Source of the DNA: Achromobacter insuavis
GTDB lineage: Bacteria > Pseudomonadota > Gammaproteobacteria > Burkholderiales > Burkholderiaceae_B
Direction of reading: 5' to 3'
Assembly: GCF_902859645.1 (NCBI RefSeq)
Contig: NZ_CADIJR010000007.1
Coordinates: forward strand, 1-64,000
DNA length: 64,000 nucleotides
The notes under the pieces are model-generated. The model searched no databases. It was not told the DNA's origin and worked only from the letters and a program-made list of their open reading frames with translations. The translations under genes were made by a program, and so were the position numbers. Positions within the stretch are counted from its first letter, which is position 1, and every line of letters starts with the position of its first letter. Shown here one piece after another: positions 1 to 64,000 of the stretch.

Positions 1-685
1 CGACTTCGCCGCCGCGCTGCAGGCGGCCGGCGCGCCGCTCAAGCAGACCTGCCCGGCCGGGTCCGGCGCCGCCAAGGCCCCCGGCAAGGCCGCCGCGCGC
101 GTCGCCGGCCACTACTACCTGCGCGGCATGCGCGAAGTCGGCAGCGAGTTGCTGCTGTCGCCCGATGGCCGTTTCGATTACCTGATGAGCTACGGCGCGA
201 CGGACATCGAGGCCAGCGGCACCTGGCGCCTGGAGGGCAGGCAGGTGCGCCTGGACACGCCGCCGATCCAGCCGTTCTCGGCGATCGCGAAGGTCGGCGC
301 GGACACGCGGCCGGCCCAGGGCGAAGACCTCACGGTGCGCGTGTACTACGAGGGCCGGCCGGTCAAGGTCGATGTGGCGATGTCGTCGACCAGCGCCGAT
401 TACGCCGGCACGCCGAAGCAGTCGGAAGGCGCCGATGGCGTCAGCGCGCCGATCGCACCGGGCGAGCTCAAGGCGCTGGCGGTGTTCGTGCCGCTGCCTG
501 CCGGCGCGCGCTGGCACAGCGTGGATGTGAGCAAGTCCGATATCTCGTCGCGCGCGTTGCGCATCGATCTGGAACTGCCGGAATCGGCCAGTCGCACACC
601 GTTGCACATGACATTGGCGTTGCGCGAAGACGGCGCGCTGGTGGCCGCGCAAGGCGGGCGCGAACTGCGCTATGAGAAAGAGTAG
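1..685 (+). CDS. C-terminal part of an unrecognised protein (5' end outside window)
   Basis: The reading frame is open from base 2 with no stop before TAG at 683-685, so the gene begins upstream of the window. The visible 227 residues start with an Ala/Gly/Lys-rich stretch containing one Cys. A beta-rich segment follows, around the Met at 128, reading GSELLLSPDGRFDYLMSYG and then GTWRLEGRQVRLDTPP. This pattern of short strands with SPDGRF and G-T-W motifs resembles small secreted or periplasmic beta-sandwich proteins, but I do not recognise the family. No membrane segment is visible in this part. The next gene, sodB, is 130 bases away behind a strong hairpin, so the two are probably separate transcripts. 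Confidence 0.6.
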   Translation, partial: DFAAALQAAGAPLKQTCPAGSGAAKAPGKAAARVAGHYYLRGMREVGSELLLSPDGRFDYLMSYGATDIEASGTWRLEGRQVRLDTPPIQPFSAIAKVGADTRPAQGEDLTVRVYYEGRPVKVDVAMSSTSADYAGTPKQSEGADGVSAPIAPGELKALAVFVPLPAGARWHSVDVSKSDISSRALRIDLELPESASRTPLHMTLALREDGALVAAQGGRELRYEKE

Positions 686-717
686 CGTTTACGCGCGCAA
701 GGCATAAACACATGCTT

Positions 718-745
718 GTTAACCCCGCGCCGCCGCGGGGTTAAC
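718..745. terminator. Perfect 12-bp hairpin after the first gene
   Basis: GTTAACCCCGCG (718-729) pairs exactly with CGCGGGGTTAAC (734-745) around a CCGC loop. No T-run follows, so it may be a Rho-independent terminator of weak type or simply a boundary hairpin. It lies between the unknown gene and sodB. Confidence 0.5.
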
Positions 746-815
746 GCGGTATCCTCGCAGAGTTGCCGATACAATTGAACGGCTTGATCGTGCACTCAAC
801 AGAAGGAACCGACAC

Positions 816-1394
816 ATGGCACATACTCTTCCCCCCCTGCCTTACGAACTGGACGCGCTGGCTCCGCACATCTCGAAAGAGACGCTGGAGTTCCACTACG
901 GCAAGCACCACCAGACCTACGTCACGAACCTGAACAACCTGATCCCGGGCACCGAGTTCGAGACCCTGTCGCTGGAAGACATCGTCAAGAAGTCCTCGGG
1001 CGGCATCTTCAACAACGCCGCGCAGATCTGGAACCACACCTTCTACTGGAACAGCCTGGCTCCCAAGGCCGGTGGCGCGCCGACGGGTAAGCTGGCCGAC
1101 GCCATCAACGCCAAGTGGGGCAGCTTCGACGCCTTCAAGGAAGCCTTCAACAAGTCGGCCGCCGGCAACTTCGGTTCGGGCTGGACCTGGCTGGTCAAGA
1201 AGGCCGACGGCTCCGTCGACATCGTCAACACCAGCAACGCCGCCACCCCGCTGACCACGGCCGACAAGCCGCTGCTCACCTGTGATGTCTGGGAACACGC
1301 CTACTACATCGACTACCGCAATGCCCGTCCCAAGTACCTGGAAAACTTCTGGGCCCTGGTGAACTGGGACTTCGCGGCCAAGAATTTCGCCTGA
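816..1394 (+). CDS. sodB: Superoxide dismutase [Fe], SodB
   Basis: Converts superoxide to hydrogen peroxide and oxygen in the cytoplasm. At 192 residues it has the usual length of FeSOD. The four metal ligands are in their expected places: H27 in [12 protein letters not shown]74 in IWNHTFYW, and D157 and H161 in CDVWEHAYY. The AAGNFGSGW segment, with Gln replaced by Gly near residues 115-123 and Gln at 70, is of the iron-type subfamily. The start ATG is preceded by AGAAGGAA (801-808), and a possible -10 element TACAAT lies at 770-775. A strong terminator follows, so it is monocistronic. Iron versus manganese use is inferred from sequence type only. Confidence 0.96.
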
Positions 1395-1429
1395 TTCCGC
1401 TGCGCGCCCGGCGCGCACCGCTAGGCCTG

Positions 1430-1462
1430 GGCCCCTCGCGTCGCGAGGGGCCTTTTTGTTTT
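1430..1462 (+). terminator. Rho-independent terminator of sodB
   Basis: GGCCCCTCG (1430-1438) pairs with CGAGGGGCC (1444-1452) and is followed by TTTTTGTTTT. It is a textbook intrinsic terminator 35 bases after the sodB stop. Confidence 0.92.
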
Positions 1463-1506
1463 GGCGCTTTGCAAAACCCGACTGACATCCTGGATTGCAG
1501 TCCAAA

Positions 1507-1535
1507 ATTTTGTATATTGTCGAATCCATTTTGTA
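1507..1535. promoter_or_regulatory. AT-rich direct repeats upstream of the chemoreceptor gene
   Basis: ATTTTGTA occurs at 1507-1514 and again at 1528-1535, exactly 21 bases apart, about two helical turns. The stretch 1500-1550 is conspicuously AT-rich for this GC-rich window. It looks like a promoter with a regulator site, but no regulator can be assigned. Confidence 0.35.
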
Positions 1536-1554
1536 GAAAATGAGAATGAATCTC
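1536..1554. promoter_or_regulatory. Fur-box-like sequence upstream of the chemoreceptor gene
   Basis: GAAAATGAGAATGAATCTC matches the E. coli 19-bp Fur consensus (GATAATGATAATCATTATC) at 14 of 19 positions by my count. It shares GAAAATGAGAA with the better Fur-like box ahead of mntH. It suggests iron control of the downstream gene; this is inference. Confidence 0.35.
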
Positions 1555-1682
1555 CCTCTCTTCCTGGGTACCCGGGAGGAAAGCTGCCGCTATCGTTGAT
1601 GGCAGTCTGCGGCTGAGCCATGGGGCCAACGATCGCGGCATGCCCGCCATAAAACACCGTGGTGTTTGACGGGAAGGGAAGC

Positions 1683-3413
1683 ATGTTGCGGTTTTTTTCG
1701 GGGTTGAATATTGGCGCGCGCATCGGCGGGCGCCTGTCGGGGGGCTTCCTGATGGTGGCGCTGCTGGGAGGCATCATCGGCGCGTTCGGGGTGTGGGGCC
1801 TGTCCCGCATCAACGACATGAACGACCGCATCTTCGATACCGAATTTCGCGGACTCTCGGACATCAAGGAAGCCAATATCAGCCTGATTGCAGCGGGCCG
1901 CGCCCGCAAAAGCTATCTGGCGGCATCCACTGAAGAAGAGCGCCAGACGCTGCGCAAGCAGTTCGACCAGTCGCTCGAGAAGCTCGAGCGCATGCGCGCC
2001 AAGGCCGCCGACACCTTCATCCGCGAGAACGGCAAGCGGCTGCTGGCGCAATTCACGGAAGCCGAAGAGGTCTGGAAGCACGAGTCCATCGAATTCCTGG
2101 AGGATGCGCAGAAGTACCCGTTGGCGCAGGTCGATCCCGAGGCCGCGGCGCTCACCAAGCGCGCGGCGGCGGCGTCGGACAAGGCGGAGAAGCTCATGCG
2201 CGAACTGGCCGCGGCCAAGGAACAGGCCGCCGAGCGGGCCGTGCAGGAAGTCTCCGAGCTGTACTCGAGCACGCGCCTGATTCTGATCGTGCTGTCAGTG
2301 GCCGGCGTGGTGCTTGGCCTGCTGCTGGGCTGGCTGGTGACGCGCGGCATCGTGCGGCCGCTGGGTCAGGCGGTGGCGGCGGCGCGGCGCGTGGCCAATG
2401 GCGACCTCAGCGGCAACATCCAGGTCACCTCTCGTGATGAAACCGGCGACCTGATGGCCGCGCTCAAGGCCATGAACGAGAACCTGTCGCGCATCGTGCG
2501 CGACGTGCGCGACGGTTGCGAGAATATCGCCACGGCGTCGGCGCAGATCGCGCAGGGCAACGCCGACCTGTCGCAGCGCACCGAGGAACAGGCCGCTTCC
2601 CTGGAGGAGACCGCCGCCTCGATGGAGCAGCTGACGAGCACCGTACAGCAGAACGCCAGCAATGCCGGCGAGGCCGAAAAGCTCGTCACCCAGGCTTCGG
2701 CCGTGGCGTCGCGCGGCGGCGAAGTGGTCGATGTCGTGGTGCGGACCATGAGCGAGATCTCCGAGAGTTCGCGCCGCATCGCCGATATCACCAGCGTGAT
2801 CGACGGTATCGCGTTCCAGACCAACATCCTGGCCTTGAACGCCGCGGTCGAGGCCGCGCGCGCCGGCGAGCAGGGCCGCGGCTTTGCCGTGGTGGCGGGC
2901 GAGGTCCGCACCCTGGCGCAGCGCTCGGCCGTCGCCGCCAAGGAAATCAAGGCCCTGATCGACGAGTCCGTGCATCGCGTCGAGGGCGGCACGCGTCAGG
3001 CCGACGAGGCCGGCAACACCATGCGCGAGGTCGTGGAAAGCGTGCGCCAGGCCGCGATCCTGGTGCACGAAATCGCCAGCGCTTCGGCCGAGCAATCCAC
3101 CGGCATCGGCCAGGTCAACCAGGCCGTGGCGCAGATGGATACGGTGACCCAGCAGAATGCCGCGCTGGTGGAGCAGGCCGCCGCCGCGGCCGGCAGCATG
3201 CAGGACCAGGCCGGTCGCCTGTCGCAGCAGGTGCGGCGCTTCAAGGTCGATGCCGGCGTGGTGGCGATGGGCGCCGAGCCGCAGGCCCGGCTGATCCAGG
3301 CCGGCCGGGCCACGCCGCATCCGGCGGCGGTGGCGGCGCGCCAGGAACCGGTGGTGGCGCGTCCGGCCCTCATCAAGCACGGCGCGGACGAGGACGACTG
3401 GTCGTCGTTCTGA
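1683..3413 (+). CDS. Methyl-accepting chemotaxis protein (Tar/Tsr-like architecture)
   Basis: Inner-membrane chemoreceptor signalling through CheW/CheA. From the ATG at 1683 it is 576 residues: TM1 about 19-41, a helical periplasmic sensor of about 155 residues (four-helix-bundle type), TM2 about 197-219, a HAMP domain starting RPLGQAV, and a long cytoplasmic coiled coil. The highly conserved hairpin tip includes IAFQTNILALNAAVEAARAGEQGRG near residue 380-400 (shown here as motif only: NAAVEAARAGEQGRGFAVVA). The protein ends DDWSSF, resembling the xWxxF tether for CheR/CheB found at the end of Tar/Tsr. The ATG is chosen over a GTG at 1659 because GGGAAGGGAAGC directly precedes it. The ligand is unknown. 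A Fur-like box and direct repeats lie upstream. Confidence 0.93.
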   Translation: MLRFFSGLNIGARIGGRLSGGFLMVALLGGIIGAFGVWGLSRINDMNDRIFDTEFRGLSDIKEANISLIAAGRARKSYLAASTEEERQTLRKQFDQSLEKLERMRAKAADTFIRENGKRLLAQFTEAEEVWKHESIEFLEDAQKYPLAQVDPEAAALTKRAAAASDKAEKLMRELAAAKEQAAERAVQEVSELYSSTRLILIVLSVAGVVLGLLLGWLVTRGIVRPLGQAVAAARRVANGDLSGNIQVTSRDETGDLMAALKAMNENLSRIVRDVRDGCENIATASAQIAQGNADLSQRTEEQAASLEETAASMEQLTSTVQQNASNAGEAEKLVTQASAVASRGGEVVDVVVRTMSEISESSRRIADITSVIDGIAFQTNILALNAAVEAARAGEQGRGFAVVAGEVRTLAQRSAVAAKEIKALIDESVHRVEGGTRQADEAGNTMREVVESVRQAAILVHEIASASAEQSTGIGQVNQAVAQMDTVTQQNAALVEQAAAAAGSMQDQAGRLSQQVRRFKVDAGVVAMGAEPQARLIQAGRATPHPAAVAARQEPVVARPALIKHGADEDDWSSF

Positions 3414-3503
3414 ATGGCGCGCCGTTGTGGGCTGGCAGTCAGGCGGCAATGGTAAGGTTGAGCCACTTCTGGTTTCGCCGCCCTTTGCCGCTTGGCCCCG
3501 CTC

Positions 3504-4910
3504 ATGTTCCTGCCCACTCCGCTGCGCCGCATCGCCACCGGTTCCCGCCACTTCCTGCGCCGCAAGCTGCGGCAAACCAACCGCCTGTCGCGCAAGAGCC
3601 TGCAGATGGCGCTGTTGCTAGGCGGCGCGGCGCTGGTCGCGCTGGTGTCGCTGGGCTTTGCCTATCTGGCCGACCGCGCGCTGGAATGGAATCGCGAATG
3701 GGTCGGGCACGCCGGCTGGCTGGCGCTGCTGGTGCTGCCGTGCGCATTGGCCATCCTGCGCTGGGCCACGCTGCGGTTCGCGCCCAACGCCGCCGGCAGC
3801 GGCATCCCGCAGGTCATCGGCGCGCTGTCGCTGCCGCCCGGCGCGAGCCAGCGCAGCCTGGTGTCGCTGGCGCAGGCGTTATGGAAGATTCCCCTGGCGT
3901 TCTTCGGCATGCTGGCCGGCGCCTCGATCGGCCGCGAAGGGCCGTCGGTGCAGGTCGGCGCCGCCGTGATGCTGGCCTGGGGCGATTTCTGGAAACGCCG
4001 CGGCCTGCAGCTGCGCGGCTTCCATGCCAACGAACTGATCGCGGCGGGCGCCGCCGGCGGCCTGGCCGCGGCCTTCAATGCGCCGCTGGCGGGCGTCATC
4101 TTCGCCATCGAGGAGCTGGGCCGCGGCACGGTGCTGCGCTGGCAGCGGCTGGTGCTGATCGGCGTACTGGCGGCGGGTTTCCTGGTGGTGGCGGTGCAGG
4201 GCAACAACCCCTATTTCGGCACCTTTGGCGGCGCGGTGCTGACGCACGGCATGCTGTGGTGGGTGCTGATCTGCGCCGCGCTCAACGGCGCGCTGGGCGG
4301 CATCTTCGCGCGCCTGCTGGGCAAGGGGGCGGCGGGCATGGCGCCCGCGTCCTGGCGCGCCTGGATCCGCGCCCATCCCATCTGGACCGCCTTCGCCATG
4401 GGCGTGGCGCTGGCGCTGATCGGCCTGGCCACGGCCGGCAGCGTCTACGGCACGGGCTACGGCGCGGCCGCCGACCTGCTGTCGGGCGAGACGCAGCACG
4501 CCTTGCCCGCCGGCTTCGGCCTGGCCAAGCTGGCCGCCACCGTGGCCTCGTACTGGGCCGGCATTCCCGGCGGCATCTTCACGCCGGCGCTGACCACCGG
4601 CGCCGGCATCGGCCATCACATCTGGCAGCTGGCGGGCGAGGGCGTGGACCAGCGCGTGCTGGTGCTGGTGTCGATGGCCGCCTTCCTGGCCGCCGCCACC
4701 CAGGCGCCGTTGACGGCCAGCGTGGTGGTCATGGAAATGACGGGCAGCCAACCGATGCTGTTCTGGCTGCTGGTCGGCTCGCTGCTGGCTTCGGGCGTGT
4801 CGCGCCAGTTCTGCCCGCAGCCGTTCTATCACCTCGCCGCCGGCCGTTTCCGGCGCCAGGCCATCGTCGACGCGGGCCGCGCCGCCCGTGCCGGCACACC
4901 CGCGCCGTGA
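3504..4910 (+). CDS. ClcB-like CLC chloride transporter
   Basis: Polytopic inner-membrane CLC protein of 468 residues. The three anion-pore signatures are all present: GSGIPQ (98-103), GREGPSVQ with the gating Glu at 145, and GIFTPALTTGAG near residue 353-364. A second pair of Glu in FAIEEL corresponds to the internal proton glutamate of ClC-ec1, so a chloride/proton antiporter is more likely than a channel; that is inference from family knowledge. No CBS domains follow. An in-frame TTG at 3492 could add four residues; no clear ribosome site precedes either codon. It stands alone, 90 bases after the chemoreceptor, with no visible terminator between. Confidence 0.9.
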   Translation: MFLPTPLRRIATGSRHFLRRKLRQTNRLSRKSLQMALLLGGAALVALVSLGFAYLADRALEWNREWVGHAGWLALLVLPCALAILRWATLRFAPNAAGSGIPQVIGALSLPPGASQRSLVSLAQALWKIPLAFFGMLAGASIGREGPSVQVGAAVMLAWGDFWKRRGLQLRGFHANELIAAGAAGGLAAAFNAPLAGVIFAIEELGRGTVLRWQRLVLIGVLAAGFLVVAVQGNNPYFGTFGGAVLTHGMLWWVLICAALNGALGGIFARLLGKGAAGMAPASWRAWIRAHPIWTAFAMGVALALIGLATAGSVYGTGYGAAADLLSGETQHALPAGFGLAKLAATVASYWAGIPGGIFTPALTTGAGIGHHIWQLAGEGVDQRVLVLVSMAAFLAAATQAPLTASVVVMEMTGSQPMLFWLLVGSLLASGVSRQFCPQPFYHLAAGRFRRQAIVDAGRAARAGTPAP

Positions 4911-4948
4911 GCGCGGGCCGTACGGTGAGTGAACAGCTGCTGGACACC

Positions 4949-4963
4949 GTCCGTTGTGCGGAC
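4949..4963. promoter_or_regulatory. 15-bp palindrome upstream of pcaF
   Basis: GTCCGTTGTGCGGAC is a perfect 5-5-5 inverted repeat about 85 bases before pcaF. It agrees at 9 of 15 positions with the PcaR-type site I recall (GTTCGATAATCGCAC), so it could be an operator for an IclR-family aromatic-catabolism regulator. The assignment is weak. Confidence 0.3.
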
Positions 4964-5047
4964 ATCCGCGGGATGCACCAACTTGGCGCGAAACCGCTGC
5001 GTTAAGATCGTGCGCATCCGATTCCTCCACTTCAATCCGAGCATCTC

Positions 5048-6253
5048 ATGACCGTGCATGCCTATATTTGTGACGCGATTCGCACCCCCTTCGGCCGCTA
5101 CGGCGGCGCACTGGCTTCGGTGCGCCCCGACGACCTCGCGGCCGTAGCCATCAAGGCGCTGGTGGCGCGCAATCCTGGCGTGCGCTGGGAAGAAATCGAC
5201 GATGCCATCCTGGGCTGCGCCAACCAGGCCGGCGAAGACAACCGCAACGTCGCCCGCATGGCCACGCTGCTGGCCGGCCTGCCGGTCGAAGTGCCCGGCG
5301 CCACGGTCAACCGCCTGTGCGGTTCGGGCCTGGATGCCATCGGCAGCGCCGCGCGCGCCATCCGCGCCGGCGAAGCCGGTCTGATGCTGGCCGGCGGCGT
5401 CGAAAGCATGAGCCGCGCGCCGTTCGTCATGGGCAAGGCCGACAGCGCCTTCTCGCGCAACGCCGCGATCTATGACACCACCATCGGCTGGCGCTTCATC
5501 AACAAGCTGATGAAGGCCCAGTACGGCGTCGACTCGATGCCGGAAACCGCCGAGAACGTCGCCGACGATTTCAAGATCAACCGCGAAGACCAGGACCTGT
5601 TCGCGCTGGCCAGCCAGCAGAAGACGGCCCGCGCCCAGAAGGAAGGCTTCTTCGACGCCGAGATCGTGCCGGTCTCGATCGCGCAGAAGAAGGGCGATCC
5701 GCTCGTCGTGTCCAAGGACGAACACCCGCGTGAAACCAGCCTCGAGGCGCTGGCCAAGCTCAAGGGCGTGGTCCGCGAAGGCGGCACCGTGACCGCCGGC
5801 AACGCCTCGGGCGTGAACGACGGCGCCGCCGCGCTGCTGCTGGCCGACGAGAAGGGCGCCGCGCGCCACGGCCTGACGCCGCGCGCCCGCGTGGTCGGCA
5901 TGGCCACCGCCGGCGTCGCGCCGCGCATCATGGGCATCGGCCCGGCGCCCGCCACCCGCAAGGTGCTGGCCCAGACCGGCCTGACGCTGGACCAGATGGA
6001 CGTGATCGAGCTGAACGAAGCGTTCGCCGCCCAGGGCCTGGCCGTGCTGCGCCAGCTGGGCATCGCCGACAACGACCCGCGCGTCAATCCCAACGGCGGC
6101 GCCATTGCCCTGGGCCACCCGCTGGGCGCCAGCGGCGCGCGCCTGGCCACCACCGCGATCAACCAGCTGCACCGCACCGGCGGCCGCTACGCGCTGTGCA
6201 CGATGTGCATCGGCGTGGGCCAGGGCATCGCCCTGATCATCGAGCGCGTCTGA
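5048..6253 (+). CDS. pcaF: 3-oxoadipyl-CoA thiolase (acetyl-CoA acyltransferase)
   Basis: Cytoplasmic thiolase that cleaves 3-oxoadipyl-CoA with CoA to succinyl-CoA and acetyl-CoA, the last step of the beta-ketoadipate (and phenylacetate) pathway. It has 401 residues. The active-site Cys91 lies in NRLCGSGLDA, His357 in GHPLGASGAR, and the second Cys387 in TMCIGVGQG. The N-terminus AYICDAIRTPFGRYGGALA and the INREDQD and NEAFAAQGLAVLR segments are those of PcaF/PaaJ rather than biosynthetic PhaA thiolases. No other pca gene is adjacent, so PcaF and PaaJ roles cannot be separated here. It ends 62 bases before a bidirectional terminator. Confidence 0.85.
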   Translation: MTVHAYICDAIRTPFGRYGGALASVRPDDLAAVAIKALVARNPGVRWEEIDDAILGCANQAGEDNRNVARMATLLAGLPVEVPGATVNRLCGSGLDAIGSAARAIRAGEAGLMLAGGVESMSRAPFVMGKADSAFSRNAAIYDTTIGWRFINKLMKAQYGVDSMPETAENVADDFKINREDQDLFALASQQKTARAQKEGFFDAEIVPVSIAQKKGDPLVVSKDEHPRETSLEALAKLKGVVREGGTVTAGNASGVNDGAAALLLADEKGAARHGLTPRARVVGMATAGVAPRIMGIGPAPATRKVLAQTGLTLDQMDVIELNEAFAAQGLAVLRQLGIADNDPRVNPNGGAIALGHPLGASGARLATTAINQLHRTGGRYALCTMCIGVGQGIALIIERV

Positions 6254-6315
6254 TTTTCGCGACGGCCCCGCTCGTCCGGGGCCGGGCCGGCCGCCGTGGC
6301 GGCGCGGCCAAACGA

Positions 6316-6339
6316 CAAGGGAGCCCGCGGGCTCCCTTG
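6316..6339. terminator. Bidirectional terminator between pcaF and the DUF192 gene
   Basis: CAAGGGAGCCCG and CGGGCTCCCTTG form a perfect 24-base palindrome in the gap between two convergent genes. T-runs are short on both sides. Confidence 0.75.
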
Positions 6340-6361
6340 TTGCGTGAGAAGGCGGGCTGGC

Positions 6362-6811
6362 TCAGGGCAGTCCGTCGATCTTCCTGCCGGCCTTCATGCC
6401 GTGGCTGTCGTACCAGCCCTGCGCCATTTCCAGCGCGTAGCGCACCGGTTTCTTGGAGCAATGGGTGTCGTCGGTCTGGGGCGCCATGTCCTCGATGTTG
6501 ACGATCGTGCCGTCGTCGGCGATAAAAGCGATCGACAGCGGCAAAAGGGTGTTGCGCATCCAGAAGCACTGCACGTCGGGCTGCTCGAAGACGAACAGCA
6601 TGCCGTCGTTGCCGGCCAGTTCCTTGCGGAACATGAGGCCGTCGCGGCGGCTGGCTTCCGTATTGGCGACTTCTGCGCGGATAATATGGATGCCGGCGGC
6701 CAGTTGCGCGATGGGCAGCGTCGGTTGCGGGCCGGTCGGCGTCTGGGCGCCAGCCGTCGCGGGCAGCGCCAGCGTGGCGGCGCCGAGCAGCGCCGCTATC
6801 GTCCCGCGCAT
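6362..6811 (-). CDS. DUF192 family periplasmic protein
   Basis: Small exported protein of 149 residues. The chosen start gives a clear signal peptide (MRGTIAALLGAATLALPATAGA), after which the mature protein carries the DUF192 hallmarks: RRDGLMFRKEL, MLFVFEQP, FWMRNTLLPLSIAFI and VRYALEMAQGW. The molecular function of DUF192 is not established. An upstream in-frame ATG at 6880 would add 23 residues before the signal peptide; neither start has a convincing ribosome site. It is convergent with pcaF and lies downstream of the cold-shock gene, from which a terminator separates it. Confidence 0.85.
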   Translation of the reverse strand: MRGTIAALLGAATLALPATAGAQTPTGPQPTLPIAQLAAGIHIIRAEVANTEASRRDGLMFRKELAGNDGMLFVFEQPDVQCFWMRNTLLPLSIAFIADDGTIVNIEDMAPQTDDTHCSKKPVRYALEMAQGWYDSHGMKAGRKIDGLP

Positions 6812-6917
6812 CGCCGATTTAATGAACGCTGTTTTGAGCAACGCACGACCAACATGAAACAAAGCAGCATTCTTCAGCATAACCAGACGCGGTAATCGCA
6901 GTAATAAGAAAATAACA

Positions 6918-6941
6918 AGGCGGGGCCCGAAAGCCCCGCCT
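6918..6941 (-). terminator. Terminator of the cold-shock gene
   Basis: AGGCGGGGC (6918-6926) pairs with GCCCCGCCT (6933-6941). On the minus strand the stem is followed by TTGTTATTTTCTTATT, so it terminates leftward transcription from the cold-shock gene. Confidence 0.8.
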
Positions 6942-6981
6942 GATAATGGCGCAACCTTACCGTTGCGCTTTAAAGAGTAAC

Positions 6982-7227
6982 TCAGGCAGCGGTGATATTG
7001 AGCGCCTGTTTGCCTTTGGGCCCCTGGATAATCTCGAAAGCCACTTTCTGGCCTTCTTTCAGGGTTTTAAAACCATTCATCTGGATGGACGAGAAGTGGG
7101 CGAACAGATCTTCACCGCCGTCGTCGGGCGTAATGAAGCCGAAACCCTTTGCATCGTTGAACCATTTGACGGTACCCGTCGATTTGGGATTGTCCCCTTG
7201 GACGGCGGTTGCGGTCGTATCAGACAT
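6982..7227 (-). CDS. Cold-shock domain protein, CspA family
   Basis: Single-stranded nucleic-acid binding protein of 81 residues. The fold is identified by [25 protein letters not shown] (given only by its parts: RNP1 KGFGFI at 27-32 and RNP2 LFAHF at 41-45) and by [13 protein letters not shown] at the end. It carries about 15 extra residues before the usual start of the domain ([16 protein letters not shown]). The start is supported by GAGGCAG ahead of the ATG. Divergent from clpS across 226 bases, part of which is likely its long 5' leader. Cold induction is typical of the family but not shown here. Confidence 0.95.
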
Positions 7228-7373
7228 GCGGACTGCCTCATTGAATCGTATGTTGACAGAAGGGCATCGCGGCCTAGACCCCTGTCCCCCCTCCGGCCTC
7301 CTGGCAGGTTTTCGATGAATTGAAAACCCCAGAATGCGTGGATAATGCGCCGCTTTTCTTTGCGGAGTCAAGT

Positions 7374-7400
7374 ATGGAAACTACGCATTTCTACGTGTAA
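7374..7400 (+). other. Eight-codon mini-ORF upstream of clpS
   Basis: ATG to TAA encodes [12 protein letters not shown] at 7363-7366 lies seven bases before the ATG, a better ribosome site than clpS itself has. It lies 53 bases before the clpS start. It may be a leader peptide or chance. Confidence 0.3.
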
Positions 7401-7453
7401 TTTTGCGTAAGTTACATGCAAGCCGTCCCCTGATTAAATAGAATAGCCGCCCT

Positions 7454-7768
7454 ATGAGTTCTACCTTGGATACCCAACAAGATTTGGCCGTCGAGAAGGC
7501 GCCGGCCCGCGTCGCGCCGCCTCCGATGTACCAGGTCCTGTTGCTGAATGACGACTACACCCCGATGGAGTTTGTCGTGAAGGTGCTGCAAAAGTTCTTC
7601 AACAAGAATCACGAAGAAGCCACGCGCATCATGCTGCAGGTGCATCACGAAGGGCGCGGCGTCTGCGGCGTCTATCCGCGCGACCTGGCCGCCACCCGGA
7701 TTGCCCAGGTGGCCCAGTATGCGCGGGCGCGCCAGCACCCGTTGCAGTGCGTGATGGAACCGGTCTGA
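7454..7768 (+). CDS. clpS: ATP-dependent Clp protease adaptor ClpS
   Basis: Adaptor delivering N-degron substrates to ClpA/ClpP in the cytoplasm. At 104 residues it has the normal length. The substrate pocket is intact: [10 protein letters not shown] (32-41) and H64 in [10 protein letters not shown], two residues offset from E. coli ClpS. The N-terminal 25 residues are the usual flexible tail. Unlike the common clpS-clpA arrangement, clpA begins 7.65 kb downstream, after an alpha-2-macroglobulin gene and pbpC on the same strand. A bulged GC-rich hairpin without a T-run lies at about 7776-7811, so read-through is possible. Confidence 0.96.
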
Positions 7769-7917
7769 ACTCGCAAGAACAGCGCCGCCGGAACAGGCGG
7801 CGTTCTGCTGTACAGGGTTGCAAAGCAGGAACCGCGCACCGAGAAGCGCGCGGCAATATCAGGTCGGCAGCTCCGCCGCAAAGGAGCATCGCATTCGAGT
7901 AGGCGGGGAGGTTTGCC

Positions 7918-10900
7918 GTGAGTGGAAAGAACAGCAAGACCTGGCTGGCGGTAGCCGGCGCGATCGTGGTGGCCGGCGCCATCGGCGTGGGCTGGTGGAT
8001 GGGCAAGGGCGGTCAACCGTCCGCGCCCGCGACGCCGCAGACGGCCACGCCGGCGGCAACCACGGCGGCGCCCGCCACGGCGGCCGGCGGCGCCAAGCCC
8101 GAGGCCTTGCCGGCGACGGCCACGGTCGGCAGCGCCGATCCGTTCGCGGTCCTCAATTGCCAACCGCGCCAGTACAACGACTCGCTGTCGCTGGCGGTCA
8201 CCTTCACGCAGCCGGTCGAAGCCAAGGCCGACCTGAGCAAGTTCCTGCAGGTCACCGACACCGGCGCCCCGTCGGGCAAGGCGGACCAGGACACCGAGCG
8301 CAGCGCCAACGGCATGCAACCGGCTTCGGTCCAGCCGGGCGACGCCGCGCCCAAGGGCAAGATCGTCCAGGGCAACTGGGTGGTCGGCTCCAACCCGCGC
8401 ATGGTGTATTTCCCCTACGTGCAGCCGCAGCGCTCGTATTCGGTCTCGGTGCGCGCGGGCCTGCCCGGCGCCGGCGACAAGGTCGCCCTGGCCAGCGGCT
8501 CGCACTGCGACGTGGTGACCGACGCCATGCCGCCCTCGTTCTATTTCGCCAGCCGCGGCGTGGTGCTGCCGGCCGGCCAGAACGGCGGCCTGCCGGTGGC
8601 GACCGTCAACATGCCCGAGGTCGACGTGCAGTTCCTGCGCGTCGCGCCCGAGCGCGTGCCGGAACTGTTCGAGTCGGTGCTGGGCATCGGCCGCAACGCC
8701 CCTTCGTCGGACGATGACGAATCCGGCGGCTACGACGAAGACGGCTGGCGCTATTCCGACAACCGCAGCCTGAAGGGCTCGGTCAGCAACTGGGACCTGG
8801 ACCGCTTGAATTCGCTGACCACCAGCGTCTACCAGGGCCGTTTCGTGACGGACGACAAGCCGAACCGCCGCCACGTCACCTTCCTGCCGGTCGAAGGCAT
8901 CAAGGAACTGCAGGAACCCGGCATCTACGTCGCGGTGATGAGTCAGCCCGGCCGTTTCCGCTATGAATACCAGGTCACCTATTTCTACGTCAGCGACATC
9001 GGCCTGCACGCGCGCCGCTACAGCGACCGCATCGAGGCCTACTCGGTGTCGCTCAAGAGCGGCCAGGCGATCTCGGGCGCGCTGTTCGAACTGGTGGACG
9101 GCGCCGGCAAGACGCTGGCCAAGGCCCAGGCCGACGGCCAGGGCCACGTGCGCTTCGATGGCACCTTCACCAATGCCCGCGTCATCCGCGCCTCGCGCGA
9201 CAAGGAAATGACCGTGCTGGCGCTGGCCGAGCCGGCGCTGGACCTGTCCGAATTCGATACCGGCGGCCATATCTCCCGCCCCAACAACCTGTTCGTCTAC
9301 GCCGGCCGCAATCTGTACCGCCCCGGTGAAACCTTCCATGTCTCGGTGTTGCCGCGCGACCTCGACGGCCGCGTGATGCCGCCCGCGCCGCTGACCGCCA
9401 CGCTCAAGCGTCCCGACGGCCGCGTGGTCTCGACCAACCTGTGGCAGCCCGCCAAGGACCTGCAGGGTTATGTCGAGCGCGCCATCGACCTGCCGCCCGA
9501 CGCCCAGACCGGCGCCTGGATGCTGGAATTGCGCGTCGACCCCGCGTCGCGCGCGCCCGATGCCTCGTGGAAGTTCCAGGTCGAGGAATTCCTGCCCGAA
9601 CGCATGAAGATGGCGCTGACCTCCGACCAGGACGTGTTGTCGCCCAATGACACCCTGACCGTCGACGTGCAGGGCGACTATCTGTATGGCGCGCCCGCCG
9701 CCGGCAACCGCCTGCTGTCCAGCTTCCAGGTCAAGCGTGACCGCTTTGCGCTGCCGCAGCAATGGCCCGGCTTCATCTTCGGCGACGTGGCCGACGATTC
9801 CCGCCGCCATTTCGAGGAACTGCCGGAAGCCGCGCTGGATTCGACCGGCGCCGCGCAACTGGAAGTCGAACCGCGCACCGACGGCACCCATTCGCCGATG
9901 AAGGTGCGGGTCTCGGCCAGCCTGCTGGAATCGGGCGGCCGCCCGGTGGTGCGTTCGATCGAGCGCAGCGTCTGGCCCGCCGACAAGCTGATCGCCGTGC
10001 GCCCGCAGTTCGACAGCGATGTCGCGCGCGAAGGCGCCCCGGCCTCGTTCGAGGTGCTGCGCGTGGACGCGCAGGGCAAGATCGCGCCGCTGGCGCAGGC
10101 CCAGATGCGCCTGTACCGCGAGGAACGCCAATACTACTGGCGCTTCGACGACCAGCGCGGCTGGAACAGCGGCTACACCGAAACCGAGGAACTGCTCGAC
10201 TCGCGCGAGATCGCGCTGCAGGACCGCAGCCAGTTCACGGTGCAGGTCAAGTGGGGCCGCTACCGCCTGGAAATCGCCGATCCCGAGACCGGTGAAACCC
10301 TGCGCTACCGCTTCTATGCGGGCTGGGACGCCCAGGACGCCGACGCCATGGGCAACCGCCCCGACCGCGTCCAGATGAAGCTGGAAGGCGTGCCCGCCAA
10401 GCCGGGCGACAGCGTCAAGCTGACCCTGACGCCGCCGCACGACGGCCAGGCCCTGATCACCGTCGAGGGCGACCGCATGCTGTGGTCGACCTGGGTGGCC
10501 GTGAAGGCGACCGGCACGCAAGTGGAAATCCCGATCGACAAGAGCTGGAAGCGCCATGACCTGTACGTGGCCGCGGCGGTGTTCCGTCCCGGCAGCGAAG
10601 GCGACCGCGTGACCCCGGCGCGCGCGCTGGGCCTGACCTTCCTGCCGATCGCCAGCGCCGACCGCAAGCTCGACGTCAAGCTGACGGCCGCCGCCAAGAC
10701 CGAGCCCGAGACCAAGACCACGGTCCGCGTGAAGGTCGATGGCGCCCAGGGCAAGCAGGCCATGGTGACGCTGTCGGCGGTCGACGTCGGCATCCTCAAC
10801 ATCAACCAGTACCGCACGCCCGACCCGCTCGACTTCTTCTTCGGCAAGCACCGCTACGCGGCCGAACTGCTGGACATGTACGGCAAGCTGATCGAGAAGA

Positions 10901-13143
10901 TGGACGGCACCAAGGGCAAGCTGAAGTGGGGCGGCGACGCCGCCATGCGCGGCGACAGCAAGAGCCTGCCCAAGAAGGTCAAGCTGGTCGACCTGTTCTC
11001 GGGTCCGGTCAAGCTCAACGACAAGGGCGAGGCCGACATTACGCTGGATCTGCCCGACTTCAACGGCACGCTGCGCCTGATGGCCGTCGCGTTCACCGCC
11101 GACAACTTCGGCAGCACCGACACCGAAATGGTGGTGGCGGCGCCGATCGTGGCCGAGCTGAACACGCCGCGCTTCATCACCCCGGGTGACCAGGCCGCCA
11201 TCGCGCTGGACGTGACCAACCTCAGCGGTTCCGACCAGAAGGTGACGGTCAAGCTGGAAGCGCTGGATCCGGTCGGCATCGTCGACGGCACCCGCACCGT
11301 GACGCTCAAGGACAAGCAACGCACCACGCTGCGTTTCACCGCCAGCACCACCGGTTCCTACGGCCTGGGCCTGATGCGCCTGACCGTGGACGGGCAGGGC
11401 GGCGCCAAGCCGATCCACATCGTGCGTGAATCGGTGCTGCAGGTGCAGCCGGCCTACGCGGCCGAGCGCCAGATGCGCCGCCTGCGCCTGAACCCGGGCG
11501 AGTCCAACACGCCGCAGGCATCGTGGGTGGCGTCGTACTACCCGGACTCGACCACGATCAGCATGACGGTCTCGAACCGTCCGCCGATCAACGTCAACCG
11601 CGTGGTCGAAGGCCTGCTCAACTACCCGTATGGCTGCACCGAGCAGACCATCAGCGCGACCCTGCCGTGGGTGCTGATCGACGAGGAAGCGGCCAAGCAG
11701 TTCGGCCTCAAGCCGCGCACCCAGGCCGAGCGTGAAGCCAAGGTCGCGGGCGCCATCGGCCGCCTGTCGGGCATGCGCAATGCGGTCGGCTCCTACAACC
11801 TGTGGAGCAGCTCGTCGGCGCGCGATGTGTGGCTGACGGCCTACGCCGTGGGCTTCCTGCAGGATGCGCGCGACAAGGGCTTCTCGATCCCCGAGGCCTC
11901 GCTGGACCGTTCGCGCCAGTGGCTGCTGGAGCAGGTGCAGCAGAGCAGCGGTTCGTTCGGCACCTGGTCGGCCAACCTGAAGCGCGACTTCGAGTCGGGC
12001 CGCCTGGACAGCAGCGGGCTGAACGTGCTGCGCGAGGACCATCGCCGCTTCGCCGGCCTGGCCACCGCCGCCCTGGCGCTGGCCCGCGACAAGAAGGCGC
12101 CGCTGTCCACGGTGCGCCAGCTGTTCGACAACTACCAGGACCGCGCGCGTTCGCCGCTGCCCCTGATCCAGCTGGCCGCCGCGTTCAAGCTGATGGGCGA
12201 CGAAGGGCGCATGAAGAGCGCGCTCGACCTGGCCATGACGCGCGAATACGGCATCACCCGCCGCGCCAACAGCTACTACGACGACTGGCTCGGCGACTAC
12301 GGCAGCGCCGTGCGTGACTACGCGCTGGCCTACGCCCTGGCCAACCAGTACGAGCTGCGCCATGACCGCGTCGAGAACCTGATGACGCAGCTGGCCGCGC
12401 GCATGGGCAACCGTTCGTACCTGTCGACCCAGGAACAGATGGCCCTGCTGATGGCCGCGCGCGCCGCGGGCGGCGACAAGTCGACCCCGTGGCAGGCCGC
12501 GCTGACCGTCAATGGCGTGCGCAAGGAACTGGAAGGCGGCAGGTCCGACCGCACCGTGTCGCTGACCGCGGCCGACCTGGCCGGCACCCAGCTGACCAAC
12601 ACCGGCAGCCAGTCGCTGTTCATCGAGTACGACATCCAGGGCAGCCCGACCACGGTGCCGGCGCCGCGCAGCGACGTCATCCAGCTCAAGCGCGGCTGGT
12701 ACCGTCCGGACGGCAAGCCGTGGGATGGCGGCACGCTGCAGACCGGCGACATGCTGGTGGTGTGGGTCCAGGCCAGCGCCAACCAGAACATTCCGGACGG
12801 CCTGCTGGTGGACCGCGTGCCGGCCGGTTTCGAGGTCGAGAACCTGAACCTGTCGCAAAGCCCCGAAATGCAGGACTGGAGCATCGGCGGGCGCCGCGTG
12901 GCCGACGCGATGGCCGACCCCAACATCAAGCACCGCGAATTCCGCGATGACCGGTATGTGGCGGCGGTATCGCTGGGCCGCGGCAAGGTGGACGTGTTCT
13001 ACCTGGTGCGGGTCGTGACGCCGGGCCGTTATTCGGTGCCGTCGACCGTGGCCGAAGACATGTACCGGCCCGAGATCCGTGGCGTAGGCGAGCAATGGAG
13101 CACGGTCGAAATCCGCGATCGCAGCGCCAAGCAGCGTCCTTGA
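7918..13143 (+). CDS. yfhM: Bacterial alpha-2-macroglobulin (YfhM type, thioester-containing)
   Basis: Large periplasmic protease-trapping protein of 1741 residues thought to work with PBP1C to protect the envelope. The thioester motif is intact: GCTEQ with Cys1240, Glu1242 and Gln1243. The N-terminal half is a series of macroglobulin-type beta domains; the bait-like region and the A2M block are in the middle; a helical thioester domain and C-terminal receptor-like domain follow. The anchor is a transmembrane helix (residues about 8-28, ending VGWWMGKGG) rather than the lipobox of E. coli YfhM; no N-terminal Cys is present. GTG start, supported by GGCGGGGAGG just upstream. It overlaps pbpC, so the two are translated together. 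Confidence 0.93.
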   Translation: MSGKNSKTWLAVAGAIVVAGAIGVGWWMGKGGQPSAPATPQTATPAATTAAPATAAGGAKPEALPATATVGSADPFAVLNCQPRQYNDSLSLAVTFTQPVEAKADLSKFLQVTDTGAPSGKADQDTERSANGMQPASVQPGDAAPKGKIVQGNWVVGSNPRMVYFPYVQPQRSYSVSVRAGLPGAGDKVALASGSHCDVVTDAMPPSFYFASRGVVLPAGQNGGLPVATVNMPEVDVQFLRVAPERVPELFESVLGIGRNAPSSDDDESGGYDEDGWRYSDNRSLKGSVSNWDLDRLNSLTTSVYQGRFVTDDKPNRRHVTFLPVEGIKELQEPGIYVAVMSQPGRFRYEYQVTYFYVSDIGLHARRYSDRIEAYSVSLKSGQAISGALFELVDGAGKTLAKAQADGQGHVRFDGTFTNARVIRASRDKEMTVLALAEPALDLSEFDTGGHISRPNNLFVYAGRNLYRPGETFHVSVLPRDLDGRVMPPAPLTATLKRPDGRVVSTNLWQPAKDLQGYVERAIDLPPDAQTGAWMLELRVDPASRAPDASWKFQVEEFLPERMKMALTSDQDVLSPNDTLTVDVQGDYLYGAPAAGNRLLSSFQVKRDRFALPQQWPGFIFGDVADDSRRHFEELPEAALDSTGAAQLEVEPRTDGTHSPMKVRVSASLLESGGRPVVRSIERSVWPADKLIAVRPQFDSDVAREGAPASFEVLRVDAQGKIAPLAQAQMRLYREERQYYWRFDDQRGWNSGYTETEELLDSREIALQDRSQFTVQVKWGRYRLEIADPETGETLRYRFYAGWDAQDADAMGNRPDRVQMKLEGVPAKPGDSVKLTLTPPHDGQALITVEGDRMLWSTWVAVKATGTQVEIPIDKSWKRHDLYVAAAVFRPGSEGDRVTPARALGLTFLPIASADRKLDVKLTAAAKTEPETKTTVRVKVDGAQGKQAMVTLSAVDVGILNINQYRTPDPLDFFFGKHRYAAELLDMYGKLIEKMDGTKGKLKWGGDAAMRGDSKSLPKKVKLVDLFSGPVKLNDKGEADITLDLPDFNGTLRLMAVAFTADNFGSTDTEMVVAAPIVAELNTPRFITPGDQAAIALDVTNLSGSDQKVTVKLEALDPVGIVDGTRTVTLKDKQRTTLRFTASTTGSYGLGLMRLTVDGQGGAKPIHIVRESVLQVQPAYAAERQMRRLRLNPGESNTPQASWVASYYPDSTTISMTVSNRPPINVNRVVEGLLNYPYGCTEQTISATLPWVLIDEEAAKQFGLKPRTQAEREAKVAGAIGRLSGMRNAVGSYNLWSSSSARDVWLTAYAVGFLQDARDKGFSIPEASLDRSRQWLLEQVQQSSGSFGTWSANLKRDFESGRLDSSGLNVLREDHRRFAGLATAALALARDKKAPLSTVRQLFDNYQDRARSPLPLIQLAAAFKLMGDEGRMKSALDLAMTREYGITRRANSYYDDWLGDYGSAVRDYALAYALANQYELRHDRVENLMTQLAARMGNRSYLSTQEQMALLMAARAAGGDKSTPWQAALTVNGVRKELEGGRSDRTVSLTAADLAGTQLTNTGSQSLFIEYDIQGSPTTVPAPRSDVIQLKRGWYRPDGKPWDGGTLQTGDMLVVWVQASANQNIPDGLLVDRVPAGFEVENLNLSQSPEMQDWSIGGRRVADAMADPNIKHREFRDDRYVAAVSLGRGKVDVFYLVRVVTPGRYSVPSTVAEDMYRPEIRGVGEQWSTVEIRDRSAKQRP

Positions 13144-15362
13144 ACACCGCCGCCACCCCGCCGGCGGGCGTCTCGCGCGCCCGCCGCTGGCGGCGGCGCG
13201 GACTCTTCGCGGCCAGCGTGCTTCTCGCGCTGGCCGCGTTGTTATTCGTGTTCGACCGCCTCTATCCCCTGCCTGCCATCGACTCCGGCGGCGCGGCCGT
13301 GGTGGTCGCCGCCGACGGCACGCCGCTGCGCAACTATCCCAGCCGCGACGGCATCTGGCGCTACCCGGTCAAGCCCGACCAGGTGTCGCCGCACTACCTC
13401 GATACCCTGCTGACCTACGAGGACCGCTGGTTCTACTGGCACCCCGGGGTCAATCCGGTGTCGCTGGCGCGGGCCGGCTGGCAATGGGCCACCAACCGCC
13501 GCATCGTCTCGGGCGGCTCGACCCTGACCATGCAGGTGGCCCGCCTGATCGACCCGCAGCTGGCCGGCAAGCCGTCGCGCTCGATGAGCGCCAAGCTGCG
13601 CCAGGCCTGGCGCGCGGTGCAGCTGGAGATGCACTACAGCAAGGACGAGATCCTGTCGCTGTACCTGACCCACGCGCCCATGGGCGGCATCGTCGAGGGC
13701 GTGGAAATGGGGTCGCGCCTGTGGCTGGGCAAGCCGGCGCGCGATCTGAGCCCGGCCGAGGCCGCCATGCTGACGGCCTTGCCGCAGGCGCCGTCGCGGC
13801 TGCGGCCGGACCGCCATCCCCAGGCCGCGCAGACCGCGCGCGACAAGGTGCTGGACCGCATGGTGGAACTGGGCCGCTGGACGCCCGCCGAGGTGGCCGA
13901 CGCCAAGATCGAGCAAGTGGTGGCGCCGCCGCTGCGGGCCCGCTGGCTGGCGCCCCTGGCCGCGCAGCGCCTGTTGCAGGAGGCCGGCCGCCCGGCGGCC
14001 GGTTCGCGCCGCCCCGGCAGCCGCCCGCCGCTGCTGACGTCGACCCTGGACGCCGACATGCAGGCCGCGGTCGAGCGCATGCTGCTGGACCGGGTCGACA
14101 ACCTGCCGCCCAAGGTCTCGATGGCGGTGCTGGTGATGGACAACGACTCCCTTGAGGTCAAGGCCTACGCCGGTTCCGCCGACTTTTCCGATGATTCCCG
14201 ATACGCGCACGTGGATATGGTGCGCGGGGTGCGTTCGCCCGGCTCGACCCTCAAGCCGTTCCTGTACGCGCAGGCCCTGGACGACGGCCTGATCCACTCG
14301 GAAAGCCTGCTGATCGACGCGCCGTTGTCGTTCGGCGGCTACGCCCCGGGCAATTTCCAGGCGGCGTTCTCCGGGCCGGTGAGTGTGGCGCAGGCGCTGC
14401 AGCGCTCGCTCAACGTGCCGGCGGTGGACCTGCTGGACCGGGTCGGACCCACCCGTTTCGCCTCGGTTATGCTGACGGGCGGGGTCTGGTTACGTTTGCC
14501 GGCCGGCGCCGAGCCGAATCTGAGCTTGATTTTGGGCGGGGGCGGCACCACATTGGGAGAATTGGTCGGCGCTTATCGGGCCCTGGCCCGTGGCGGCATC
14601 TCCGGGCGTCCGCGCCTGCGGCCGGAGCAGCCGCGGGTCGAGTCCCGTATGATGAGTGCTGGCGCGGCCTGGATCGTGCGCGACATCCTGGAAGGCGGCG
14701 GCCACCCGGACCGGCCCTTTTACCAGTCGGGCAGTCCGGCCCGGCAACTGGCCTGGAAAACCGGGACGAGTTTCGGATTCCGGGACGCCTGGGCCGTCGG
14801 AGTGACCGACAGCTGGACGATCGGGGTCTGGGTGGGCCGTCCTGACGGCACGCCCAATCCCGGGTTTTTCGGTGCGAATGTGGCGGCGCCGCTACTGCAG
14901 GACATCGTGGCGGCGTTGCCGGAAGGCGCCCAGCACGTGCGCGTTCGGCCTGCCTCGGTGCAGGCGGTCGTGACGTGCTGGCCGCTGGGTTACCGGCTGG
15001 GCAGCGTGCCGTCCGGGGAATGCCCCGAGCAGCGCGCGGCCTGGGCCCTGAATGACACGGTGCCGCCGTCGTTCGCCGGCTACGCCGATGCCACGCAGGG
15101 GCCGTTGCGCCTGGGTGGCGTGGCCACCGGCTCGGTGCTGCGGCCCGTGCCGGGCAGCACGCAGGTGTCGGTGGATGTGGATGTGCAGGGCGCTGAGGGT
15201 GAAGTATGGTGGATGCTCGATGGTCGCGTGGTGGGTCATGCCGCGTCGGGTCGTCCGTTTAATCTGGTGCTGACGCGGGACGGGCGGTATACGTTGACCG
15301 CCATGGACGCGCAAGGCCGCCACGACAGCGTGGTTTTTGAAATCGCTGGCGTTACGCCCTGA
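13095..15362 (+). CDS. pbpC: Penicillin-binding protein 1C
   Basis: Bifunctional peptidoglycan synthase anchored in the inner membrane by a helix around residues 37-57. Transglycosylase (GT51) domain: catalytic Glu109 in YEDRWFYWHPGVNP, then GGSTLTMQVARL. Transpeptidase domain: Ser384 in GSTLK, a downstream SLN motif, and Lys555 in KTGTSFGFRDAW. The last 90 residues form the PBP1C-specific C-terminal domain. It overlaps the alpha-2-macroglobulin gene by 49 bases if the ATG is used; a TTG at 13140 overlapping its TGA is an alternative start. The pairing of a PBP1C with an alpha-2-macroglobulin is a known partnership. Confidence 0.93.
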   Translation: MEHGRNPRSQRQAASLNTAATPPAGVSRARRWRRRGLFAASVLLALAALLFVFDRLYPLPAIDSGGAAVVVAADGTPLRNYPSRDGIWRYPVKPDQVSPHYLDTLLTYEDRWFYWHPGVNPVSLARAGWQWATNRRIVSGGSTLTMQVARLIDPQLAGKPSRSMSAKLRQAWRAVQLEMHYSKDEILSLYLTHAPMGGIVEGVEMGSRLWLGKPARDLSPAEAAMLTALPQAPSRLRPDRHPQAAQTARDKVLDRMVELGRWTPAEVADAKIEQVVAPPLRARWLAPLAAQRLLQEAGRPAAGSRRPGSRPPLLTSTLDADMQAAVERMLLDRVDNLPPKVSMAVLVMDNDSLEVKAYAGSADFSDDSRYAHVDMVRGVRSPGSTLKPFLYAQALDDGLIHSESLLIDAPLSFGGYAPGNFQAAFSGPVSVAQALQRSLNVPAVDLLDRVGPTRFASVMLTGGVWLRLPAGAEPNLSLILGGGGTTLGELVGAYRALARGGISGRPRLRPEQPRVESRMMSAGAAWIVRDILEGGGHPDRPFYQSGSPARQLAWKTGTSFGFRDAWAVGVTDSWTIGVWVGRPDGTPNPGFFGANVAAPLLQDIVAALPEGAQHVRVRPASVQAVVTCWPLGYRLGSVPSGECPEQRAAWALNDTVPPSFAGYADATQGPLRLGGVATGSVLRPVPGSTQVSVDVDVQGAEGEVWWMLDGRVVGHAASGRPFNLVLTRDGRYTLTAMDAQGRHDSVVFEIAGVTP

Positions 15363-15417
15363 TCGGCATAGAATATGAATCGTGTATTTGACCGCTTCGA
15401 TGCGTTACGGAGGAAGC

Positions 15418-17727
<2,310 letters not shown>

Positions 17728-17731
17728 GCCT

Positions 17732-19051
17732 ATGACGACCGCGGAGAGCCAGCCGCTGATCGAGTGCGAACACTGCGCAAGCATCTATCGCCGACATCAG
17801 CTCGAACCTGGCGAGACCGCCAATTGCGCCCGCTGCGGCACCATACTCTGGCGCTACAGCGGGCTTACTTTGTCCAATTGGCTGGCACTCGCCATCGCCG
17901 CGCTGATCATCTTTGGCGTGGCCAACGCCTACCCGGTCGCCTCGATGTCGGTGCAGGGCATGGTGCAGCAGGCCTCGCTGCTGGATGCCATCGGCATCAC
18001 CTGGCGCCAGGGGCATTACGCCGTGGCGATCATGACCGGCCTGGCGGGTTTCGTGCTGCCGCTGTTCCAGTTGACGTTGTTGCTGTGGGTGCTGGGCCCT
18101 TTGTCGCGCGGCGTCGAGCCGGCCGGATTCCGTGGCGCGATGCGCCTGCTGGGCCTGTTGCGGCCCTGGTGCATGGTGCCGGTGTTCCTGCTGGGCGTGC
18201 TGGTCGCGGTGGTGAAACTGGCCGGCATGGCCGCGGTCTCGCCCGGCATCGGCCTGATCGCCTTCGGCATCCTCACCATTTTCCTGACCATGCTCGGCCG
18301 CCTCTCGCCGCACGTGTTGTGGCGCTATGCCGAAAGCGACGGCGTGGTGCCGGTGCACGTGCCCGAGGCGGGTCCCGGCGTGGTGCTGACGGGCTGCCAT
18401 GTCTGCGGCCAGGTGCAGGCCGTGGCGCACGCGGAAGACGCCGAGGCCGAGCACCACTGCGTGCGTTGCCACGCCGTGGTGCATTACCGCAAGCCCGACC
18501 ACCTGGCCCGCACCTGGGCGCTGTTGCTGGCCGCCGTGGTGTTCTATATTCCCGCCAATGTGCTGCCGGTGATGAAGGTCAGCTCGGTGCTGGGCGACAG
18601 CGCCCACACCATCCTGGGCGGCGTGGTGGAACTCTGGGACATGGGTTCCTGGGACATCGCGCTGATCGTCTTCATCGCCAGCGTGGCCGTGCCGCTGACC
18701 AAATTGCTGGCGCTGATTTTGTTATTGTTGACCGAGCAGTGGCGCAGCACCACCAACCTGCGCCCGCGCACCCGGCTGTACCAGATGGTCGAGTTCATCG
18801 GCCAGTGGTCGATGCTGGATGTGTTCGTGGTGATTCTGCTGGCGGCCCTGGCCGATTTCCAGGGCCTGATGGAAATCAGCGCCGGCGCGGGCGCGGCGGC
18901 GTTCGGCGTGGTCGTCATCCTGACCATGCTGTCCGCCATGAGCTTCGATCTGCGCCGCAGCTGGGACCTGGAAGAAGCGGGTGAATTGGACGACCCGGAA
19001 CCGGCCGCGGGCCGGCGTCCGGCGTCCGCCGCTGGCGCGCAAGCGGGTTGA
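17732..19051 (+). CDS. pqiA: Paraquat-inducible protein A (PqiA), inner membrane
   Basis: Inner-membrane part of the PqiABC lipid-transport system bridging the envelope. 439 residues in two homologous halves, each opening with a zinc ribbon (Cys12/15/32/35 and Cys222/225/243/246) and followed by four membrane helices. [21 protein letters not shown] and [14 protein letters not shown] mark the two PqiA domains (only short parts quoted). It begins four bases after clpA and precedes pqiB by 66 bases. The C-terminal tail is Pro/Ala-rich. Role in lipid traffic is family knowledge. Confidence 0.93.
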
Positions 19052-19117
19052 CGCCAGCACGATTGCGGCGCGTGGGCGGGAACGCCGCGCGCCGTTCAAA
19101 GAAGAAAAGGAAAACCG

Positions 19118-20782
19118 ATGTCCGACCAAGCACCTGGATCTGGTGAAGAGAAGTACGCGTCACCCACGATCTCGCGCAAGCGCAAGAGCCGGATTTCATG
19201 GATCTGGCTGGTGCCGATCGTCGCGGCGCTGATGGGCCTGTCGCTGGTGGTGCGGACCTGGATGCAGGCCGGTCCCGACCTGTCGATCGAATTCAATACC
19301 GCCGAAGGGCTGGAAGTCGGCAAGACCCAGCTGCGCTACAAGGACGTGAACGTCGGCACCGTGCGCTCGATCGGCTTCAATGCCGACCGCAGCAAGGTGG
19401 TGGTCAACGCCGAGCTGTCCAAGGACTTGGCCGACCTGGCGCGCGAGGGCACCAACTTCTGGGTGGTGCGGCCGCGCCTGGACGTCAGCGGCGTGTCGGG
19501 CCTGGGCACCTTGCTGTCGGGCGCCTACATCGGCGTGGACGCGGTCGAGGGCAAGGATGCGTCCAAGAAGGCGACCAAGCTGCACTTCGTCGGCCTGGAG
19601 ACGCCGCCCGCCGTCACGCATGATCGCGCCGGCAAGCGCTTCAAGCTCAAGGCGGCGGACCTGGGTTCGCTGGACATCGGCTCGCCGGTGTATTTCCGCC
19701 GCATCAACGTCGGCCGCGTGATCGGCTATGCGCTCGACAAGACCGGCAACGCGGTCAACGTCGAAGTGTTCGTGGACGCGCCCAACGACAAGTTCGTCAC
19801 CAACGGCACGCGTTTCTGGAACGCCAGCGGCGTGGATTTCAGCGTCAATGCCGAAGGCCTGAAGGTGCGCACCCAGTCGCTGGTCTCGATGGCCGTGGGC
19901 GGCGTGGCCTTCGAGCCGGTCTACAGCGTGCGCGACGCCAGCACGCCGGCGCCGGCCGACGCGCACTTCGAACTGTATGCCACCGAGGCGGCGGCCAAGG
20001 CCAACCCCGATGGCGAGGCCTTCCCGATCCGCATGCGCTTCGACCAGTCGATCCGCGGCCTGGCGGTGGGCGCGTCGATCGACTTCTCGGGCATCACGCT
20101 GGGCAATGTCACGCAGATCAACATGGACTTCGATCCGGTCAGCAAGCGTTTCTACGCGCTGGTGGACGCGACGCTGTATCCGGAACGCCTGGGCCGCGTC
20201 TACGAAGACGTGCGCGAACACGCCATCAAGGACGGCGACGAGGCTGGCGGACGCCTGCTCGGCATCATGATCAAGCACGGCCTGCGCGCCCAGTTGCGCA
20301 CGGCCAACCTGTTGACGGGCCAGCTGTACGTGGTGCTGGACGACTTCCCCAACGCCAAGCCGGTGGAGTTCAAGATGTCCAACCCGGCCTTGATCCCGAC
20401 CGTGCCGGGCAACCTCGACCAGTTACAGCAGCAGGTCAGCAACATCGTCGCCAAGATCGACAAGATCCCGTTCGACAAGATCGGCGAGGACCTGCGCACC
20501 ACGCTGGCCAGCACCTCCAAGCTGATGAACCGCCTGGACAAGCAGGTGGCGCCGGAGGCGCAGAACGTGCTCAAGCAGGCGCGCGATTCCATGGCCAGCC
20601 TCAACGCCCTGGTGGCCTCGGACGCCTCGCTGCCGGTCAACGCCGAAAAGGCCATGCAGGAACTGAGCCGCGCCGCCCGCTCGCTGCGCGCGCTGGCCGA
20701 CTTCCTGCAATCGAACCCCGAAGCGCTGCTGCGCGGCCGCGGCAGCGACCCGATCCCCGGCGCCGGCCCCGTCAGGAACTGA
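19118..20782 (+). CDS. pqiB: Intermembrane transport protein PqiB (three MCE domains)
   Basis: Periplasm-spanning MCE protein of 554 residues that forms a tunnel for lipids. One N-terminal membrane helix at about 27-46 (WIWLVPIVAALMGLSLVV) is followed by three MCE domains at about 50-140, 165-265 and 290-400; the first begins GPDLSIEFNTAEGLEVGKT. A helical C-terminal region from about 420 forms the needle, ending in a Pro/Gly tail. AAAGAAGAAAAGGAAAACCG supplies the ribosome site. It lies between pqiA and pqiC, with only 4 bases to pqiC. Confidence 0.94.
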   Translation: MSDQAPGSGEEKYASPTISRKRKSRISWIWLVPIVAALMGLSLVVRTWMQAGPDLSIEFNTAEGLEVGKTQLRYKDVNVGTVRSIGFNADRSKVVVNAELSKDLADLAREGTNFWVVRPRLDVSGVSGLGTLLSGAYIGVDAVEGKDASKKATKLHFVGLETPPAVTHDRAGKRFKLKAADLGSLDIGSPVYFRRINVGRVIGYALDKTGNAVNVEVFVDAPNDKFVTNGTRFWNASGVDFSVNAEGLKVRTQSLVSMAVGGVAFEPVYSVRDASTPAPADAHFELYATEAAAKANPDGEAFPIRMRFDQSIRGLAVGASIDFSGITLGNVTQINMDFDPVSKRFYALVDATLYPERLGRVYEDVREHAIKDGDEAGGRLLGIMIKHGLRAQLRTANLLTGQLYVVLDDFPNAKPVEFKMSNPALIPTVPGNLDQLQQQVSNIVAKIDKIPFDKIGEDLRTTLASTSKLMNRLDKQVAPEAQNVLKQARDSMASLNALVASDASLPVNAEKAMQELSRAARSLRALADFLQSNPEALLRGRGSDPIPGAGPVRN

Positions 20783-20786
20783 ACCC

Positions 20787-21473
20787 ATGACCCATATCCG
20801 TTTCCGTCCCGTCCGCGCCGCCGCGCCGTCCCTGCGCCGCGGGTTGGCCGTGCTAGCCCTGCCGCTGCTGCTGGCCGCCTGCGCCTCGTCGCCGCCGGTC
20901 CATTACTACACCCTGCAGGGGCCGGCGCCCCAGGCGCCGGCCGTGCCGCGCGCGGCGGCGCCGTTCCTGCTGGAAGTGCAGGGCGTCAACGTGGCGGCGC
21001 AGGCCGACCAGCCGCAACTGATGGTCCGCACCGGCGACGGCAGCGTGGCGGCGCTGTATTCGGAGCGCTGGAGCTCGCCGCTGGGCGACGAGATCCGGGG
21101 CGCCTTGTCCGATGCCCTCAAGCACGACCTGGGCGCGCTCGATGTGCAGGTGGTCAAGCCCGGTCCGTCCGCGCCGCTGTGGCGGGTGCAGACCGACGTG
21201 CAGCGCTTCGACCTGGTGTCGGGCCGCATGGCGCAGCTGGACGCCACCTGGCGGGTGCGGCCGGTCAACCTCAAGGGCAACGGCCTGCTGTGCCGCAGTG
21301 TCGTCACCGAAACCGTGTCCGAGGCCGGCGTGCCGGCGCTGGTCGCGGCGCAGCAGCGCGCGGTGGCGGCGCTGGCGGGCGCGATGGCATCCGCCATCCG
21401 CGGCCAGACGCCGGACAGCGCCGGCGCGGTGCAGATGCTGGGCTGCTCGCCGCTGCCCGAATCCGGCAAATAA
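20787..21473 (+). CDS. pqiC: PqiC-type membrane-integrity lipoprotein
   Basis: Outer-membrane lipoprotein, third part of the Pqi system, 228 residues. A signal peptide with lipobox LLAAC places the lipidated Cys at residue 32, after which comes [13 protein letters not shown], the typical start of the ABC-transport auxiliary (DUF330) domain. Later segments [15 protein letters not shown] and [10 protein letters not shown] fit that family. It starts 4 bases after pqiB, so it is translationally linked. Contact with the tip of PqiB is family knowledge. Confidence 0.9.
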
Positions 21474-21515
21474 AAAGGGACGGGCAGGATACCAAAACCT
21501 GCCGTGATCTCAACC

Positions 21516-21536
21516 GGTTAACCCCTAGGGTTAACC
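21516..21536. promoter_or_regulatory. 9-3-9 palindrome upstream of putA
   Basis: GGTTAACCC-CTA-GGGTTAACC is a perfect inverted repeat 105 bases before putA and 43 bases after pqiC. It may be an operator or a hairpin; no T-run follows. The GTTAACCC half also appears in the hairpin at 718-745. Confidence 0.4.
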
Positions 21537-21549
21537 TTAATACAAAGCC

Positions 21550-21559
21550 GGTTGCAACC
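21550..21559. promoter_or_regulatory. Putative PutA operator upstream of putA
   Basis: GGTTGCAACC is a perfect dyad containing GTTGCA, the hexamer shared by known E. coli PutA operators. It lies 82 bases before the putA start. PutA here retains its DNA-binding domain, so autoregulation is expected. Confidence 0.55.
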
Positions 21560-21584
21560 TGACTAGCATACGGTCCTACCGATG

Positions 21585-21606
21585 CCGGGCCCCCTTGCGG
21601 GCCCGG
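21585..21606 (+). other. GC-rich hairpin in the putA leader
   Basis: CCGGGCCC (21585-21592) pairs with GGGCCCGG (21599-21606) between the putative PutA site and the putA start. There is no T-run. It could be a boundary for pqiC transcription or a leader structure. Confidence 0.4.
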
Positions 21607-21641
21607 TGTGACCTCTGCCATGCGACAGGAAGCAATCTCTT

Positions 21642-24600
21642 ATGGCCAGCACCACCCTCGGCGTCAAGGTCGATGACGCGCTGCGCGACCGCCTGAAGGC
21701 CGCCGCGCAAAAACTCAATTGCACGCCCCACTGGCTGCACAAGCAGGCGATCCTCGCCTACCTGGACAAGATCGAGCGCGGCCACCTGCCGGCCGAGATG
21801 TCCCATCTGGGCGGCGAAGAGGGCGGCGATGAAGAGGGCGGCGAACAGCAGGCCGCCGCCACGCCACCGTTCTACGAATTCGGCCAGGACGTGCAACCGC
21901 AATCGGTGCTGCGCGCCGCCATCACCGCCGCCTACCGCCGCCCCGAGCCGGAGTGCGTGCCGCTGCTGCTGGGCCAGGCCCGCATGCCGAACCTGGAAAA
22001 GGTCCACGCGGTTGCCACCGATCTGGTCAAGAAGCTGCGCGGCAAGCGCACCGGCGGCGGGGTCGAGGGACTGATCCAGGAGTTTTCTCTGTCGAGCCAG
22101 GAAGGCGTGGCGCTGATGTGCCTGGCCGAGGCGCTGCTGCGCATTCCCGACCGCGCCACGCGCGATGCGCTGATCCGCGACAAGGTTTCCCGCGGCGACT
22201 GGAAGTCGCACATGGGCGGTTCGCAGTCGCTGTTCGTCAACGCCGCCACCTGGGGCCTGATGATCACCGGCAAGCTGGTGGCCGTGAGCAGCGAACAGTC
22301 GCTATCCAAGGCGCTGACGCGCCTGATCGGCAAGGGCGGCGAGCCGCTGGTGCGCAAGGGCGTGAACATCGCCATGCGCATGATGGGCGAGCAGTTCGTG
22401 TCGGGCCAGACCATCTCCGAGGCGCTGGCCAACAACCGCAAGATGGAAGGCCGCGGCTTCCGCTATTCCTACGACATGCTGGGCGAGGCCGCCACCACGG
22501 CCGAGGACGCCGACCGCTATTACGCCTCGTACGAGCAGGCCATCCACGCCATCGGCAAGGCCGCCGCCGGCCGCGGCATCTATGAAGGCCCGGGCATTTC
22601 CATCAAGCTGTCGGCGCTGCACCCGCGCTATTCGCGTGCCCAGCGCGAGCGCGTCATGGCCGAGCTGCTGCCGCGCGTGAAGGCGCTGACCATCCTGGCG
22701 CGCAGCTACGACATTGGCCTGAACATCGACGCCGAAGAGGCCGATCGCCTGGAGATCTCGCTGGACCTGCTGGAGGCGCTGTGCTTCACACCCGAGCTGG
22801 AAGGCTGGAGCGGCATCGGCTTCGTCATCCAGGCCTACCAGAAGCGCGCGCCATTCGTGATCGACTACGTCATCGACCTGGCCCGCCGCAGCCGCCATCG
22901 CGTGATGGTGCGCCTGGTCAAGGGCGCCTATTGGGACAGCGAGATCAAGCGCGCCCAGGTCGACGGCCTGGAAGGCTATCCGGTCTACACCCGCAAGGTC
23001 TACACCGATGTGGCCTACCTGGCCTGCGCCCGCAAGCTGCTGGGCGCGCCGGAAGCCGTGTACCCGCAGTTCGCCACCCATAACGCCTACACGCTGGCGG
23101 CGATCTACCAGCTGGCCGGCCAGAACTACTACCCGGGCCAGTATGAATTCCAGTGCCTGCACGGCATGGGCGAACCGCTGTACGACGAGGTGGTCGGACC
23201 GCTGGCGCAGGGCAAGCTGAACCGCCCCTGCCGCATCTACGCCCCGGTCGGCACGCACGAAACGCTGCTGGCCTACCTGGTGCGCCGCCTGCTGGAGAAC
23301 GGCGCCAACACCTCGTTCGTCAACCTCATCGGCGACGAGAGCATTCCGGTCGAGACGCTGGTGGCCGATCCGGTCGAGGCCGCCTCGCGCATCGTGCCGC
23401 TGGGCGCGCCGCACGAGAAGATCCCGCTGCCGCGCGAGCTGTACGGCAATCCGCAGCAGGGCGCGCGCGCCAACTCCGCCGGCCTGGACCTGAGCAACGA
23501 ACACCGCCTGGGCTCGCTGTCGGCCGCGCTGCTGACCAGCGCCGCCACGCCCTGGCGCGCCGCGCCCATGCTGGGCGAGGGCGACGGCGCCTGGGACATG
23601 GCCCGCGCCATCGAAGTGCGCAATCCCGCCAACCTGCGCGACGTGGTCGGCCATGTCATCGAGGCCAACGGCGAGGAAGCCGAGGTGGCCCTGCGCGCCG
23701 CCGCCAACGCCGCGCCCATCTGGCAATCGACCCCGGTGGCCGAGCGCGCGCAATGCCTGCGCCGCGCCGCCCAGTTGCTGGAAGAGCAGATGCAGACCCT
23801 GCTGGGCCTGATCGTGCGCGAGGCCGGCAAGTCGCTGCCCAACGCCATCGCCGAAGTGCGCGAGGCGGTGGACTTCCTGCGCTACTACGCCGACCAGGCC
23901 GACCGCGAATTCAGCAACGACACGCACCGCCCGCTGGGCACCGTGCTGTGCATCAGTCCGTGGAATTTCCCGCTGGCCATCTTCACCGGCCAGGTCGCGG
24001 CCGCGCTGGCCGCCGGCAACACCGTGCTGGCCAAGCCCGCCGAGCAGACGCCGCTGATCGCGGCGCAGGCGGTGGCGATCCTGCGCGCCGCCGGCGTGCC
24101 GCCCGGCGCGGTGCAACTGCTGCCGGGCCGCGGCGAGACCGTCGGCGCGCAACTGGTGGCCAGCCCCGGCGTGCGCGGCGTGATGTTCACCGGTTCCACC
24201 GACGTGGCGCGCATCATCGCGCGCACGCTGGCCGACCGCCTGGACGATGACGGCCACACCATTCCGCTGATCGCCGAGACCGGCGGCCAGAACGCCATGG
24301 TGGTGGATTCGTCGGCGCTGTCCGAGCAGGTGGTGTTCGACGTGCTCAGCTCGGCCTTCGATTCGGCCGGCCAGCGCTGCTCGGCGCTGCGCGTGCTGTG
24401 CGTGCAGGAAGACAACGCCGATCACGTCCTGACGATGCTGCGCGGCGCGATGCGCGAGCTGAGCGTGGGCAACCCGGACCGCTTGTCGGTCGACGTCGGC
24501 CCGGTCATCGACACCGAGGCGCGCAACGGCATCCAGCGTCACATCGACACGATGCGCACGGCGGGCCACCGCGTCGACCAGGTCGAGCTGAACGGCGAAT

Positions 24601-25463
24601 GCCGCCACGGCACCTTCGTGGCGCCCACCATCATCGAGATCGACCACATCAGCGAGCTGACCCGCGAGGTGTTCGGCCCGGTGCTGCACGTGGTGCGCTA
24701 CGCCCGCGACGAGCTGGACGCGTTGCTGGACGCCGTCAACGGCACCGGCTACGGCCTGACGTTCGGCGTGCACACCCGCATCGACGAAACCATCGCCCAC
24801 GTGACCGGCCAGGTCCACGCCGGCAACGTCTACGTCAACCGCAACATCGTCGGCGCCGTGGTCGGCGTGCAGCCCTTCGGCGGCGAGTGCCTGTCGGGCA
24901 CCGGTCCCAAGGCTGGCGGCCCGCTGTATATGTACCGCCTGCTGGGAACGCGCCCCGAGGGCCTGCCGCCGGCGCTGGACGCGGCGGCGCCGCTGCCGCA
25001 GCGCATCGCGCTGCCGGGCCCCACGGGCGAGACCAACACCTATCTGGTCGAGCCGCGCGGCGCGGTCTATTGCGTGGCTGCCACCGAGGCCGGCGCGCGC
25101 GCGCAGTGGTCGGCGGCGCGGCTGACCGGCAACCACGCCTGGTTCGCGGATACGCCCGCGGCGCAGGCGCTGCTGGCCACGCTGGATGCCGAGCAGCAGG
25201 GCCAGGCGGGCATCCTGGCGGATGCCGAGGTCGACCAGGCCGATTACCAGGCGGTGCTGTTCGAAGGCGACGGCGACGCGCTGCGCGCCCTGAATCAGCG
25301 CATCGCGCAGCGTCCCGGCGCGATCCTGGCGGTACACGGCCTGACCTCGGATGCGCTGGCGGCCGGCGTCTCGTATGTGCCGGAGCGCCTATTGACCGAG
25401 CGCTCCATCAGCGTCAACACGGCCGCGGCCGGCGGTAACGCCAGCCTCATGACCATCGGCTGA
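21642..25463 (+). CDS. putA: Trifunctional PutA: proline dehydrogenase / P5C dehydrogenase / repressor
   Basis: Oxidises proline to glutamate in two steps and represses its own regulon when not membrane-bound. 1273 residues. Residues 1-50 form a ribbon-helix-helix DNA-binding domain (TTLGVKVDDALRDRLKAAA, then TPHWLHKQAI). An acidic linker and helical region precede the FAD proline dehydrogenase barrel at roughly 200-560. The aldehyde dehydrogenase domain at about 640-1120 has the general base Glu879 in AETGGQNAMVV and the catalytic Cys913 in GQRCSALR. A C-terminal domain follows, as in long type B PutAs. AGGAAG (21627-21632) precedes the ATG. The downstream transporter operon carries similar operator motifs. 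Confidence 0.97.
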   Translation: MASTTLGVKVDDALRDRLKAAAQKLNCTPHWLHKQAILAYLDKIERGHLPAEMSHLGGEEGGDEEGGEQQAAATPPFYEFGQDVQPQSVLRAAITAAYRRPEPECVPLLLGQARMPNLEKVHAVATDLVKKLRGKRTGGGVEGLIQEFSLSSQEGVALMCLAEALLRIPDRATRDALIRDKVSRGDWKSHMGGSQSLFVNAATWGLMITGKLVAVSSEQSLSKALTRLIGKGGEPLVRKGVNIAMRMMGEQFVSGQTISEALANNRKMEGRGFRYSYDMLGEAATTAEDADRYYASYEQAIHAIGKAAAGRGIYEGPGISIKLSALHPRYSRAQRERVMAELLPRVKALTILARSYDIGLNIDAEEADRLEISLDLLEALCFTPELEGWSGIGFVIQAYQKRAPFVIDYVIDLARRSRHRVMVRLVKGAYWDSEIKRAQVDGLEGYPVYTRKVYTDVAYLACARKLLGAPEAVYPQFATHNAYTLAAIYQLAGQNYYPGQYEFQCLHGMGEPLYDEVVGPLAQGKLNRPCRIYAPVGTHETLLAYLVRRLLENGANTSFVNLIGDESIPVETLVADPVEAASRIVPLGAPHEKIPLPRELYGNPQQGARANSAGLDLSNEHRLGSLSAALLTSAATPWRAAPMLGEGDGAWDMARAIEVRNPANLRDVVGHVIEANGEEAEVALRAAANAAPIWQSTPVAERAQCLRRAAQLLEEQMQTLLGLIVREAGKSLPNAIAEVREAVDFLRYYADQADREFSNDTHRPLGTVLCISPWNFPLAIFTGQVAAALAAGNTVLAKPAEQTPLIAAQAVAILRAAGVPPGAVQLLPGRGETVGAQLVASPGVRGVMFTGSTDVARIIARTLADRLDDDGHTIPLIAETGGQNAMVVDSSALSEQVVFDVLSSAFDSAGQRCSALRVLCVQEDNADHVLTMLRGAMRELSVGNPDRLSVDVGPVIDTEARNGIQRHIDTMRTAGHRVDQVELNGECRHGTFVAPTIIEIDHISELTREVFGPVLHVVRYARDELDALLDAVNGTGYGLTFGVHTRIDETIAHVTGQVHAGNVYVNRNIVGAVVGVQPFGGECLSGTGPKAGGPLYMYRLLGTRPEGLPPALDAAAPLPQRIALPGPTGETNTYLVEPRGAVYCVAATEAGARAQWSAARLTGNHAWFADTPAAQALLATLDAEQQGQAGILADAEVDQADYQAVLFEGDGDALRALNQRIAQRPGAILAVHGLTSDALAAGVSYVPERLLTERSISVNTAAAGGNASLMTIG

Positions 25464-25477
25464 GGGTGACCGAGGGG

Positions 25478-25501
25478 TAACCCTTGGGAAACCAAGGGTT
25501 A
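25478..25501 (+). terminator. GAAA-tetraloop hairpin after putA
   Basis: TAACCCTTGG (25478-25487) pairs perfectly with CCAAGGGTTA (25492-25501) around a GAAA loop, 15 bases after the putA stop. The following TCTCCAATATCTCG is only mildly T-rich, so termination is plausible but not certain. Confidence 0.55.
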
Positions 25502-25518
25502 TCTCCAATATCTCGTGA

Positions 25519-25570
25519 GGTTGCACTGGAAGCAAAATCCGGTCGCACCTGAAGTTCGATTGTGGCAACC
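25519..25570. promoter_or_regulatory. Cluster of PutA-operator-like motifs upstream of the transporter operon
   Basis: GGTTGCAC at 25519-25526, GGTCGCACC at 25541-25549 and, in the opposite sense, GGCAACC at 25564-25570 (GGTTGCC on the other strand) are spaced 22-23 bases, about two helical turns. GTTGCA is the core of known PutA sites. They lie 80-130 bases before the binding-protein gene, where a promoter is expected. Confidence 0.5.
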
Positions 25571-25651
25571 CGGCAATCGCACTCAAATAGAAAGACCTGG
25601 CCCAAAAGCCCAGGTATAACAAAGCCACATCCGACATACCGGAGGATTCCA

Positions 25652-26797
25652 ATGAAGTTTCGCACCACTTTGAAGCTTGTCGCCGCCAGCATCGCCGCCG
25701 TCGGCATGGCCGCCGCCGCGCAGGCCGCCGACATCAAGTTCGGCTTTGCCGCGCCCCTGACCGGTCCCCAGTCGCACTATGGCGAGGACATGCAGAACGG
25801 CCTGAACCTGGCGCTGGAAGAAGCCAACAAGAAGGGCATCAAGATCGACGGCCAGCCGGCCAAGTTCGTGCTGGTGTCGCGTGATGACCAGGCCGACCCG
25901 CGCGTCGGCGTGCAGGTGGCGCAGCAGCTGGTCGACGAGAATGTCGTCGGCATCCTGGGCCACTTCAATTCGGGCACCACGATCCCCGCGTCGCGCGTCT
26001 ACCACGAAGCCGGCCTGCCGCAGATCGCCATGGCGACCTCGCCCGAGTACACCAAGCAGGGCTACGAAACCACCTTCCGCATGATGACCAGCGATACCCA
26101 GCAGGGCGCCGCGGTCGGCAAGTTCATGGTGCAGAGCCTGAAGGCCAAGAAGGTCGCGATCATCGACGACCGCACCGCCTACGGCCAGGGCCTGGCCGAC
26201 GAGGTCGAGAAGGCCGTCAAGGCCGCCGGCGGCCAGGTGGTGCGCCGCGAGTACACGACCGACAAGGCCAACGACTTCACGGCTATCCTGACCAACATCA
26301 AGGGCTCGGCGCCCGACGCCATCTTCTACGGCGGCCTGGACGCCCAGTCCGGCCCGATGAAGCGCCAACTGGCCACGCTCGGCCTGAAGTCGCCGCTGGT
26401 TTCGGGCGAAATGACCCGCAGCGACACCTTCATCAAGCTGGCTGGCGACGCCGCCGACGGCACCTTCGCCTCGCTGGCCGGCGTGCCGCTGGACAAGATG
26501 GCCGCGGGCAAGGACTTCGAGCAGCGCTACCAGGCCCGCTTCAAGAAGGCCCCCGGCGTCTACGCGCCCTACGCCTATGACGGCGCCTGGAACATGATCA
26601 GCGCCATCGAAGCCGCCGGCTCGGCCAAGCCCGAGAAGTACCTGCCGGAACTGGCCAAGCTGAACCGCAAGGGCGCGACCAGCGAGCACATCGCCTACGA
26701 CAAGAACGGCGATCTGAAGGAAATCTCGGTCACCATCTACGAAGTCAAGAATGGCAAGTGGGAGATGGTTGAAACGATGGTCAGCCAGGCCAACTAA
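25652..26797 (+). CDS. Branched-chain-type amino-acid ABC transporter, periplasmic binding protein
   Basis: Periplasmic solute receptor (LivJ/LivK family) of 381 residues. The signal peptide is cleaved after AQA at 23-25. The mature protein opens ADIKFGFAAPLTGPQSHYGED and contains GILGHFNSGTTIPAS, MATSPEYTKQGY and YAYDGAWNM (quoted in parts), the usual ligand-loop positions for alpha-amino group binding. GGAGG six bases before the ATG supports the start. It heads a five-gene operon and follows putA, with PutA-like sites between, so proline or related amino acids are candidate ligands besides Leu/Ile/Val. A stem-loop follows the gene and probably protects the abundant first message. Confidence 0.9.
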   Translation: MKFRTTLKLVAASIAAVGMAAAAQAADIKFGFAAPLTGPQSHYGEDMQNGLNLALEEANKKGIKIDGQPAKFVLVSRDDQADPRVGVQVAQQLVDENVVGILGHFNSGTTIPASRVYHEAGLPQIAMATSPEYTKQGYETTFRMMTSDTQQGAAVGKFMVQSLKAKKVAIIDDRTAYGQGLADEVEKAVKAAGGQVVRREYTTDKANDFTAILTNIKGSAPDAIFYGGLDAQSGPMKRQLATLGLKSPLVSGEMTRSDTFIKLAGDAADGTFASLAGVPLDKMAAGKDFEQRYQARFKKAPGVYAPYAYDGAWNMISAIEAAGSAKPEKYLPELAKLNRKGATSEHIAYDKNGDLKEISVTIYEVKNGKWEMVETMVSQAN

Positions 26798-26810
26798 GGC
26801 CGCCTGACCC

Positions 26811-26840
26811 GGCCAGGACGCGGCGCCGCCGCGCCTGGCC
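26811..26840 (+). other. Intercistronic hairpin after the binding-protein gene
   Basis: GGCCAGG (26811-26817) pairs with CCTGGCC (26834-26840), continued by CGCGG and CCGCG with a one-base bulge. It lies in the 159-base gap before livH, a position where such hairpins commonly raise binding-protein mRNA over permease mRNA. Confidence 0.6.
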
Positions 26841-26956
26841 ATCTTGACCCCGCGCGCGCCGCCCGGCGCGGCGGCGATTTGCGCGAAGGCGGCCCCCGGG
26901 CCGCGCCGCATCCGATTCTCGCGCGATTTTTCCCAGGCTTATTTCCCACGGCCCCT

Positions 26957-27886
26957 ATGGATATCTTCATTCAACAACTGATTAACGGCGTCACGCTCGG
27001 CAGCGTGTACGCCCTGGTCGCCCTTGGCTACACCATGGTGTACGGCATCATCGGGCTGATCAACTTCGCGCATGGCGACGTCGTCATGATCGGCGCGATG
27101 GCGGCGACCACGATCGCCATCTCGCTGGTCGGCGGCGACCCGTCCGCGTCCGCCTTCCTGGTGCTGGGCCTGGGCCTGCTGGTGTCCGTGCCGCTGTGCA
27201 TGGCCGTGGGCTGGACCGCCGAGCGCGTGGCCTACCGGCCGCTGCGCCGCGCCCCGCGCCTGGCCGCCCTGATCACCGCCATCGGCGTGTCGATCATCCT
27301 GCAGAACGTGGCGATGATGGGCTGGGGCCGCAACTACCTGAACTTCCCGCAGGTGCTGACGCCGCAGGTGTTCGAGATCTTCGGCGCCCGCATGAGCACG
27401 CTGCAGATCGCCATCGTCGCGATTGCCGCGCTGATCATGGGCGGGCTGCTGGCCGTGGTGCACAAGACGCGCCTGGGCACCGCCATGCGCGCCACCGCGC
27501 AGAACCGCGAGGTGGCCGGCCTGATGGGCGTGAACATCAACACCGTGATTTCGGCGGCGTTCCTGATCGGCTCGGCGCTGGCCGCCGTGGCCGGCATGAT
27601 GGTCGCCACCTACTACGGCGTGTCGCAGTACACCATGGGCTTCATGCTGGGCCTGAAGGCCTTCACGGCCGCGGTGCTGGGCGGCATCGGCAACCTGGTC
27701 GGCGCCATGGCGGGCGGCCTCTTGCTGGGCATCATCGAATCGCTGGGCGCCGGCTACATCGGCGACCTGACCGGCGGCTTCCTGGGCAGCCACTACCAGG
27801 ACGTGTTCGCGTTCTTCGTGCTGGTGCTGGTGCTGATCTTCCGTCCGTCCGGCCTGCTGGGCGAACGCGTGGGGGACCGCGCATGA
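26957..27886 (+). CDS. livH: ABC transporter permease LivH
   Basis: Inner-membrane permease of 309 residues with about eight helices. The start MDIFIQQLINGVTLGSVYAL and the segments YGIIGLINFAHGDV and GGIGNLVGAMAGG are diagnostic of LivH/BraD. Upstream in-frame codons from 26879 exist but would add a non-conserved leader, so the ATG at 26957 is chosen; its ribosome site is weak. Its TGA overlaps the ATG of livM. It acts with LivM as the heterodimeric channel. Confidence 0.94.
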   Translation: MDIFIQQLINGVTLGSVYALVALGYTMVYGIIGLINFAHGDVVMIGAMAATTIAISLVGGDPSASAFLVLGLGLLVSVPLCMAVGWTAERVAYRPLRRAPRLAALITAIGVSIILQNVAMMGWGRNYLNFPQVLTPQVFEIFGARMSTLQIAIVAIAALIMGGLLAVVHKTRLGTAMRATAQNREVAGLMGVNINTVISAAFLIGSALAAVAGMMVATYYGVSQYTMGFMLGLKAFTAAVLGGIGNLVGAMAGGLLLGIIESLGAGYIGDLTGGFLGSHYQDVFAFFVLVLVLIFRPSGLLGERVGDRA

Positions 27887-28971
27887 GCACCACCCTGAAA
27901 AACAGCGGGCTGTCGACCCGCAACCTGATCGGCATCGCGCTGATCGGCATCGTGCTGGCGGTGCTGCCGTTCGTGATCGGCATGGCCGGCCAGAGCTGGG
28001 TCCGCATCCTGAACTTCGCGCTGCTGTACGTGATGCTGTCGCTGGGCCTGAACATCGTGGTGGGCTTCGCCGGCCTGCTGGACCTGGGCTATATCGCGTT
28101 CTACGCGGTGGGCGCCTACACCTGGGCGCTGCTGGCCTCGCCGCACTTCGGCCTGCACCTGCCGTTCTGGGCGATCCTGCCGATCGCGCTGGCGGTGGCG
28201 TGCCTGTTCGGGGTGCTGCTGGGGGCGCCGACGCTCAAGTTGCGCGGCGATTACCTGGCCATCGTGACGCTGGGCTTCGGCGAGATCATCCGCATCTTCC
28301 TGAACAACCTGAACGCGCCGGTCAACATCACCAACGGCCCGCAGGGCATCAACCGCATCGATACGTTCAAGGTGGGCGAGTTCGCCTTCGGCCGCACGGA
28401 AAGCCTGCTGGGCATCCGCGTGACCGGGCCGGAGAAGTACTACTACCTGCTGCTGGCGCTGACGCTGATCATCATCCTGGTGTGCGTGCGGCTGCAGAAC
28501 TCGCGCATCGGCCGCGCCTGGGAAGCCATCCGTGAAGACGAGATCGCCGCCAAGGCGATGGGCATCAACACCCGCAACATCAAGCTGCTGGCCTTCGCCA
28601 TGGGCGCCTCGTTCGGCGGCGTGGCGGGCGCGCTGTTCGCGTCGATGCAGGGCTTCGTCAGCCCCGAGAGCTTCTCGCTGATGGAATCGATCTCGATCCT
28701 GTGCATGGTGGTGCTGGGCGGCATGGGCCACATCCCGGGCGTGATCCTGGGCGCGCTGATCCTGGCCGCGCTGCCTGAGTTCCTGCGCGCCGTGGTCGAG
28801 CCGGTGCAGCACATGCTGTTCGGCGCCGTGGTGCTGGATCCCGAGGGCATCCGCATGCTGCTGTTCGGCCTGGCGATGGTGTGCGTGATGCTGTTCCGTC
28901 CCGCCGGCCTGTGGCCGTCCGCCGTGCGCAAGCGCGAGCTGGCCACCAAGACCCAGGGAGGCGCGGCATGA
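27883..28971 (+). CDS. livM: ABC transporter permease LivM
   Basis: Second inner-membrane permease, 362 residues with about ten helices. Recognised by LSLGLNIVVGFAGLLDLGY, LKLRGDYLAIVTLGFGEI and RAWEAIREDEIAAKAMGIN (the EAA-like loop contacting the ATPases). It overlaps livH by 4 bases (ATGA) and livG by 4 bases, so all are translationally coupled. The C-terminus ends in a short charged cytoplasmic tail. Confidence 0.95.
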   Translation: MSTTLKNSGLSTRNLIGIALIGIVLAVLPFVIGMAGQSWVRILNFALLYVMLSLGLNIVVGFAGLLDLGYIAFYAVGAYTWALLASPHFGLHLPFWAILPIALAVACLFGVLLGAPTLKLRGDYLAIVTLGFGEIIRIFLNNLNAPVNITNGPQGINRIDTFKVGEFAFGRTESLLGIRVTGPEKYYYLLLALTLIIILVCVRLQNSRIGRAWEAIREDEIAAKAMGINTRNIKLLAFAMGASFGGVAGALFASMQGFVSPESFSLMESISILCMVVLGGMGHIPGVILGALILAALPEFLRAVVEPVQHMLFGAVVLDPEGIRMLLFGLAMVCVMLFRPAGLWPSAVRKRELATKTQGGAA

Positions 28972-29768
28972 GCAAGTTGCTGCAAGCCCAGGGACTGGGC
29001 AAACGCTTCGGCGGCCTGCAGGCCTTGTCGGACGTCAGCTTCGATATCGAGCAGGGCGAGATCTACGGCCTGATCGGGCCCAACGGCGCGGGCAAGACCA
29101 CGCTGTTCAACGTGCTCACGGGCCTCTACATCCCGGAAGACGGCAGCTGCACCTTCAACGGCGTGTCGATGTCGGGCAAGAAGCCGCACGAGGTGGCCTA
29201 TGCCGGCCTGGCGCGGACCTTCCAGAATATCCGCCTGTTCGCCAACCTGAGCGCGATCGAGAACGTCATGATCGGCCGCCACATGCGCACCCGCGCCGGC
29301 GTGCTGGGCGCGGTGTTCCGCACCCGCGGCACGCGCGCCGAGGAAGCCGCCATCGAGGCCCGCGCCCAGGAGCTGCTGGACTACGTCGGCATCGGCCACC
29401 GCGCCAACGACGTGGCGCGCTCGCTGCCGTACGGCGACCAGCGCCGCCTGGAGATCGCGCGCGCCCTGGCGACCGACCCGAAGCTGCTGGCGCTGGACGA
29501 GCCGGCCGCCGGCATGAACGCCTCGGAAACGGTGGTGCTGCGCAAGCTGATCGAGAAGATCCGCGACGACGGCGTCACGGTGCTGCTGATCGAGCACGAC
29601 ATGAAGCTGGTCATGGGCCTGTGCGATCGCGTGCTGGTGCTGGAATACGGCAAGGTGCTGGCCATGGGCAAACCCGCCCAGGTGCAGCGCGACCCCAAGG
29701 TCATTGAAGCGTATCTGGGCGCGGGCGCCGCCCAGGATCCGCTGATTCATCAGGAGCGCCCGGCATGA
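28968..29768 (+). CDS. livG: ABC transporter ATP-binding protein LivG
   Basis: Cytoplasmic ATPase of 266 residues. Walker A GPNGAGKT at 37-44, a family-typical LPYGDQRRLEIARAL in place of LSGGQ, Walker B LLALDEPAAGMN, and the H-loop in LIEHDMKLVMGL. The C-terminal region includes the LivG-specific stretch LGAGAAQDPLIHQ. GGGAGG seven bases before the ATG is a good ribosome site. It overlaps livM and livF by 4 bases each. Confidence 0.95.
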   Translation: MSKLLQAQGLGKRFGGLQALSDVSFDIEQGEIYGLIGPNGAGKTTLFNVLTGLYIPEDGSCTFNGVSMSGKKPHEVAYAGLARTFQNIRLFANLSAIENVMIGRHMRTRAGVLGAVFRTRGTRAEEAAIEARAQELLDYVGIGHRANDVARSLPYGDQRRLEIARALATDPKLLALDEPAAGMNASETVVLRKLIEKIRDDGVTVLLIEHDMKLVMGLCDRVLVLEYGKVLAMGKPAQVQRDPKVIEAYLGAGAAQDPLIHQERPA

Positions 29769-30502
29769 CGACGGCAAGCAAACCCCTACTGGAACTGCGC
29801 GGCCTGCAGGTCGCCTACGGCGGCATCCGCGCGGTGCGCGGCATCGACCTGCGCGTGGACGAAGGCGAGCTGGTGTGCCTGATCGGCGCCAACGGCGCCG
29901 GCAAGAGCACGACCCTGCGCGCCATCTGCGGCCTGGTGCCGCTGGCCGGCGGCGAAGTGGTCTACGGCGGCCAGTCCATCGGCGGCCAGAAGTCGCACGA
30001 GCTGGTGCGCCAGGGCTTGGTGATGGTGCCCGAGGGCCGCGGCATCTTCGGCCAGCTCACCATCGAGGAAAACCTGGCGATGGGCGCCTACATCCGGCGC
30101 GATGCGGCGCAGGTGCGGCAGGACACCGACCGCGTGTTCACGCTGTTCCCGCGCCTGGCCGAACGCCGCAAGCAGGCGGCCGGCACGCTGTCGGGTGGCG
30201 AGCAGCAGATGGTGGCGATGGGCCGCGCGATGATCGCGCGCCCCAAGCTGCTGCTGCTGGACGAGCCGTCGATGGGCCTGGCGCCGCTGATGGTCGAGAA
30301 GGTCTTCGAGGTGGTGCGCACCATCGCCAGCGAAGGCGTGACGATCCTGCTGATCGAGCAGAACGCCCGCCTGGCGCTGGAGAACAGCCATCGCGGCTAT
30401 GTGATGGAGTCCGGCGAGATCACCCTGTCGGGGCCGGCGCGCGACATGCTGCACGACCCCAAGGTGCGCGCCGCGTACCTGGGCGAAGTGGAAGAGGCCT
30501 AG
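29765..30502 (+). CDS. livF: ABC transporter ATP-binding protein LivF
   Basis: Second ATPase of the system, 245 residues. Walker A GANGAGKS (41-48), signature LSGGEQQMVAMGRAM, Walker B LLLLDEPSMGLAP and H-loop-equivalent LIEQNARLAL. The LivF family is shorter than LivG and ends at AYLGE, as here. It overlaps livG by 4 bases and is followed 22 bases later by a strong terminator, so it closes the operon. Confidence 0.95.
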   Translation: MTTASKPLLELRGLQVAYGGIRAVRGIDLRVDEGELVCLIGANGAGKSTTLRAICGLVPLAGGEVVYGGQSIGGQKSHELVRQGLVMVPEGRGIFGQLTIEENLAMGAYIRRDAAQVRQDTDRVFTLFPRLAERRKQAAGTLSGGEQQMVAMGRAMIARPKLLLLDEPSMGLAPLMVEKVFEVVRTIASEGVTILLIEQNARLALENSHRGYVMESGEITLSGPARDMLHDPKVRAAYLGEVEEA

Positions 30503-30524
30503 GCCCGTCCATTTGCCGCAATGA

Positions 30525-30549
30525 AAAAGCCCGGCCATGCCGGGCTTTT
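30525..30549. terminator. Bidirectional terminator between livF and the hydrolase gene
   Basis: AAAAGCCCGGC (30525-30535) and GCCGGGCTTTT (30539-30549) form a stem with A and T tails, functional in both directions between convergent genes. Confidence 0.93.
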
Positions 30550-30566
30550 TTTTATGCGCGTCGGAC

Positions 30567-31364
30567 TCAGCCGGCCTGGCGCTTGAGGAAGCCCTCGATC
30601 AGGGCGGCGAAGGCGGGCGGGCACTCCTGCATCGGGTAATGGCCGCAATGCGCAATGACGTGCAGCGTCGCGTTGGGATGCCAGGCCAGGAAGCTGCCTT
30701 GCATCGCTTGCGCGTCGATTCCCGGATCCCGGTCGCCGACCACGACCAGGAACGGCGTTTCGATTCCGCGCACGGCGTCGACGAAATCCGCCGTCACCAG
30801 CATGTCGAGGTACTTGCGCCGGCAGGCGGGCGCCACGGTCGCGCGGTTGTGGCGGACCTTGGCGTCGGCCCAGCCGTCGGACAGGCCGCTGGAGACATGC
30901 CGGAACAGCCGCCGCAAGGCCTCGTCGTCCTCGGTCGTGCTGGCGAAGAACGCCAGGGCCTGCGGCCCCAGGCGGTTGCCGGCGGCCGAGACGGGGCATA
31001 CCGCGATGGCGCTGGCGATGCGTGACGGCGCGTCCGCCGCCAGGCGCTGCGTGATCATGCCGGTCATCGAATGGCCGACGACGTGGAACCGCTGCCAGCC
31101 GAGCCGGTCGGCGAGCGCGAGGCAATCGGCGGCGATTTCCTCGACAGTGCAGGCGCCGGTCAGCGCGATGGACTGGCCGTAGCCGCGCAGATCGGCGAAC
31201 ACGTAGGTGAAGGCCTGGCCGTCGAGCCAGGGCATGGCGGCATCGTAGCTGCCGTGGTCGCCGAGCCAGTCGTGCAGGACCAGCACGGGGATCGGGCCGT
31301 GGCCCAGGCGCGCGTAGCCGAGACCGGCCTGCGAGCCGGGATGGATTTCAAGGGACGTCTTCAT
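30567..31364 (-). CDS. Alpha/beta hydrolase
   Basis: Cytoplasmic hydrolase of 265 residues with the complete triad: Ser99 in VVGHSMTGM, Asp212 in VVVGDRDPG and His241 in HCGHYPMQE. The oxyanion region is LVLHDWLGDHGSY. The protein resembles 3-oxoadipate enol-lactonase-type and esterase-type members, but the substrate cannot be read from sequence. AAGGAAA sits seven bases before the chosen ATG; a longer frame begins 69 bases upstream without support. It lies downstream of the MFS gene on the same strand, but a terminator separates them. Confidence 0.85.
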   Translation of the reverse strand: MKTSLEIHPGSQAGLGYARLGHGPIPVLVLHDWLGDHGSYDAAMPWLDGQAFTYVFADLRGYGQSIALTGACTVEEIAADCLALADRLGWQRFHVVGHSMTGMITQRLAADAPSRIASAIAVCPVSAAGNRLGPQALAFFASTTEDDEALRRLFRHVSSGLSDGWADAKVRHNRATVAPACRRKYLDMLVTADFVDAVRGIETPFLVVVGDRDPGIDAQAMQGSFLAWHPNATLHVIAHCGHYPMQECPPAFAALIEGFLKRQAG

Positions 31365-31397
31365 TCCAGGTTTCCTTGTGTGAGGGGAACGAAAACG

Positions 31398-31429
31398 AAA
31401 CGCCCTCCCGGCGGACCGGGAGGGCGTTT
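31398..31429 (-). terminator. Terminator of the MFS gene
   Basis: AAACGCCCTCCCGG (31398-31411) pairs perfectly with CCGGGAGGGCGTTT (31416-31429). On the minus strand TTTCGTTTTCGTT follows. Confidence 0.9.
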
Positions 31430-31513
31430 TCAAAGTGCCGCCATCCTATCAAATCGGCGGCGCGGGCGTCAACGGGGCGGCATCGCCGCCGGCGCGCGAG
31501 CGGGAAGGCCGGC

Positions 31514-32797
31514 TCAGGCCGGCTGCGGCACGGCCCGCTCGCGGCCGATCAGCAGCGCGATGACGGCGGCGATCAGGCCGGTGGCGCCGGCCGCGACGAA
31601 GGCTATCAGGTAGCTGCCTTGCGACTGGCGCACCACGCCCGCCATCCAGGCCGCGCTGGCCGCGCCCAGCTGGTGGCCGGCGACGATCCAGCCGAACACG
31701 ATGGGCGCCTCGCGGTCGCCGAAGGCTTCGGTGGCCAGGCGCAGCGTGGGCGGCACGGTGGCGATCCAGTCCAGGCCGAAGAACACCGCGAAGATCGCCA
31801 GGCTGTAGAACGAGAAGTCGGAATAGGGCAGGTAGATCAGCGCCAGGCCGCGCAGTCCGTAATAGACGAACAGCAGCTTGCGCGGATCGTAGCGGTCGGT
31901 CAGCCAGCCCGAGGCGGTGGTGCCGAACAGGTCGAAGATGCCCATGATCGCCAGCAGGCCGGCCGCCTGCACTTCGGGCATGCCATGGTCGCCGCAGAGC
32001 GCGATCAGGTGCGTGCCGACCAGGCCGTTGGTGGTGAAACCGCAGATGAAGAAGGTGGCGAACAGGAACCAGAAGGTGCGGGTCTTGGCGGCGCGGCCCA
32101 GGGCGCCGAAGGTGGCGGCGATCATGCCGGTGCGCGGCGCGGCGGGCGCGGGCGGCGCATGCGGATCGCTGCCGAACGGCACCAGGCCGACGCTGGCGGG
32201 GCGGTCGGGCACCAGCCACCAGGCCAGCGGCACCAGCGCGGCGGCGGCGCCGGCCACGGTCCACACCACCCGGGTCCAGTCGCCCGACGACGCCAGCGCC
32301 GCCAGCAGCGGCAGGAAGATCAGTGTGCCGGTGGCGGTGCTGGCCGTCAGCAGGCCCATCATCAGGCCGCGATGCTTGCTGAACCAGCGGTTGACCACGG
32401 TCGCGCCCATGACCACGGCGACGGCGCCCGAGCCGATGCCCGAGAACACGCCCCAGGTCATCAGCAGGTGCCACGGCTGGGTCATGTAGGCGCTGATGGC
32501 GCTGGAGGCGGCCATCAACGACAGGGCGGCGATCAGCACGCGGCGCAGGCCGAAGCGCTCCATGGCGGCCGCGGCGAACGGCCCGACCAGGCCATACAGG
32601 AAGATGCCGACGGCGGCGGCGAACGAAGTGGTGCTGCGGTTCCAGCCGAAGCTTTCCTCCAGCGGCACCAGCAGCACGCTGGGCGAGGAGCGCAGGCCGG
32701 CCGACACCAGCAGGGCCAGGAACACGACCGCGACCACGACGAACGCGTACTTCTGGCCGGCGCGGCGGAAGGGGATGGGGGGTTGGGCTATACTCAT
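31514..32797 (-). CDS. MFS transporter, monocarboxylate-type
   Basis: Inner-membrane transporter of 427 residues with 12 predicted helices and a cytoplasmic loop near residue 205-230. SPSVLLVPLEESFGWNRSTTS at helix 1-2 and SGWLTDRYDPRK in the C half (MFS loop motif) place it with the monocarboxylate/oxalate-formate group; the substrate is unknown. Its start codon lies inside the left arm of a large operator shared with the divergent TetR gene, and no ribosome site precedes the ATG, so the message may be leaderless. Repression by the TetR is a firm inference from this layout. Confidence 0.88.
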   Translation of the reverse strand: MSIAQPPIPFRRAGQKYAFVVVAVVFLALLVSAGLRSSPSVLLVPLEESFGWNRSTTSFAAAVGIFLYGLVGPFAAAAMERFGLRRVLIAALSLMAASSAISAYMTQPWHLLMTWGVFSGIGSGAVAVVMGATVVNRWFSKHRGLMMGLLTASTATGTLIFLPLLAALASSGDWTRVVWTVAGAAAALVPLAWWLVPDRPASVGLVPFGSDPHAPPAPAAPRTGMIAATFGALGRAAKTRTFWFLFATFFICGFTTNGLVGTHLIALCGDHGMPEVQAAGLLAIMGIFDLFGTTASGWLTDRYDPRKLLFVYYGLRGLALIYLPYSDFSFYSLAIFAVFFGLDWIATVPPTLRLATEAFGDREAPIVFGWIVAGHQLGAASAAWMAGVVRQSQGSYLIAFVAAGATGLIAAVIALLIGRERAVPQPA

Positions 32798-32852
32798 GTT
32801 ACTGACCGGTACGTAAATTGGTTTGCGAATAGTACGTACCGGTTAGTAACAT
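32796..32852. promoter_or_regulatory. Paired TetR operator between the MFS gene and the TetR gene
   Basis: Two 20-bp arms (32796-32815 and 32833-32852) are inverted copies with one mismatch, separated by 17 bases. Each arm is itself a partial palindrome centred on ACCGGT, with the pattern TACNNACCGGTNNGTA. This is what two TetR-dimer sites look like. The left arm covers the MFS start codon. Confidence 0.8.
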
Positions 32853-32929
32853 CGTCAAGAGGTATTTTTGACGTCCCTGTTTTCAGGGCGGCCGGCCTTG
32901 CCGGCCGGTCTCAGTGAGGAGTTCCAGTC

Positions 32930-33553
32930 ATGGCCAGCAAATCCCCGGTGGGCGGCAAGAAAGCCGCCGCCGATACCCCCGCGAAGCCGCTCCTGGCGGC
33001 CGATCGCATCCGCAAGACCGCGCGCGAGATGTTCTACCGCGACGGCATCCGGGCGGTGGGCGTGGACGCCATCGTCAACCAGGCCGGGGTCACCAAGCCC
33101 AGCCTGTACCGCAGCTTTTCGTCCAAGGACGAACTGGCCGCGGTCTACCTGCGCGACTACGACGCCGAGTTCTGGGGGCGCTTCAACGCCGCCTGCGACG
33201 CGCATCCGGGCGATCCCCAGGCGGGGTTGCGGGCCTATCTGTCGGGCCTGAGCGTGCGGGCGGTGCAGAACGGCTATCGGGGCTGCGGATTGACCAATGC
33301 GGCGGTGGAATATCCCGAGGCCGGCCATCCGGCCCGCGTGGTCGCGGTCGAGCACAAGGTCGAGCTGCGCCGGCGCCTGGCCGCCATGGCCGCCGAGATG
33401 GGCGCGCCCGATCCCGCCAAGCTGGGCGACGGGTTGCTGCTGCTGATCGAGGGCGCCTTCGTCTCCAGCCAGTTGTTCGGCGAGGGCGGTCCGGCCGCCC
33501 GGGTGGCCGACATGGCCGACCTGCTGATCGACGCGCATCTGGGGCGGCGCTAG
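32930..33553 (+). CDS. TetR family transcriptional regulator
   Basis: Repressor of 207 residues. An Ala/Lys-rich N-terminal extension of about 20 residues precedes the helix-turn-helix at 45-64 (VDAIVNQAGVTKPSLYRSFS). The remainder is an all-helical ligand-binding domain typical of the DUF1956-like TetR group with GCGLTNAAVEYPEAGHPA. GTGAGGAG lies about nine bases before the ATG. Divergent from the MFS transporter with the operator pair between; likely controls both. The inducer is unknown. Confidence 0.92.
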   Translation: MASKSPVGGKKAAADTPAKPLLAADRIRKTAREMFYRDGIRAVGVDAIVNQAGVTKPSLYRSFSSKDELAAVYLRDYDAEFWGRFNAACDAHPGDPQAGLRAYLSGLSVRAVQNGYRGCGLTNAAVEYPEAGHPARVVAVEHKVELRRRLAAMAAEMGAPDPAKLGDGLLLLIEGAFVSSQLFGEGGPAARVADMADLLIDAHLGRR

Positions 33554-33731
33554 ATTTTTGCACTGCACAATACTGGTGCCAGATATGGTGCCGGATGCAC
33601 CGTTGTGGTGGTGTTTGTACCCATTCCGCAACGGCAAAAATAATGCTAGGCATTTTTATTGCAACGCAGCATGCGCGGATCTAAGATGAATTCGTGCTGT
33701 TCCCCTGTCGCGCTTTCTCAAGGAGAGAATC

Positions 33732-33953
33732 ATGAGCGATACCGCGTTGAAAAATGCCCGCATGTCGGATGCGCTGGAGCGGTCCCTGATCCGCGAGGCC
33801 ATCAAGGCGGAAACCCTGTCCGGCCCGTTCTCGCGCATGGGCTGGCGCCGGCTCAAGCTGCGCCTGCGCCGCTTGGGCGGGGCCGTCGGCGAAGTGCTGC
33901 ATGACATGGACGCCGGCCGCCGCCAGCATCCGGTGATCTCCGCCCGCCGCTGA
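33732..33953 (+). CDS. Small basic protein of unknown function
   Basis: 73 residues with a strong ribosome site (AAGGAGAGAATC before the ATG) and a clean terminator 20 bases after the stop, both of which argue for a real gene. The sequence is amphipathic and Arg-rich in the middle (GWRRLKLRLRRLGG) with an acidic spot (LHDMDAGRR) and no membrane helix or Cys. I do not recognise it. It stands alone between the TetR and LysR genes, 178 bases after the former. That 178-base gap is relatively AT-rich near 33635-33670 and probably holds its promoter. Confidence 0.7.
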   Translation: MSDTALKNARMSDALERSLIREAIKAETLSGPFSRMGWRRLKLRLRRLGGAVGEVLHDMDAGRRQHPVISARR

Positions 33954-33972
33954 ACCGCGGGTCCACGCCAGA

Positions 33973-34000
33973 AAAAACGCCAGCGATTGCTGGCGTTTTT
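33973..34000 (+). terminator. Terminator of the small basic protein gene
   Basis: AAAAACGCCAGC (33973-33984) pairs with GCTGGCGTTTTT (33989-34000) around GATT. Confidence 0.93.
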
Positions 34001-34065
34001 CATTGATGCGGGCATCATGGGATCCTGCCCTATGATTGCGTCTTGATCATTCATCGGGAGTCGTC

Positions 34066-34983
34066 ATGGCGCGTCCGGATCTCAACCTGCTGTTGGCGTT
34101 GGATGCGTTGCTGGATGAGGGCAGTGTCATTGGCGCGGCGCGCCGCATGAACCTGAGCCCGCCGGCGATGAGCCGCACGCTGGGCCGCATTCGCGAAGCC
34201 CTGGGCGATCCGGTGTTCGTGCAGGTGGGCCGAAAGCTCATGCCGACCCCCAAGGCGCTCGCGTTGCGCGAGCAGGTGCGCGCGGCGCTCGATCAGGCCA
34301 CACAGGTGTTCGCGGCCGGCGCCGCGATCGACCTCAAATCCCTCGACCGGCGTTTCAACGTCCGCGCCACCGACGAGTTCGTCAGCGTTCATCTGGGGCA
34401 ACTGCTGGACGCCATGGCGACCGAGATGCCGCGCGCCACGCTGCGCTTTTCGCCGGAAGAGGACGACGTCGATGACGAGGCGCTGCGCAGCGGCCGCATC
34501 GATCTGTTCATCAGCGGGTCGCGCAAGCTTGGCCCGGAGATCCGCGTGCAGTCGCTGTTCACCACCACTTTTGTTGGCGTCGCCCGCGAGCATCACCCGA
34601 TTTTCGACGATGAGATCACGCCCGAGCGCCTGACCCGCTGGGAGCACATCAACGTGTCGCGGCGCGGCAAGTCCGCGGCGCCGATCGACACCGCCCTGGA
34701 GGCGCATGGCCTGCGCCGTCATGTGGCCCTGGTCGTCTCGAGCCCCTACACGGCACTGTTCGCGCTGCAGGATTCGGATCTGCTGCTGCCCTTGCCCCGC
34801 CACCTTGCCAGCGGCGCGCTTGCCGCGGGCCTGCGCATCCGCCTGTTCGACCTGCCGATGCCCCTGGAAACCGCGCTGTTGACGCAGGCCTGGCACCCGC
34901 GCCTGGAAGGCGACCCCGCGCATCAGTGGTTGCGGCAGACGATCCACGCCCTGTGCAGCGGCGAGGCGCGGCAGGGGCGCTGA
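34066..34983 (+). CDS. LysR family transcriptional regulator
   Basis: 305 residues. Helix-turn-helix at 21-40 (VIGAARRMNLSPPAMSRTLG) followed by the LysR effector domain. The ATG at 34066 is chosen over a TTG 30 bases upstream because CGGGAG lies five bases before it. It is encoded in the same direction as, and 135 bases ahead of, the efflux operon, unlike the divergent layout of aaeR-aaeXAB in E. coli. It probably controls that operon; the inducer, perhaps an aromatic acid, is unknown. Confidence 0.92.
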   Translation: MARPDLNLLLALDALLDEGSVIGAARRMNLSPPAMSRTLGRIREALGDPVFVQVGRKLMPTPKALALREQVRAALDQATQVFAAGAAIDLKSLDRRFNVRATDEFVSVHLGQLLDAMATEMPRATLRFSPEEDDVDDEALRSGRIDLFISGSRKLGPEIRVQSLFTTTFVGVAREHHPIFDDEITPERLTRWEHINVSRRGKSAAPIDTALEAHGLRRHVALVVSSPYTALFALQDSDLLLPLPRHLASGALAAGLRIRLFDLPMPLETALLTQAWHPRLEGDPAHQWLRQTIHALCSGEARQGR

Positions 34984-35118
34984 CCTCTCGCTGCGGGGCG
35001 GGTGGCGCGCGTCGATAAGTGCGCCGAACGCAATCATGACCGTGCGATAAATTCACTTTTCCGCATGCATGGCGGTCTCTACAGTGGTGCGTCCGAATCA
35101 CCATTGAAGAGTGTCATC

Positions 35119-37260
35119 GTGCGTTCAACGAACGTATCCGCCGCGGCGTCGGCCCGGCCGTACCCCAGCCTCCAGTCGCTCCGGGCAGGGGCGGTGCGCG
35201 GGCTGCGATGCCTCGACCTGACGACGCCCCGAGCCGCCTACGTGATGCGCTCGATCCTGGCGGCCTGGCTGGCGCTCGTCCTGGCCTTTCTGCTGGATCT
35301 GCACGCGCCTTACGCGGCGGCCTCCAGCGTGCTTCTCGTCATCAATCCGGTGCAGGGGGCGGTGATCGGCAAAGGCATATGGCGGGTGATCGGCACACTG
35401 GTCGGCATGCTGGCCGCCTTCGTCCTGATGAGCGCCTTTGGCCAGATGCCCTGGTTGTTCCTGCTGGGTTTCGGCCTGTGGCTCGGGGCCTGCGTGGCCG
35501 CCATGACGTTGCTGCGCCATTTCCGGGCCTATGGCGCGACGCTGGCGGGATACACCGTGGGGCTGGCGGCCTATGGCGCCATGCAGAATCCGCAGTTGAC
35601 CTTCGATCAGGTGATGGGGCGGGGCGCGTCCGTGTTGATCGGCGTGGCGAGCCTGGGCGTGGTGTCGGCGCTGTTCAGCCGCCGCGGCGCACGCGGCCGC
35701 CTGACGGCCCAATTGCACCGGTTGGCGGCGTCCGCCGCCAGTGTCCTGGCGCAAGATATCCAGGCGCATCAAGGCGCGGGCCGGCAGGGCGGCAAGGCGC
35801 TGGATGCGGACAGGCGCGGCCTCATCGTCGACATCTACGCCGTGGATGACCTGCTGGCGCTGGGCAAGGCCGAGTCCGCCGACCTGGCGCGACGCGCCGC
35901 CGCGGTGCGGCGCGCCATGGTGTCCTTGTTTTCCGCGCTGGTCGGCGGCGTGGCGTCGAGGCGGCTGGGCGATGCCAGCCAGCAGGCCCTGGCGGCGTTG
36001 CAGCCGGCCTGGGAACAGGCGTGGCGGCAAGCCAGCCAGGCGCTGGCGCGGGAGCCGGGGCCCGGCGGATTGATGCTGGCGGCGCGGTCCTTGTCCGCGA
36101 TGCGTGCGCAGCTGGCGCAAACCCTGTCGGCGACAACGCCCGACGATCCCCGGGCGCAAGCCATCCTGATGATCGCGGGCGACCGGTTGATCGAGCAGCT
36201 CGACGACTACCTCGAGGTCCTCGATGGCATCGCGATTCTGCATCAGCCTCGGCGACCGGCGGCGGCGCCGGTCCCGGTGCCGTTCCACCGCGACACGGGG
36301 GCCGCGCTGCAGAACGGCCTGCGCGCCTTGTTGACCGTGACGCTGGGCGGCGCCTTCTGGATCGCGACCGGCTGGTCGAACGGCAACCTGATGCTGGCGG
36401 GACTGGCGGCGGCCTGCGGGCTGCTGTCCACCGCGCCGAATCCGGCGCTCGGCGCCGTGGCCTTGATCCAGGGCACCGTCGCCGCCGTCGTGATGGCGTT
36501 CCTGTGCGCCTTTCTGGTCTTGCCCGAGGTCTCGGGGCTGCCGCTGCTGCTGGCGGTCCTGGCGCTGTTCTGGTTGCCCGGGGTCTATGCCAGCGCCATG
36601 CCCCGCTACGGATTGGCCGGCGTCGCCTATCTCGTCGCCTTCACGACGCTGGTGGCGACGGACAACCCCATGCGCTATGACGTCGTCTCGTTCCTGAATG
36701 GCGCGGTGGCCTGGATACTGGTGGCCTTCTTCACGCTGCTCGGGTTCCGGATCGTGCTGCCGCGCAATCCGTCACGCGACATGGCGCGCCTGCGCCTGAC
36801 CATTCGCGACGACGCGCTGGCCCTGTTGCAAGGCGGCCGCGCCGACGCGCGTGCGTGGCAATGGCGGCAGCAGCATCGCACGGCGCAACTCGGCGCGCTG
36901 CTCAGGACGCGGCTTGACGCGATGGACCGGGCCATTGCCGATGCCCTGGCCAGTATCCATCTCGGCCGGGAGCTGCTGCGCCTGCGCGAGGGATGGCGGC
37001 GGATGCCTGCGGACGCCAGGCCGCGCCGCCTGCTCTCGGCGGCGTTTCGCCACATGCGGCGACGGGCCGGCGATCCCCGGCTGGCCGCCAGGCATGCCCG
37101 CCGGGCGGCGCAATCCCTGTCGCGGTTGCCGCTGGCGGATTGCATCCGGTCCGCCGACATCGGGCGATCGCGGGCCATGCTGCTCGATATCGCGGCGCTG
37201 CTCGAAGCGCACGCGGATTATTTTTCTCGACGCCCCAGGAGGCCCCCCCATGCTCAGTGA
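35119..37260 (+). CDS. FUSC-family efflux permease (AaeB-like)
   Basis: Inner-membrane exporter of 713 residues from the GTG at 35119. Two blocks of about five to six helices (residues about 35-180 and 400-560) flank cytoplasmic helical regions, the duplicated FUSC layout of AaeB/YdhK. PYAAASSVLLVINPVQGAVIG and the GGAFWIATGWSNG segment mark the two blocks. GAAGAG eight bases before the GTG supports this start; an ATG at 35065 lacks one. It overlaps the DUF1656 gene by 11 bases. With its partners it should export small organic, perhaps aromatic, acids. Confidence 0.87.
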   Translation: MRSTNVSAAASARPYPSLQSLRAGAVRGLRCLDLTTPRAAYVMRSILAAWLALVLAFLLDLHAPYAAASSVLLVINPVQGAVIGKGIWRVIGTLVGMLAAFVLMSAFGQMPWLFLLGFGLWLGACVAAMTLLRHFRAYGATLAGYTVGLAAYGAMQNPQLTFDQVMGRGASVLIGVASLGVVSALFSRRGARGRLTAQLHRLAASAASVLAQDIQAHQGAGRQGGKALDADRRGLIVDIYAVDDLLALGKAESADLARRAAAVRRAMVSLFSALVGGVASRRLGDASQQALAALQPAWEQAWRQASQALAREPGPGGLMLAARSLSAMRAQLAQTLSATTPDDPRAQAILMIAGDRLIEQLDDYLEVLDGIAILHQPRRPAAAPVPVPFHRDTGAALQNGLRALLTVTLGGAFWIATGWSNGNLMLAGLAAACGLLSTAPNPALGAVALIQGTVAAVVMAFLCAFLVLPEVSGLPLLLAVLALFWLPGVYASAMPRYGLAGVAYLVAFTTLVATDNPMRYDVVSFLNGAVAWILVAFFTLLGFRIVLPRNPSRDMARLRLTIRDDALALLQGGRADARAWQWRQQHRTAQLGALLRTRLDAMDRAIADALASIHLGRELLRLREGWRRMPADARPRRLLSAAFRHMRRRAGDPRLAARHARRAAQSLSRLPLADCIRSADIGRSRAMLLDIAALLEAHADYFSRRPRRPPHAQ

Positions 37261-37444
37261 GTTCGCAGTGGCAGGCATCTACCTGCCGCCATTTTTCGTC
37301 TATGCGTGCGCGGCGCTGCCGCTCTACCTCGGCGTTCGCCTGGCGCTCGCGCGCAGCGGCGTGCTGCGCCGGGTCTGGCACCCCGGCCTGTTCGAGTTCG
37401 CCATTTCCCTTTGCCTCGTTTCGGTGTTGATTCTCTATGTCTGA
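37250..37444 (+). CDS. DUF1656 small membrane protein (AaeX-like)
   Basis: 64 residues with two membrane helices, starting MLSEFAVAGIYLPPFFVYA. CCAGGAGG immediately upstream is an excellent ribosome site. It overlaps the permease stop by 11 bases and the HlyD-like gene by 8 bases, so all three are co-translated. DUF1656 proteins almost always accompany FUSC-HlyD pumps; their function is not known. Confidence 0.88.
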   Translation: MLSEFAVAGIYLPPFFVYACAALPLYLGVRLALARSGVLRRVWHPGLFEFAISLCLVSVLILYV

Positions 37445-38381
37445 TCGTTCCTTGCCCGATCGTTTATGGCCCTTGAGGCTGATGGCGCGCGTCGGCCTCA
37501 CGCTGTGCGCCGTGGCCGCCGCCGTCATGCTGGTCGGCGCGCTTTGGCGCGCCTACGTCGTGGCGCCCTGGACGCGCGATGGCCGCGTCAGCGCGCAGAG
37601 CGTCCGCATCGCCCCGGAGGTCTCCGGCACGGTCCTGGAAGTGCCGGTGACGGATGATCAGTACGTGAAGCGGGGCGAGGTGCTCTATCGCATCGATCCG
37701 GCCCGCTTCGAGCTGGCGCTGGCGCAGGCCGAGGCGCGGCTGGCCGCGGCCGACGCGTCGTTGCGGCAGAAAACCGAGGACGCGCGACGCCGGCGGGGCA
37801 TGGAGAACCTGGTGCCCGCCGAAGACATCCAGCGTGCGATCCAGGCGGTGGCCATCGCCGAGGCCGAGCAGCGCGGCGCGCGGGTCGCCGTGGACATGGC
37901 AAGACTGGATGTGGCGCGCACCGTCCTGCGCGCCCCGGTGGACGGCTATGTGACACGGCTGAAACTGAACCAGGGCGACTACGCGGTGACGGGCCAGCCC
38001 AATATCGCGCTGGTGGATGCCCACAGCTTCTGGATCATCGGCTATTTCGAGGAGACCAAGCTGCGCGGCATCCGGCCCGGCGCGGCGGCGCGCATCCGCT
38101 TGATGGGGTCCGATGACATCATTGCCGGCCGGGTGGTGAGCATCGGGCGCGGCATCGCCGATGCCAACCAGCAGGCCGATGCCCAGGGCCTGCCCAGCGT
38201 GGCCCCGACCTTCAGCTGGGTCCGCCTGGCGCAACGCATTCCGGTGCGCGTCGCGTTCGAGCAGTTGCCGCCGGACCTGGTGCTGGCCGCCGGCATGACA
38301 GCCAGTGTCGAGGTGGCGACGGCGGGAGGCGACGCGCCTGCCCAGGGCCGCCTCCTGTCGCTGCTGTACCACTGGATGTGA
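37437..38381 (+). CDS. HlyD-family periplasmic adaptor (AaeA-like)
   Basis: Membrane-fusion protein of 314 residues. An N-terminal helix (about 17-39) anchors it in the inner membrane. The lipoyl half-motifs are VRIAPEVSGTVLEVPVTDDQ (quoted as a 20-residue piece) and TVLRAPVDGYVTRL, separated by a helical hairpin. The beta-barrel domain follows with SFWIIGYFEETKL. It links the FUSC permease to the outer-membrane factor that starts 9 bases downstream. Confidence 0.92.
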   Translation: MSDRSLPDRLWPLRLMARVGLTLCAVAAAVMLVGALWRAYVVAPWTRDGRVSAQSVRIAPEVSGTVLEVPVTDDQYVKRGEVLYRIDPARFELALAQAEARLAAADASLRQKTEDARRRRGMENLVPAEDIQRAIQAVAIAEAEQRGARVAVDMARLDVARTVLRAPVDGYVTRLKLNQGDYAVTGQPNIALVDAHSFWIIGYFEETKLRGIRPGAAARIRLMGSDDIIAGRVVSIGRGIADANQQADAQGLPSVAPTFSWVRLAQRIPVRVAFEQLPPDLVLAAGMTASVEVATAGGDAPAQGRLLSLLYHWM

Positions 38382-38390
38382 GGGGCGACG

Positions 38391-39869
38391 ATGCAGCAAG
38401 AATCGAATCGTCCGCGATCCGGCCTGCGCCGCGCGGCCCTGATGGTCTCGCTGGTAATGGCGACGTCCGGCTGCGCGACCGTGGGTCCCGACTATCACCC
38501 GCCCACCGTCGAGGTGCCTGCCAATTGGGTCGAGGCCGGTAGCGCCCTGAGCCCGCGCGATCAGGAGGGGCTGCGCGCCTGGTGGCGCGCGTTCGACGAT
38601 CCGATGCTCGATCGCCTGGTCGATCAGGCGCTGGACCGGAACCAGGATCTCGATATCGCGCTGGCGCGCCTGCGGCAGGCGCGCGCCGAACGCATCCAGA
38701 TCGCCTCCGCGTCCTTGCCGGCGCTCGGGGTGGGCGCGGCGGGCGAGGCCCGGCGCGGCAGCAAGGCGCTCGGTCCGCTGCCCGGCGGTGAGTCGCGCAC
38801 CTGGCAGGTCGGCTTCGATGCGAGCTGGGAGCTGGATCTGTTTGGCGGCACGCGCAGGGCGGTCGAAGCGGCCGACGCGGATATCCAGGCGCTGGCCGAT
38901 GACCACCGGGCGTTGCGGGTGAGCCTGGTCGCCGAGTTGGTGTCCCACTACGCGGGGTTGCGCGCCACGCAGATGCGCCTGGCCATCGCCCATGACAACC
39001 TGCGCACCTTGCGCGAGGCGGAACGACTGGCGGAGCAGTCTTGGCGCAGGGGCCTGGGCAGCCAGGCGGAGGTGATGCAGGCGCGCGCCGAACGCGAGAC
39101 AGCCGAGGCGCAGCCGCCCTTGCTGGAGGCCGACGTTGCCCGATTCAGCCACGCCATCGGCGTCCTGGCGGGGGGCTTTCCCGGCGATTGGCATGCCGCC
39201 CTGGCAGAGCCCGCGGCCGTCCTGCCCGCGCCGGTCCGCCTGCCGTTGTCACTGCCATCCGAGGTGCTGCGCCAGCGGCCCGATCTGCGGGCGGACGAAC
39301 GGCGCCTGGCGGCCGCGACTGCGCGCATCGGCGTGGCCGAGGCCGAACGCCTGCCCACGTTCCGCATCCCTTTGGGCATCGACACCACGGCCAGCCTCAT
39401 TCACAGTCTGTTCTCGAGCGCCAGCCTGGCCTGGGCGGTGGGGGCGCAGGCCAGCCAGCGCCTGTACGATGGCGGCCGGGCCCGCGCCGGCGTGACGGCG
39501 GCACAGGCGAATGCCGACGCGGCGCGTCTGGCCTATGAGCGCGACGCGCGGGTGGCGCTGCGCGAGGTGGAAGACGCCCTGACGGCGTTGACCAGCGAGC
39601 GCCAGCGGCAGGCCTCGCTGCGGGATGCCGTTGCCGACAGCGGCAAGGCGCTGGACCAGTCGACCCGGCTCTATTCGCGCGGGCTGAGCGCCTATCTGCC
39701 GGTCCTCGTGGCGCAACGCACGGTCAACCAGGCGCGAGACGCGCTGGCCCTGAGCCAATGGGAGGAAATGCGCGGGGTGATCGCGCTCTACAAGTCCCTG
39801 GGCGCGGGCTGGCCGGACGAGCCATCCGCGCAAGCCGCGGATCACACCACCATGTCGACCAGCAGATAG
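38391..39869 (+). CDS. Outer-membrane efflux lipoprotein, NodT/TolC family
   Basis: 492 residues. Signal peptide with lipobox TSGC places the lipidated Cys at 28. Two outer-membrane-efflux repeats follow: WWRAFDDPMLDRLVDQAL and SLPSEVLRQRPDLRADERRL begin the halves, and the GGRARAG and ALREVEDAL segments are typical. It completes the tripartite pump (permease, adaptor, channel). Its last 28 bases overlap the 3' end of mntH on the other strand; no terminator separates the two. Confidence 0.93.
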   Translation: MQQESNRPRSGLRRAALMVSLVMATSGCATVGPDYHPPTVEVPANWVEAGSALSPRDQEGLRAWWRAFDDPMLDRLVDQALDRNQDLDIALARLRQARAERIQIASASLPALGVGAAGEARRGSKALGPLPGGESRTWQVGFDASWELDLFGGTRRAVEAADADIQALADDHRALRVSLVAELVSHYAGLRATQMRLAIAHDNLRTLREAERLAEQSWRRGLGSQAEVMQARAERETAEAQPPLLEADVARFSHAIGVLAGGFPGDWHAALAEPAAVLPAPVRLPLSLPSEVLRQRPDLRADERRLAAATARIGVAEAERLPTFRIPLGIDTTASLIHSLFSSASLAWAVGAQASQRLYDGGRARAGVTAAQANADAARLAYERDARVALREVEDALTALTSERQRQASLRDAVADSGKALDQSTRLYSRGLSAYLPVLVAQRTVNQARDALALSQWEEMRGVIALYKSLGAGWPDEPSAQAADHTTMSTSR

Positions 39870-41131
39870 CCGTCCAGCAGGATGATGCCGACGGTGGCGA
39901 TGACCGCGGCCCAGGCCCAGGCGCCGCGCAGCGCATGGCGGCCCATCAGGGGCTTGCGGCAGGCCAGCACCACCAGCGGACCCAGCGCGAAGGGCAGGGC
40001 CAGGCTCAGGATGACCTGGCTCAGCACCAGCAGCTGGTCGGGGTCCTGGCCGCCGGTGAAGGCCAGCAGCGCGGCCGCCACGGCGCCGGCGATCAGGCGC
40101 GTGACCAGCGCGCGGCGGCGGTCGGACCAGCCGCTGTTGACCTGGAAACCGCGCGACAGGATGCGGCCGGCCAGCACGCCGGTGATGGTGGAGCTTTGTC
40201 CGGCCGCGTACAGCGCCACCGCGAACACGATGGCGGCGCCGATGCCGAGGGTCTGGCCGATCACGGCGTGGGCGTCGTCCAGGCTGGAGACGATGAGGCC
40301 GGAGCCCGACAGCGAGGCCGCGGCGACGATCATGATGGCCGAGTTGATCAGCATGGCCACGCCCAGCGACACCACGGTGTCGTTGCGCGCCACGCGCATG
40401 GCCAGGTCGCGGGCGTCGGCCGGCAACGCGCGGGCGCGTTGCGCCAGCGAACCGGAATGCAGGTAGAGGTTGTGCGGCATCAGGGTCGCGCCGAGGATGC
40501 CGAGCGCGATCAGGAAGCCCTGCGGGTCGCGCAGCGCGTGGCCGGTCTGGGTCATGCCGTGGGCCACGTCGGTCCAGGCCGGATTGGCCTTGAACAGCAG
40601 GAACACGAAGGACGCGGCCACCACCGACAGCAGCACGGCGATGACGCGCTCGTGGCGGTCGGCGTTGCCGCGCGTCAGGGCCAGCACGGCGAAGGTGCCG
40701 ACGCCGGTGACGGCCACGCCGCCCAGCAGCGGCAGGTTGAACAGCAGGCGCAGCGCGATGGCGCCGCCGATCAGCTCGGCCAGCGCGGTGGCCAGGATGG
40801 CGGCTTCGCCGGCCAGCCAGGCGGCCTTGGCGGTGCGCGGCGACAGGTGGCGGGCGGTGAGGGTGGCGAGGTCTTCGCCGGTGGCCAGCGCCAGGCGCGA
40901 CACCAGCACCTGGAACCCCAGCGCCAGGAGGGCCGAGGCGATCACGACCAGCAGCAGGCCGTAGCCGAAGCCGCTGCCGCCGGCGATGTCGGTGGCCCAG
41001 TTGCCCGGGTCGATGTAGCCGACCGCCACCAGGATGCCGGAACCGACCACCCGGCGCAGGTTGGCCGTGACCTGGGCGTCCTGGGGATACGCCGTCTTGC
41101 CGCCTGAAATTGCGTAAATGAATCGGGTCAT
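39842..41131 (-). CDS. mntH: NRAMP family Mn(II)/Fe(II) transporter MntH
   Basis: Inner-membrane proton-coupled divalent metal importer, 429 residues and about 11 helices. Metal-site motifs are intact: DPGN at 41-44 in helix 1 and MPH at 218-220 in helix 6. A Fur-like box at 41143-41161 lies just upstream; an in-frame ATG at 41164 would place the box inside the gene, and CAGGAAA precedes the ATG at 41131, so the latter is chosen. Expected to import manganese under oxidative stress or metal limitation. It converges on the efflux operon, with a 28-base overlap of ends. Confidence 0.94.
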   Translation of the reverse strand: MTRFIYAISGGKTAYPQDAQVTANLRRVVGSGILVAVGYIDPGNWATDIAGGSGFGYGLLLVVIASALLALGFQVLVSRLALATGEDLATLTARHLSPRTAKAAWLAGEAAILATALAELIGGAIALRLLFNLPLLGGVAVTGVGTFAVLALTRGNADRHERVIAVLLSVVAASFVFLLFKANPAWTDVAHGMTQTGHALRDPQGFLIALGILGATLMPHNLYLHSGSLAQRARALPADARDLAMRVARNDTVVSLGVAMLINSAIMIVAAASLSGSGLIVSSLDDAHAVIGQTLGIGAAIVFAVALYAAGQSSTITGVLAGRILSRGFQVNSGWSDRRRALVTRLIAGAVAAALLAFTGGQDPDQLLVLSQVILSLALPFALGPLVVLACRKPLMGRHALRGAWAWAAVIATVGIILLDGYLLVDMVV

Positions 41132-41142
41132 GTCAGTTTCCT

Positions 41143-41161
41143 GAGAATGGTTCTCATTTTC
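41143..41161. promoter_or_regulatory. Fur-box-like operator of mntH
   Basis: On the minus strand GAAAATGAGAACCATTCTC matches the 19-bp Fur consensus at 15 positions. It contains TGAGAA-TGG-TTCTCA, a perfect 6-3-6 dyad (41142-41156). It sits 11 bases upstream of the mntH start. A MntR site is the alternative. Confidence 0.65.
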
Positions 41162-41254
41162 CATTGCTCTGGCATGACCGTCAAATTGATTTTCAGCAAG
41201 CCCTGGATAGGGCGGGCCAATGGCGCCGCCCGTGGCCGGGCCTGCCGCGGCCGG

Positions 41255-41680
41255 TCAGGACCTGAGCTTGGCGTCCATGGTGATCTTGGCGTTGAGCACC
41301 TTGGAGACGGGGCAGCCCTTTTCGGCCTTGCGCGCGGCCTCGTCGAAGGCTTCGGCGCTGGCGCCCGGGATCACGGCTTCGACGGTCAGGTGCACCGCCG
41401 TGATGGCAAAGCCGCCCTCGACCTTGTCCAGCGTGACCTCGGCCTGCGTGTCCAGCTTCTGCGGGGCCAGGCCGGCCTCGCTCAGAATGTTGGACAGCGC
41501 CATGGTGAAGCAGCCGGCGTGGGCGGCGCCCAGCAGTTCCTCGGGATTGGTGCCGGGGGTGTCGCCGAAGCGTGTATTGAAGCCGTAGGGCTGGTTCTTG
41601 AGCGCGCCGCTCTGCGTGGAAATCGTACCCTTGCCCGTCTTCAGATCGCCGGACCAGGCGGCGGTTGCGGTTTTCTTCAT
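41255..41680 (-). CDS. osmC: Osmotically inducible peroxiredoxin OsmC
   Basis: Cytoplasmic Cys-based peroxidase for organic hydroperoxides, 141 residues. Cys57 in AAHAGCFTMALS and Cys123 in EKGCPVSKVL are the redox pair, and GKGTISTQSGALKNQPYGFN plus DTPGTNPEELLGAAHAG (parts of the N-terminal block) track E. coli OsmC closely, so it is not Ohr. AGGAG lies eight bases before the ATG. It lies upstream of mntH on the same strand, 90 bases away, but the Fur-like site argues for separate transcription. The 249 bases to the next gene hold its promoter and no further gene that I can support. Confidence 0.93.
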   Translation of the reverse strand: MKKTATAAWSGDLKTGKGTISTQSGALKNQPYGFNTRFGDTPGTNPEELLGAAHAGCFTMALSNILSEAGLAPQKLDTQAEVTLDKVEGGFAITAVHLTVEAVIPGASAEAFDEAARKAEKGCPVSKVLNAKITMDAKLRS

Positions 41681-41929
41681 GCGTGACTCCTGTTGAGGGA
41701 ACGCGCCCGCGACGGACGCGTCCGGTGGGGGGAGCGCGCGGCCCGCCTGATGGCGGCGCGCGTTGCCGGAAGGGGCATGGACCATGATACGGCGGCCGCG
41801 GCGAGGCGTCGCGTGCCAGCCGCCCGCATCCGGCAAGCCGATGTAACCGACGCCTGCCGCGGCTTGCCAGCGCTGCGCCGCGCCGTCACACTTCGCCCCT
41901 GACTCAACCCGAACAGGCATTGGATACAG

Positions 41930-42874
41930 ATGGTAGTGATCGACACCGAACAAACCCGCCGCGCATTGTCGTTCGACGCGGCGATCCCGGCATTGCGCGA
42001 GGCGTTCCGCCAGGGCGCTCACGTGCCCACGCGCCACGTCCATGCCATCGAGTCGGGCGGCGCGCACGGCACCACGCTGATCATGCCGGCCTGGAACGAG
42101 CAGGGCTATTTCGGCGTCAAGGTCATCAACATCTTTCCCGAGAACACGCGCCAGTCGCTGCCCGGCCTGCACGCCACCTACAACCTGTACAGCGCCCGCA
42201 CCGGCGTGCCGCTGGCGCAGGTGGACGGCGACCAGGTGACGGTGTTCCGCACCGCCGGCGCGGCCGCGCTGGGCGCGTCGTACCTGGCGCGGGAAGACGC
42301 GCGGGTGCTGGTCATCGTCGGCTCGGGCCGCATTGCCGGACTGGTGGCGCAGGCCATGCGCACGGTGCGGCCGATCGACAAGGTGTGGGTCTGGAACGTG
42401 CGTCCGGCCGGCGCCGAGGCGCTGGCGGCGGCGCTGCGCGAGCAGGGCTTCGACGCCAGCAGCACCCTGGACCTGGAAAAGGCCGTGCGCGAGGCCGACA
42501 TCGTCAGCTGCGCGACGTTGTCGACGGTGCCGCTGGTGCGGGGCGACTGGCTGCGCCCGGGCGCCCACCTGGACCTGATCGGCAGTTTCAAGCCCGACAT
42601 GATCGAGACCGACACGGCCTGCTTCGACGGCACCACGGTCTACGTGGATACCGACGAGGCGCCGACCAAGGCCGGCGACCTGCTGGCCGCGTTCGAGGCC
42701 GGCGTGCTGGCGCGCGAGGACATCCGCGGCAACCTCACCGACCTGGTGCGCGGCCAGGCGCCGGGCCGCACCCGGGCGGACGAAGTGACCGTGTTCAAGG
42801 CGGTCGGCAGCGCGCTGGAAGACCTGACGCTGGCGGCGCTGGTCTACGAGGCTTGCAGCGGTCAGGCAAAATAA
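41930..42874 (+). CDS. Ornithine cyclodeaminase / mu-crystallin family enzyme
   Basis: NAD(P)-dependent enzyme of 314 residues. An N-terminal substrate domain with PTRHVHAIESGGAHGTTLIMP and GVKVINIFPENT (Lys64 in the conserved GVK) is followed by a Rossmann domain with VLVIVGSGRIAGLVAQAM. Members of this family include ornithine cyclodeaminase, Pyr2C/Pip2C reductases, alanine dehydrogenase AlaDH and EutC of ectoine use; sequence alone does not decide. The lack of the ornithine cyclodeaminase-type DxPGKTE segment (here SFKPDMIETD) argues against true ornithine cyclodeaminase. It is followed 37 bases later by an amino-acid-type binding protein on the same strand. Confidence 0.8.
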   Translation: MVVIDTEQTRRALSFDAAIPALREAFRQGAHVPTRHVHAIESGGAHGTTLIMPAWNEQGYFGVKVINIFPENTRQSLPGLHATYNLYSARTGVPLAQVDGDQVTVFRTAGAAALGASYLAREDARVLVIVGSGRIAGLVAQAMRTVRPIDKVWVWNVRPAGAEALAAALREQGFDASSTLDLEKAVREADIVSCATLSTVPLVRGDWLRPGAHLDLIGSFKPDMIETDTACFDGTTVYVDTDEAPTKAGDLLAAFEAGVLAREDIRGNLTDLVRGQAPGRTRADEVTVFKAVGSALEDLTLAALVYEACSGQAK

Positions 42875-42911
42875 CGCCATCCGCCGTTTTTCTTTCTTGC
42901 GAGCTGTCGTC

Positions 42912-44081
42912 ATGTCCCGCTTCTTCGTCCGCTATGCCTGCGCGCTCGCGCTGGCCGTTCCCGCCCTGTCCGTCCATGCCGAGATCGTGATCGGCGTGGA
43001 TGTCTCCACCACCGGCCCGGCCGCGGCGATCGGCATCCAGACCAACAACGCCATCCGCCTGTGGCCCGGCACGCTGGGCGGCGAGCCGGCGCGCTACGTG
43101 GTGCTGGACGACGGCACCGACGTCAGCCGCGCGGTCAAGAACCTGCGCAAGCTGACCTCGGAAGACAAGGTCGACGCCATCGTCGGCCCCAACACCACCG
43201 CCGCCGCCCTGGCCGGGCTGGACGTGCTGGCCGAGACCGGCACGCCGATGATCGCGCTGGCGGCCTCCAGCGTGATCGTCGAGCCGCTGTCCGATCCCAA
43301 GCGCGCCTGGGCCTTCAAGATGCCGCAGAACGATTCGCTGATGGCGACGGTGCTGGTCGAGGACATGAAGAAAAAGGGCTTCAAGAACGTGGCCTTCATC
43401 GGCTTCGCCGACTCCTACGGCGACAGCTGGTGGAAGGAGTTCTCCGCGGCCGCTGGCAATGACATCAAGATCGTGGTGCAGGAACGCTTCCAGCGCACCG
43501 ACGCGTCGGTGGTGGGCCAGGCGCTCAAGGTGATCGCCGCCAAGCCCGACGCGGTGTTGGTGGCCGGCGCCGGCACGCCGTCGGCGTTGCCGCAGAAGAC
43601 GCTGCTCGAGCGCGGCTACACCGGCACCATCTACCAGACCCACGGCATCGGCACGCTGGAATTCCTGCAGGTCGGCGGGCGCGACGTCGAAGGCACGCTG
43701 TTCCCCACCGGGCCAGGCGTGGTGGCGCGCGAGCTGCCGGATTCGAACCCGGTCAAGAAGGTCGCGGTGGAATTCGCCGACAAGTACGAGCGCCAGTACG
43801 GCGCCAACACCCTGACGCAGTTCGCCGGCGACGCCTATGGCGCCTGGATGCTGCTGGATTCGGCGGTGGCGCGCGCCCTCAAGACCGGCGCCAAGCCCGG
43901 CACCCCCGAATTCCGCGTCGCCCTGCGCGACGCGCTGGAGAACACCCGCGACCTGATCGTGCCCAACGGCGTGCTCAACATCTCCAAGGACAATCATCAG
44001 GGTTTCGACGAGCGCGCCCGCGTGATGGGCGTGGTGCGCAACGGCAAGTTCTCGTACGCGGACGCGGCCGAGAAAAAATAG
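42912..44081 (+). CDS. Orphan branched-chain-type ABC binding protein
   Basis: Periplasmic solute receptor of 389 residues with a signal peptide cleaved after VHA (21-23). The mature protein opens EIVIGVDVSTTGPAAAIGIQ and has VDAIVGPNTTAAAL and QFAGDAYGAWMLL, the Leu/Ile/Val-binding fold. No permease or ATPase is encoded nearby in this direction, so it must borrow one, such as LivHMGF, or work with a distant set. It follows the cyclodeaminase-family gene by 37 bases, suggesting a shared transcript and a related substrate. A terminator lies 62 bases downstream. Confidence 0.85.
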   Translation: MSRFFVRYACALALAVPALSVHAEIVIGVDVSTTGPAAAIGIQTNNAIRLWPGTLGGEPARYVVLDDGTDVSRAVKNLRKLTSEDKVDAIVGPNTTAAALAGLDVLAETGTPMIALAASSVIVEPLSDPKRAWAFKMPQNDSLMATVLVEDMKKKGFKNVAFIGFADSYGDSWWKEFSAAAGNDIKIVVQERFQRTDASVVGQALKVIAAKPDAVLVAGAGTPSALPQKTLLERGYTGTIYQTHGIGTLEFLQVGGRDVEGTLFPTGPGVVARELPDSNPVKKVAVEFADKYERQYGANTLTQFAGDAYGAWMLLDSAVARALKTGAKPGTPEFRVALRDALENTRDLIVPNGVLNISKDNHQGFDERARVMGVVRNGKFSYADAAEKK

Positions 44082-44143
44082 GGGACGACATAGTCCCCTA
44101 CGGTTCGTAACGAGTGCTCACCCGTCATAGGGCAGGGCGCGGG

Positions 44144-44170
44144 AAAAGCAGGCTTCGGCCTGCTTTTTTT
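44144..44170 (+). terminator. Terminator after the orphan binding protein gene
   Basis: AAAAGCAGGC (44144-44153) pairs with GCCTGCTTTT (44158-44167) around TTCG, with a long T-run. Confidence 0.93.
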
Positions 44171-44176
44171 GTCCAC

Positions 44177-44212
44177 ATCATTAGAGGTGAAATGATTTAA
44201 TGTCGTATCATT
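44177..44212. promoter_or_regulatory. Alternating ATCATT/AATGAT hexamers upstream of the ehu operon
   Basis: ATCATT (44177-44182), AATGAT (44191-44196) and ATCATT (44207-44212) alternate in orientation with 8- and 10-base gaps, in the only AT-rich stretch near the ehuB promoter. They may form an operator; the regulator is unknown. Confidence 0.4.
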
Positions 44213-44258
44213 TTTAGCGAAGCCATGTACCTAGAAATAAATACGGGAGAAATAGACC

Positions 44259-45167
44259 ATGATCGTCCAACGCACCCGCGCCATCCTGCTGGCCCTGAGC
44301 CTGGGCCTGCTGGCCGCCTGCTCCGACTCCGGTTCGGACAAGCCCGCGCAGGGAGCCAGCGCGCCCGCCGCCGGCGGCACGCTGGAAGCCGCCAAGGCCG
44401 CCGGCAAGATCCGCATCGGCTATGCCAACGAGGCGCCGTTCGCCTTCATGGACAGCAAGGAAGCCAAGGTCACCGGTGAATCGGTGGAAATCGCGCGGGT
44501 CGTGCTCAAGCGCATGGGCATCAACGAGGTCGAGGGCGTGCTGACCGAGTTCGGCTCGCTGATCCCGGGCCTGCAGGCCAAGCGTTTCGACATCATCGCG
44601 GCCGGCATGTACGTGACGCCCGAGCGCTGCGGCCAGGTGGCGTTCTCGAACCCGACCTATGGCGTGGGCCAGGCGTTCCTGGTCAAGCAGGGCAACCCGA
44701 AGAACCTGCATAGCTACGAGGACGTGGTCAAGAACCCGGACGCCAAGCTGGGCGTGGTGGTGGGCGCCATCGAAGCCGAATACGCGTCCAAGGTGAAAGT
44801 GCCGGCCGGCCAGATGGTGGTGTTCCCCGATGCCGTGAGCGCGCTGTCCGGCGTGCAGGCCGGGCGCGCCGACGCCTACGCGGCCACCGCGTTGACGGTC
44901 AACGACCTGATGGGCAAGACCGACGCCGGCAGCGGCCTGGAGAAGGCCGAGCCGTTCACCGATCCGGTGATCGATGGCAAGGGCGTGCGCGGCTACGGCG
45001 CCTATGCCTTCCGCACCGACGACAAGGCCTTCGCCGACGCCTTCAACGCCGAGCTGGCCAAGTTCATCGGCACCGACGAGCACAAGCAGCTGGTGGCGCC
45101 GTTCGGCTTCACGCCCGAGGAGCTGCCCAAGGACGTCACGGCCGCCAAGCTCTGCGCCGCGAAGTAG
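44259..45167 (+). CDS. ehuB: Ectoine/hydroxyectoine-type ABC transporter binding lipoprotein EhuB
   Basis: Polar-amino-acid-type solute receptor of 302 residues. A lipobox LLAAC puts the lipidated Cys at 21, so it is membrane-tethered. The mature domain has GKIRIGYANEAPFAFMDS, EGVLTEFGSLIPGLQAKRFD, AAGMYVTPERCGQVAFSNPT and PFTDPVIDGKGVRGYGAYAF (each quoted to 20 residues or fewer), which follow known EhuB proteins closely. Ectoine or hydroxyectoine is the likely ligand; a plain amino acid is the alternative. GGGAG lies nine bases before the ATG. It heads the four-gene operon ehuBCDA. No ectoine-breakdown (eut) genes are in the immediate operon. Confidence 0.78.
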   Translation: MIVQRTRAILLALSLGLLAACSDSGSDKPAQGASAPAAGGTLEAAKAAGKIRIGYANEAPFAFMDSKEAKVTGESVEIARVVLKRMGINEVEGVLTEFGSLIPGLQAKRFDIIAAGMYVTPERCGQVAFSNPTYGVGQAFLVKQGNPKNLHSYEDVVKNPDAKLGVVVGAIEAEYASKVKVPAGQMVVFPDAVSALSGVQAGRADAYAATALTVNDLMGKTDAGSGLEKAEPFTDPVIDGKGVRGYGAYAFRTDDKAFADAFNAELAKFIGTDEHKQLVAPFGFTPEELPKDVTAAKLCAAK

Positions 45168-45176
45168 GGGGCGCCG

Positions 45177-45830
45177 ATGCCGCTCATATCCGAACATATC
45201 GCCGAACTGGCGCCGCCGCTGCTGGAAGGCCTGGCGGTGACGCTGGAAATCATGGCGGGCGCCGTGGTGCTGGCGGTGCCGCTGGCGCTGGCGGCGGGCG
45301 TGGGGCGCCTGTCGACGCTGCGGCCGGTGCGCTGGCTGGCGTCGATCTATGTCGAGGTGTTCCGCGGCACCTCGGCGCTGGTGCAGCTGTTCTGGTTCTA
45401 TTTCGTGCTGCCGCTGTTCGGCGTGCAGTTGCCGGCCATGCTGGTGGGCATCGTGGTGCTGGCGCTCAATGCCGGCGCCTATGGCGCCGAGGTGGTGCGC
45501 GGCGCGATCCGCGCGGTGCCGCCGGGCCAGCGCGAGGCCGGCGTGGCCCTGAACCTGACGCGCGGCCAGATCATGCGCCGCATCGTGGTGCCGCAGGCCA
45601 TCCCGGCCATGCTGCCGCCGGCCGGCAACCTGCTGATCGAACTGCTCAAGAACACCGCGCTGGTGTCGCTCATCACCATCACCGACCTGACCTTCCGCGG
45701 CCAGCTGCTGCGCAGCGAGACCCTGCGCACCACCGAGATCTTCACGCTCATGCTGTTGCTGTATTTCGCGGTGGCGCTGCTGATCACCGCCGGCGTGCGG
45801 CTGCTTGAACGGAGGGTCCGCGTCCGATGA
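45177..45830 (+). CDS. ehuC: Ectoine-type ABC transporter permease EhuC
   Basis: Inner-membrane permease of 217 residues with about five helices of the polar-amino-acid (HisM/GlnP) type. EVFRGTSALVQLFWFYFVLP and the EAA-loop piece GQREAGVALNLTRGQIMRR identify it. It starts 9 bases after ehuB and overlaps ehuD by 4 bases. Specificity follows from the adjacent EhuB-like receptor rather than from this sequence. Confidence 0.82.
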   Translation: MPLISEHIAELAPPLLEGLAVTLEIMAGAVVLAVPLALAAGVGRLSTLRPVRWLASIYVEVFRGTSALVQLFWFYFVLPLFGVQLPAMLVGIVVLALNAGAYGAEVVRGAIRAVPPGQREAGVALNLTRGQIMRRIVVPQAIPAMLPPAGNLLIELLKNTALVSLITITDLTFRGQLLRSETLRTTEIFTLMLLLYFAVALLITAGVRLLERRVRVR

Positions 45831-46498
45831 AACCGATATTCGACTGGTCCTTCGCGCTGGAGATCCTGCCCACCCTGGGCTCGGCGCTGGTCATCACCAT
45901 CCAGGCCACGGTGCTGGGCATGCTGGTGGCCGTGACGCTCGGCCTGGCGCTGGCGTTGCTGCGGCGCTCGCGCCTGGCGCTGCTGCGGCTGCCCACGGCG
46001 TTCGTGATCGAGTTCGTGCGCAGCACGCCGCTGCTGGTGCAGATGTACTTCCTGTTCTACGTGCTGCCCCTGACCGGGGTGCGGATGTCGCCGCTGGCGA
46101 CCGGCATCGTGGCGCTCGGCCTGCACTACGCCACCTATTGCGCCGAGGTCTACCGCGCCGGCATCGAGGCGGTGCCGCGCGGCCAGCTGGAAGCGGCGCG
46201 GGCGCTGAACATGTCGCCGTGGCGCACCGCCGTGGGCGTGGTGTTGCCGCAGGCGATCCCGCCGGTGGTGCCGGCGCTGGGCAACTACCTGGTGGCCATG
46301 TTCAAGGACACGCCGCTGCTGTCAGCGATCACGGTGGTCGAGCTGCTGCAGCAAAGCAAGATGATCGGCTCCACCACCTTCCGCTACACCGAGCCCCTGA
46401 CGCTGGTCGGCGTGCTGTTCCTGGCGCTGAGCCTGATCGCGGCCTGGGGCGTGCGCGGCCTGGAGACCCGCCTGCAACGATATGGAGGAAAGCGATGA
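45827..46498 (+). CDS. ehuD: Ectoine-type ABC transporter permease EhuD
   Basis: Second permease, 223 residues. VEFVRSTPLLVQMYFLFYV-like sequence (here IEFVRSTPLLVQMYF) and the loop GQLEAARALNMSPWRTA mark the HisM/GlnP family. It overlaps ehuC and ehuA by 4 bases each (ATGA). It forms the membrane heterodimer with EhuC. Confidence 0.82.
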   Translation: MKPIFDWSFALEILPTLGSALVITIQATVLGMLVAVTLGLALALLRRSRLALLRLPTAFVIEFVRSTPLLVQMYFLFYVLPLTGVRMSPLATGIVALGLHYATYCAEVYRAGIEAVPRGQLEAARALNMSPWRTAVGVVLPQAIPPVVPALGNYLVAMFKDTPLLSAITVVELLQQSKMIGSTTFRYTEPLTLVGVLFLALSLIAAWGVRGLETRLQRYGGKR

Positions 46499-47265
46499 GT
46501 TCCAGCATCACCATCAAGAACCTGCACAAGCGCTATGGCGAGCTGGAGGTGCTCAAGGGCATCAACCTGGAGATCCCGGCCGGCCAGACGGTGGCCGTGA
46601 TCGGGCCGTCAGGCTCGGGCAAGTCGACCCTGCTGCGCGTGCTGATGACGCTCGATCAGCCCAGCAGCGGCGAGATCGAGATCGACGGCGAGCCGATGTG
46701 GACCGACGCCCAGGGCCGCCCGGCCGGCGCCAATTCCGAGCACCTGCGCAAGGTGCGCGGCAAGATCGGCATGGTGTTCCAGCACTTCAACCTGTTCCCG
46801 CACATGACCGCGCTGGGCAACGCCATGGAGGCGCCGGTGCACGTGCTGGGCATGACGCGCGACCAGGCCCGCGAACGCGCGGTGGAATACCTGGAAATGG
46901 TCGGCCTGGGCGACAAGCTCGACGTCTATCCGGCGCAGCTGTCGGGCGGCCAGAAGCAGCGCGTCGGCATCGCCCGCGCGCTGGCGATGTGCCCGGAGAT
47001 CATGCTGTTCGACGAGGTCACCTCGGCGCTCGATCCGGAGCTGGTGGGCGGCATCCTGCAGATCCTGCGCGACCTGTCGGCGCGCAAGAGCATGACCATG
47101 ATCATCGTCACCCACCAGATGAAGTTCGCCGAGCGCAGTTCCGACCGCACGCTGTTCTTCGACCAGGGCAACATCGTCGAGGACGCCGCGTCGCAGACGC
47201 TGTTCAGCGATCCGAAGGAAGCGCGCACCCGGCAATTCCTGGACAGCGTGATCGAAGGTCAATAA
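46495..47265 (+). CDS. ehuA: Ectoine-type ABC transporter ATP-binding protein EhuA
   Basis: ATPase of 256 residues. Walker A GPSGSGKST at 37-45, signature LSGGQKQRVGIARAL, Walker B IMLFDEVTSALDPEL and H-loop IIVTHQMKFAERS. An insert between strands (WTDAQGRPAGANSEHLRKV) is typical of EhuA relative to HisP. TATGGAGGAAAGCG before the ATG gives a strong ribosome site. It closes the ehuBCDA operon; the 121-base gap after it shows no clear terminator. Confidence 0.87.
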   Translation: MSSSITIKNLHKRYGELEVLKGINLEIPAGQTVAVIGPSGSGKSTLLRVLMTLDQPSSGEIEIDGEPMWTDAQGRPAGANSEHLRKVRGKIGMVFQHFNLFPHMTALGNAMEAPVHVLGMTRDQARERAVEYLEMVGLGDKLDVYPAQLSGGQKQRVGIARALAMCPEIMLFDEVTSALDPELVGGILQILRDLSARKSMTMIIVTHQMKFAERSSDRTLFFDQGNIVEDAASQTLFSDPKEARTRQFLDSVIEGQ

Positions 47266-47386
47266 GAATGGGTAATAAGGCCGGCGCCATCACGCCCTAA
47301 ACCCCCACGCGGGCGTCGGAATTGGCGGCCCGGGCGGGTGTCGGCGCTATGCTGTGCATCCGCGTCCATCGCCCGGAGCCCTACGC

Positions 47387-48499
47387 ATGAGTCATCTTTT
47401 CAGTCCCACGTCAGTCGGCAATGTCGAACTGGCCAACCGCATCGTCATCGCGCCCATGTGCGAGTACTCGGCCGACGAGGGCCGCGCCACCGATTGGCAC
47501 ATGATCCACCTGGGCCACCTGGCCCTGTCGGGCGCGGCGCTGCTGTTCACCGAGGCGACCGCGGTCGAGGCCGACGGCCGCATCTCCCCGGGCGACCTGG
47601 GACTCTGGTCCGACGAGACCGAAGCCGCGCTCGGTCGCGTGGTGCAGGCGGTGCGCCGCTATTCGCCGATCAAGCTCGGCATCCAGCTGGGCCACGCCGG
47701 CCGCAAGGCGTCGAGCCACGCGCCCTGGGAAGGCGGCCAGCTGGTGCCGCCGGAGCAGGGCGGATGGCAGGGCTGGGCGCCGTCGGCGTTGCCGCACAAC
47801 GCCTCCGAGCCGGCGCCGCGCGCGCTCGACGCGGCAGGCCTGGCGCGGGTGCGCGACGCTTTCGTCGACAGCGCCCGCCGCGCCATCCGCCTGGGGTTTG
47901 ACGCCATCGAGCTGCACGCGGCCCATGGCTATCTGCTGCACCAGTTCCTGTCGCCGCTGGCCAACCAGCGCGACGATGCGTACGGCGGTTCGCTGGAGAA
48001 CCGCATGCGCTTTCCGCTGGAAGTGTTCCGCGCGGTGCGCGAAGTGACGCCGTCGTCGGTGGCGCTGGGCGTGCGGGTGTCGGCCACCGACTGGGTCGAG
48101 GGCGGCTGGGACCCGGCGCAGACCGAGGCGTTCGCGCTGCGGCTCAAGGAACTGGGCTGTGAGTTCATCGACGTCTCCAGCGGCGGCGTGTCGTCGCTGC
48201 AGAAGATCCCGGTGGGGCCGAACTACCAGGTGCCGTTCGCCGACGCGATCAAGCGCGCGGTCGGCCTGCCCACCATCACGGTCGGCCTCATTACCGAGGC
48301 GCAGCAGGCCGAGGACATCGTGGCGCAAGGACAGGCCGACATGGTGGCGCTGGCCCGCGGCATGCTGTTCGATCCGCGCTGGCCCTGGCATGCCGCCGCG
48401 CAACTGGGCGGCCAGGTCAATGCGCCGCGCCAGTACTGGCGCTCGCAGCCGCGCGAGTTGAAGGAACTGTTCGGCGAGACGCGCTTCGGCCAACGCTAG
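47387..48499 (+). CDS. NADH:flavin oxidoreductase, Old Yellow Enzyme family (YqjM-like)
   Basis: FMN-dependent ene-reductase of 370 residues, TIM barrel. YqjM-type features: Cys25 in APMCEYSADEG next to the flavin, GIQLGHAGRKAS, and the substrate-binding pair His177/His180 in ELHAAHGYLLHQFLSPLANQ (20 residues). DAYGGSLENRMRFPLEVF is the family signature. The ATG at 47387 with GGAG nine bases upstream is preferred to one 33 bases earlier. The physiological substrate, an activated alkene or xenobiotic, is unknown. A bidirectional terminator follows. Confidence 0.92.
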   Translation: MSHLFSPTSVGNVELANRIVIAPMCEYSADEGRATDWHMIHLGHLALSGAALLFTEATAVEADGRISPGDLGLWSDETEAALGRVVQAVRRYSPIKLGIQLGHAGRKASSHAPWEGGQLVPPEQGGWQGWAPSALPHNASEPAPRALDAAGLARVRDAFVDSARRAIRLGFDAIELHAAHGYLLHQFLSPLANQRDDAYGGSLENRMRFPLEVFRAVREVTPSSVALGVRVSATDWVEGGWDPAQTEAFALRLKELGCEFIDVSSGGVSSLQKIPVGPNYQVPFADAIKRAVGLPTITVGLITEAQQAEDIVAQGQADMVALARGMLFDPRWPWHAAAQLGGQVNAPRQYWRSQPRELKELFGETRFGQR

Positions 48500-48515
48500 C
48501 GCGCGCGCCCCAACG

Positions 48516-48545
48516 AAAAACGCCGCATCATGATGCGGCGTTTTT
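48516..48545. terminator. Bidirectional terminator between the OYE and dUTPase genes
   Basis: AAAAACGCCGCATCA followed directly by TGATGCGGCGTTTTT is a perfect 30-base palindrome between convergent genes. Confidence 0.93.
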
Positions 48546-48565
48546 CATGGGCGGGCGGCGCGCGC

Positions 48566-49234
48566 TTACAGGCGCGAATAGGCCGCTTCCAGCTCGCGGT
48601 GCAGGATGTCCGCGAAGTCGGCGCGGGCGGCGTCGTGCTGCGACAGCAGGCGCGCCAGCACCACGTTGTCCTCTTCGCCGTTCCAGATCTTGATGTAGGT
48701 GCCTTCCTTGTAGCCGTGCTGCTGGCGGAAGATGTTCAGCACGTTCTTGGAAACGTACTGGGTGTAGGCGTCGTTCCAGCTCATCTCGCAGGCCGTCATG
48801 CTCTGCTCGAGCAGCTTGAAGCTGGCGCGGCCACACACGGCCAGGCCGCCGATCAGTTCCAGCAGTTCGGGCACGTTCAGGCTGGCCAGCGCGTAGCTCT
48901 TGCCATCCAGCGTGATCGATGCGGGGCCTGCCAGGTCGGCCACCAGCGCGGCGGCGGCGGCGTTGACGTCGCCCTTGGCCTGCACGATGGTGTGCGACAG
49001 GTAGAAATGCAGGATGTCGACCAGTTCCATCTGCACCTGCGGCAGGTCGATGGTCTGCTTTTTCCACCACTTCCAGCCGTAGTGCTCCAGGGCCTCGGCC
49101 GATTCGACGAAGGCGGCGCGCAGGAAGCGGGCGCCACCGTTGATCCAGTCCGGATTGATCATGCTGTTCAAGTCGCCTTGCAGCTTCAGCATCGTGGCCG
49201 CCTGGGCCTGGTTCAATCCGACAACGTTATTCAC
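48566..49234 (-). CDS. Dimeric-type dUTP diphosphatase
   Basis: Hydrolyses dUTP to dUMP and pyrophosphate, all-alpha NTP pyrophosphatase fold. 222 residues. The metal-binding helices appear as FVESAEALEHYGWKWWKKQ and QVQMELVDILHFYLSH (Glu/Asp ligands in ELVDILHF). A later helix with ASFKLLEQSMTACEMSWNDA and KNVLNIFRQQHGYKEGTY (Lys-Asn-Xaa-Leu-Asn) matches the dimeric dUTPase group otherwise known from trypanosomatids, phages and some bacteria, not the trimeric Dut. GTG start, with CCGGAG six bases before it. It stands alone, so dUTP/dUDP specificity is inferred from family. Confidence 0.85.
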   Translation of the reverse strand: MNNVVGLNQAQAATMLKLQGDLNSMINPDWINGGARFLRAAFVESAEALEHYGWKWWKKQTIDLPQVQMELVDILHFYLSHTIVQAKGDVNAAAAALVADLAGPASITLDGKSYALASLNVPELLELIGGLAVCGRASFKLLEQSMTACEMSWNDAYTQYVSKNVLNIFRQQHGYKEGTYIKIWNGEEDNVVLARLLSQHDAARADFADILHRELEAAYSRL

Positions 49235-49310
49235 TTTTACTCCGGTATTCGTGGGGTCTGTTCGACAGCGGCGGAAATGTTAGCACCAATGCCGCCGCGG
49301 CCGTGGCCGC

Positions 49311-49859
49311 TCACGCGTCCTTGCGGTACGACGAGGTCTTGAGCGGCGGCAGCTTTTCCAGCGGCCGCTTGCGCGGGTCGCGGGCGCCGCTGGCGGCCTT
49401 GAACAGCATCAGCGCGAAGAAGCCCAGGAACACCGCCGGCATGAAATCATCCAGGTCGAAGCGCGGCGCGTGCAGCGCCTTGAAGGCGACATTGACCGCG
49501 GCCCAGCCGGCCACCGCGCCGGCGATGGTCAGGAAGATGCCCTGCTTGCGCTGGCGCGCGCGCTTGGCCAGCGAGACCGCTTCGGCGTCGGTCTGGCCGG
49601 GGGCGACGGTGGGCGGCACGCTGTCGGCGCGGCGCGACTGCAGCGGCGGCGGGGCCGTCTTGCCCCAGGTCAGGTCGTTCAGGGAGCCCTGGCTCGGCAC
49701 GGGCGCGGGCGTCGGCGCGGGCGTGGCCACCGGCGCGGCGGCCTGGCGCTTGGCCTCGGCCTTGCTCGGCACCCGTCCGGGCGTGGCGCCGCCGGCGCGC
49801 GACAGATTCTCGATGTAGCGCGCGAAGTCGCCGTTCTTCGGCTCCAGGTCGATGGCCAT
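49311..49859 (-). CDS. Hypothetical inner-membrane protein with Pro/Ala-rich linker
   Basis: 182 residues. The N-terminal half is soluble and low-complexity (AAPVATPAPTPAPVPSQGS); two hydrophobic helices near residues 106-126 and 136-154 follow (GIFLTIAGAVAGWAAVNVAF and FMPAVFLGFFALMLFKAAS, quoted within 20), then a basic tail ending KTSSYRKDA. GGAG seven bases before the ATG supports the start. It begins 11 bases after the DedA gene on the same strand, so the two are probably cotranscribed. Family not recognised. Confidence 0.75.
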   Translation of the reverse strand: MAIDLEPKNGDFARYIENLSRAGGATPGRVPSKAEAKRQAAAPVATPAPTPAPVPSQGSLNDLTWGKTAPPPLQSRRADSVPPTVAPGQTDAEAVSLAKRARQRKQGIFLTIAGAVAGWAAVNVAFKALHAPRFDLDDFMPAVFLGFFALMLFKAASGARDPRKRPLEKLPPLKTSSYRKDA

Positions 49860-49870
49860 GCTGTTCTCCG

Positions 49871-50509
49871 CTAGTTGCCGCGACGGATGCGGGCCGGCTG
49901 CCGGCGCTTGCGCATCATCGCGACCAGAAGCCCGCATCCTAGCAGCACCGAGAAGCCGGCGCCGATCATCATGGCGATCTGCTGCGCGTTCTGGGCGGCG
50001 CCCAGGCTGCGCGCGGTGATGTAGCCCGGCGCCAGCATCAGCGGCATCCACAGCACGGCCGACAGCACGTTGGCCATCTGGAAGCGGCCATGGGCCATGC
50101 CCATGACGCCCGCCACGGTCGGGATGGTCGAGCGGATCGGGCCCAGGAAGCGGCCGATCAGCACCGAGGCGAAGCCATAGCGGTAGAAGAACAGCCGGGC
50201 GCGGGCGACGGCGGTGCGTTGCTGCTTGAGCGGCCAGCGGCGCAGCACGCTGGGGCCGGCCCAGCGGCCCAGCGCGTACGACAGGGCGTCGCCGACGATG
50301 GCGCCGGCAATGCCCCAGGCCAGGATGCTCCACGGGTCCAGCGTGCCCGCGCCGATCAGGCCGCCGGTCAGCAGCATCAGCGCGGTCGCGGGGATGAACA
50401 GGCCCAGCAGCACCATCGATTCCCCCAGCGTGAGCAGGAAGGTGATGGGGCCGGCCCAGGCCTGGTTGGTTTCGATCAGCACGCCGATCTTGTCGATGTA
50501 TTGGTCCAT
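49871..50509 (-). CDS. DedA family membrane protein
   Basis: Inner-membrane protein of 212 residues with about five or six hydrophobic segments. The DedA hallmarks are E-S-M-V-L-L-G-L-F-I-P early on, GDALSYALGRWAGPSVLRR, and FFYRYGFASVLIGRFLGPIR containing the conserved Arg pair. DedA proteins are implicated in lipid scrambling and membrane homeostasis. The ATG at 50509 gives a normal family start; no clear ribosome site precedes it. Divergent from the YdjM-like gene. Confidence 0.9.
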   Translation of the reverse strand: MDQYIDKIGVLIETNQAWAGPITFLLTLGESMVLLGLFIPATALMLLTGGLIGAGTLDPWSILAWGIAGAIVGDALSYALGRWAGPSVLRRWPLKQQRTAVARARLFFYRYGFASVLIGRFLGPIRSTIPTVAGVMGMAHGRFQMANVLSAVLWMPLMLAPGYITARSLGAAQNAQQIAMMIGAGFSVLLGCGLLVAMMRKRRQPARIRRGN

Positions 50510-50614
50510 GGGTCGAAACTTGAAAATTAGCTGAATGCAATCGGGTATCTTAACGCCTGCGTGATGGCCGGCAGGTGAAAATGGCGGTCCATCGAAGGCT
50601 TTCGTCGGAGTGTT

Positions 50615-51655
50615 ATGGATTCGGTTACACAAGCCGTGCTGGGCGCGGGCATACAGGGGGCGCTGCTGGGGCGCGTGCAGGGGCGCCGGGCGCTGATCTA
50701 CGGCGCCGCGCTGGCGACGGTGCCGGACCTGGACGTGCTGATGCGCTACCCGGATCCGGTGTCGCTGATGACCTACCATCGCGGCTTCTCGCACTCGATC
50801 TTCGTGCTGACCGGCCTGGCGCTGCTGCTGACCTGGCTGATACGCAAGTACTGGCCGCAGGCCCCCTATAGCGGCAGGCGATTGTTCCTGACGCTGTGGC
50901 TGGTATTGGTGACGCATCCATTGCTGGACGCCTTCACCGTCTATGGCACGCAGTTGTTCTGGCCGCTGCCATCGATCCCGGAAAGCTGGGCGGCGGTCTT
51001 CATCATCGACCCGGTCTACACCGTGCCGCTGCTGCTGGCGTCGGTCTACGCGATCATCGCGGGCATGACGCGCAACGCCCGGCGCTTCCTGGCCGGGGCG
51101 CTGATCTTCAGCACCGCCTATCTGGGGTTCGGCCTGGCCGGCCGCCTCGCCGCCGAGCACCGGGTGCGCGACGCGATGCAGGCGCAGGGCATTGCCGTCA
51201 CCGAGCTGCGGGCAGTCCCCATGCCGCTCAACACGCTGCTGTGGCGCGTCATCGCCAAGACGCCCGACGGCCATTACTACGAGGCCGTCAGCAGCTGGTT
51301 CGATCGCGAGCCGCCGGAATGGCTGCGCCAGCCGCTGCATCCGGAACTGGGCCAGGCGCTGGCGGGCGTGCCGCTGCACCAGCGCCTGCGCTGGTTCACC
51401 GACGACTGGCTGCGCTATGACGCGATGGGCGATGCGCTGGTGGTGACCGATCTGCGCATGGGCATGGCGGGCCACTACAACTTCCGCTTCAAGATGGCCG
51501 AGCGCGGACCCGACGGCAACTGGCGGCCGGTGACCCCGTCCAGCTGGCCGGGCGAGCGGGGCGGCTGGGCCGAACTCAAGCTGGTGCTGGCGCGCATCCT
51601 GCATGCCCAGCCGCCGCTGCCGTTGGCGCAATGGGCGGACACCGCCACGCGCTAG
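50615..51655 (+). CDS. YdjM/DUF457-like metal-dependent membrane hydrolase
   Basis: Inner-membrane protein of 346 residues. The N-terminal half has four or five helices and the family motifs TVPDLDVLMRY, YHRGFSHSIFVL and THPLLDAFTVYGTQ, whose His and Asp residues form a presumed metal site. The C-terminal 140 residues are soluble and include WRVIAKTPDGHYYEAVSSWF. NCBI-type names call such proteins metal-dependent hydrolase; no activity is firmly known to me. GGAG five bases before the ATG. Followed by a strong terminator. Confidence 0.87.
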   Translation: MDSVTQAVLGAGIQGALLGRVQGRRALIYGAALATVPDLDVLMRYPDPVSLMTYHRGFSHSIFVLTGLALLLTWLIRKYWPQAPYSGRRLFLTLWLVLVTHPLLDAFTVYGTQLFWPLPSIPESWAAVFIIDPVYTVPLLLASVYAIIAGMTRNARRFLAGALIFSTAYLGFGLAGRLAAEHRVRDAMQAQGIAVTELRAVPMPLNTLLWRVIAKTPDGHYYEAVSSWFDREPPEWLRQPLHPELGQALAGVPLHQRLRWFTDDWLRYDAMGDALVVTDLRMGMAGHYNFRFKMAERGPDGNWRPVTPSSWPGERGGWAELKLVLARILHAQPPLPLAQWADTATR

Positions 51656-51675
51656 ACCGGCCTTCGAGCCCCGAT

Positions 51676-51701
51676 ACCCGCCGCGATCCGGCGGGTTTTT
51701 T
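51676..51701 (+). terminator. Terminator of the YdjM-like gene
   Basis: ACCCGCCG (51676-51683) pairs with CGGCGGGT (51689-51696), followed by TTTTTT. Confidence 0.92.
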
Positions 51702-51777
51702 CATGCCCCGCCGCGGCGCCGGGATGAGTCCGTATTGACCGTCCGTCCGGCCCTGCATTATTCTTGTTCGATATTAA

Positions 51778-51803
51778 GGAACAGTAGTTCCGTTTTGTGG
51801 AAC
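51778..51803. promoter_or_regulatory. IclR-type operator ahead of the regulator gene
   Basis: GGAAC-AGTA-GTTCC-GTTTTGT-GGAAC gives three alternating half-sites (51778-51782, 51787-51791, 51799-51803). The GGAA/TTCC pattern suits IclR-family regulators. It ends 5 bases before the start codon, so binding would block translation-start transcription: likely autorepression. Confidence 0.55.
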
Positions 51804-51808
51804 ATTGA

Positions 51809-52576
51809 ATGAGTATTCTCGACGGCGTCCAACGCGTGCTGGCGCTTTATGCGGAAGGCGCGGCGGAGCTCAGCTTCACCGACGTGGCGCAGCGGCTGTC
51901 CATGCCCAAGAGCACGGCATCGCGCCTGCTCAACCAGATGCAGCACTACGGCATGCTGGACCAGGACGCGGCCTCGCGCCGCTACCGTCCCGGCCTGCTG
52001 CTGTCGCAGGCGGTGCGAGCCGGCCTGGCGGCGACGCCGCTGGATGAGGCCTGCCGCAAGGTGCTGGCGCGCCTGTCCGCCGACAGCGGCCTGACCGCCT
52101 ATCTGTCCACCCTGAACCAGCGCGAAACCGTGGTGCTGCAGCGCCTGAATGGTTCGCACCCGGTGCAGGTGCTGTCGCCGCCCGGCTCGCGCCGCGCCGC
52201 CTCGGGCACGGCGATGGGGCGGGCGCTGCTGTCGCGCCTGAGCCAGGCCGAGTTCGACGCGCTCTATGGCGCCGATCCGGCGCAGTCGCTGCCGATGGAA
52301 GGCAAGGATTGTCCGGCCACCGTCGGCGAACTGGCCCAGCGCGTGGCGCAGACCCGCGCCGACCATTACGGCGTCGCCATCGACCAGGCGATGCCCGGCA
52401 TCGGCGCCGTGGCGGCGGCCGTGCGCGATCCGTCCAGCGGCGAACTGCGCGGCCTGTGCCTGTCCTTCGTGTCGTTCCAGGTCGACGCGGTCCGCGTGGC
52501 CGCGTTGCGCGATGCCCTGACGCAGCAGGTCGCCGCGCTGGGGCGCGAACTGAACGATCCCTACTGGCTGGACTGA
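51809..52576 (+). CDS. IclR family transcriptional regulator
   Basis: 255 residues. N-terminal winged helix with a recognition helix in FTDVAQRLSMPKSTASRLLN (about 22-44), then the IclR effector domain (75-250) with SPPGSRRAASGTAMGRALLS and DHYGVAIDQAMPGIGAVAA. Followed 88 bases later by the pepE-DUF1177-aroM-Bug operon, which it presumably regulates in response to the pathway substrate. Only GTGGAA precedes the ATG, overlapping the operator. Confidence 0.93.
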   Translation: MSILDGVQRVLALYAEGAAELSFTDVAQRLSMPKSTASRLLNQMQHYGMLDQDAASRRYRPGLLLSQAVRAGLAATPLDEACRKVLARLSADSGLTAYLSTLNQRETVVLQRLNGSHPVQVLSPPGSRRAASGTAMGRALLSRLSQAEFDALYGADPAQSLPMEGKDCPATVGELAQRVAQTRADHYGVAIDQAMPGIGAVAAAVRDPSSGELRGLCLSFVSFQVDAVRVAALRDALTQQVAALGRELNDPYWLD

Positions 52577-52664
52577 CGCCCCGGCCCGATCCTTTTTACC
52601 GATTCCCGCTATCCGGCCGCGTTCGCGCGGCACTCCGACTTACCGAATCCACGGAACCTTGCAC

Positions 52665-53369
52665 ATGAACCTTCTGCTCCTCAGCAATTCCAGCAGCGAC
52701 GCCGGCTACCTGGTGCACGCCTTGCCCGACATCCGCGAACTGATCGCCACGCTGCCGGCCGGCGCGCCGGCGGTGTTCGTGCCGTACGCCGGCGTCACCC
52801 GCGACTGGGACGACTACACCACGCTGGTGGTGTCGGCGCTGGCCGACACCGGGCTGGACATCCAGGGCCTGCACCGCGCCGCCGATCCGGCGGCCGCGCT
52901 GGAACAGGCCGCGGTCATCATCGTCGGCGGCGGCAACACCTTCAACCTGCTCGGCCAGCTGCGCCGCCAGGGCCTGCTGAGCGTGGTGGCGCGCCGCGTG
53001 CGCGAAGGCGCCGCCTACCTGGGCTGGAGCGCCGGCTCCAACCTGGCCTGCCCCAGCATCTGCACCACCAACGACATGCCGATCACCGATCCCGAAGGCT
53101 TCGACGCGCTCGGCCTGCTGTCCTTCCAGATCAATCCGCACTACACCAACGCCCATCCTCCCGGCCACCGCGGCGAAACCCGCGCGCAGCGCCTGGCCGA
53201 ATTCTGCACGCTGAACCCAACCATGCCGGTCCTGGGCCTGCCCGAAGGCGCCGCGCTGCGCGTGCGCGATGCCGCCATCACGCTGGTCGGCCCGCATGAC
53301 GCGACCCTGTTCCTGGGCGGCAACGAGCCGCGCGTGTTCCAGCCCGGCGTCCTGGAGATCCCGGCATGA
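52665..53369 (+). CDS. Peptidase E-like aspartyl dipeptidase (S51 family)
   Basis: Serine peptidase of 234 residues in the PepE family, which removes N-terminal Asp from Asp-Xaa dipeptides. The triad is in the expected places: Ser122 in GWSAGSNLACP, Asp137 in TTNDMPI and His159 in QINPHYTNAHPPGHRGETR. GGGNTFNLLGQLRRQGL is the other family signature. The ATG at 52665 is preferred to a TTG six bases upstream. It overlaps DUF1177 by 4 bases (ATGA). In this setting its substrate may be a peptide or amide tied to the operon rather than general dipeptides. Confidence 0.85.
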   Translation: MNLLLLSNSSSDAGYLVHALPDIRELIATLPAGAPAVFVPYAGVTRDWDDYTTLVVSALADTGLDIQGLHRAADPAAALEQAAVIIVGGGNTFNLLGQLRRQGLLSVVARRVREGAAYLGWSAGSNLACPSICTTNDMPITDPEGFDALGLLSFQINPHYTNAHPPGHRGETRAQRLAEFCTLNPTMPVLGLPEGAALRVRDAAITLVGPHDATLFLGGNEPRVFQPGVLEIPA

Positions 53370-54295
53370 AACAGGTCATCGATACCATCGAGCTGCTGTC
53401 CTCGGCCCATGTCACGGGCGAGGCGGTGGCGCAGGTCCTGCGCGAGGCCGGCCATTGTGAAGTCGAGGTCACGCGGCTCGGGCGCGACGGCCTGTCCACC
53501 GACTTTCTTTCCATCGTCATTCCCGGTTCCGACGCGAACGCGCCGCAGTTGGGCATCGTCGGCCGCCTGGGCGGCATCGGCGCGCGTCCGGCCGTCACCG
53601 GCCTGGTGTCCGACAGCGATGGCGCCGTGGTCGCCGTCGCCACCGCGCTCAAGCTGATGGCCATGGCGCGCCAGGGCGACGTGCTGCCCGGCACCGTGCG
53701 CATCCGCACCCACATCTGCCCGCGCGCCGGCACCCGGCCGCACCACCCGGTGCCGATGATGCGCTCGCCGTTCCCGATGCGCGAAATGATGTCGCACGAA
53801 GTCGATCCGCGCATGGACGCGATCCTGTCGGTCGACACCACCCGCGGCAACCGCCTGGTGAACCAGCGCGGCGTGGCGCTGACGCCCGTGGCCAAGCAGG
53901 GTTACCTGCTGCGCATTCCCGAGACCATGCTGGACGTGCTGGGCTGGGTCAGCGGCCAGCTGCCCCTGACGCTGCCGTTGACCACGCAGGACATCACGCC
54001 CTACGAGAACGGCCTGTGGCACGTCAATTCGCTGATGCAGCCGGCCATTGTCACCGACGCGCCGGTGGTGGGCGTGGCGCTGACCGCGCAGACCGCCGTG
54101 CCCGGCTGCGCCACCGGCGTGACCAACGCGGTCGACGCCGACGTCGCCATGCGCTTCTGCATCGAGATCGCCAAGCTGTTCGGTCAGGGCGCGATGACCT
54201 TCTTCGACGCTGCCGAATGGGGCGCGTTGCAGGCCCGCTACGGCTCGATGGCGCACCTGCAGACCACCGGCCAGGAACCCGGGGGCGCGCAATGA
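53366..54295 (+). CDS. DUF1177 family protein
   Basis: 309 residues, no signal peptide. Recognised by conserved patches such as SIVIPGSDANAPQLGIVGRL, THICPRAGTRPHHPVPMM and QTAVPGCATGVTNAVDADVA (each within 20). Several His, Asp and Cys residues (ICPRAGTRPHH, VPGCATG) could form a metal or catalytic site. Function is unknown to me. It is translationally coupled to pepE before it and aroM after it (4-base ATGA overlaps both sides), so it is an integral part of one pathway. Confidence 0.82.
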   Translation: MKQVIDTIELLSSAHVTGEAVAQVLREAGHCEVEVTRLGRDGLSTDFLSIVIPGSDANAPQLGIVGRLGGIGARPAVTGLVSDSDGAVVAVATALKLMAMARQGDVLPGTVRIRTHICPRAGTRPHHPVPMMRSPFPMREMMSHEVDPRMDAILSVDTTRGNRLVNQRGVALTPVAKQGYLLRIPETMLDVLGWVSGQLPLTLPLTTQDITPYENGLWHVNSLMQPAIVTDAPVVGVALTAQTAVPGCATGVTNAVDADVAMRFCIEIAKLFGQGAMTFFDAAEWGALQARYGSMAHLQTTGQEPGGAQ

Positions 54296-54981
54296 GCGCG
54301 CCCAAACCGCGCCGCGTGGCGTTCTTCACCATCGGCCAGTCGCCGCGCAGCGACGTGGTGCCCGAGATGGCGCCGTTGCTGGGCGCGCACGTGCGCATCG
54401 ACGAATTCGGCGCGCTCGACGGCCTGGACGCCGCGGCGCTGGCCGCGCTGGCGCCGCGACCCGGTGAATACCGCTTCGCCACGCGCATGCGTGATGGCAG
54501 CCAGATCGAGCTGGACGCCGCCGCCGCCGAGGCCCGCCTGGCGCAGGTGATGCGCGAGGCCGACGCCGCCGGCTACGACCTGCTGGTGCCGCTGTGCACC
54601 GGCACCGCGATCGCGCCGATGCGCACGCTGGTGGTCGAGCCGCAGCAGGTGGTCGACCATCTGGTCGCCGGCCTGTCGCAGCACAGCCGCAAGGTCGGGC
54701 TGGTGGTGCCGCTGGAGGCGCAGGTCGACGCCTTCCACATGGCCGTGCCGCTGGAATGCCCGGCGGTGGTGGTGCATGCCTCGCCCTACGAAACGGACGC
54801 GGCGCGCGCGGCCGCCAATTTCACGCAGGCCGGCCGCGAATTGGCCGACTGCGATTTCATCGTCATGCATTGCATGGGTTACGCCGAACGCATGCGCCAG
54901 GCCGTGGCGCAGGCTTCGGGCCGCCCGGTCCTGCTGTCGAATCGTGTCGTCGCGCAGATGCTTGCGCAAATACTGGAATAA
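54292..54981 (+). CDS. AroM family protein (Asp/Glu-racemase-like)
   Basis: 229 residues starting with the AroM signature FFTIGQSPRSDVVPEM. Two short Cys motifs, Cys102 in VPLCTGTAI and Cys194 in VMHCMGYAER, are placed about 90 residues apart like the paired catalytic Cys of Asp/Glu/hydantoin racemases. A role as racemase, lyase or isomerase is inference; E. coli AroM itself has no proven function. It overlaps DUF1177 by 4 bases and precedes the Bug binding protein by 13 bases. Confidence 0.8.
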   Translation: MSAPKPRRVAFFTIGQSPRSDVVPEMAPLLGAHVRIDEFGALDGLDAAALAALAPRPGEYRFATRMRDGSQIELDAAAAEARLAQVMREADAAGYDLLVPLCTGTAIAPMRTLVVEPQQVVDHLVAGLSQHSRKVGLVVPLEAQVDAFHMAVPLECPAVVVHASPYETDAARAAANFTQAGRELADCDFIVMHCMGYAERMRQAVAQASGRPVLLSNRVVAQMLAQILE

Positions 54982-54994
54982 GGGAATCCACTTC

Positions 54995-55984
54995 ATGTTC
55001 AGCCGTAGTTTGCAACGCGCCGCGGGCGCACTGTTCGTCGTCAGCACCCTGGCGGCCGCGCCGGCCATGGCCGCGGATGCCTGGAAGCCGACCAAGCCGG
55101 TGCGCCTGCTGGTCGGTTTCGCGCCCGGCGGCTCCGCCGACACGCTGGCGCGCCTGCTGGCCGAGCCGCTGTCGCAGCGCCTGGGCCAGACGGTCGTGGT
55201 CGAGAACCTGGCGGGCGCGGGCGGCAACATCATGGCGTACCGCCTGTCGCAATCGCAGCCCGATGGCTACACCATCGGCATCGCCGCGGCCGGCTCCATG
55301 GCCATCACCCACGTGCTCAACGCCAAGGGCACCAGCTACAAGCCGACCGACTTCACGCCCATCACGCTGGCCGCGGTGCAGCCCAACGTGGTCATCGTCA
55401 ACAAGGACGTGCCGGCCAACAACCTGGCCGAGCTGAAGGACTACTTCCAGAAGACGCCGACCGCCACCTACGGCACCGCCGGTGTGGGCATTTCCAACCA
55501 CCTGATCGCCGAGACCATGCTGTATAAGCTGGGCGTGAAGGTGCCGCACGCGGCCTACCGTGGCGCGGCCCCGGTCATCACCGACCTGCTGGGCGGCCAC
55601 ATCGCGATGACGATGGACAACATCTCCACTGCCGCGCCGCTGGCGCTGCAGGGCAAGGTCAAGGCCATTGGCGTGGCCTCGCTCAAGCGCTCGCCGCAAT
55701 TGCCCAACGTGCCCACGCTCGACGAGCAGGGCCTGAAGGGCTTCGACATGCCGACCTGGCAGGGCGTGTTCGCCCCGGCCGGCCTGCCGGCGGACGTGCT
55801 GGCCGCCTACTACGCGGCGCTGCAGGACGTGCTCAAGCAGCCGTCGGTGATCGAGAAGATGGCCGGCCTGGGTTCGGAACCGGTCAGCGGCATGACGCCC
55901 GAGAAGTTCGGCCAGTTCCTGGAGAACGACCGCAAGCAATGGGCCGACATCGTGCGCGCCGCCAACATCAGCCTGGAACAATAA
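54995..55984 (+). CDS. Bug/TctC-type tripartite tricarboxylate-transport binding protein
   Basis: Periplasmic receptor of 329 residues; the signal peptide is cleaved after AMA near residue 26. The mature protein has KPVRLLVGFAPGGSADTLAR, a TctC hallmark that binds a carboxylate, and YGTAGVGISNHLIAE later. No TctA/TctB membrane genes adjoin, as is common for the expanded Bug families of Bordetella relatives. AAGGGA before the ATG. It closes the IclR-controlled operon, so the ligand is probably its substrate, perhaps a dicarboxylic amino acid or peptide. A bidirectional terminator follows. Confidence 0.9.
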   Translation: MFSRSLQRAAGALFVVSTLAAAPAMAADAWKPTKPVRLLVGFAPGGSADTLARLLAEPLSQRLGQTVVVENLAGAGGNIMAYRLSQSQPDGYTIGIAAAGSMAITHVLNAKGTSYKPTDFTPITLAAVQPNVVIVNKDVPANNLAELKDYFQKTPTATYGTAGVGISNHLIAETMLYKLGVKVPHAAYRGAAPVITDLLGGHIAMTMDNISTAAPLALQGKVKAIGVASLKRSPQLPNVPTLDEQGLKGFDMPTWQGVFAPAGLPADVLAAYYAALQDVLKQPSVIEKMAGLGSEPVSGMTPEKFGQFLENDRKQWADIVRAANISLEQ

Positions 55985-56022
55985 GGCCACCGCGCGCGCC
56001 GGCCTTGGCGGGCGCCGCAAAC

Positions 56023-56055
56023 AAAAACGCCAGACTCGCGTCTGGCGTTTTTTTT
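56023..56055. terminator. Bidirectional terminator between the Bug and coaBC genes
   Basis: AAAAACGCCAGAC (56023-56035) pairs with GTCTGGCGTTTTT (56040-56052) with further Ts; A-rich on the other side. Confidence 0.93.
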
Positions 56056-56077
56056 GGCCCGGACGAACGCGGGCGTG

Positions 56078-57274
56078 TCAGGTCGGCAGCCGGGCCGCGA
56101 TCTCGGCGATCAGGCGGCGCGCGGCATCGAGCTTGTCGGCGGCCGGCAGCGGGTGCGCGCCCTGCGCGTCGAACAGCACCAGTTCGGTGGTGTCGGCGTC
56201 CATCACCTTGTGCGCCAGGTTGCCCACCAGGAGCGGGATGCCCTTGCGCTGGCGCTTGGCCTCGGCGTGCTCGGCCAGCTTCTCGGTCTCGGCGGCAAAG
56301 CCCACGCACCACGGGCCGTCCGGCAGCTTGGCCACTTCGGCCAGGATGTCGGGGTTGGGTTCGAATTCCATCTGCGGCGCGCCGCCGCCTTCGCTGGTCT
56401 TCTTCAGCTTCTGGTTGCTGACGTTCTTGACGCGCCAGTCGGCCACGGCCGCCACGGCGATGAAGATGTCGGCATCGGCGGCGCTGGCCATCACCGCGTC
56501 GTGCATCTGCCGCGCCGTCATCACCGACAGGGCGGTGACGCCGCGCGGCACGGGCAGGGCGGTGGCGCCGGTGATCAGCGTGACGCGGGCGCCGGCCTCG
56601 CGCGCGGCCCGCGCCAGGGCGTAGCCGGTCTTGCCCGACGAGCGGTTGCTCAGCACGCGCACCGGGTCGACCGGCTCGGACGTGGGGCCGGCGGTCAGCA
56701 GCACGTGGCGGCCGGCCAGCAGCTTGGGCTGGAAGAAGGCGATCAGGTCGGTCAGGATTTCATGGGCTTCGAGCATGCGCCCGTCGCCGGTCTCGCCACA
56801 GGCCTGTTCGCCGGCTGACGGGCCCAGGATGCTGATGCCGTCGGCGCGCAGTTGCGCCACGTTGCGCTGGGTGGCCGGGTTGGCCCACATCTCGCGGTTC
56901 ATGGCGGGCGCCACCAGCAGCGGGCAGGCGCGCGCCACGCACAGCGTCGACAGCAGGTCGTCGGCCATGCCGTGGGCCAGCTTGGCCATGAAGTCGGTGC
57001 TGGCCGGCGCGATCAGCACGGCGTCGGCGCCGCGCGTCAGGTCGATGTGCGCCATGTTGTTGGGCACCCGCGGGTCCCAGGCATCGACGAACACCGGGCG
57101 GCCGGACAGGGCCTGCATCGTCACCGGCGTGATGAAGTGCGTGGCCGCTTCGGTCATCACCACGTCGACGACGGCGCCTTGTTCGGTCATGCGCCGCACC
57201 AGCTCGGCGATTTTGTAGCAGGCGATGCCGCCGGTCAGGCCGAGGACGATGCGTTTGCGGGCGAGGTCGAGCAT
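56078..57274 (-). CDS. coaBC: Bifunctional phosphopantothenoylcysteine decarboxylase/phosphopantothenate-cysteine ligase
   Basis: Two-step coenzyme A enzyme of 398 residues. CoaC (N-terminal, FMN) has His76 in NNMAHIDL, PAMNREMW at 123-130 and Cys159 in GEQACGETGDGRM. CoaB (about 190-398) opens VLLTAGPTSEPVDPVRVLSN and has the Lys of NQKLKK. Leftward transcription; a terminator for lspA lies just upstream, so coaBC has its own promoter within 57275-57383. It ends 26 bases before the bidirectional terminator. Confidence 0.95.
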   Translation of the reverse strand: MLDLARKRIVLGLTGGIACYKIAELVRRMTEQGAVVDVVMTEAATHFITPVTMQALSGRPVFVDAWDPRVPNNMAHIDLTRGADAVLIAPASTDFMAKLAHGMADDLLSTLCVARACPLLVAPAMNREMWANPATQRNVAQLRADGISILGPSAGEQACGETGDGRMLEAHEILTDLIAFFQPKLLAGRHVLLTAGPTSEPVDPVRVLSNRSSGKTGYALARAAREAGARVTLITGATALPVPRGVTALSVMTARQMHDAVMASAADADIFIAVAAVADWRVKNVSNQKLKKTSEGGGAPQMEFEPNPDILAEVAKLPDGPWCVGFAAETEKLAEHAEAKRQRKGIPLLVGNLAHKVMDADTTELVLFDAQGAHPLPAADKLDAARRLIAEIAARLPT

Positions 57275-57383
57275 GGGTGTCGGACGGCGGTTTGAATGCC
57301 GTCAAATCAGGGAACGGACAGTGATTTTATTCCGCATTGCCGCATCGCGCCGTTCGCCATGCATGCAGGGGGGCTCAAATAGA

Positions 57384-57408
57384 CAAAAACCCGGCCGAGG
57401 GCCGGGTT
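57384..57408 (-). terminator. Terminator of the ribF-ileS-lspA operon
   Basis: AAACCCGGCC (57386-57395) pairs with GGCCGGGTTT (57399-57408); on the minus strand the stem ends in TTTTTG. It lies 22 bases after the lspA stop. Confidence 0.88.
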
Positions 57409-57429
57409 TCGAAGGGGGCGGGGAGGGCG

Positions 57430-57954
57430 TCAGGCGCGCGGCTTGCGGGCCCGCAGCAGCTCGTCCAGCACCAGCAGCACGGCGCCGCAGCTGATGCCGA
57501 CGTCCGCCAGGTTGAAGGCCGGGAAATACCAGTCGCGCCAGTAGAACAGCAGGAAGTCCACCACGTGGCCATACACCACCCGGTCGATCACGTTGCCGAT
57601 GGCGCCGCCCAGGATCAGGGTCAGCGCCAGGCAGAAGCGCGGCTGGCCGCGGGTGCGGCGCAGGATCACGGTGATGACCACGGCGGCGACGATGCCCAGG
57701 CCGGTGAACAGCCAGCGCTGCCAGCCTTCCTCGGACGCCAGGAAGCTGAATGCCGCGCCGCGGTTGTACAGCAGCGTGAAGTCGAAGAACGGCAGCAGGT
57801 TCAGGCGTTCGCCGTACTGGTACGAGGTGTTGAAGTACACCTTGGTCAGCTGGTCCAGGACGATGATGGCGAGGGCCAGCGCCAGCCAGCGTCCCACCCG
57901 TGCGGGCGGGGCGCTGGCGGGCGCCGCGGCGGCGTTGCCGTGGGGGCCCGCCAT
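57430..57954 (-). CDS. lspA: Lipoprotein signal peptidase LspA
   Basis: Inner-membrane aspartic protease removing lipoprotein signal peptides. 174 residues with four helices and an Ala-rich N-terminal tail. Catalytic Asp124 in GNVIDRVVYGHVVDF and Asp151 in FNLADVGIS; LLYNRGAAFSF is the other family block. Its ATG lies two bases after the ileS stop, so they are translated together. The window holds several lipoproteins that depend on it (PqiC, EhuB, the efflux channel). Confidence 0.95.
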   Translation of the reverse strand: MAGPHGNAAAAPASAPPARVGRWLALALAIIVLDQLTKVYFNTSYQYGERLNLLPFFDFTLLYNRGAAFSFLASEEGWQRWLFTGLGIVAAVVITVILRRTRGQPRFCLALTLILGGAIGNVIDRVVYGHVVDFLLFYWRDWYFPAFNLADVGISCGAVLLVLDELLRARKPRA

Positions 57955-57956
57955 GC

Positions 57957-60818
57957 TCAGGCCTTGTCGCGGGCTTCGCCCGAGCCGAACAGGTTGGACA
58001 CGCAGCGGCCGCAGATCTCGGGGTGATCCGGATCCTGGCCCACGTCCAGGCGCCAGTGCCAGCAGCGCTCGCACTTCTTGTGCTTGGACGGTGTCACCTC
58101 GATGCGGGTCTCGCCTTCGCCGGCGTGCACGGTGGCGCGCGAGACGATCAGCACGAAGCGCAGGTCGTCGCCCAGGCTGGCCAGCAGCTGCTGGTCTTCG
58201 CCGCTGGCGTACAGGTCGACCTCGGCCTGCAGCGACGAACCGATGTCGCCGGCCGTGCGCACTTCCTCCAGCTTGCGCTGGACCTCGGCGCGGATGGCGC
58301 GCAGGCGCGTCCACTTGGCCGACAGGGCCTCGGCGTCCGCGAACGGCGGCAGCGCGTGGTAGACCTCGGTGAAGATGGTGACGCGGGCGGCGTCGGCCTG
58401 GTGCTTCAGGGCCGAGCCCACCAGTTCCTTCCAGGCCTCTTCGGCCGTGAACGACAGGATCGGCGCCATCAGCTTGAGCAGCGTCTGGGTGATGTCCAGC
58501 AGCGCGGTCTGGGCCGAGCGGCGGGCCACGCTGTCGACCTTCGAGGTGTACAGGCGGTCCTTCAGGATGTCGAGGTAGAACGCGCCCAGGTCTTCCGAGC
58601 AGAACGTCTGCAGGCGCGAGACCGCCGGATGGAAGTCGTAGCGTTCGTAGTGGCCCTGCACCTCGGCCTGCATCTGCGCCGTCATGGCCAGCGCATAGCG
58701 GTCGATCTCGAACAGCTCGCCGTAGGGCACGGACTGCGACACGGCGTCGAAGTCGGCCAGGTTGGCCAGCAGGAAGCGCAGCGTGTTGCGGATGCGGCGG
58801 TAGCCTTCGACCACGCGCTTGAGGATCTCGTCGGAGATCGACAGCTCGCCCGAGTAGTCGGTGGAGGCGACCCACAGGCGCAGGATTTCGGCGCCCAGCG
58901 AATCGGACACCTTCTGCGGCGCGATCACGTTGCCGACCGACTTGCTCATCTTGCGGCCCTGGCCGTCCACCACGAAGCCGTGCGTCAGCAGGGCCTTGTA
59001 GGGCGGCTGGCCGTACAGCATGCAGCCGGTCAGCAGCGACGAATGGAACCAGCCGCGGTGCTGGTCGGAGCCTTCCAGGTAGAGGTCGGCGGGCCAGCCC
59101 AGTTCGGCGCCGTGCGAGCCGGCGAAATCGCCGTCCTTGCCGCCCAGCACGGTGGCGTGGGTGCTGCCCGAGTCGAACCACACGTCCAGCGTGTCGCGGT
59201 TCTTTTCGTATTGGTCGGCTTCGTCGCCCAGCAGCTCGCGCGGGTCCAGCGTCTGCCAGGCCTCGATGCCGCCTTGCTCGACGCGTTGCGCGACCTGTTC
59301 CAGCAGCTCGGCCGTGCGCGGGTGCAGCGCGCCGGTTTCCTTGTGCACGAAGAAGGCCATCGGCGTGCCCCACTGGCGCTGGCGCGACAGGGTCCAGTCC
59401 GGACGGTTGGCGATCATCGCGTGCAGGCGGGCGCGGCCCCAGGCCGGGTAGAAGGCCGTGGCGTCGATGCCGGCCAGCGCCGATTCGCGCAGGGTCGGGC
59501 CGCCGTCCTTGGGCTGCACGTCCATGCCGGCGAACCACTGGCTGGTGGCGCGGTAGATGATCGGCGTCTTGTGGCGCCAGCAGTGCATGTAGCTGTGCTT
59601 GTGCTTTTCGACGTGCATCAGCGCGCCGGCTTCCTTCAGGGCCTCGACGATCTTGGGGTTGGCGTCCCAGATCGACAGGCCGCCGAACAGCGCCAGGCTG
59701 TCGACGTACTTGCCGTCGCCCATGACCGGGCTGATGAAGTCGGTGTCCTTCATGCCGTGCTCTTTGCACGAGATGAAGTCTTCGATACCGTAGGCGGGGG
59801 CCGAGTGCACTACGCCGGTGCCCGAGTCGGCCGTGACGTAGTCGCCCAGGTAGACGGGGGCCTTGCGGTCGTAGGCGGCTTCGAACTGCGCCAGCGGATG
59901 GCGGAACTCGATACCCGACAGCGCCGCGCCCGGCGCGGTGGCGATGACTTCGCCTTCCAGGTTCCAGGCCTTCAGGCAGGCCTCGACGCGGTCGCGCGCG
60001 ATCAGCAGCAGCGGGCCGAACTTGGGCGCGGGCGACACGCGCACCAGCGCGTATTCGATTTCGGGGTGCAGGTTCAGCGCCTGGTTGGACGGGATGGTCC
60101 AGGGCGTGGTGGTCCAGATGACGATGGCGCCGTCGTCGACCTTGTCCAGGCCGAAGGCCTTGGCCAGCTTGTCGTGCTCGGCGAACGGGAAGGCCACGTC
60201 CACCGCCGGGTCGACGCGGTCGGCGTACTCGACCTCGGCCTCGGCCAGCGCCGAACCACAGTCGAAACACCAGTTCACGGGCTTGAGGCCGCGGAACACG
60301 TAACCCTTGTCCAGGATGCGGCCCAGCACGCGGATCTCGTCGGCTTCATTGCTGAAGTTCATCGTCATGTAGGGACGATCCCACTCGCCCAGCACGCCCA
60401 GGCGCTTGAAGTCCTTGCGCTGGCGGTCGATCTGCTCGAGCGCGTAGGCGCGTGCCTTGGACTGCACTTCGGCCACGGGCAGGTGCTTGCCGTATTTCTT
60501 CTCGATCTGGATCTCGATCGGCATGCCGTGGCAATCCCAGCCCGGCACGTAGTGCGCGTCATAGCCGGCCATGTTGCGGCTCTTGACGATGATGTCCTTC
60601 AGGATCTTGTTGACCGCGTGGCCGATGTGGATGTCACCGTTGGCGTAGGGCGGACCGTCGTGCAGCACGAAGCGCGGACGGCTGCGGCTGGCGGCGCGGA
60701 TCGCCTGGTAGACGTGGTTTTCCTCCCACTGCGCAATCCAGGCGGGCTCGCGCTTGGCGAGGTCGCCCCGCATGGGGAAGGGGGTATCGGGCAGGTTGAG
60801 GGTCTTTTTATAGTCCAT
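57957..60818 (-). CDS. ileS: Isoleucyl-tRNA synthetase
   Basis: Class I synthetase charging tRNA-Ile, 953 residues. HIGH at 64-67 in [18 protein letters not shown] in [10 protein letters not shown], a CP1 editing domain between, and a C-terminal zinc finger CERCWHW...CGRC. The ATG at 60818 is chosen over a TTG nine bases upstream; it overlaps ribF by 11 bases, so no separate ribosome site is expected. Order ribF-ileS-lspA is conserved in many proteobacteria. Confidence 0.97.
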
Positions 60819-61773
60819 GAACGGCAAAATAGGCGCGCGCGTTTCGCGCGTCTTCGGCGATGGCGGCAGTCAGGGAAGGGAGGTCAGGAAATTTTTCTTC
60901 GTCCCGCAGCTTTTGCAGGAATTCGATACGCACGAGTTTACCGTATGCGTTGACGGTCTCGTCGAGCAGGTGTGCTTCCAGCAGCACGCGTCCGCGGTCC
61001 TCGACCGTCGGGCGCACGCCCAGGCTGGCCACCGCCGGCAGGGCGCGCTCGGCCAGGCCATAGACCTGCACCACGTAGATGCCGGAACGGGCCGCGCAGC
61101 GCTCGGCCACCCGCAGGTTCATGGTCGGAAAGCCCAGGGTGCGGCCCAGCTTCTGGCCGTGGATCACGTGGCCGCTGATATGGAAGGGGTGGCCCAGCAG
61201 GTGGCGGGCCCGGTCCAGGTCGCCCACCGCCAGGGCGGTGCGCACCTCGGAACTGGAAATGCGGTGGCCGTGGCGGTCGGTGACGTCGGCCAGGGTCTGC
61301 ACCTCGAAGCCGTGGCGCAGGCCGGCTTCGCGCAGCAGGTCGATGTCGCCGCTGCGCTTGTGGCCGAAGCGGAAGTCCTCGCCCACCAGCAGCCATTTGG
61401 TGTCCAGGCCGTGAACCAGCAGGTTCTCGATGAAGGCGTTGGCCGACATTTCGGCCAGGCGGGCGTTGAAGCGCTCGACCACCACCTGGGACACGCCGTA
61501 GCGCGCCAGCGCCGCCAGCTTGTCGCGCAGCCCGGAAATGCGGGTCGGCGCCAGCTCGGGGCGCTGGTTCAGCGTGGCGAAGTACTCGCGCGGGTGCGGC
61601 TCGAAGGTCATCACGGCCGGGGTCAGGCCCCGGTCGCGCGCGACCTGGCAGACCCGCGCCAGCATGGCCTGGTGTCCGCGGTGGACGCCGTCGAAATTGC
61701 CGATGGTCAGCGCGCTGGGAGCGCGCTGGGCGGGCGGCGGAAGGGATCGGTAGATGCGCAGCGGTGGTTTCAC
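60808..61773 (-). CDS. ribF: Bifunctional riboflavin kinase/FAD synthetase RibF
   Basis: Phosphorylates riboflavin to FMN and adenylates FMN to FAD. 321 residues from a GTG at 61773 ([11 protein letters not shown]). The adenylyltransferase domain has [12 protein letters not shown] with HRGH at 31-34, and [14 protein letters not shown]; the kinase domain from about 190 has [11 protein letters not shown]. The GTG has no clear ribosome site. It overlaps ileS by 11 bases and is divergent from purN across 63 bases. Confidence 0.95.
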
Positions 61774-61836
61774 GAGCGAGAGTTTACAATTTTGGATTAC
61801 GGGATTGTTCGTCATCCCCAATTTGGATCGCTCATC

Positions 61837-62502
61837 TTGCCGGAAACCTCTACTACAACGCGCCGCATCGTCATCCTGATCTCGGGACGCGGCAGCAACA
61901 TGCAGGCCCTGGTCGAGGCCTGTCGCCAACAGGGCTGGCCGGCCAGCATCGCCGCCGTGATCGCCAGCCGCCCGGACGCCGCCGGCCTGGAATGGGCCGC
62001 CGCCCAGGGCATCGCCACCGCGGCGCTGTACCACAAGGACTATGCCAGCCGCGAAGCCTTCGACGCCGCGCTGGCCGCTGAAATCGACCTGCACGCGCCG
62101 GATTACGTCATCCTGGCCGGCTTCATGCGGGTGCTGACCCCCGGCTTCGTCAACCGCTACAGCGGCCGCCTGGTCAACATCCACCCGTCGCTGCTGCCGG
62201 CGTTCCCCGGCCTGCACACGCACGCCCAGGCGCTGGCCACCGGCGTGCGGGTGCATGGTTGCACCGTGCATTTCGTGACGCCGGTGCTGGACCACGGTCC
62301 CATCATCGCCCAGGGCTGCGTGCCGGTCCTGGCCGGCGACACGCCCGAAATGCTGGCCGAGCGCGTGCTGGAAGTCGAACACCAGGCTTTTCCGACCGCC
62401 GTGCGCTGGCTGGCCGAAGGCCGGGTTACCCTGACGAATGACCACCGGGTGGACGTGCAGGGCGATCCTGACCGCCTGTTCACCTGGTCCGCGGCGGCTT
62501 GA
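61837..62502 (+). CDS. purN: Phosphoribosylglycinamide formyltransferase PurN
   Basis: Purine synthesis enzyme transferring formyl from formyl-THF to GAR. 221 residues from a TTG at 61837, the only plausible start codon near the conserved beginning RRIVILISGRGSNMQA. Catalytic Asn114 and His116 lie in RLVNIHPSLLPAF and Asp152 in PVLDHGPIIAQ, eight residues beyond the E. coli numbering. GGATCG about nine bases before the TTG is the only ribosome-site candidate. Divergent from ribF; 86 bases before the RsmB-like gene. Confidence 0.93.
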   Translation: MPETSTTTRRIVILISGRGSNMQALVEACRQQGWPASIAAVIASRPDAAGLEWAAAQGIATAALYHKDYASREAFDAALAAEIDLHAPDYVILAGFMRVLTPGFVNRYSGRLVNIHPSLLPAFPGLHTHAQALATGVRVHGCTVHFVTPVLDHGPIIAQGCVPVLAGDTPEMLAERVLEVEHQAFPTAVRWLAEGRVTLTNDHRVDVQGDPDRLFTWSAAA

Positions 62503-62588
62503 GCGCCGCCGTTGCGCACCGCGGGCCGCCTGACGGTCCCTGAATCGCTTTTATCGGGCGGCGCCTGGCCGCCCCACTGGAATACACC

Positions 62589-64000
62589 ATGAGCAAACCC
62601 CAATCTCCGCGTTCCCGTCCGGCTGCCGAAGGCCGCGACGGCCGGTCCTTCTTCTCGCGCCCCAAGGGCGAGGCCCGCGGCGCGCAGGAACGCGCGCCCC
62701 GTGCCGAGCGCGCCGCCGGTGACCGCGAAGGCCGTCCGGACGAACGCCGCGACAGCCGTCCGACCCCGCGCCCGTCCTATGACGCGCCGCGCGGCGAAGG
62801 CCGCGGCGAACGCGCTTCCTTCGGCGACCGTCGCGAAGGCTCGGGGCGCCCGACGCCTCGTCCCGCCTACGAGGGCGGCCGCGGCGAGGGCCGTGGCGAG
62901 CGTGGCTCGTATGGTTCGGAGCGTCGTGAAGGCCAGGGCCGGGGCGGCGAACGCGGTTCCTTCAATTCGGACCGCCGCGAAGGCCAGGGCCGCCCGGATT
63001 CGCGTCAGTCCTACGGCTCCCAGCGCGGCGAAGGCCGTGGCGGTGAACGCGGTTCCTTCAATTCGGACCGCCGTGAAGGTTACGGCCGCCCGGATTCGCG
63101 TCCGTCCTCCGGCTCCCAACGCGGCGAAGGCCGTGGCGGTGAACGCGGCTCCTTCGGTTCGGACCGCCGTGAAGGCTACGGCCGCCCGGATTCGCGCCCG
63201 TCCTACGACTCCCAACGCGGCGAAGGCCGTGGCGGTGAACGCGGCTCCTTCGGTTCGGACCGCCGTGAAGGCTACGGCCGTCCGGATTCGCGCCCGTCCT
63301 ACGGCTCCCAGCGCGGCGAAGGCCGTGGCGGCGAGCGTGGCTCCTTCGGTTCGGACCGCCGTGAAGGCTACGGCCGCCCGGACTCGCGTCCGTCCCACGG
63401 CGCTCCGCGCGGCGAAGGCCGCGATGGTGAGCGCGGCGCCTACGGTTCCGACCGTCGCGAAGGCCACGGCCAGCGCGACGCCGCGCCGCAAAAACCGCAA
63501 TTCAACCGTCCGCGCCTGTCCTACGCCGCCAGCCGCATCGACCAGGTGCAGCGCGTGCTGGGCGAGATCCTGCAATGGACCTACCCGGCCGACGCCGCCC
63601 TGTCGCACTGGCTGCGCGGCCACCCCGGCCTGGGCGCGCGCGACCGTTCCGAGGTTGCCGAAGCCGTCTACGACGTGCTGCGCCACCTGCGCCGCTACCG
63701 CCAGTTCGGCGAAAGCGGCGTCGGCCCGGCTTCGCGCCGCCTGGCCATCCTCGGCCTGGCCGCCACCCTGGGCGCGGAAGCGCTGCAGGAAGGCCTGGAC
63801 GCGGCCGAAGCCGAATGGCTGCAACGCGTGCTCCAGATCGACCTGGCGACGCTGCCCCGCGCCGTGCGCGGCAGCATCCCCGACTGGCTCGATGAGCGCC
63901 TGGGCGCCATGGAGAGCCCCGAAACCCTGATCGAGGCGCTCAACCGCCAGGCCAGCCTGGACCTGCGCGTCAATCCGCTCAAGGTCGAGCGCGACGCCAT
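62589..64000 (+). CDS. RsmB-family RNA (cytosine-5) methyltransferase, 3' end outside window
   Basis: The frame from ATG 62589 stays open to the window end (470 codons seen). Residues 1 to about 300 are a disordered, Arg/Gly/Ser-rich region built from near-identical 32-residue repeats (RGEGRGGERGSFGSDRREG is the core). From about residue 310 the NusB-like RNA-binding domain of RsmB begins (LSYAASRIDQVQRVLGEIL), and LDLRVNPLKVERDA is the start of the methyltransferase domain. The catalytic Cys residues would lie beyond the window. Ordinary RsmB is about 430 residues with no such tail. Only GGAA lies upstream as ribosome site. Target rRNA or tRNA position is not decided. Confidence 0.85.
   Translation, partial: MSKPQSPRSRPAAEGRDGRSFFSRPKGEARGAQERAPRAERAAGDREGRPDERRDSRPTPRPSYDAPRGEGRGERASFGDRREGSGRPTPRPAYEGGRGEGRGERGSYGSERREGQGRGGERGSFNSDRREGQGRPDSRQSYGSQRGEGRGGERGSFNSDRREGYGRPDSRPSSGSQRGEGRGGERGSFGSDRREGYGRPDSRPSYDSQRGEGRGGERGSFGSDRREGYGRPDSRPSYGSQRGEGRGGERGSFGSDRREGYGRPDSRPSHGAPRGEGRDGERGAYGSDRREGHGQRDAAPQKPQFNRPRLSYAASRIDQVQRVLGEILQWTYPADAALSHWLRGHPGLGARDRSEVAEAVYDVLRHLRRYRQFGESGVGPASRRLAILGLAATLGAEALQEGLDAAEAEWLQRVLQIDLATLPRAVRGSIPDWLDERLGAMESPETLIEALNRQASLDLRVNPLKVERDA
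62925..63470 (+). repeat. 96-bp in-frame tandem repeats in the RsmB-like gene
   Basis: Equivalent codons recur at 63021, 63117, 63213, 63309 and 63405, exactly 96 bases apart, giving four full copies plus diverged flanking copies. Copies differ at few positions, so the array is recent or homogenised. Each unit encodes about 32 residues rich in Arg, Gly, Ser and Glu. Confidence 0.93.

What the first reader, a model, noticed from the sequence alone, without database searches (positions are those of the whole stretch)
51778..55984. Uncharacterised IclR-pepE-DUF1177-aroM-Bug operon
Four genes, three joined by 4-base overlaps, follow an IclR gene with its own operator. A peptidase E homologue with full triad, DUF1177 of unknown function, an AroM protein with racemase-like Cys pair, and a carboxylate receptor suggest uptake and breakdown of an acidic amino-acid derivative or dipeptide, perhaps a D-amino-acid-containing one. 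I know of no described pathway with this set.
Basis: inference. Interest (0 to 1): 0.7.

Follow-up and report, generated by a model that had tools for sequence, protein, structure and literature searches.

The report
Unstudied peptide-scavenging operon with DUF1177
A bacterial gene set that probably lets Achromobacter take in and break down an acidic, peptide-derived compound, built around a protein of unknown function that keeps similar partners in other bacteria and an archaeon; the exact compound is not yet known.

Summary
Window 51778-55984 (Achromobacter) holds IclR > PepE > DUF1177 > AroM > Bug. Two 4-base overlaps join PepE-DUF1177-AroM; an operator, GGAAC-N4-GTTCC-N7-GGAAC, lies before IclR. 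The order recurs in 28 of 30 relatives fetched by DUF1177. DUF1177 and AroM form a real module: in a 101-genome family sample all 10 full-length AroM genes (9 genomes) lie beside DUF1177. Elsewhere DUF1177, usually with AroM, sits with OPT or peptide-ABC importers and with PepE, M29, M20 or M17 peptidases, sometimes with racemases, DUF917 or HyuA, as on Klebsiella and Sodalis plasmids, in Bacilli and in a haloarchaeon. Six of nine OPT-type operons tested share the operator core; this genome's own OPT-type copy does not. PepE keeps its catalytic triad; AroM keeps both racemase cysteines, which three AroM-LuxR fusions elsewhere have lost. Best reading: an IclR-controlled catabolic operon for an acidic peptide-derived compound whose alpha carbon needs epimerising, perhaps a cyclised or D-containing Asp-X dipeptide; PepE makes the last cut, and DUF1177 is probably a new hydrolase. 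DUF1177's structure could not be predicted (queue full at all 25 tries), so its chemistry and the substrate are inference. Novelty: new variant of a known kind.

The parts
51735..51764 (+). promoter-like site TTGACC-18-TATTCT
   Evidence: only sigma-70-like match in 51600-56150, shuffle mean 0.3; TATTCT upstream of IclR in 23 of 30 relatives
51778..51803 (.). operator GGAAC-N4-GTTCC-N7-GGAAC, three half-sites downstream of the promoter-like site
   Evidence: one match in the window, 0 in 100 shuffles; full triple site upstream of IclR in 28 of 33 Bug-type loci incl. the window; GTTCC-N7-GGAAC 41 times in 746,641 bases of 42 loci, all 41 within 130 nt upstream of these IclR genes, 35 of 42 loci having one
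51809..52576 (+). IclR-family regulator
   Evidence: IclR_C 60.2 bits, HTH_IclR 46.2 bits
52665..53369 (+). PepE, alpha-aspartyl dipeptidase (S51) with Ser122-His159-Glu194 triad
   Evidence: NCBIfam PepE equivalog 307 bits (cut-off 156); PDB 1fy2 E 5e-73
53366..54295 (+). DUF1177 protein (PF06675), core of the module; invariant D83, D85, H116, N162, D209, N215, H219, E267
   Evidence: 385 bits; 17 sequences, 39-82% identity to the window protein; no PDB relative by sequence
54292..54981 (+). AroM protein (PF07302), racemase-like with two cysteines (C102, C194)
   Evidence: profile matches hydantoin racemase 2eq5 (E 0.0099) with both Cys aligned
54995..55984 (+). Bug/TctC periplasmic carboxylate-binding protein (signal peptide read by eye); no TctA match on this contig
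   Evidence: best PDB matches terephthalate-binding protein, BugD and 2dvz; 7 TctA matches in the genome, none on contig C7
56025..56055 (.). hairpin with T run between Bug (+) and the dfp/coaBC gene (-), possible terminator
   Evidence: read from the sequence; the scan lists it on the - strand at 56043-56025; terminator-like sites in the stretch are not more than shuffles give (3 vs mean 2.3)

Best explanation
This is an IclR-controlled catabolic operon for an acidic, peptide-derived small molecule. IclR binds the operator 51778-51803 beside its own promoter and, when the inducer appears, releases the five genes (shown: the site and its conservation; inferred: binding and repression). Bug binds the carboxylate compound in the periplasm and hands it to an unlinked TctAB-type membrane pair (inferred). 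DUF1177 and AroM then make the compound fit for PepE: AroM, a two-cysteine enzyme, inverts the alpha carbon of an Asp-like residue or its ring, and DUF1177 hydrolyses an amide or opens the ring (both inferred). PepE cuts the resulting L-Asp-X dipeptide (activity established for the family, substrate here inferred). The likeliest substrates are cyclised or D-residue-containing Asp-X dipeptides, such as cyclo(Asp-X) or an aspartimide. I give about 0.7 to the module-level statement and about 0.25 to that substrate class.
For: Gene order, overlaps and operator. AroM with DUF1177 in 28 of 30 and 14 of 20 loci, OPT in 12 of those 20. Klebsiella and Sodalis plasmids IclR>OPT>DUF1177>AroM>PepE>racemase; Niallia OPT, DUF917 (in two pieces), DUF1177, AroM, M29-like; Salinigranum ABC importer>DUF917>DUF1177>AroM>M29>racemase>AstE; Paenibacillus peptide ABC+ArgE/DapE-type deacylase+DUF1177+AroM. 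All 10 full-length AroM genes of the 101-genome sample beside DUF1177. GTTCC-N7-GGAAC before IclR in Bug-type and in 6 of 9 OPT-type operons. PepE triad. AroM Cys pair kept in 12 of 12 module AroMs and in 2 of 2 unfused AroMs of the HyuA-type loci, lost in 3 of 3 AroM-LuxR fusions. Differences among relatives mostly at third codon positions in all five genes. AroM, DUF917, OPT enriched in CDO-like clusters (PMC11055893, passages).
Against: No activity or substrate is shown by anything here. DUF1177 has no relative of known structure by sequence and no similarity to one M20 or one M42 protein; its fold was not predicted. PepE is not constant: 11 of 20 other loci, including this genome's second copy, lack it within 6 kb. 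A. pulmonis LMG 26696 keeps IclR, PepE and DUF1177 but has lost AroM and Bug and has no AroM elsewhere. Six of 20 loci have DUF1177 without AroM. This genome's OPT-type copy and the Klebsiella and Sodalis operons lack the exact operator core. Bug may bind a non-peptide carboxylate: its best PDB match is a terephthalate-binding protein.
Confidence: 0.6

Rival explanations
1. Hydantoin-type pathway: the compound is a hydantoin or imidazolidine-like ring (from purines, thiohydantoins or N-carbamoyl amino acids); AroM is a hydantoin racemase and DUF1177 replaces DUF917/HyuA as ring opener.
For: AroM profile hits hydantoin racemase 2eq5; four AroM loci without DUF1177 have a HyuA-type gene in 4 of 4 and DUF917 by name in 3 of 4; DUF917 or HyuA near DUF1177 in some loci; PMC11055893 suggests hydantoin or allantoin links (passages).
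Against: No hydantoinase or carbamoylase family among the five genes; an aspartyl dipeptidase, M29, M17 and oligopeptide importers have no obvious place in it.
Confidence: 0.2
2. Plain scavenging of linear acidic (D/L) dipeptides or D-Asp/D-Glu: AroM racemises the free amino acid after PepE cleavage, and DUF1177 is another peptidase or deacylase.
For: Peptidases and peptide importers recur; class V aminotransferase in 3 of 20 loci; close Bug relatives in the PDB include BugD.
Against: Plain L-dipeptides need neither AroM nor DUF1177: E. coli has an active PepE (PMC9239234, passages) and, as a control genome, no DUF1177 match, though it does have an AroM-family gene.
Confidence: 0.2
3. Detoxification of a peptide-like antibiotic, as the S51 enzyme MccG does for microcin C.
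For: MccG is an S51 peptidase (PMC9239234, passages).
Against: Same paper: overexpressed E. coli PepE gives no McC protection; the window enzyme has Glu in the triad, not the Asp of clade V; import proteins and IclR control fit use as food.
Confidence: 0.04
4. Chance cluster of unrelated genes.
For: None found.
Against: Order conserved in 28 of 30 loci, also in G428 and in an alphaproteobacterium; AroM-DUF1177 linkage P about 5e-12, uncorrected for relatedness.
Confidence: 0.01

Closest known systems
Non-CDPS cyclodipeptide-oxidase-like gene clusters (PMC11055893, passages read)
   Same: AroM, OPT or peptide-ABC importers, peptidases and Asp/Glu/hydantoin racemases recur, here in relatives if not in the window
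   Different: No CDO gene among the five window genes; DUF1177 is not mentioned in that paper's main text; DUF917 absent from the window operon
PepE alpha-aspartyl dipeptidase (S51)
   Same: Family and triad; PDB 1fy2 at 248.6 bits over residues 1-226
   Different: Here joined by a 4-base overlap to DUF1177 in an IclR-headed gene set
AroM of the enterobacterial aroL-yaiA-aroM unit
   Same: Same Pfam family
   Different: The Enterobacter copy examined lacks the first racemase Cys and has no DUF1177 within 6 kb
Bug (TctC) receptors such as BugD and the terephthalate-binding protein TBP
   Same: Family; PDB matches at E 1e-58 to 1e-61
   Different: No TctA on the same contig; ligand unknown

Membership tests
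PepE dipeptidase (S51) | Ser-His-Glu triad | tested here: met
   S122, H159, E194 invariant in 11 of 11
PepE dipeptidase (S51) | NCBIfam equivalog cut-off | tested here: met
   307 vs 156 bits
PepE dipeptidase (S51) | hydrolysis of L-Asp-X | not testable with these tools
   needs an enzyme assay
AroM (PF07302) | Pfam cut-off | tested here: met
   203.5 vs 23.8 bits; NCBIfam PRK10481 just at its cut-off, 198 vs 198
Asp/Glu/hydantoin racemase superfamily | two catalytic-position cysteines | tested here: met
   C102 and C194 in 12 of 12, aligned with Cys of 2eq5
Asp/Glu/hydantoin racemase superfamily | fold | not tested
   not folded here; PMC11055893 states that predicted AroM structures are nearly identical to these racemases (passage)
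DUF1177 (PF06675) | Pfam cut-off | tested here: met
   385.1 vs 25 bits
Metallo-hydrolase of M20/M42 type (considered for DUF1177) | detectable profile similarity | tested here: inconclusive
   one M20 and one M42 single sequence, no meaningful alignment; no PDB relative. Single sequences make a weak test
Tripartite tricarboxylate transporter | TctA linked to the receptor | tested here: not met
   7 TctA matches, none on contig C7 (136,713 bases); TctB not searched
Cyclodipeptide-oxidase-like cluster | CDO gene present | tested here: not met
   none among the five operon genes; relatives were not searched for CDO

The most novel reading that the evidence does not exclude
DUF1177 is a new family of amide or lactam hydrolases that opens cyclic dipeptides (or a related peptide-derived ring), with AroM as its dedicated ring epimerase: a salvage route for cyclised, racemised peptide waste that moves between bacteria and archaea, and whose AroM fold has also been recruited as the ligand-sensing part of LuxR-type regulators.
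Probability: 0.22. Interest if true: 0.75.

Novelty: new variant of a known kind. Interest (0 to 1): 0.5.

Why it matters
DUF1177 is 'of unknown function' in Pfam, has no solved relative by sequence, and only one paper of the library holds its name, in a passing remark on Arabidopsis ubiquitin ligases (passage) that is probably a slip for another DUF (my guess). Its recurring partners give a testable substrate class and would also help to assign AroM, which PMC11055893 calls not experimentally characterised. The module occurs on a plasmid typed as conjugative in Klebsiella and in a haloarchaeon, so the route may be of broad use.

Tried and rejected
Tried without result: DUF1177 profile against PDB sequences (best E 0.22, a ribonuclease P protein); DUF1177 profile against one M20 and one M42 protein; viral contigs for more DUF1177 diversity (0 relatives of 65 pattern matches); DUF1177 DNA in E. 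coli genomes (no match; a DNA search, so weak). A wider regulon in the own genome: 10 sites of GTTCC-N7-GGAAC against 4 for the reversed control. The other 9 have fewer A/T in the spacer than the window site; long open frames cross each of them, but one crosses the window site too, so this settles nothing and no wider regulon is claimed.

Considered and dropped: antibiotic resistance of the MccG kind; chance cluster; an M28/M42-like reading of DUF1177, which I thought likely from its sequence pattern but which no comparison supported.

Structure prediction of DUF1177 (alignment A3, window plus 30 search for related loci proteins) was asked for 25 times; every time the queue was full, so no model or fold search exists.

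Rows dropped before counts: L055-L059 left out (L056-L059 have the contig lengths of L022, L026, L015 and L029; L055 is one further genome with the full Bug-type set). The 42 loci leave out L055-L059, L048-L051, L062 and L066-L069. In one search the weak AroM match of G046 (25 bits, partial, no DUF1177) was left out of the hypergeometric test.
Full report
What is there. The window lies in an Achromobacter genome (G000, contig C7; DUF1177 98% identical to A. dolens). Five genes run in one direction: IclR 51809-52576, PepE 52665-53369, DUF1177 53366-54295, AroM 54292-54981, Bug 54995-55984. PepE-DUF1177 and DUF1177-AroM share ATGA, a usual sign of coupled translation. Terminator-like hairpins lie before the promoter-like site (51676-51696) and after Bug, but such hairpins are no more frequent in the stretch than in shuffles (3 found, one of them the operator itself, against a mean of 2.3). 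In 30 relatives the PepE-DUF1177 overlap is 4 bases in 30 of 30, the DUF1177-AroM overlap in 26 of 28, and in Rhodoplanes IclR overlaps PepE by 4 bases as well, which puts IclR in the same unit there (starts picked by my script). The AroM-Bug gap varies from 12 to 242 nt.

Regulation. The sequence GGAAC-AGTA-GTTCC-GTTTTGT-GGAAC at 51778-51803 lies downstream of the promoter-like site 51735-51764. The triple site is kept exactly in 28 of 33 Bug-type loci including the window, and the GGAAC-N4-GTTCC part in 29 of 33. The GTTCC-N7-GGAAC part occurs 41 times in 746,641 bases of 42 loci, all 41 within 130 nt upstream of the IclR gene of these operons; 35 of 42 loci have it and 7 do not (L014, L026, L029, L030, L003, L046, L047). 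Of nine OPT-type operons tested, six carry it (L052, L053, L054, L061, L064, L065) and three do not, among them this genome's own second copy (L003). This suggests, but does not prove, a shared inducer; IclR-family operators can look alike (recalled). The motif was picked from these loci, so the count describes it and is not an independent test.

The DUF1177 module elsewhere. DUF1177 is patchy: 10 of 101 genomes in the family sample, 3 of 398 in the phylum sample, 2 of 247 in the order of G477, one of them under the cut-off, 4 of 297 in the order of the Rhodoplanes genome, 7 of 399 in the own order; the samples share some genomes. Of 14 control genomes it rings in Haloferax volcanii and Sulfolobus acidocaldarius. 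In the 101-genome sample full-length AroM occurs in 9 genomes (10 genes), every one directly beside DUF1177; a tenth genome, G046, has only a weak partial match (25 bits) and no DUF1177. In the order sample 5 of 5 over-cut-off genes lie beside DUF1177, but four of these five are also in the family sample. The hypergeometric P of 5e-12 leaves out G046 and ignores relatedness.

Neighbourhoods (blastp labels; record annotation). All 30 loci have IclR and PepE; 28 have AroM and Bug. The two without are L015 (A. pulmonis LMG 26696, where AroM and Bug are gone between DUF1177 and dfp; another A. pulmonis record, L012, keeps them) and L031 (contig end). Of 20 other loci, 14 have AroM, 12 OPT, 11 IclR, 9 PepE, 5 a PF01177 racemase, within 6 kb on the same strand. 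This genome's second copy (L003) reads IclR > OPT > DUF1177 > AroM > DinB-like > alpha/beta hydrolase-like (the last by eye). Others: Klebsiella and Sodalis plasmids with IclR > OPT > DUF1177 > AroM > PepE > racemase; Salinigranum with an ABC importer > DUF917 > DUF1177 > AroM > M29 > racemase > AstE; Paenibacillus with peptide ABC and a deacylase; Planococcus with DUF917, HyuA/B and an aminotransferase but no AroM on the plasmid; L062 and L067 with OPT, class V aminotransferase and PepE; L064 and L065 with HyuA/B and OPT (Pfam for L064); L066 with a TRAP transporter and M17 aminopeptidase; L068 and L069 with a DcuC-type carrier and M20 beside DUF1177 (Pfam for L068 only). Six of the 20 lack AroM. 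The pattern is an importer plus DUF1177 plus some peptidase or amide hydrolase in most of the loci I looked at; it was not counted as such.

AroM. Both racemase-position cysteines are invariant in 12 of 12 aligned module AroMs, and a profile of these matches the hydantoin racemase 2eq5 with both cysteines aligned (E 0.0099). Four AroM loci without DUF1177 on alphaproteobacterial plasmids have a HyuA-type gene in 4 of 4, DUF917 by name in 3 of 4, a peptide-ABC or OPT importer by name in 2 of 4 (a third has an unnamed ABC importer), an M20-type gene in 2 of 4 and a racemase in 1 of 4 (no DUF1177 in these records). Three of these four carry AroM fused to a LuxR-type (GerE) DNA-binding domain, and all three fusions have lost both cysteines, while the two unfused AroMs there keep both. 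The simplest reading is that the enzyme binds and epimerises the pathway compound and the fusion only senses it. The Enterobacter aroL-yaiA-aroM protein lacks the first cysteine.

PepE and Bug. PepE is over the NCBIfam PepE cut-off, with Ser122, His159 and Glu194 invariant in 11 of 11, matching Ser120, His157 and Glu192 named for Salmonella PepE in PMC9239234 (passages). That paper reports that E. coli PepE hydrolyses Asp-pNA but gives no protection from microcin C. Bug is nearest in the PDB to terephthalate-binding protein, BugD and 2dvz, a 'putative exported protein'; that 2dvz is BugE, and the ligands Asp and Glu of BugD and BugE, are recalled. Its signal peptide was read by eye. No TctA match lies on contig C7.

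DUF1177. No relative in the PDB by sequence, none in NCBIfam. Across 17 sequences at 39-82% identity to the window protein, D83, D85, H116, N162, D209, N215, H219 and E267 are among the invariant residues, which is what an enzyme active site would look like, but this is inference. Structure prediction was never accepted by the machine. Comparisons with one M20 and one M42 sequence gave nothing, a weak test.

Selection and descent. In 28 to 30 relatives all five genes differ mostly at third codon positions (DUF1177: 756, 478 and 2607 differences at positions 1, 2, 3), in keeping with purifying selection; dN/dS was not computed. The ten Bug-type sequences form a clade with starred support for DUF1177 (100/100) and AroM (100/99) and unstarred for PepE (87/88), including the alphaproteobacterium Rhodoplanes and G428, in keeping with transfer as a unit. 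The program warns that long branches (L049 with the window group) may be joined falsely, and only 11 of 25, 7 of 19 and 4 of 14 inner branches are starred.

Interpretation. I go further in one respect: plain L-dipeptides would not need DUF1177 and AroM, so the compound probably carries a D or ring-bound residue. DUF917, HyuA/B and hydantoin racemases around the same AroM, and the CDO-like clusters of PMC11055893, point to a cyclic peptide derivative or hydantoin-like ring. Which one cannot be told from sequence. No description of the DUF1177 set was found in searches of an open-licence library that lacks most subscription papers.

Noticed in passing
L077:5940-6827, L079:6989-7936, L080:6986-7897: AroM domains fused to a LuxR/GerE DNA-binding domain, each without both racemase cysteines, in loci with HyuA-type genes: a racemase fold apparently turned into a sensor.
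   Followed up: partly
L015:8927-9024 (A. pulmonis LMG 26696; also L058): AroM and Bug are missing between DUF1177 and the dfp/coaBC gene, while IclR, operator, PepE and DUF1177 remain: a natural loss within the operon.
   Followed up: partly
L046 (Klebsiella pneumoniae plasmid NZ_CP057460.1): The OPT-type DUF1177 operon sits on a plasmid typed as conjugative, with transposase genes on both sides, so it is probably mobile.
   Followed up: no
L048:6909-7966 (Niallia taxi megaplasmid): The DUF917 gene beside DUF1177 is found in two separate frame pieces, perhaps broken or a sequencing error.
   Followed up: no
L003:175-2184: One long frame that by eye joins a ferredoxin/flavin reductase-like part to an M24 aminopeptidase-like part, close to the second DUF1177 operon of this genome; family not tested.
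   Followed up: no
L066:9298-10311: Luciferase-like monooxygenase between DUF1177 and an M17 aminopeptidase.
   Followed up: no
L081:5992-6666: Enterobacter AroM of the aroL-yaiA-aroM unit lacks the first racemase cysteine but keeps the second.
   Followed up: partly
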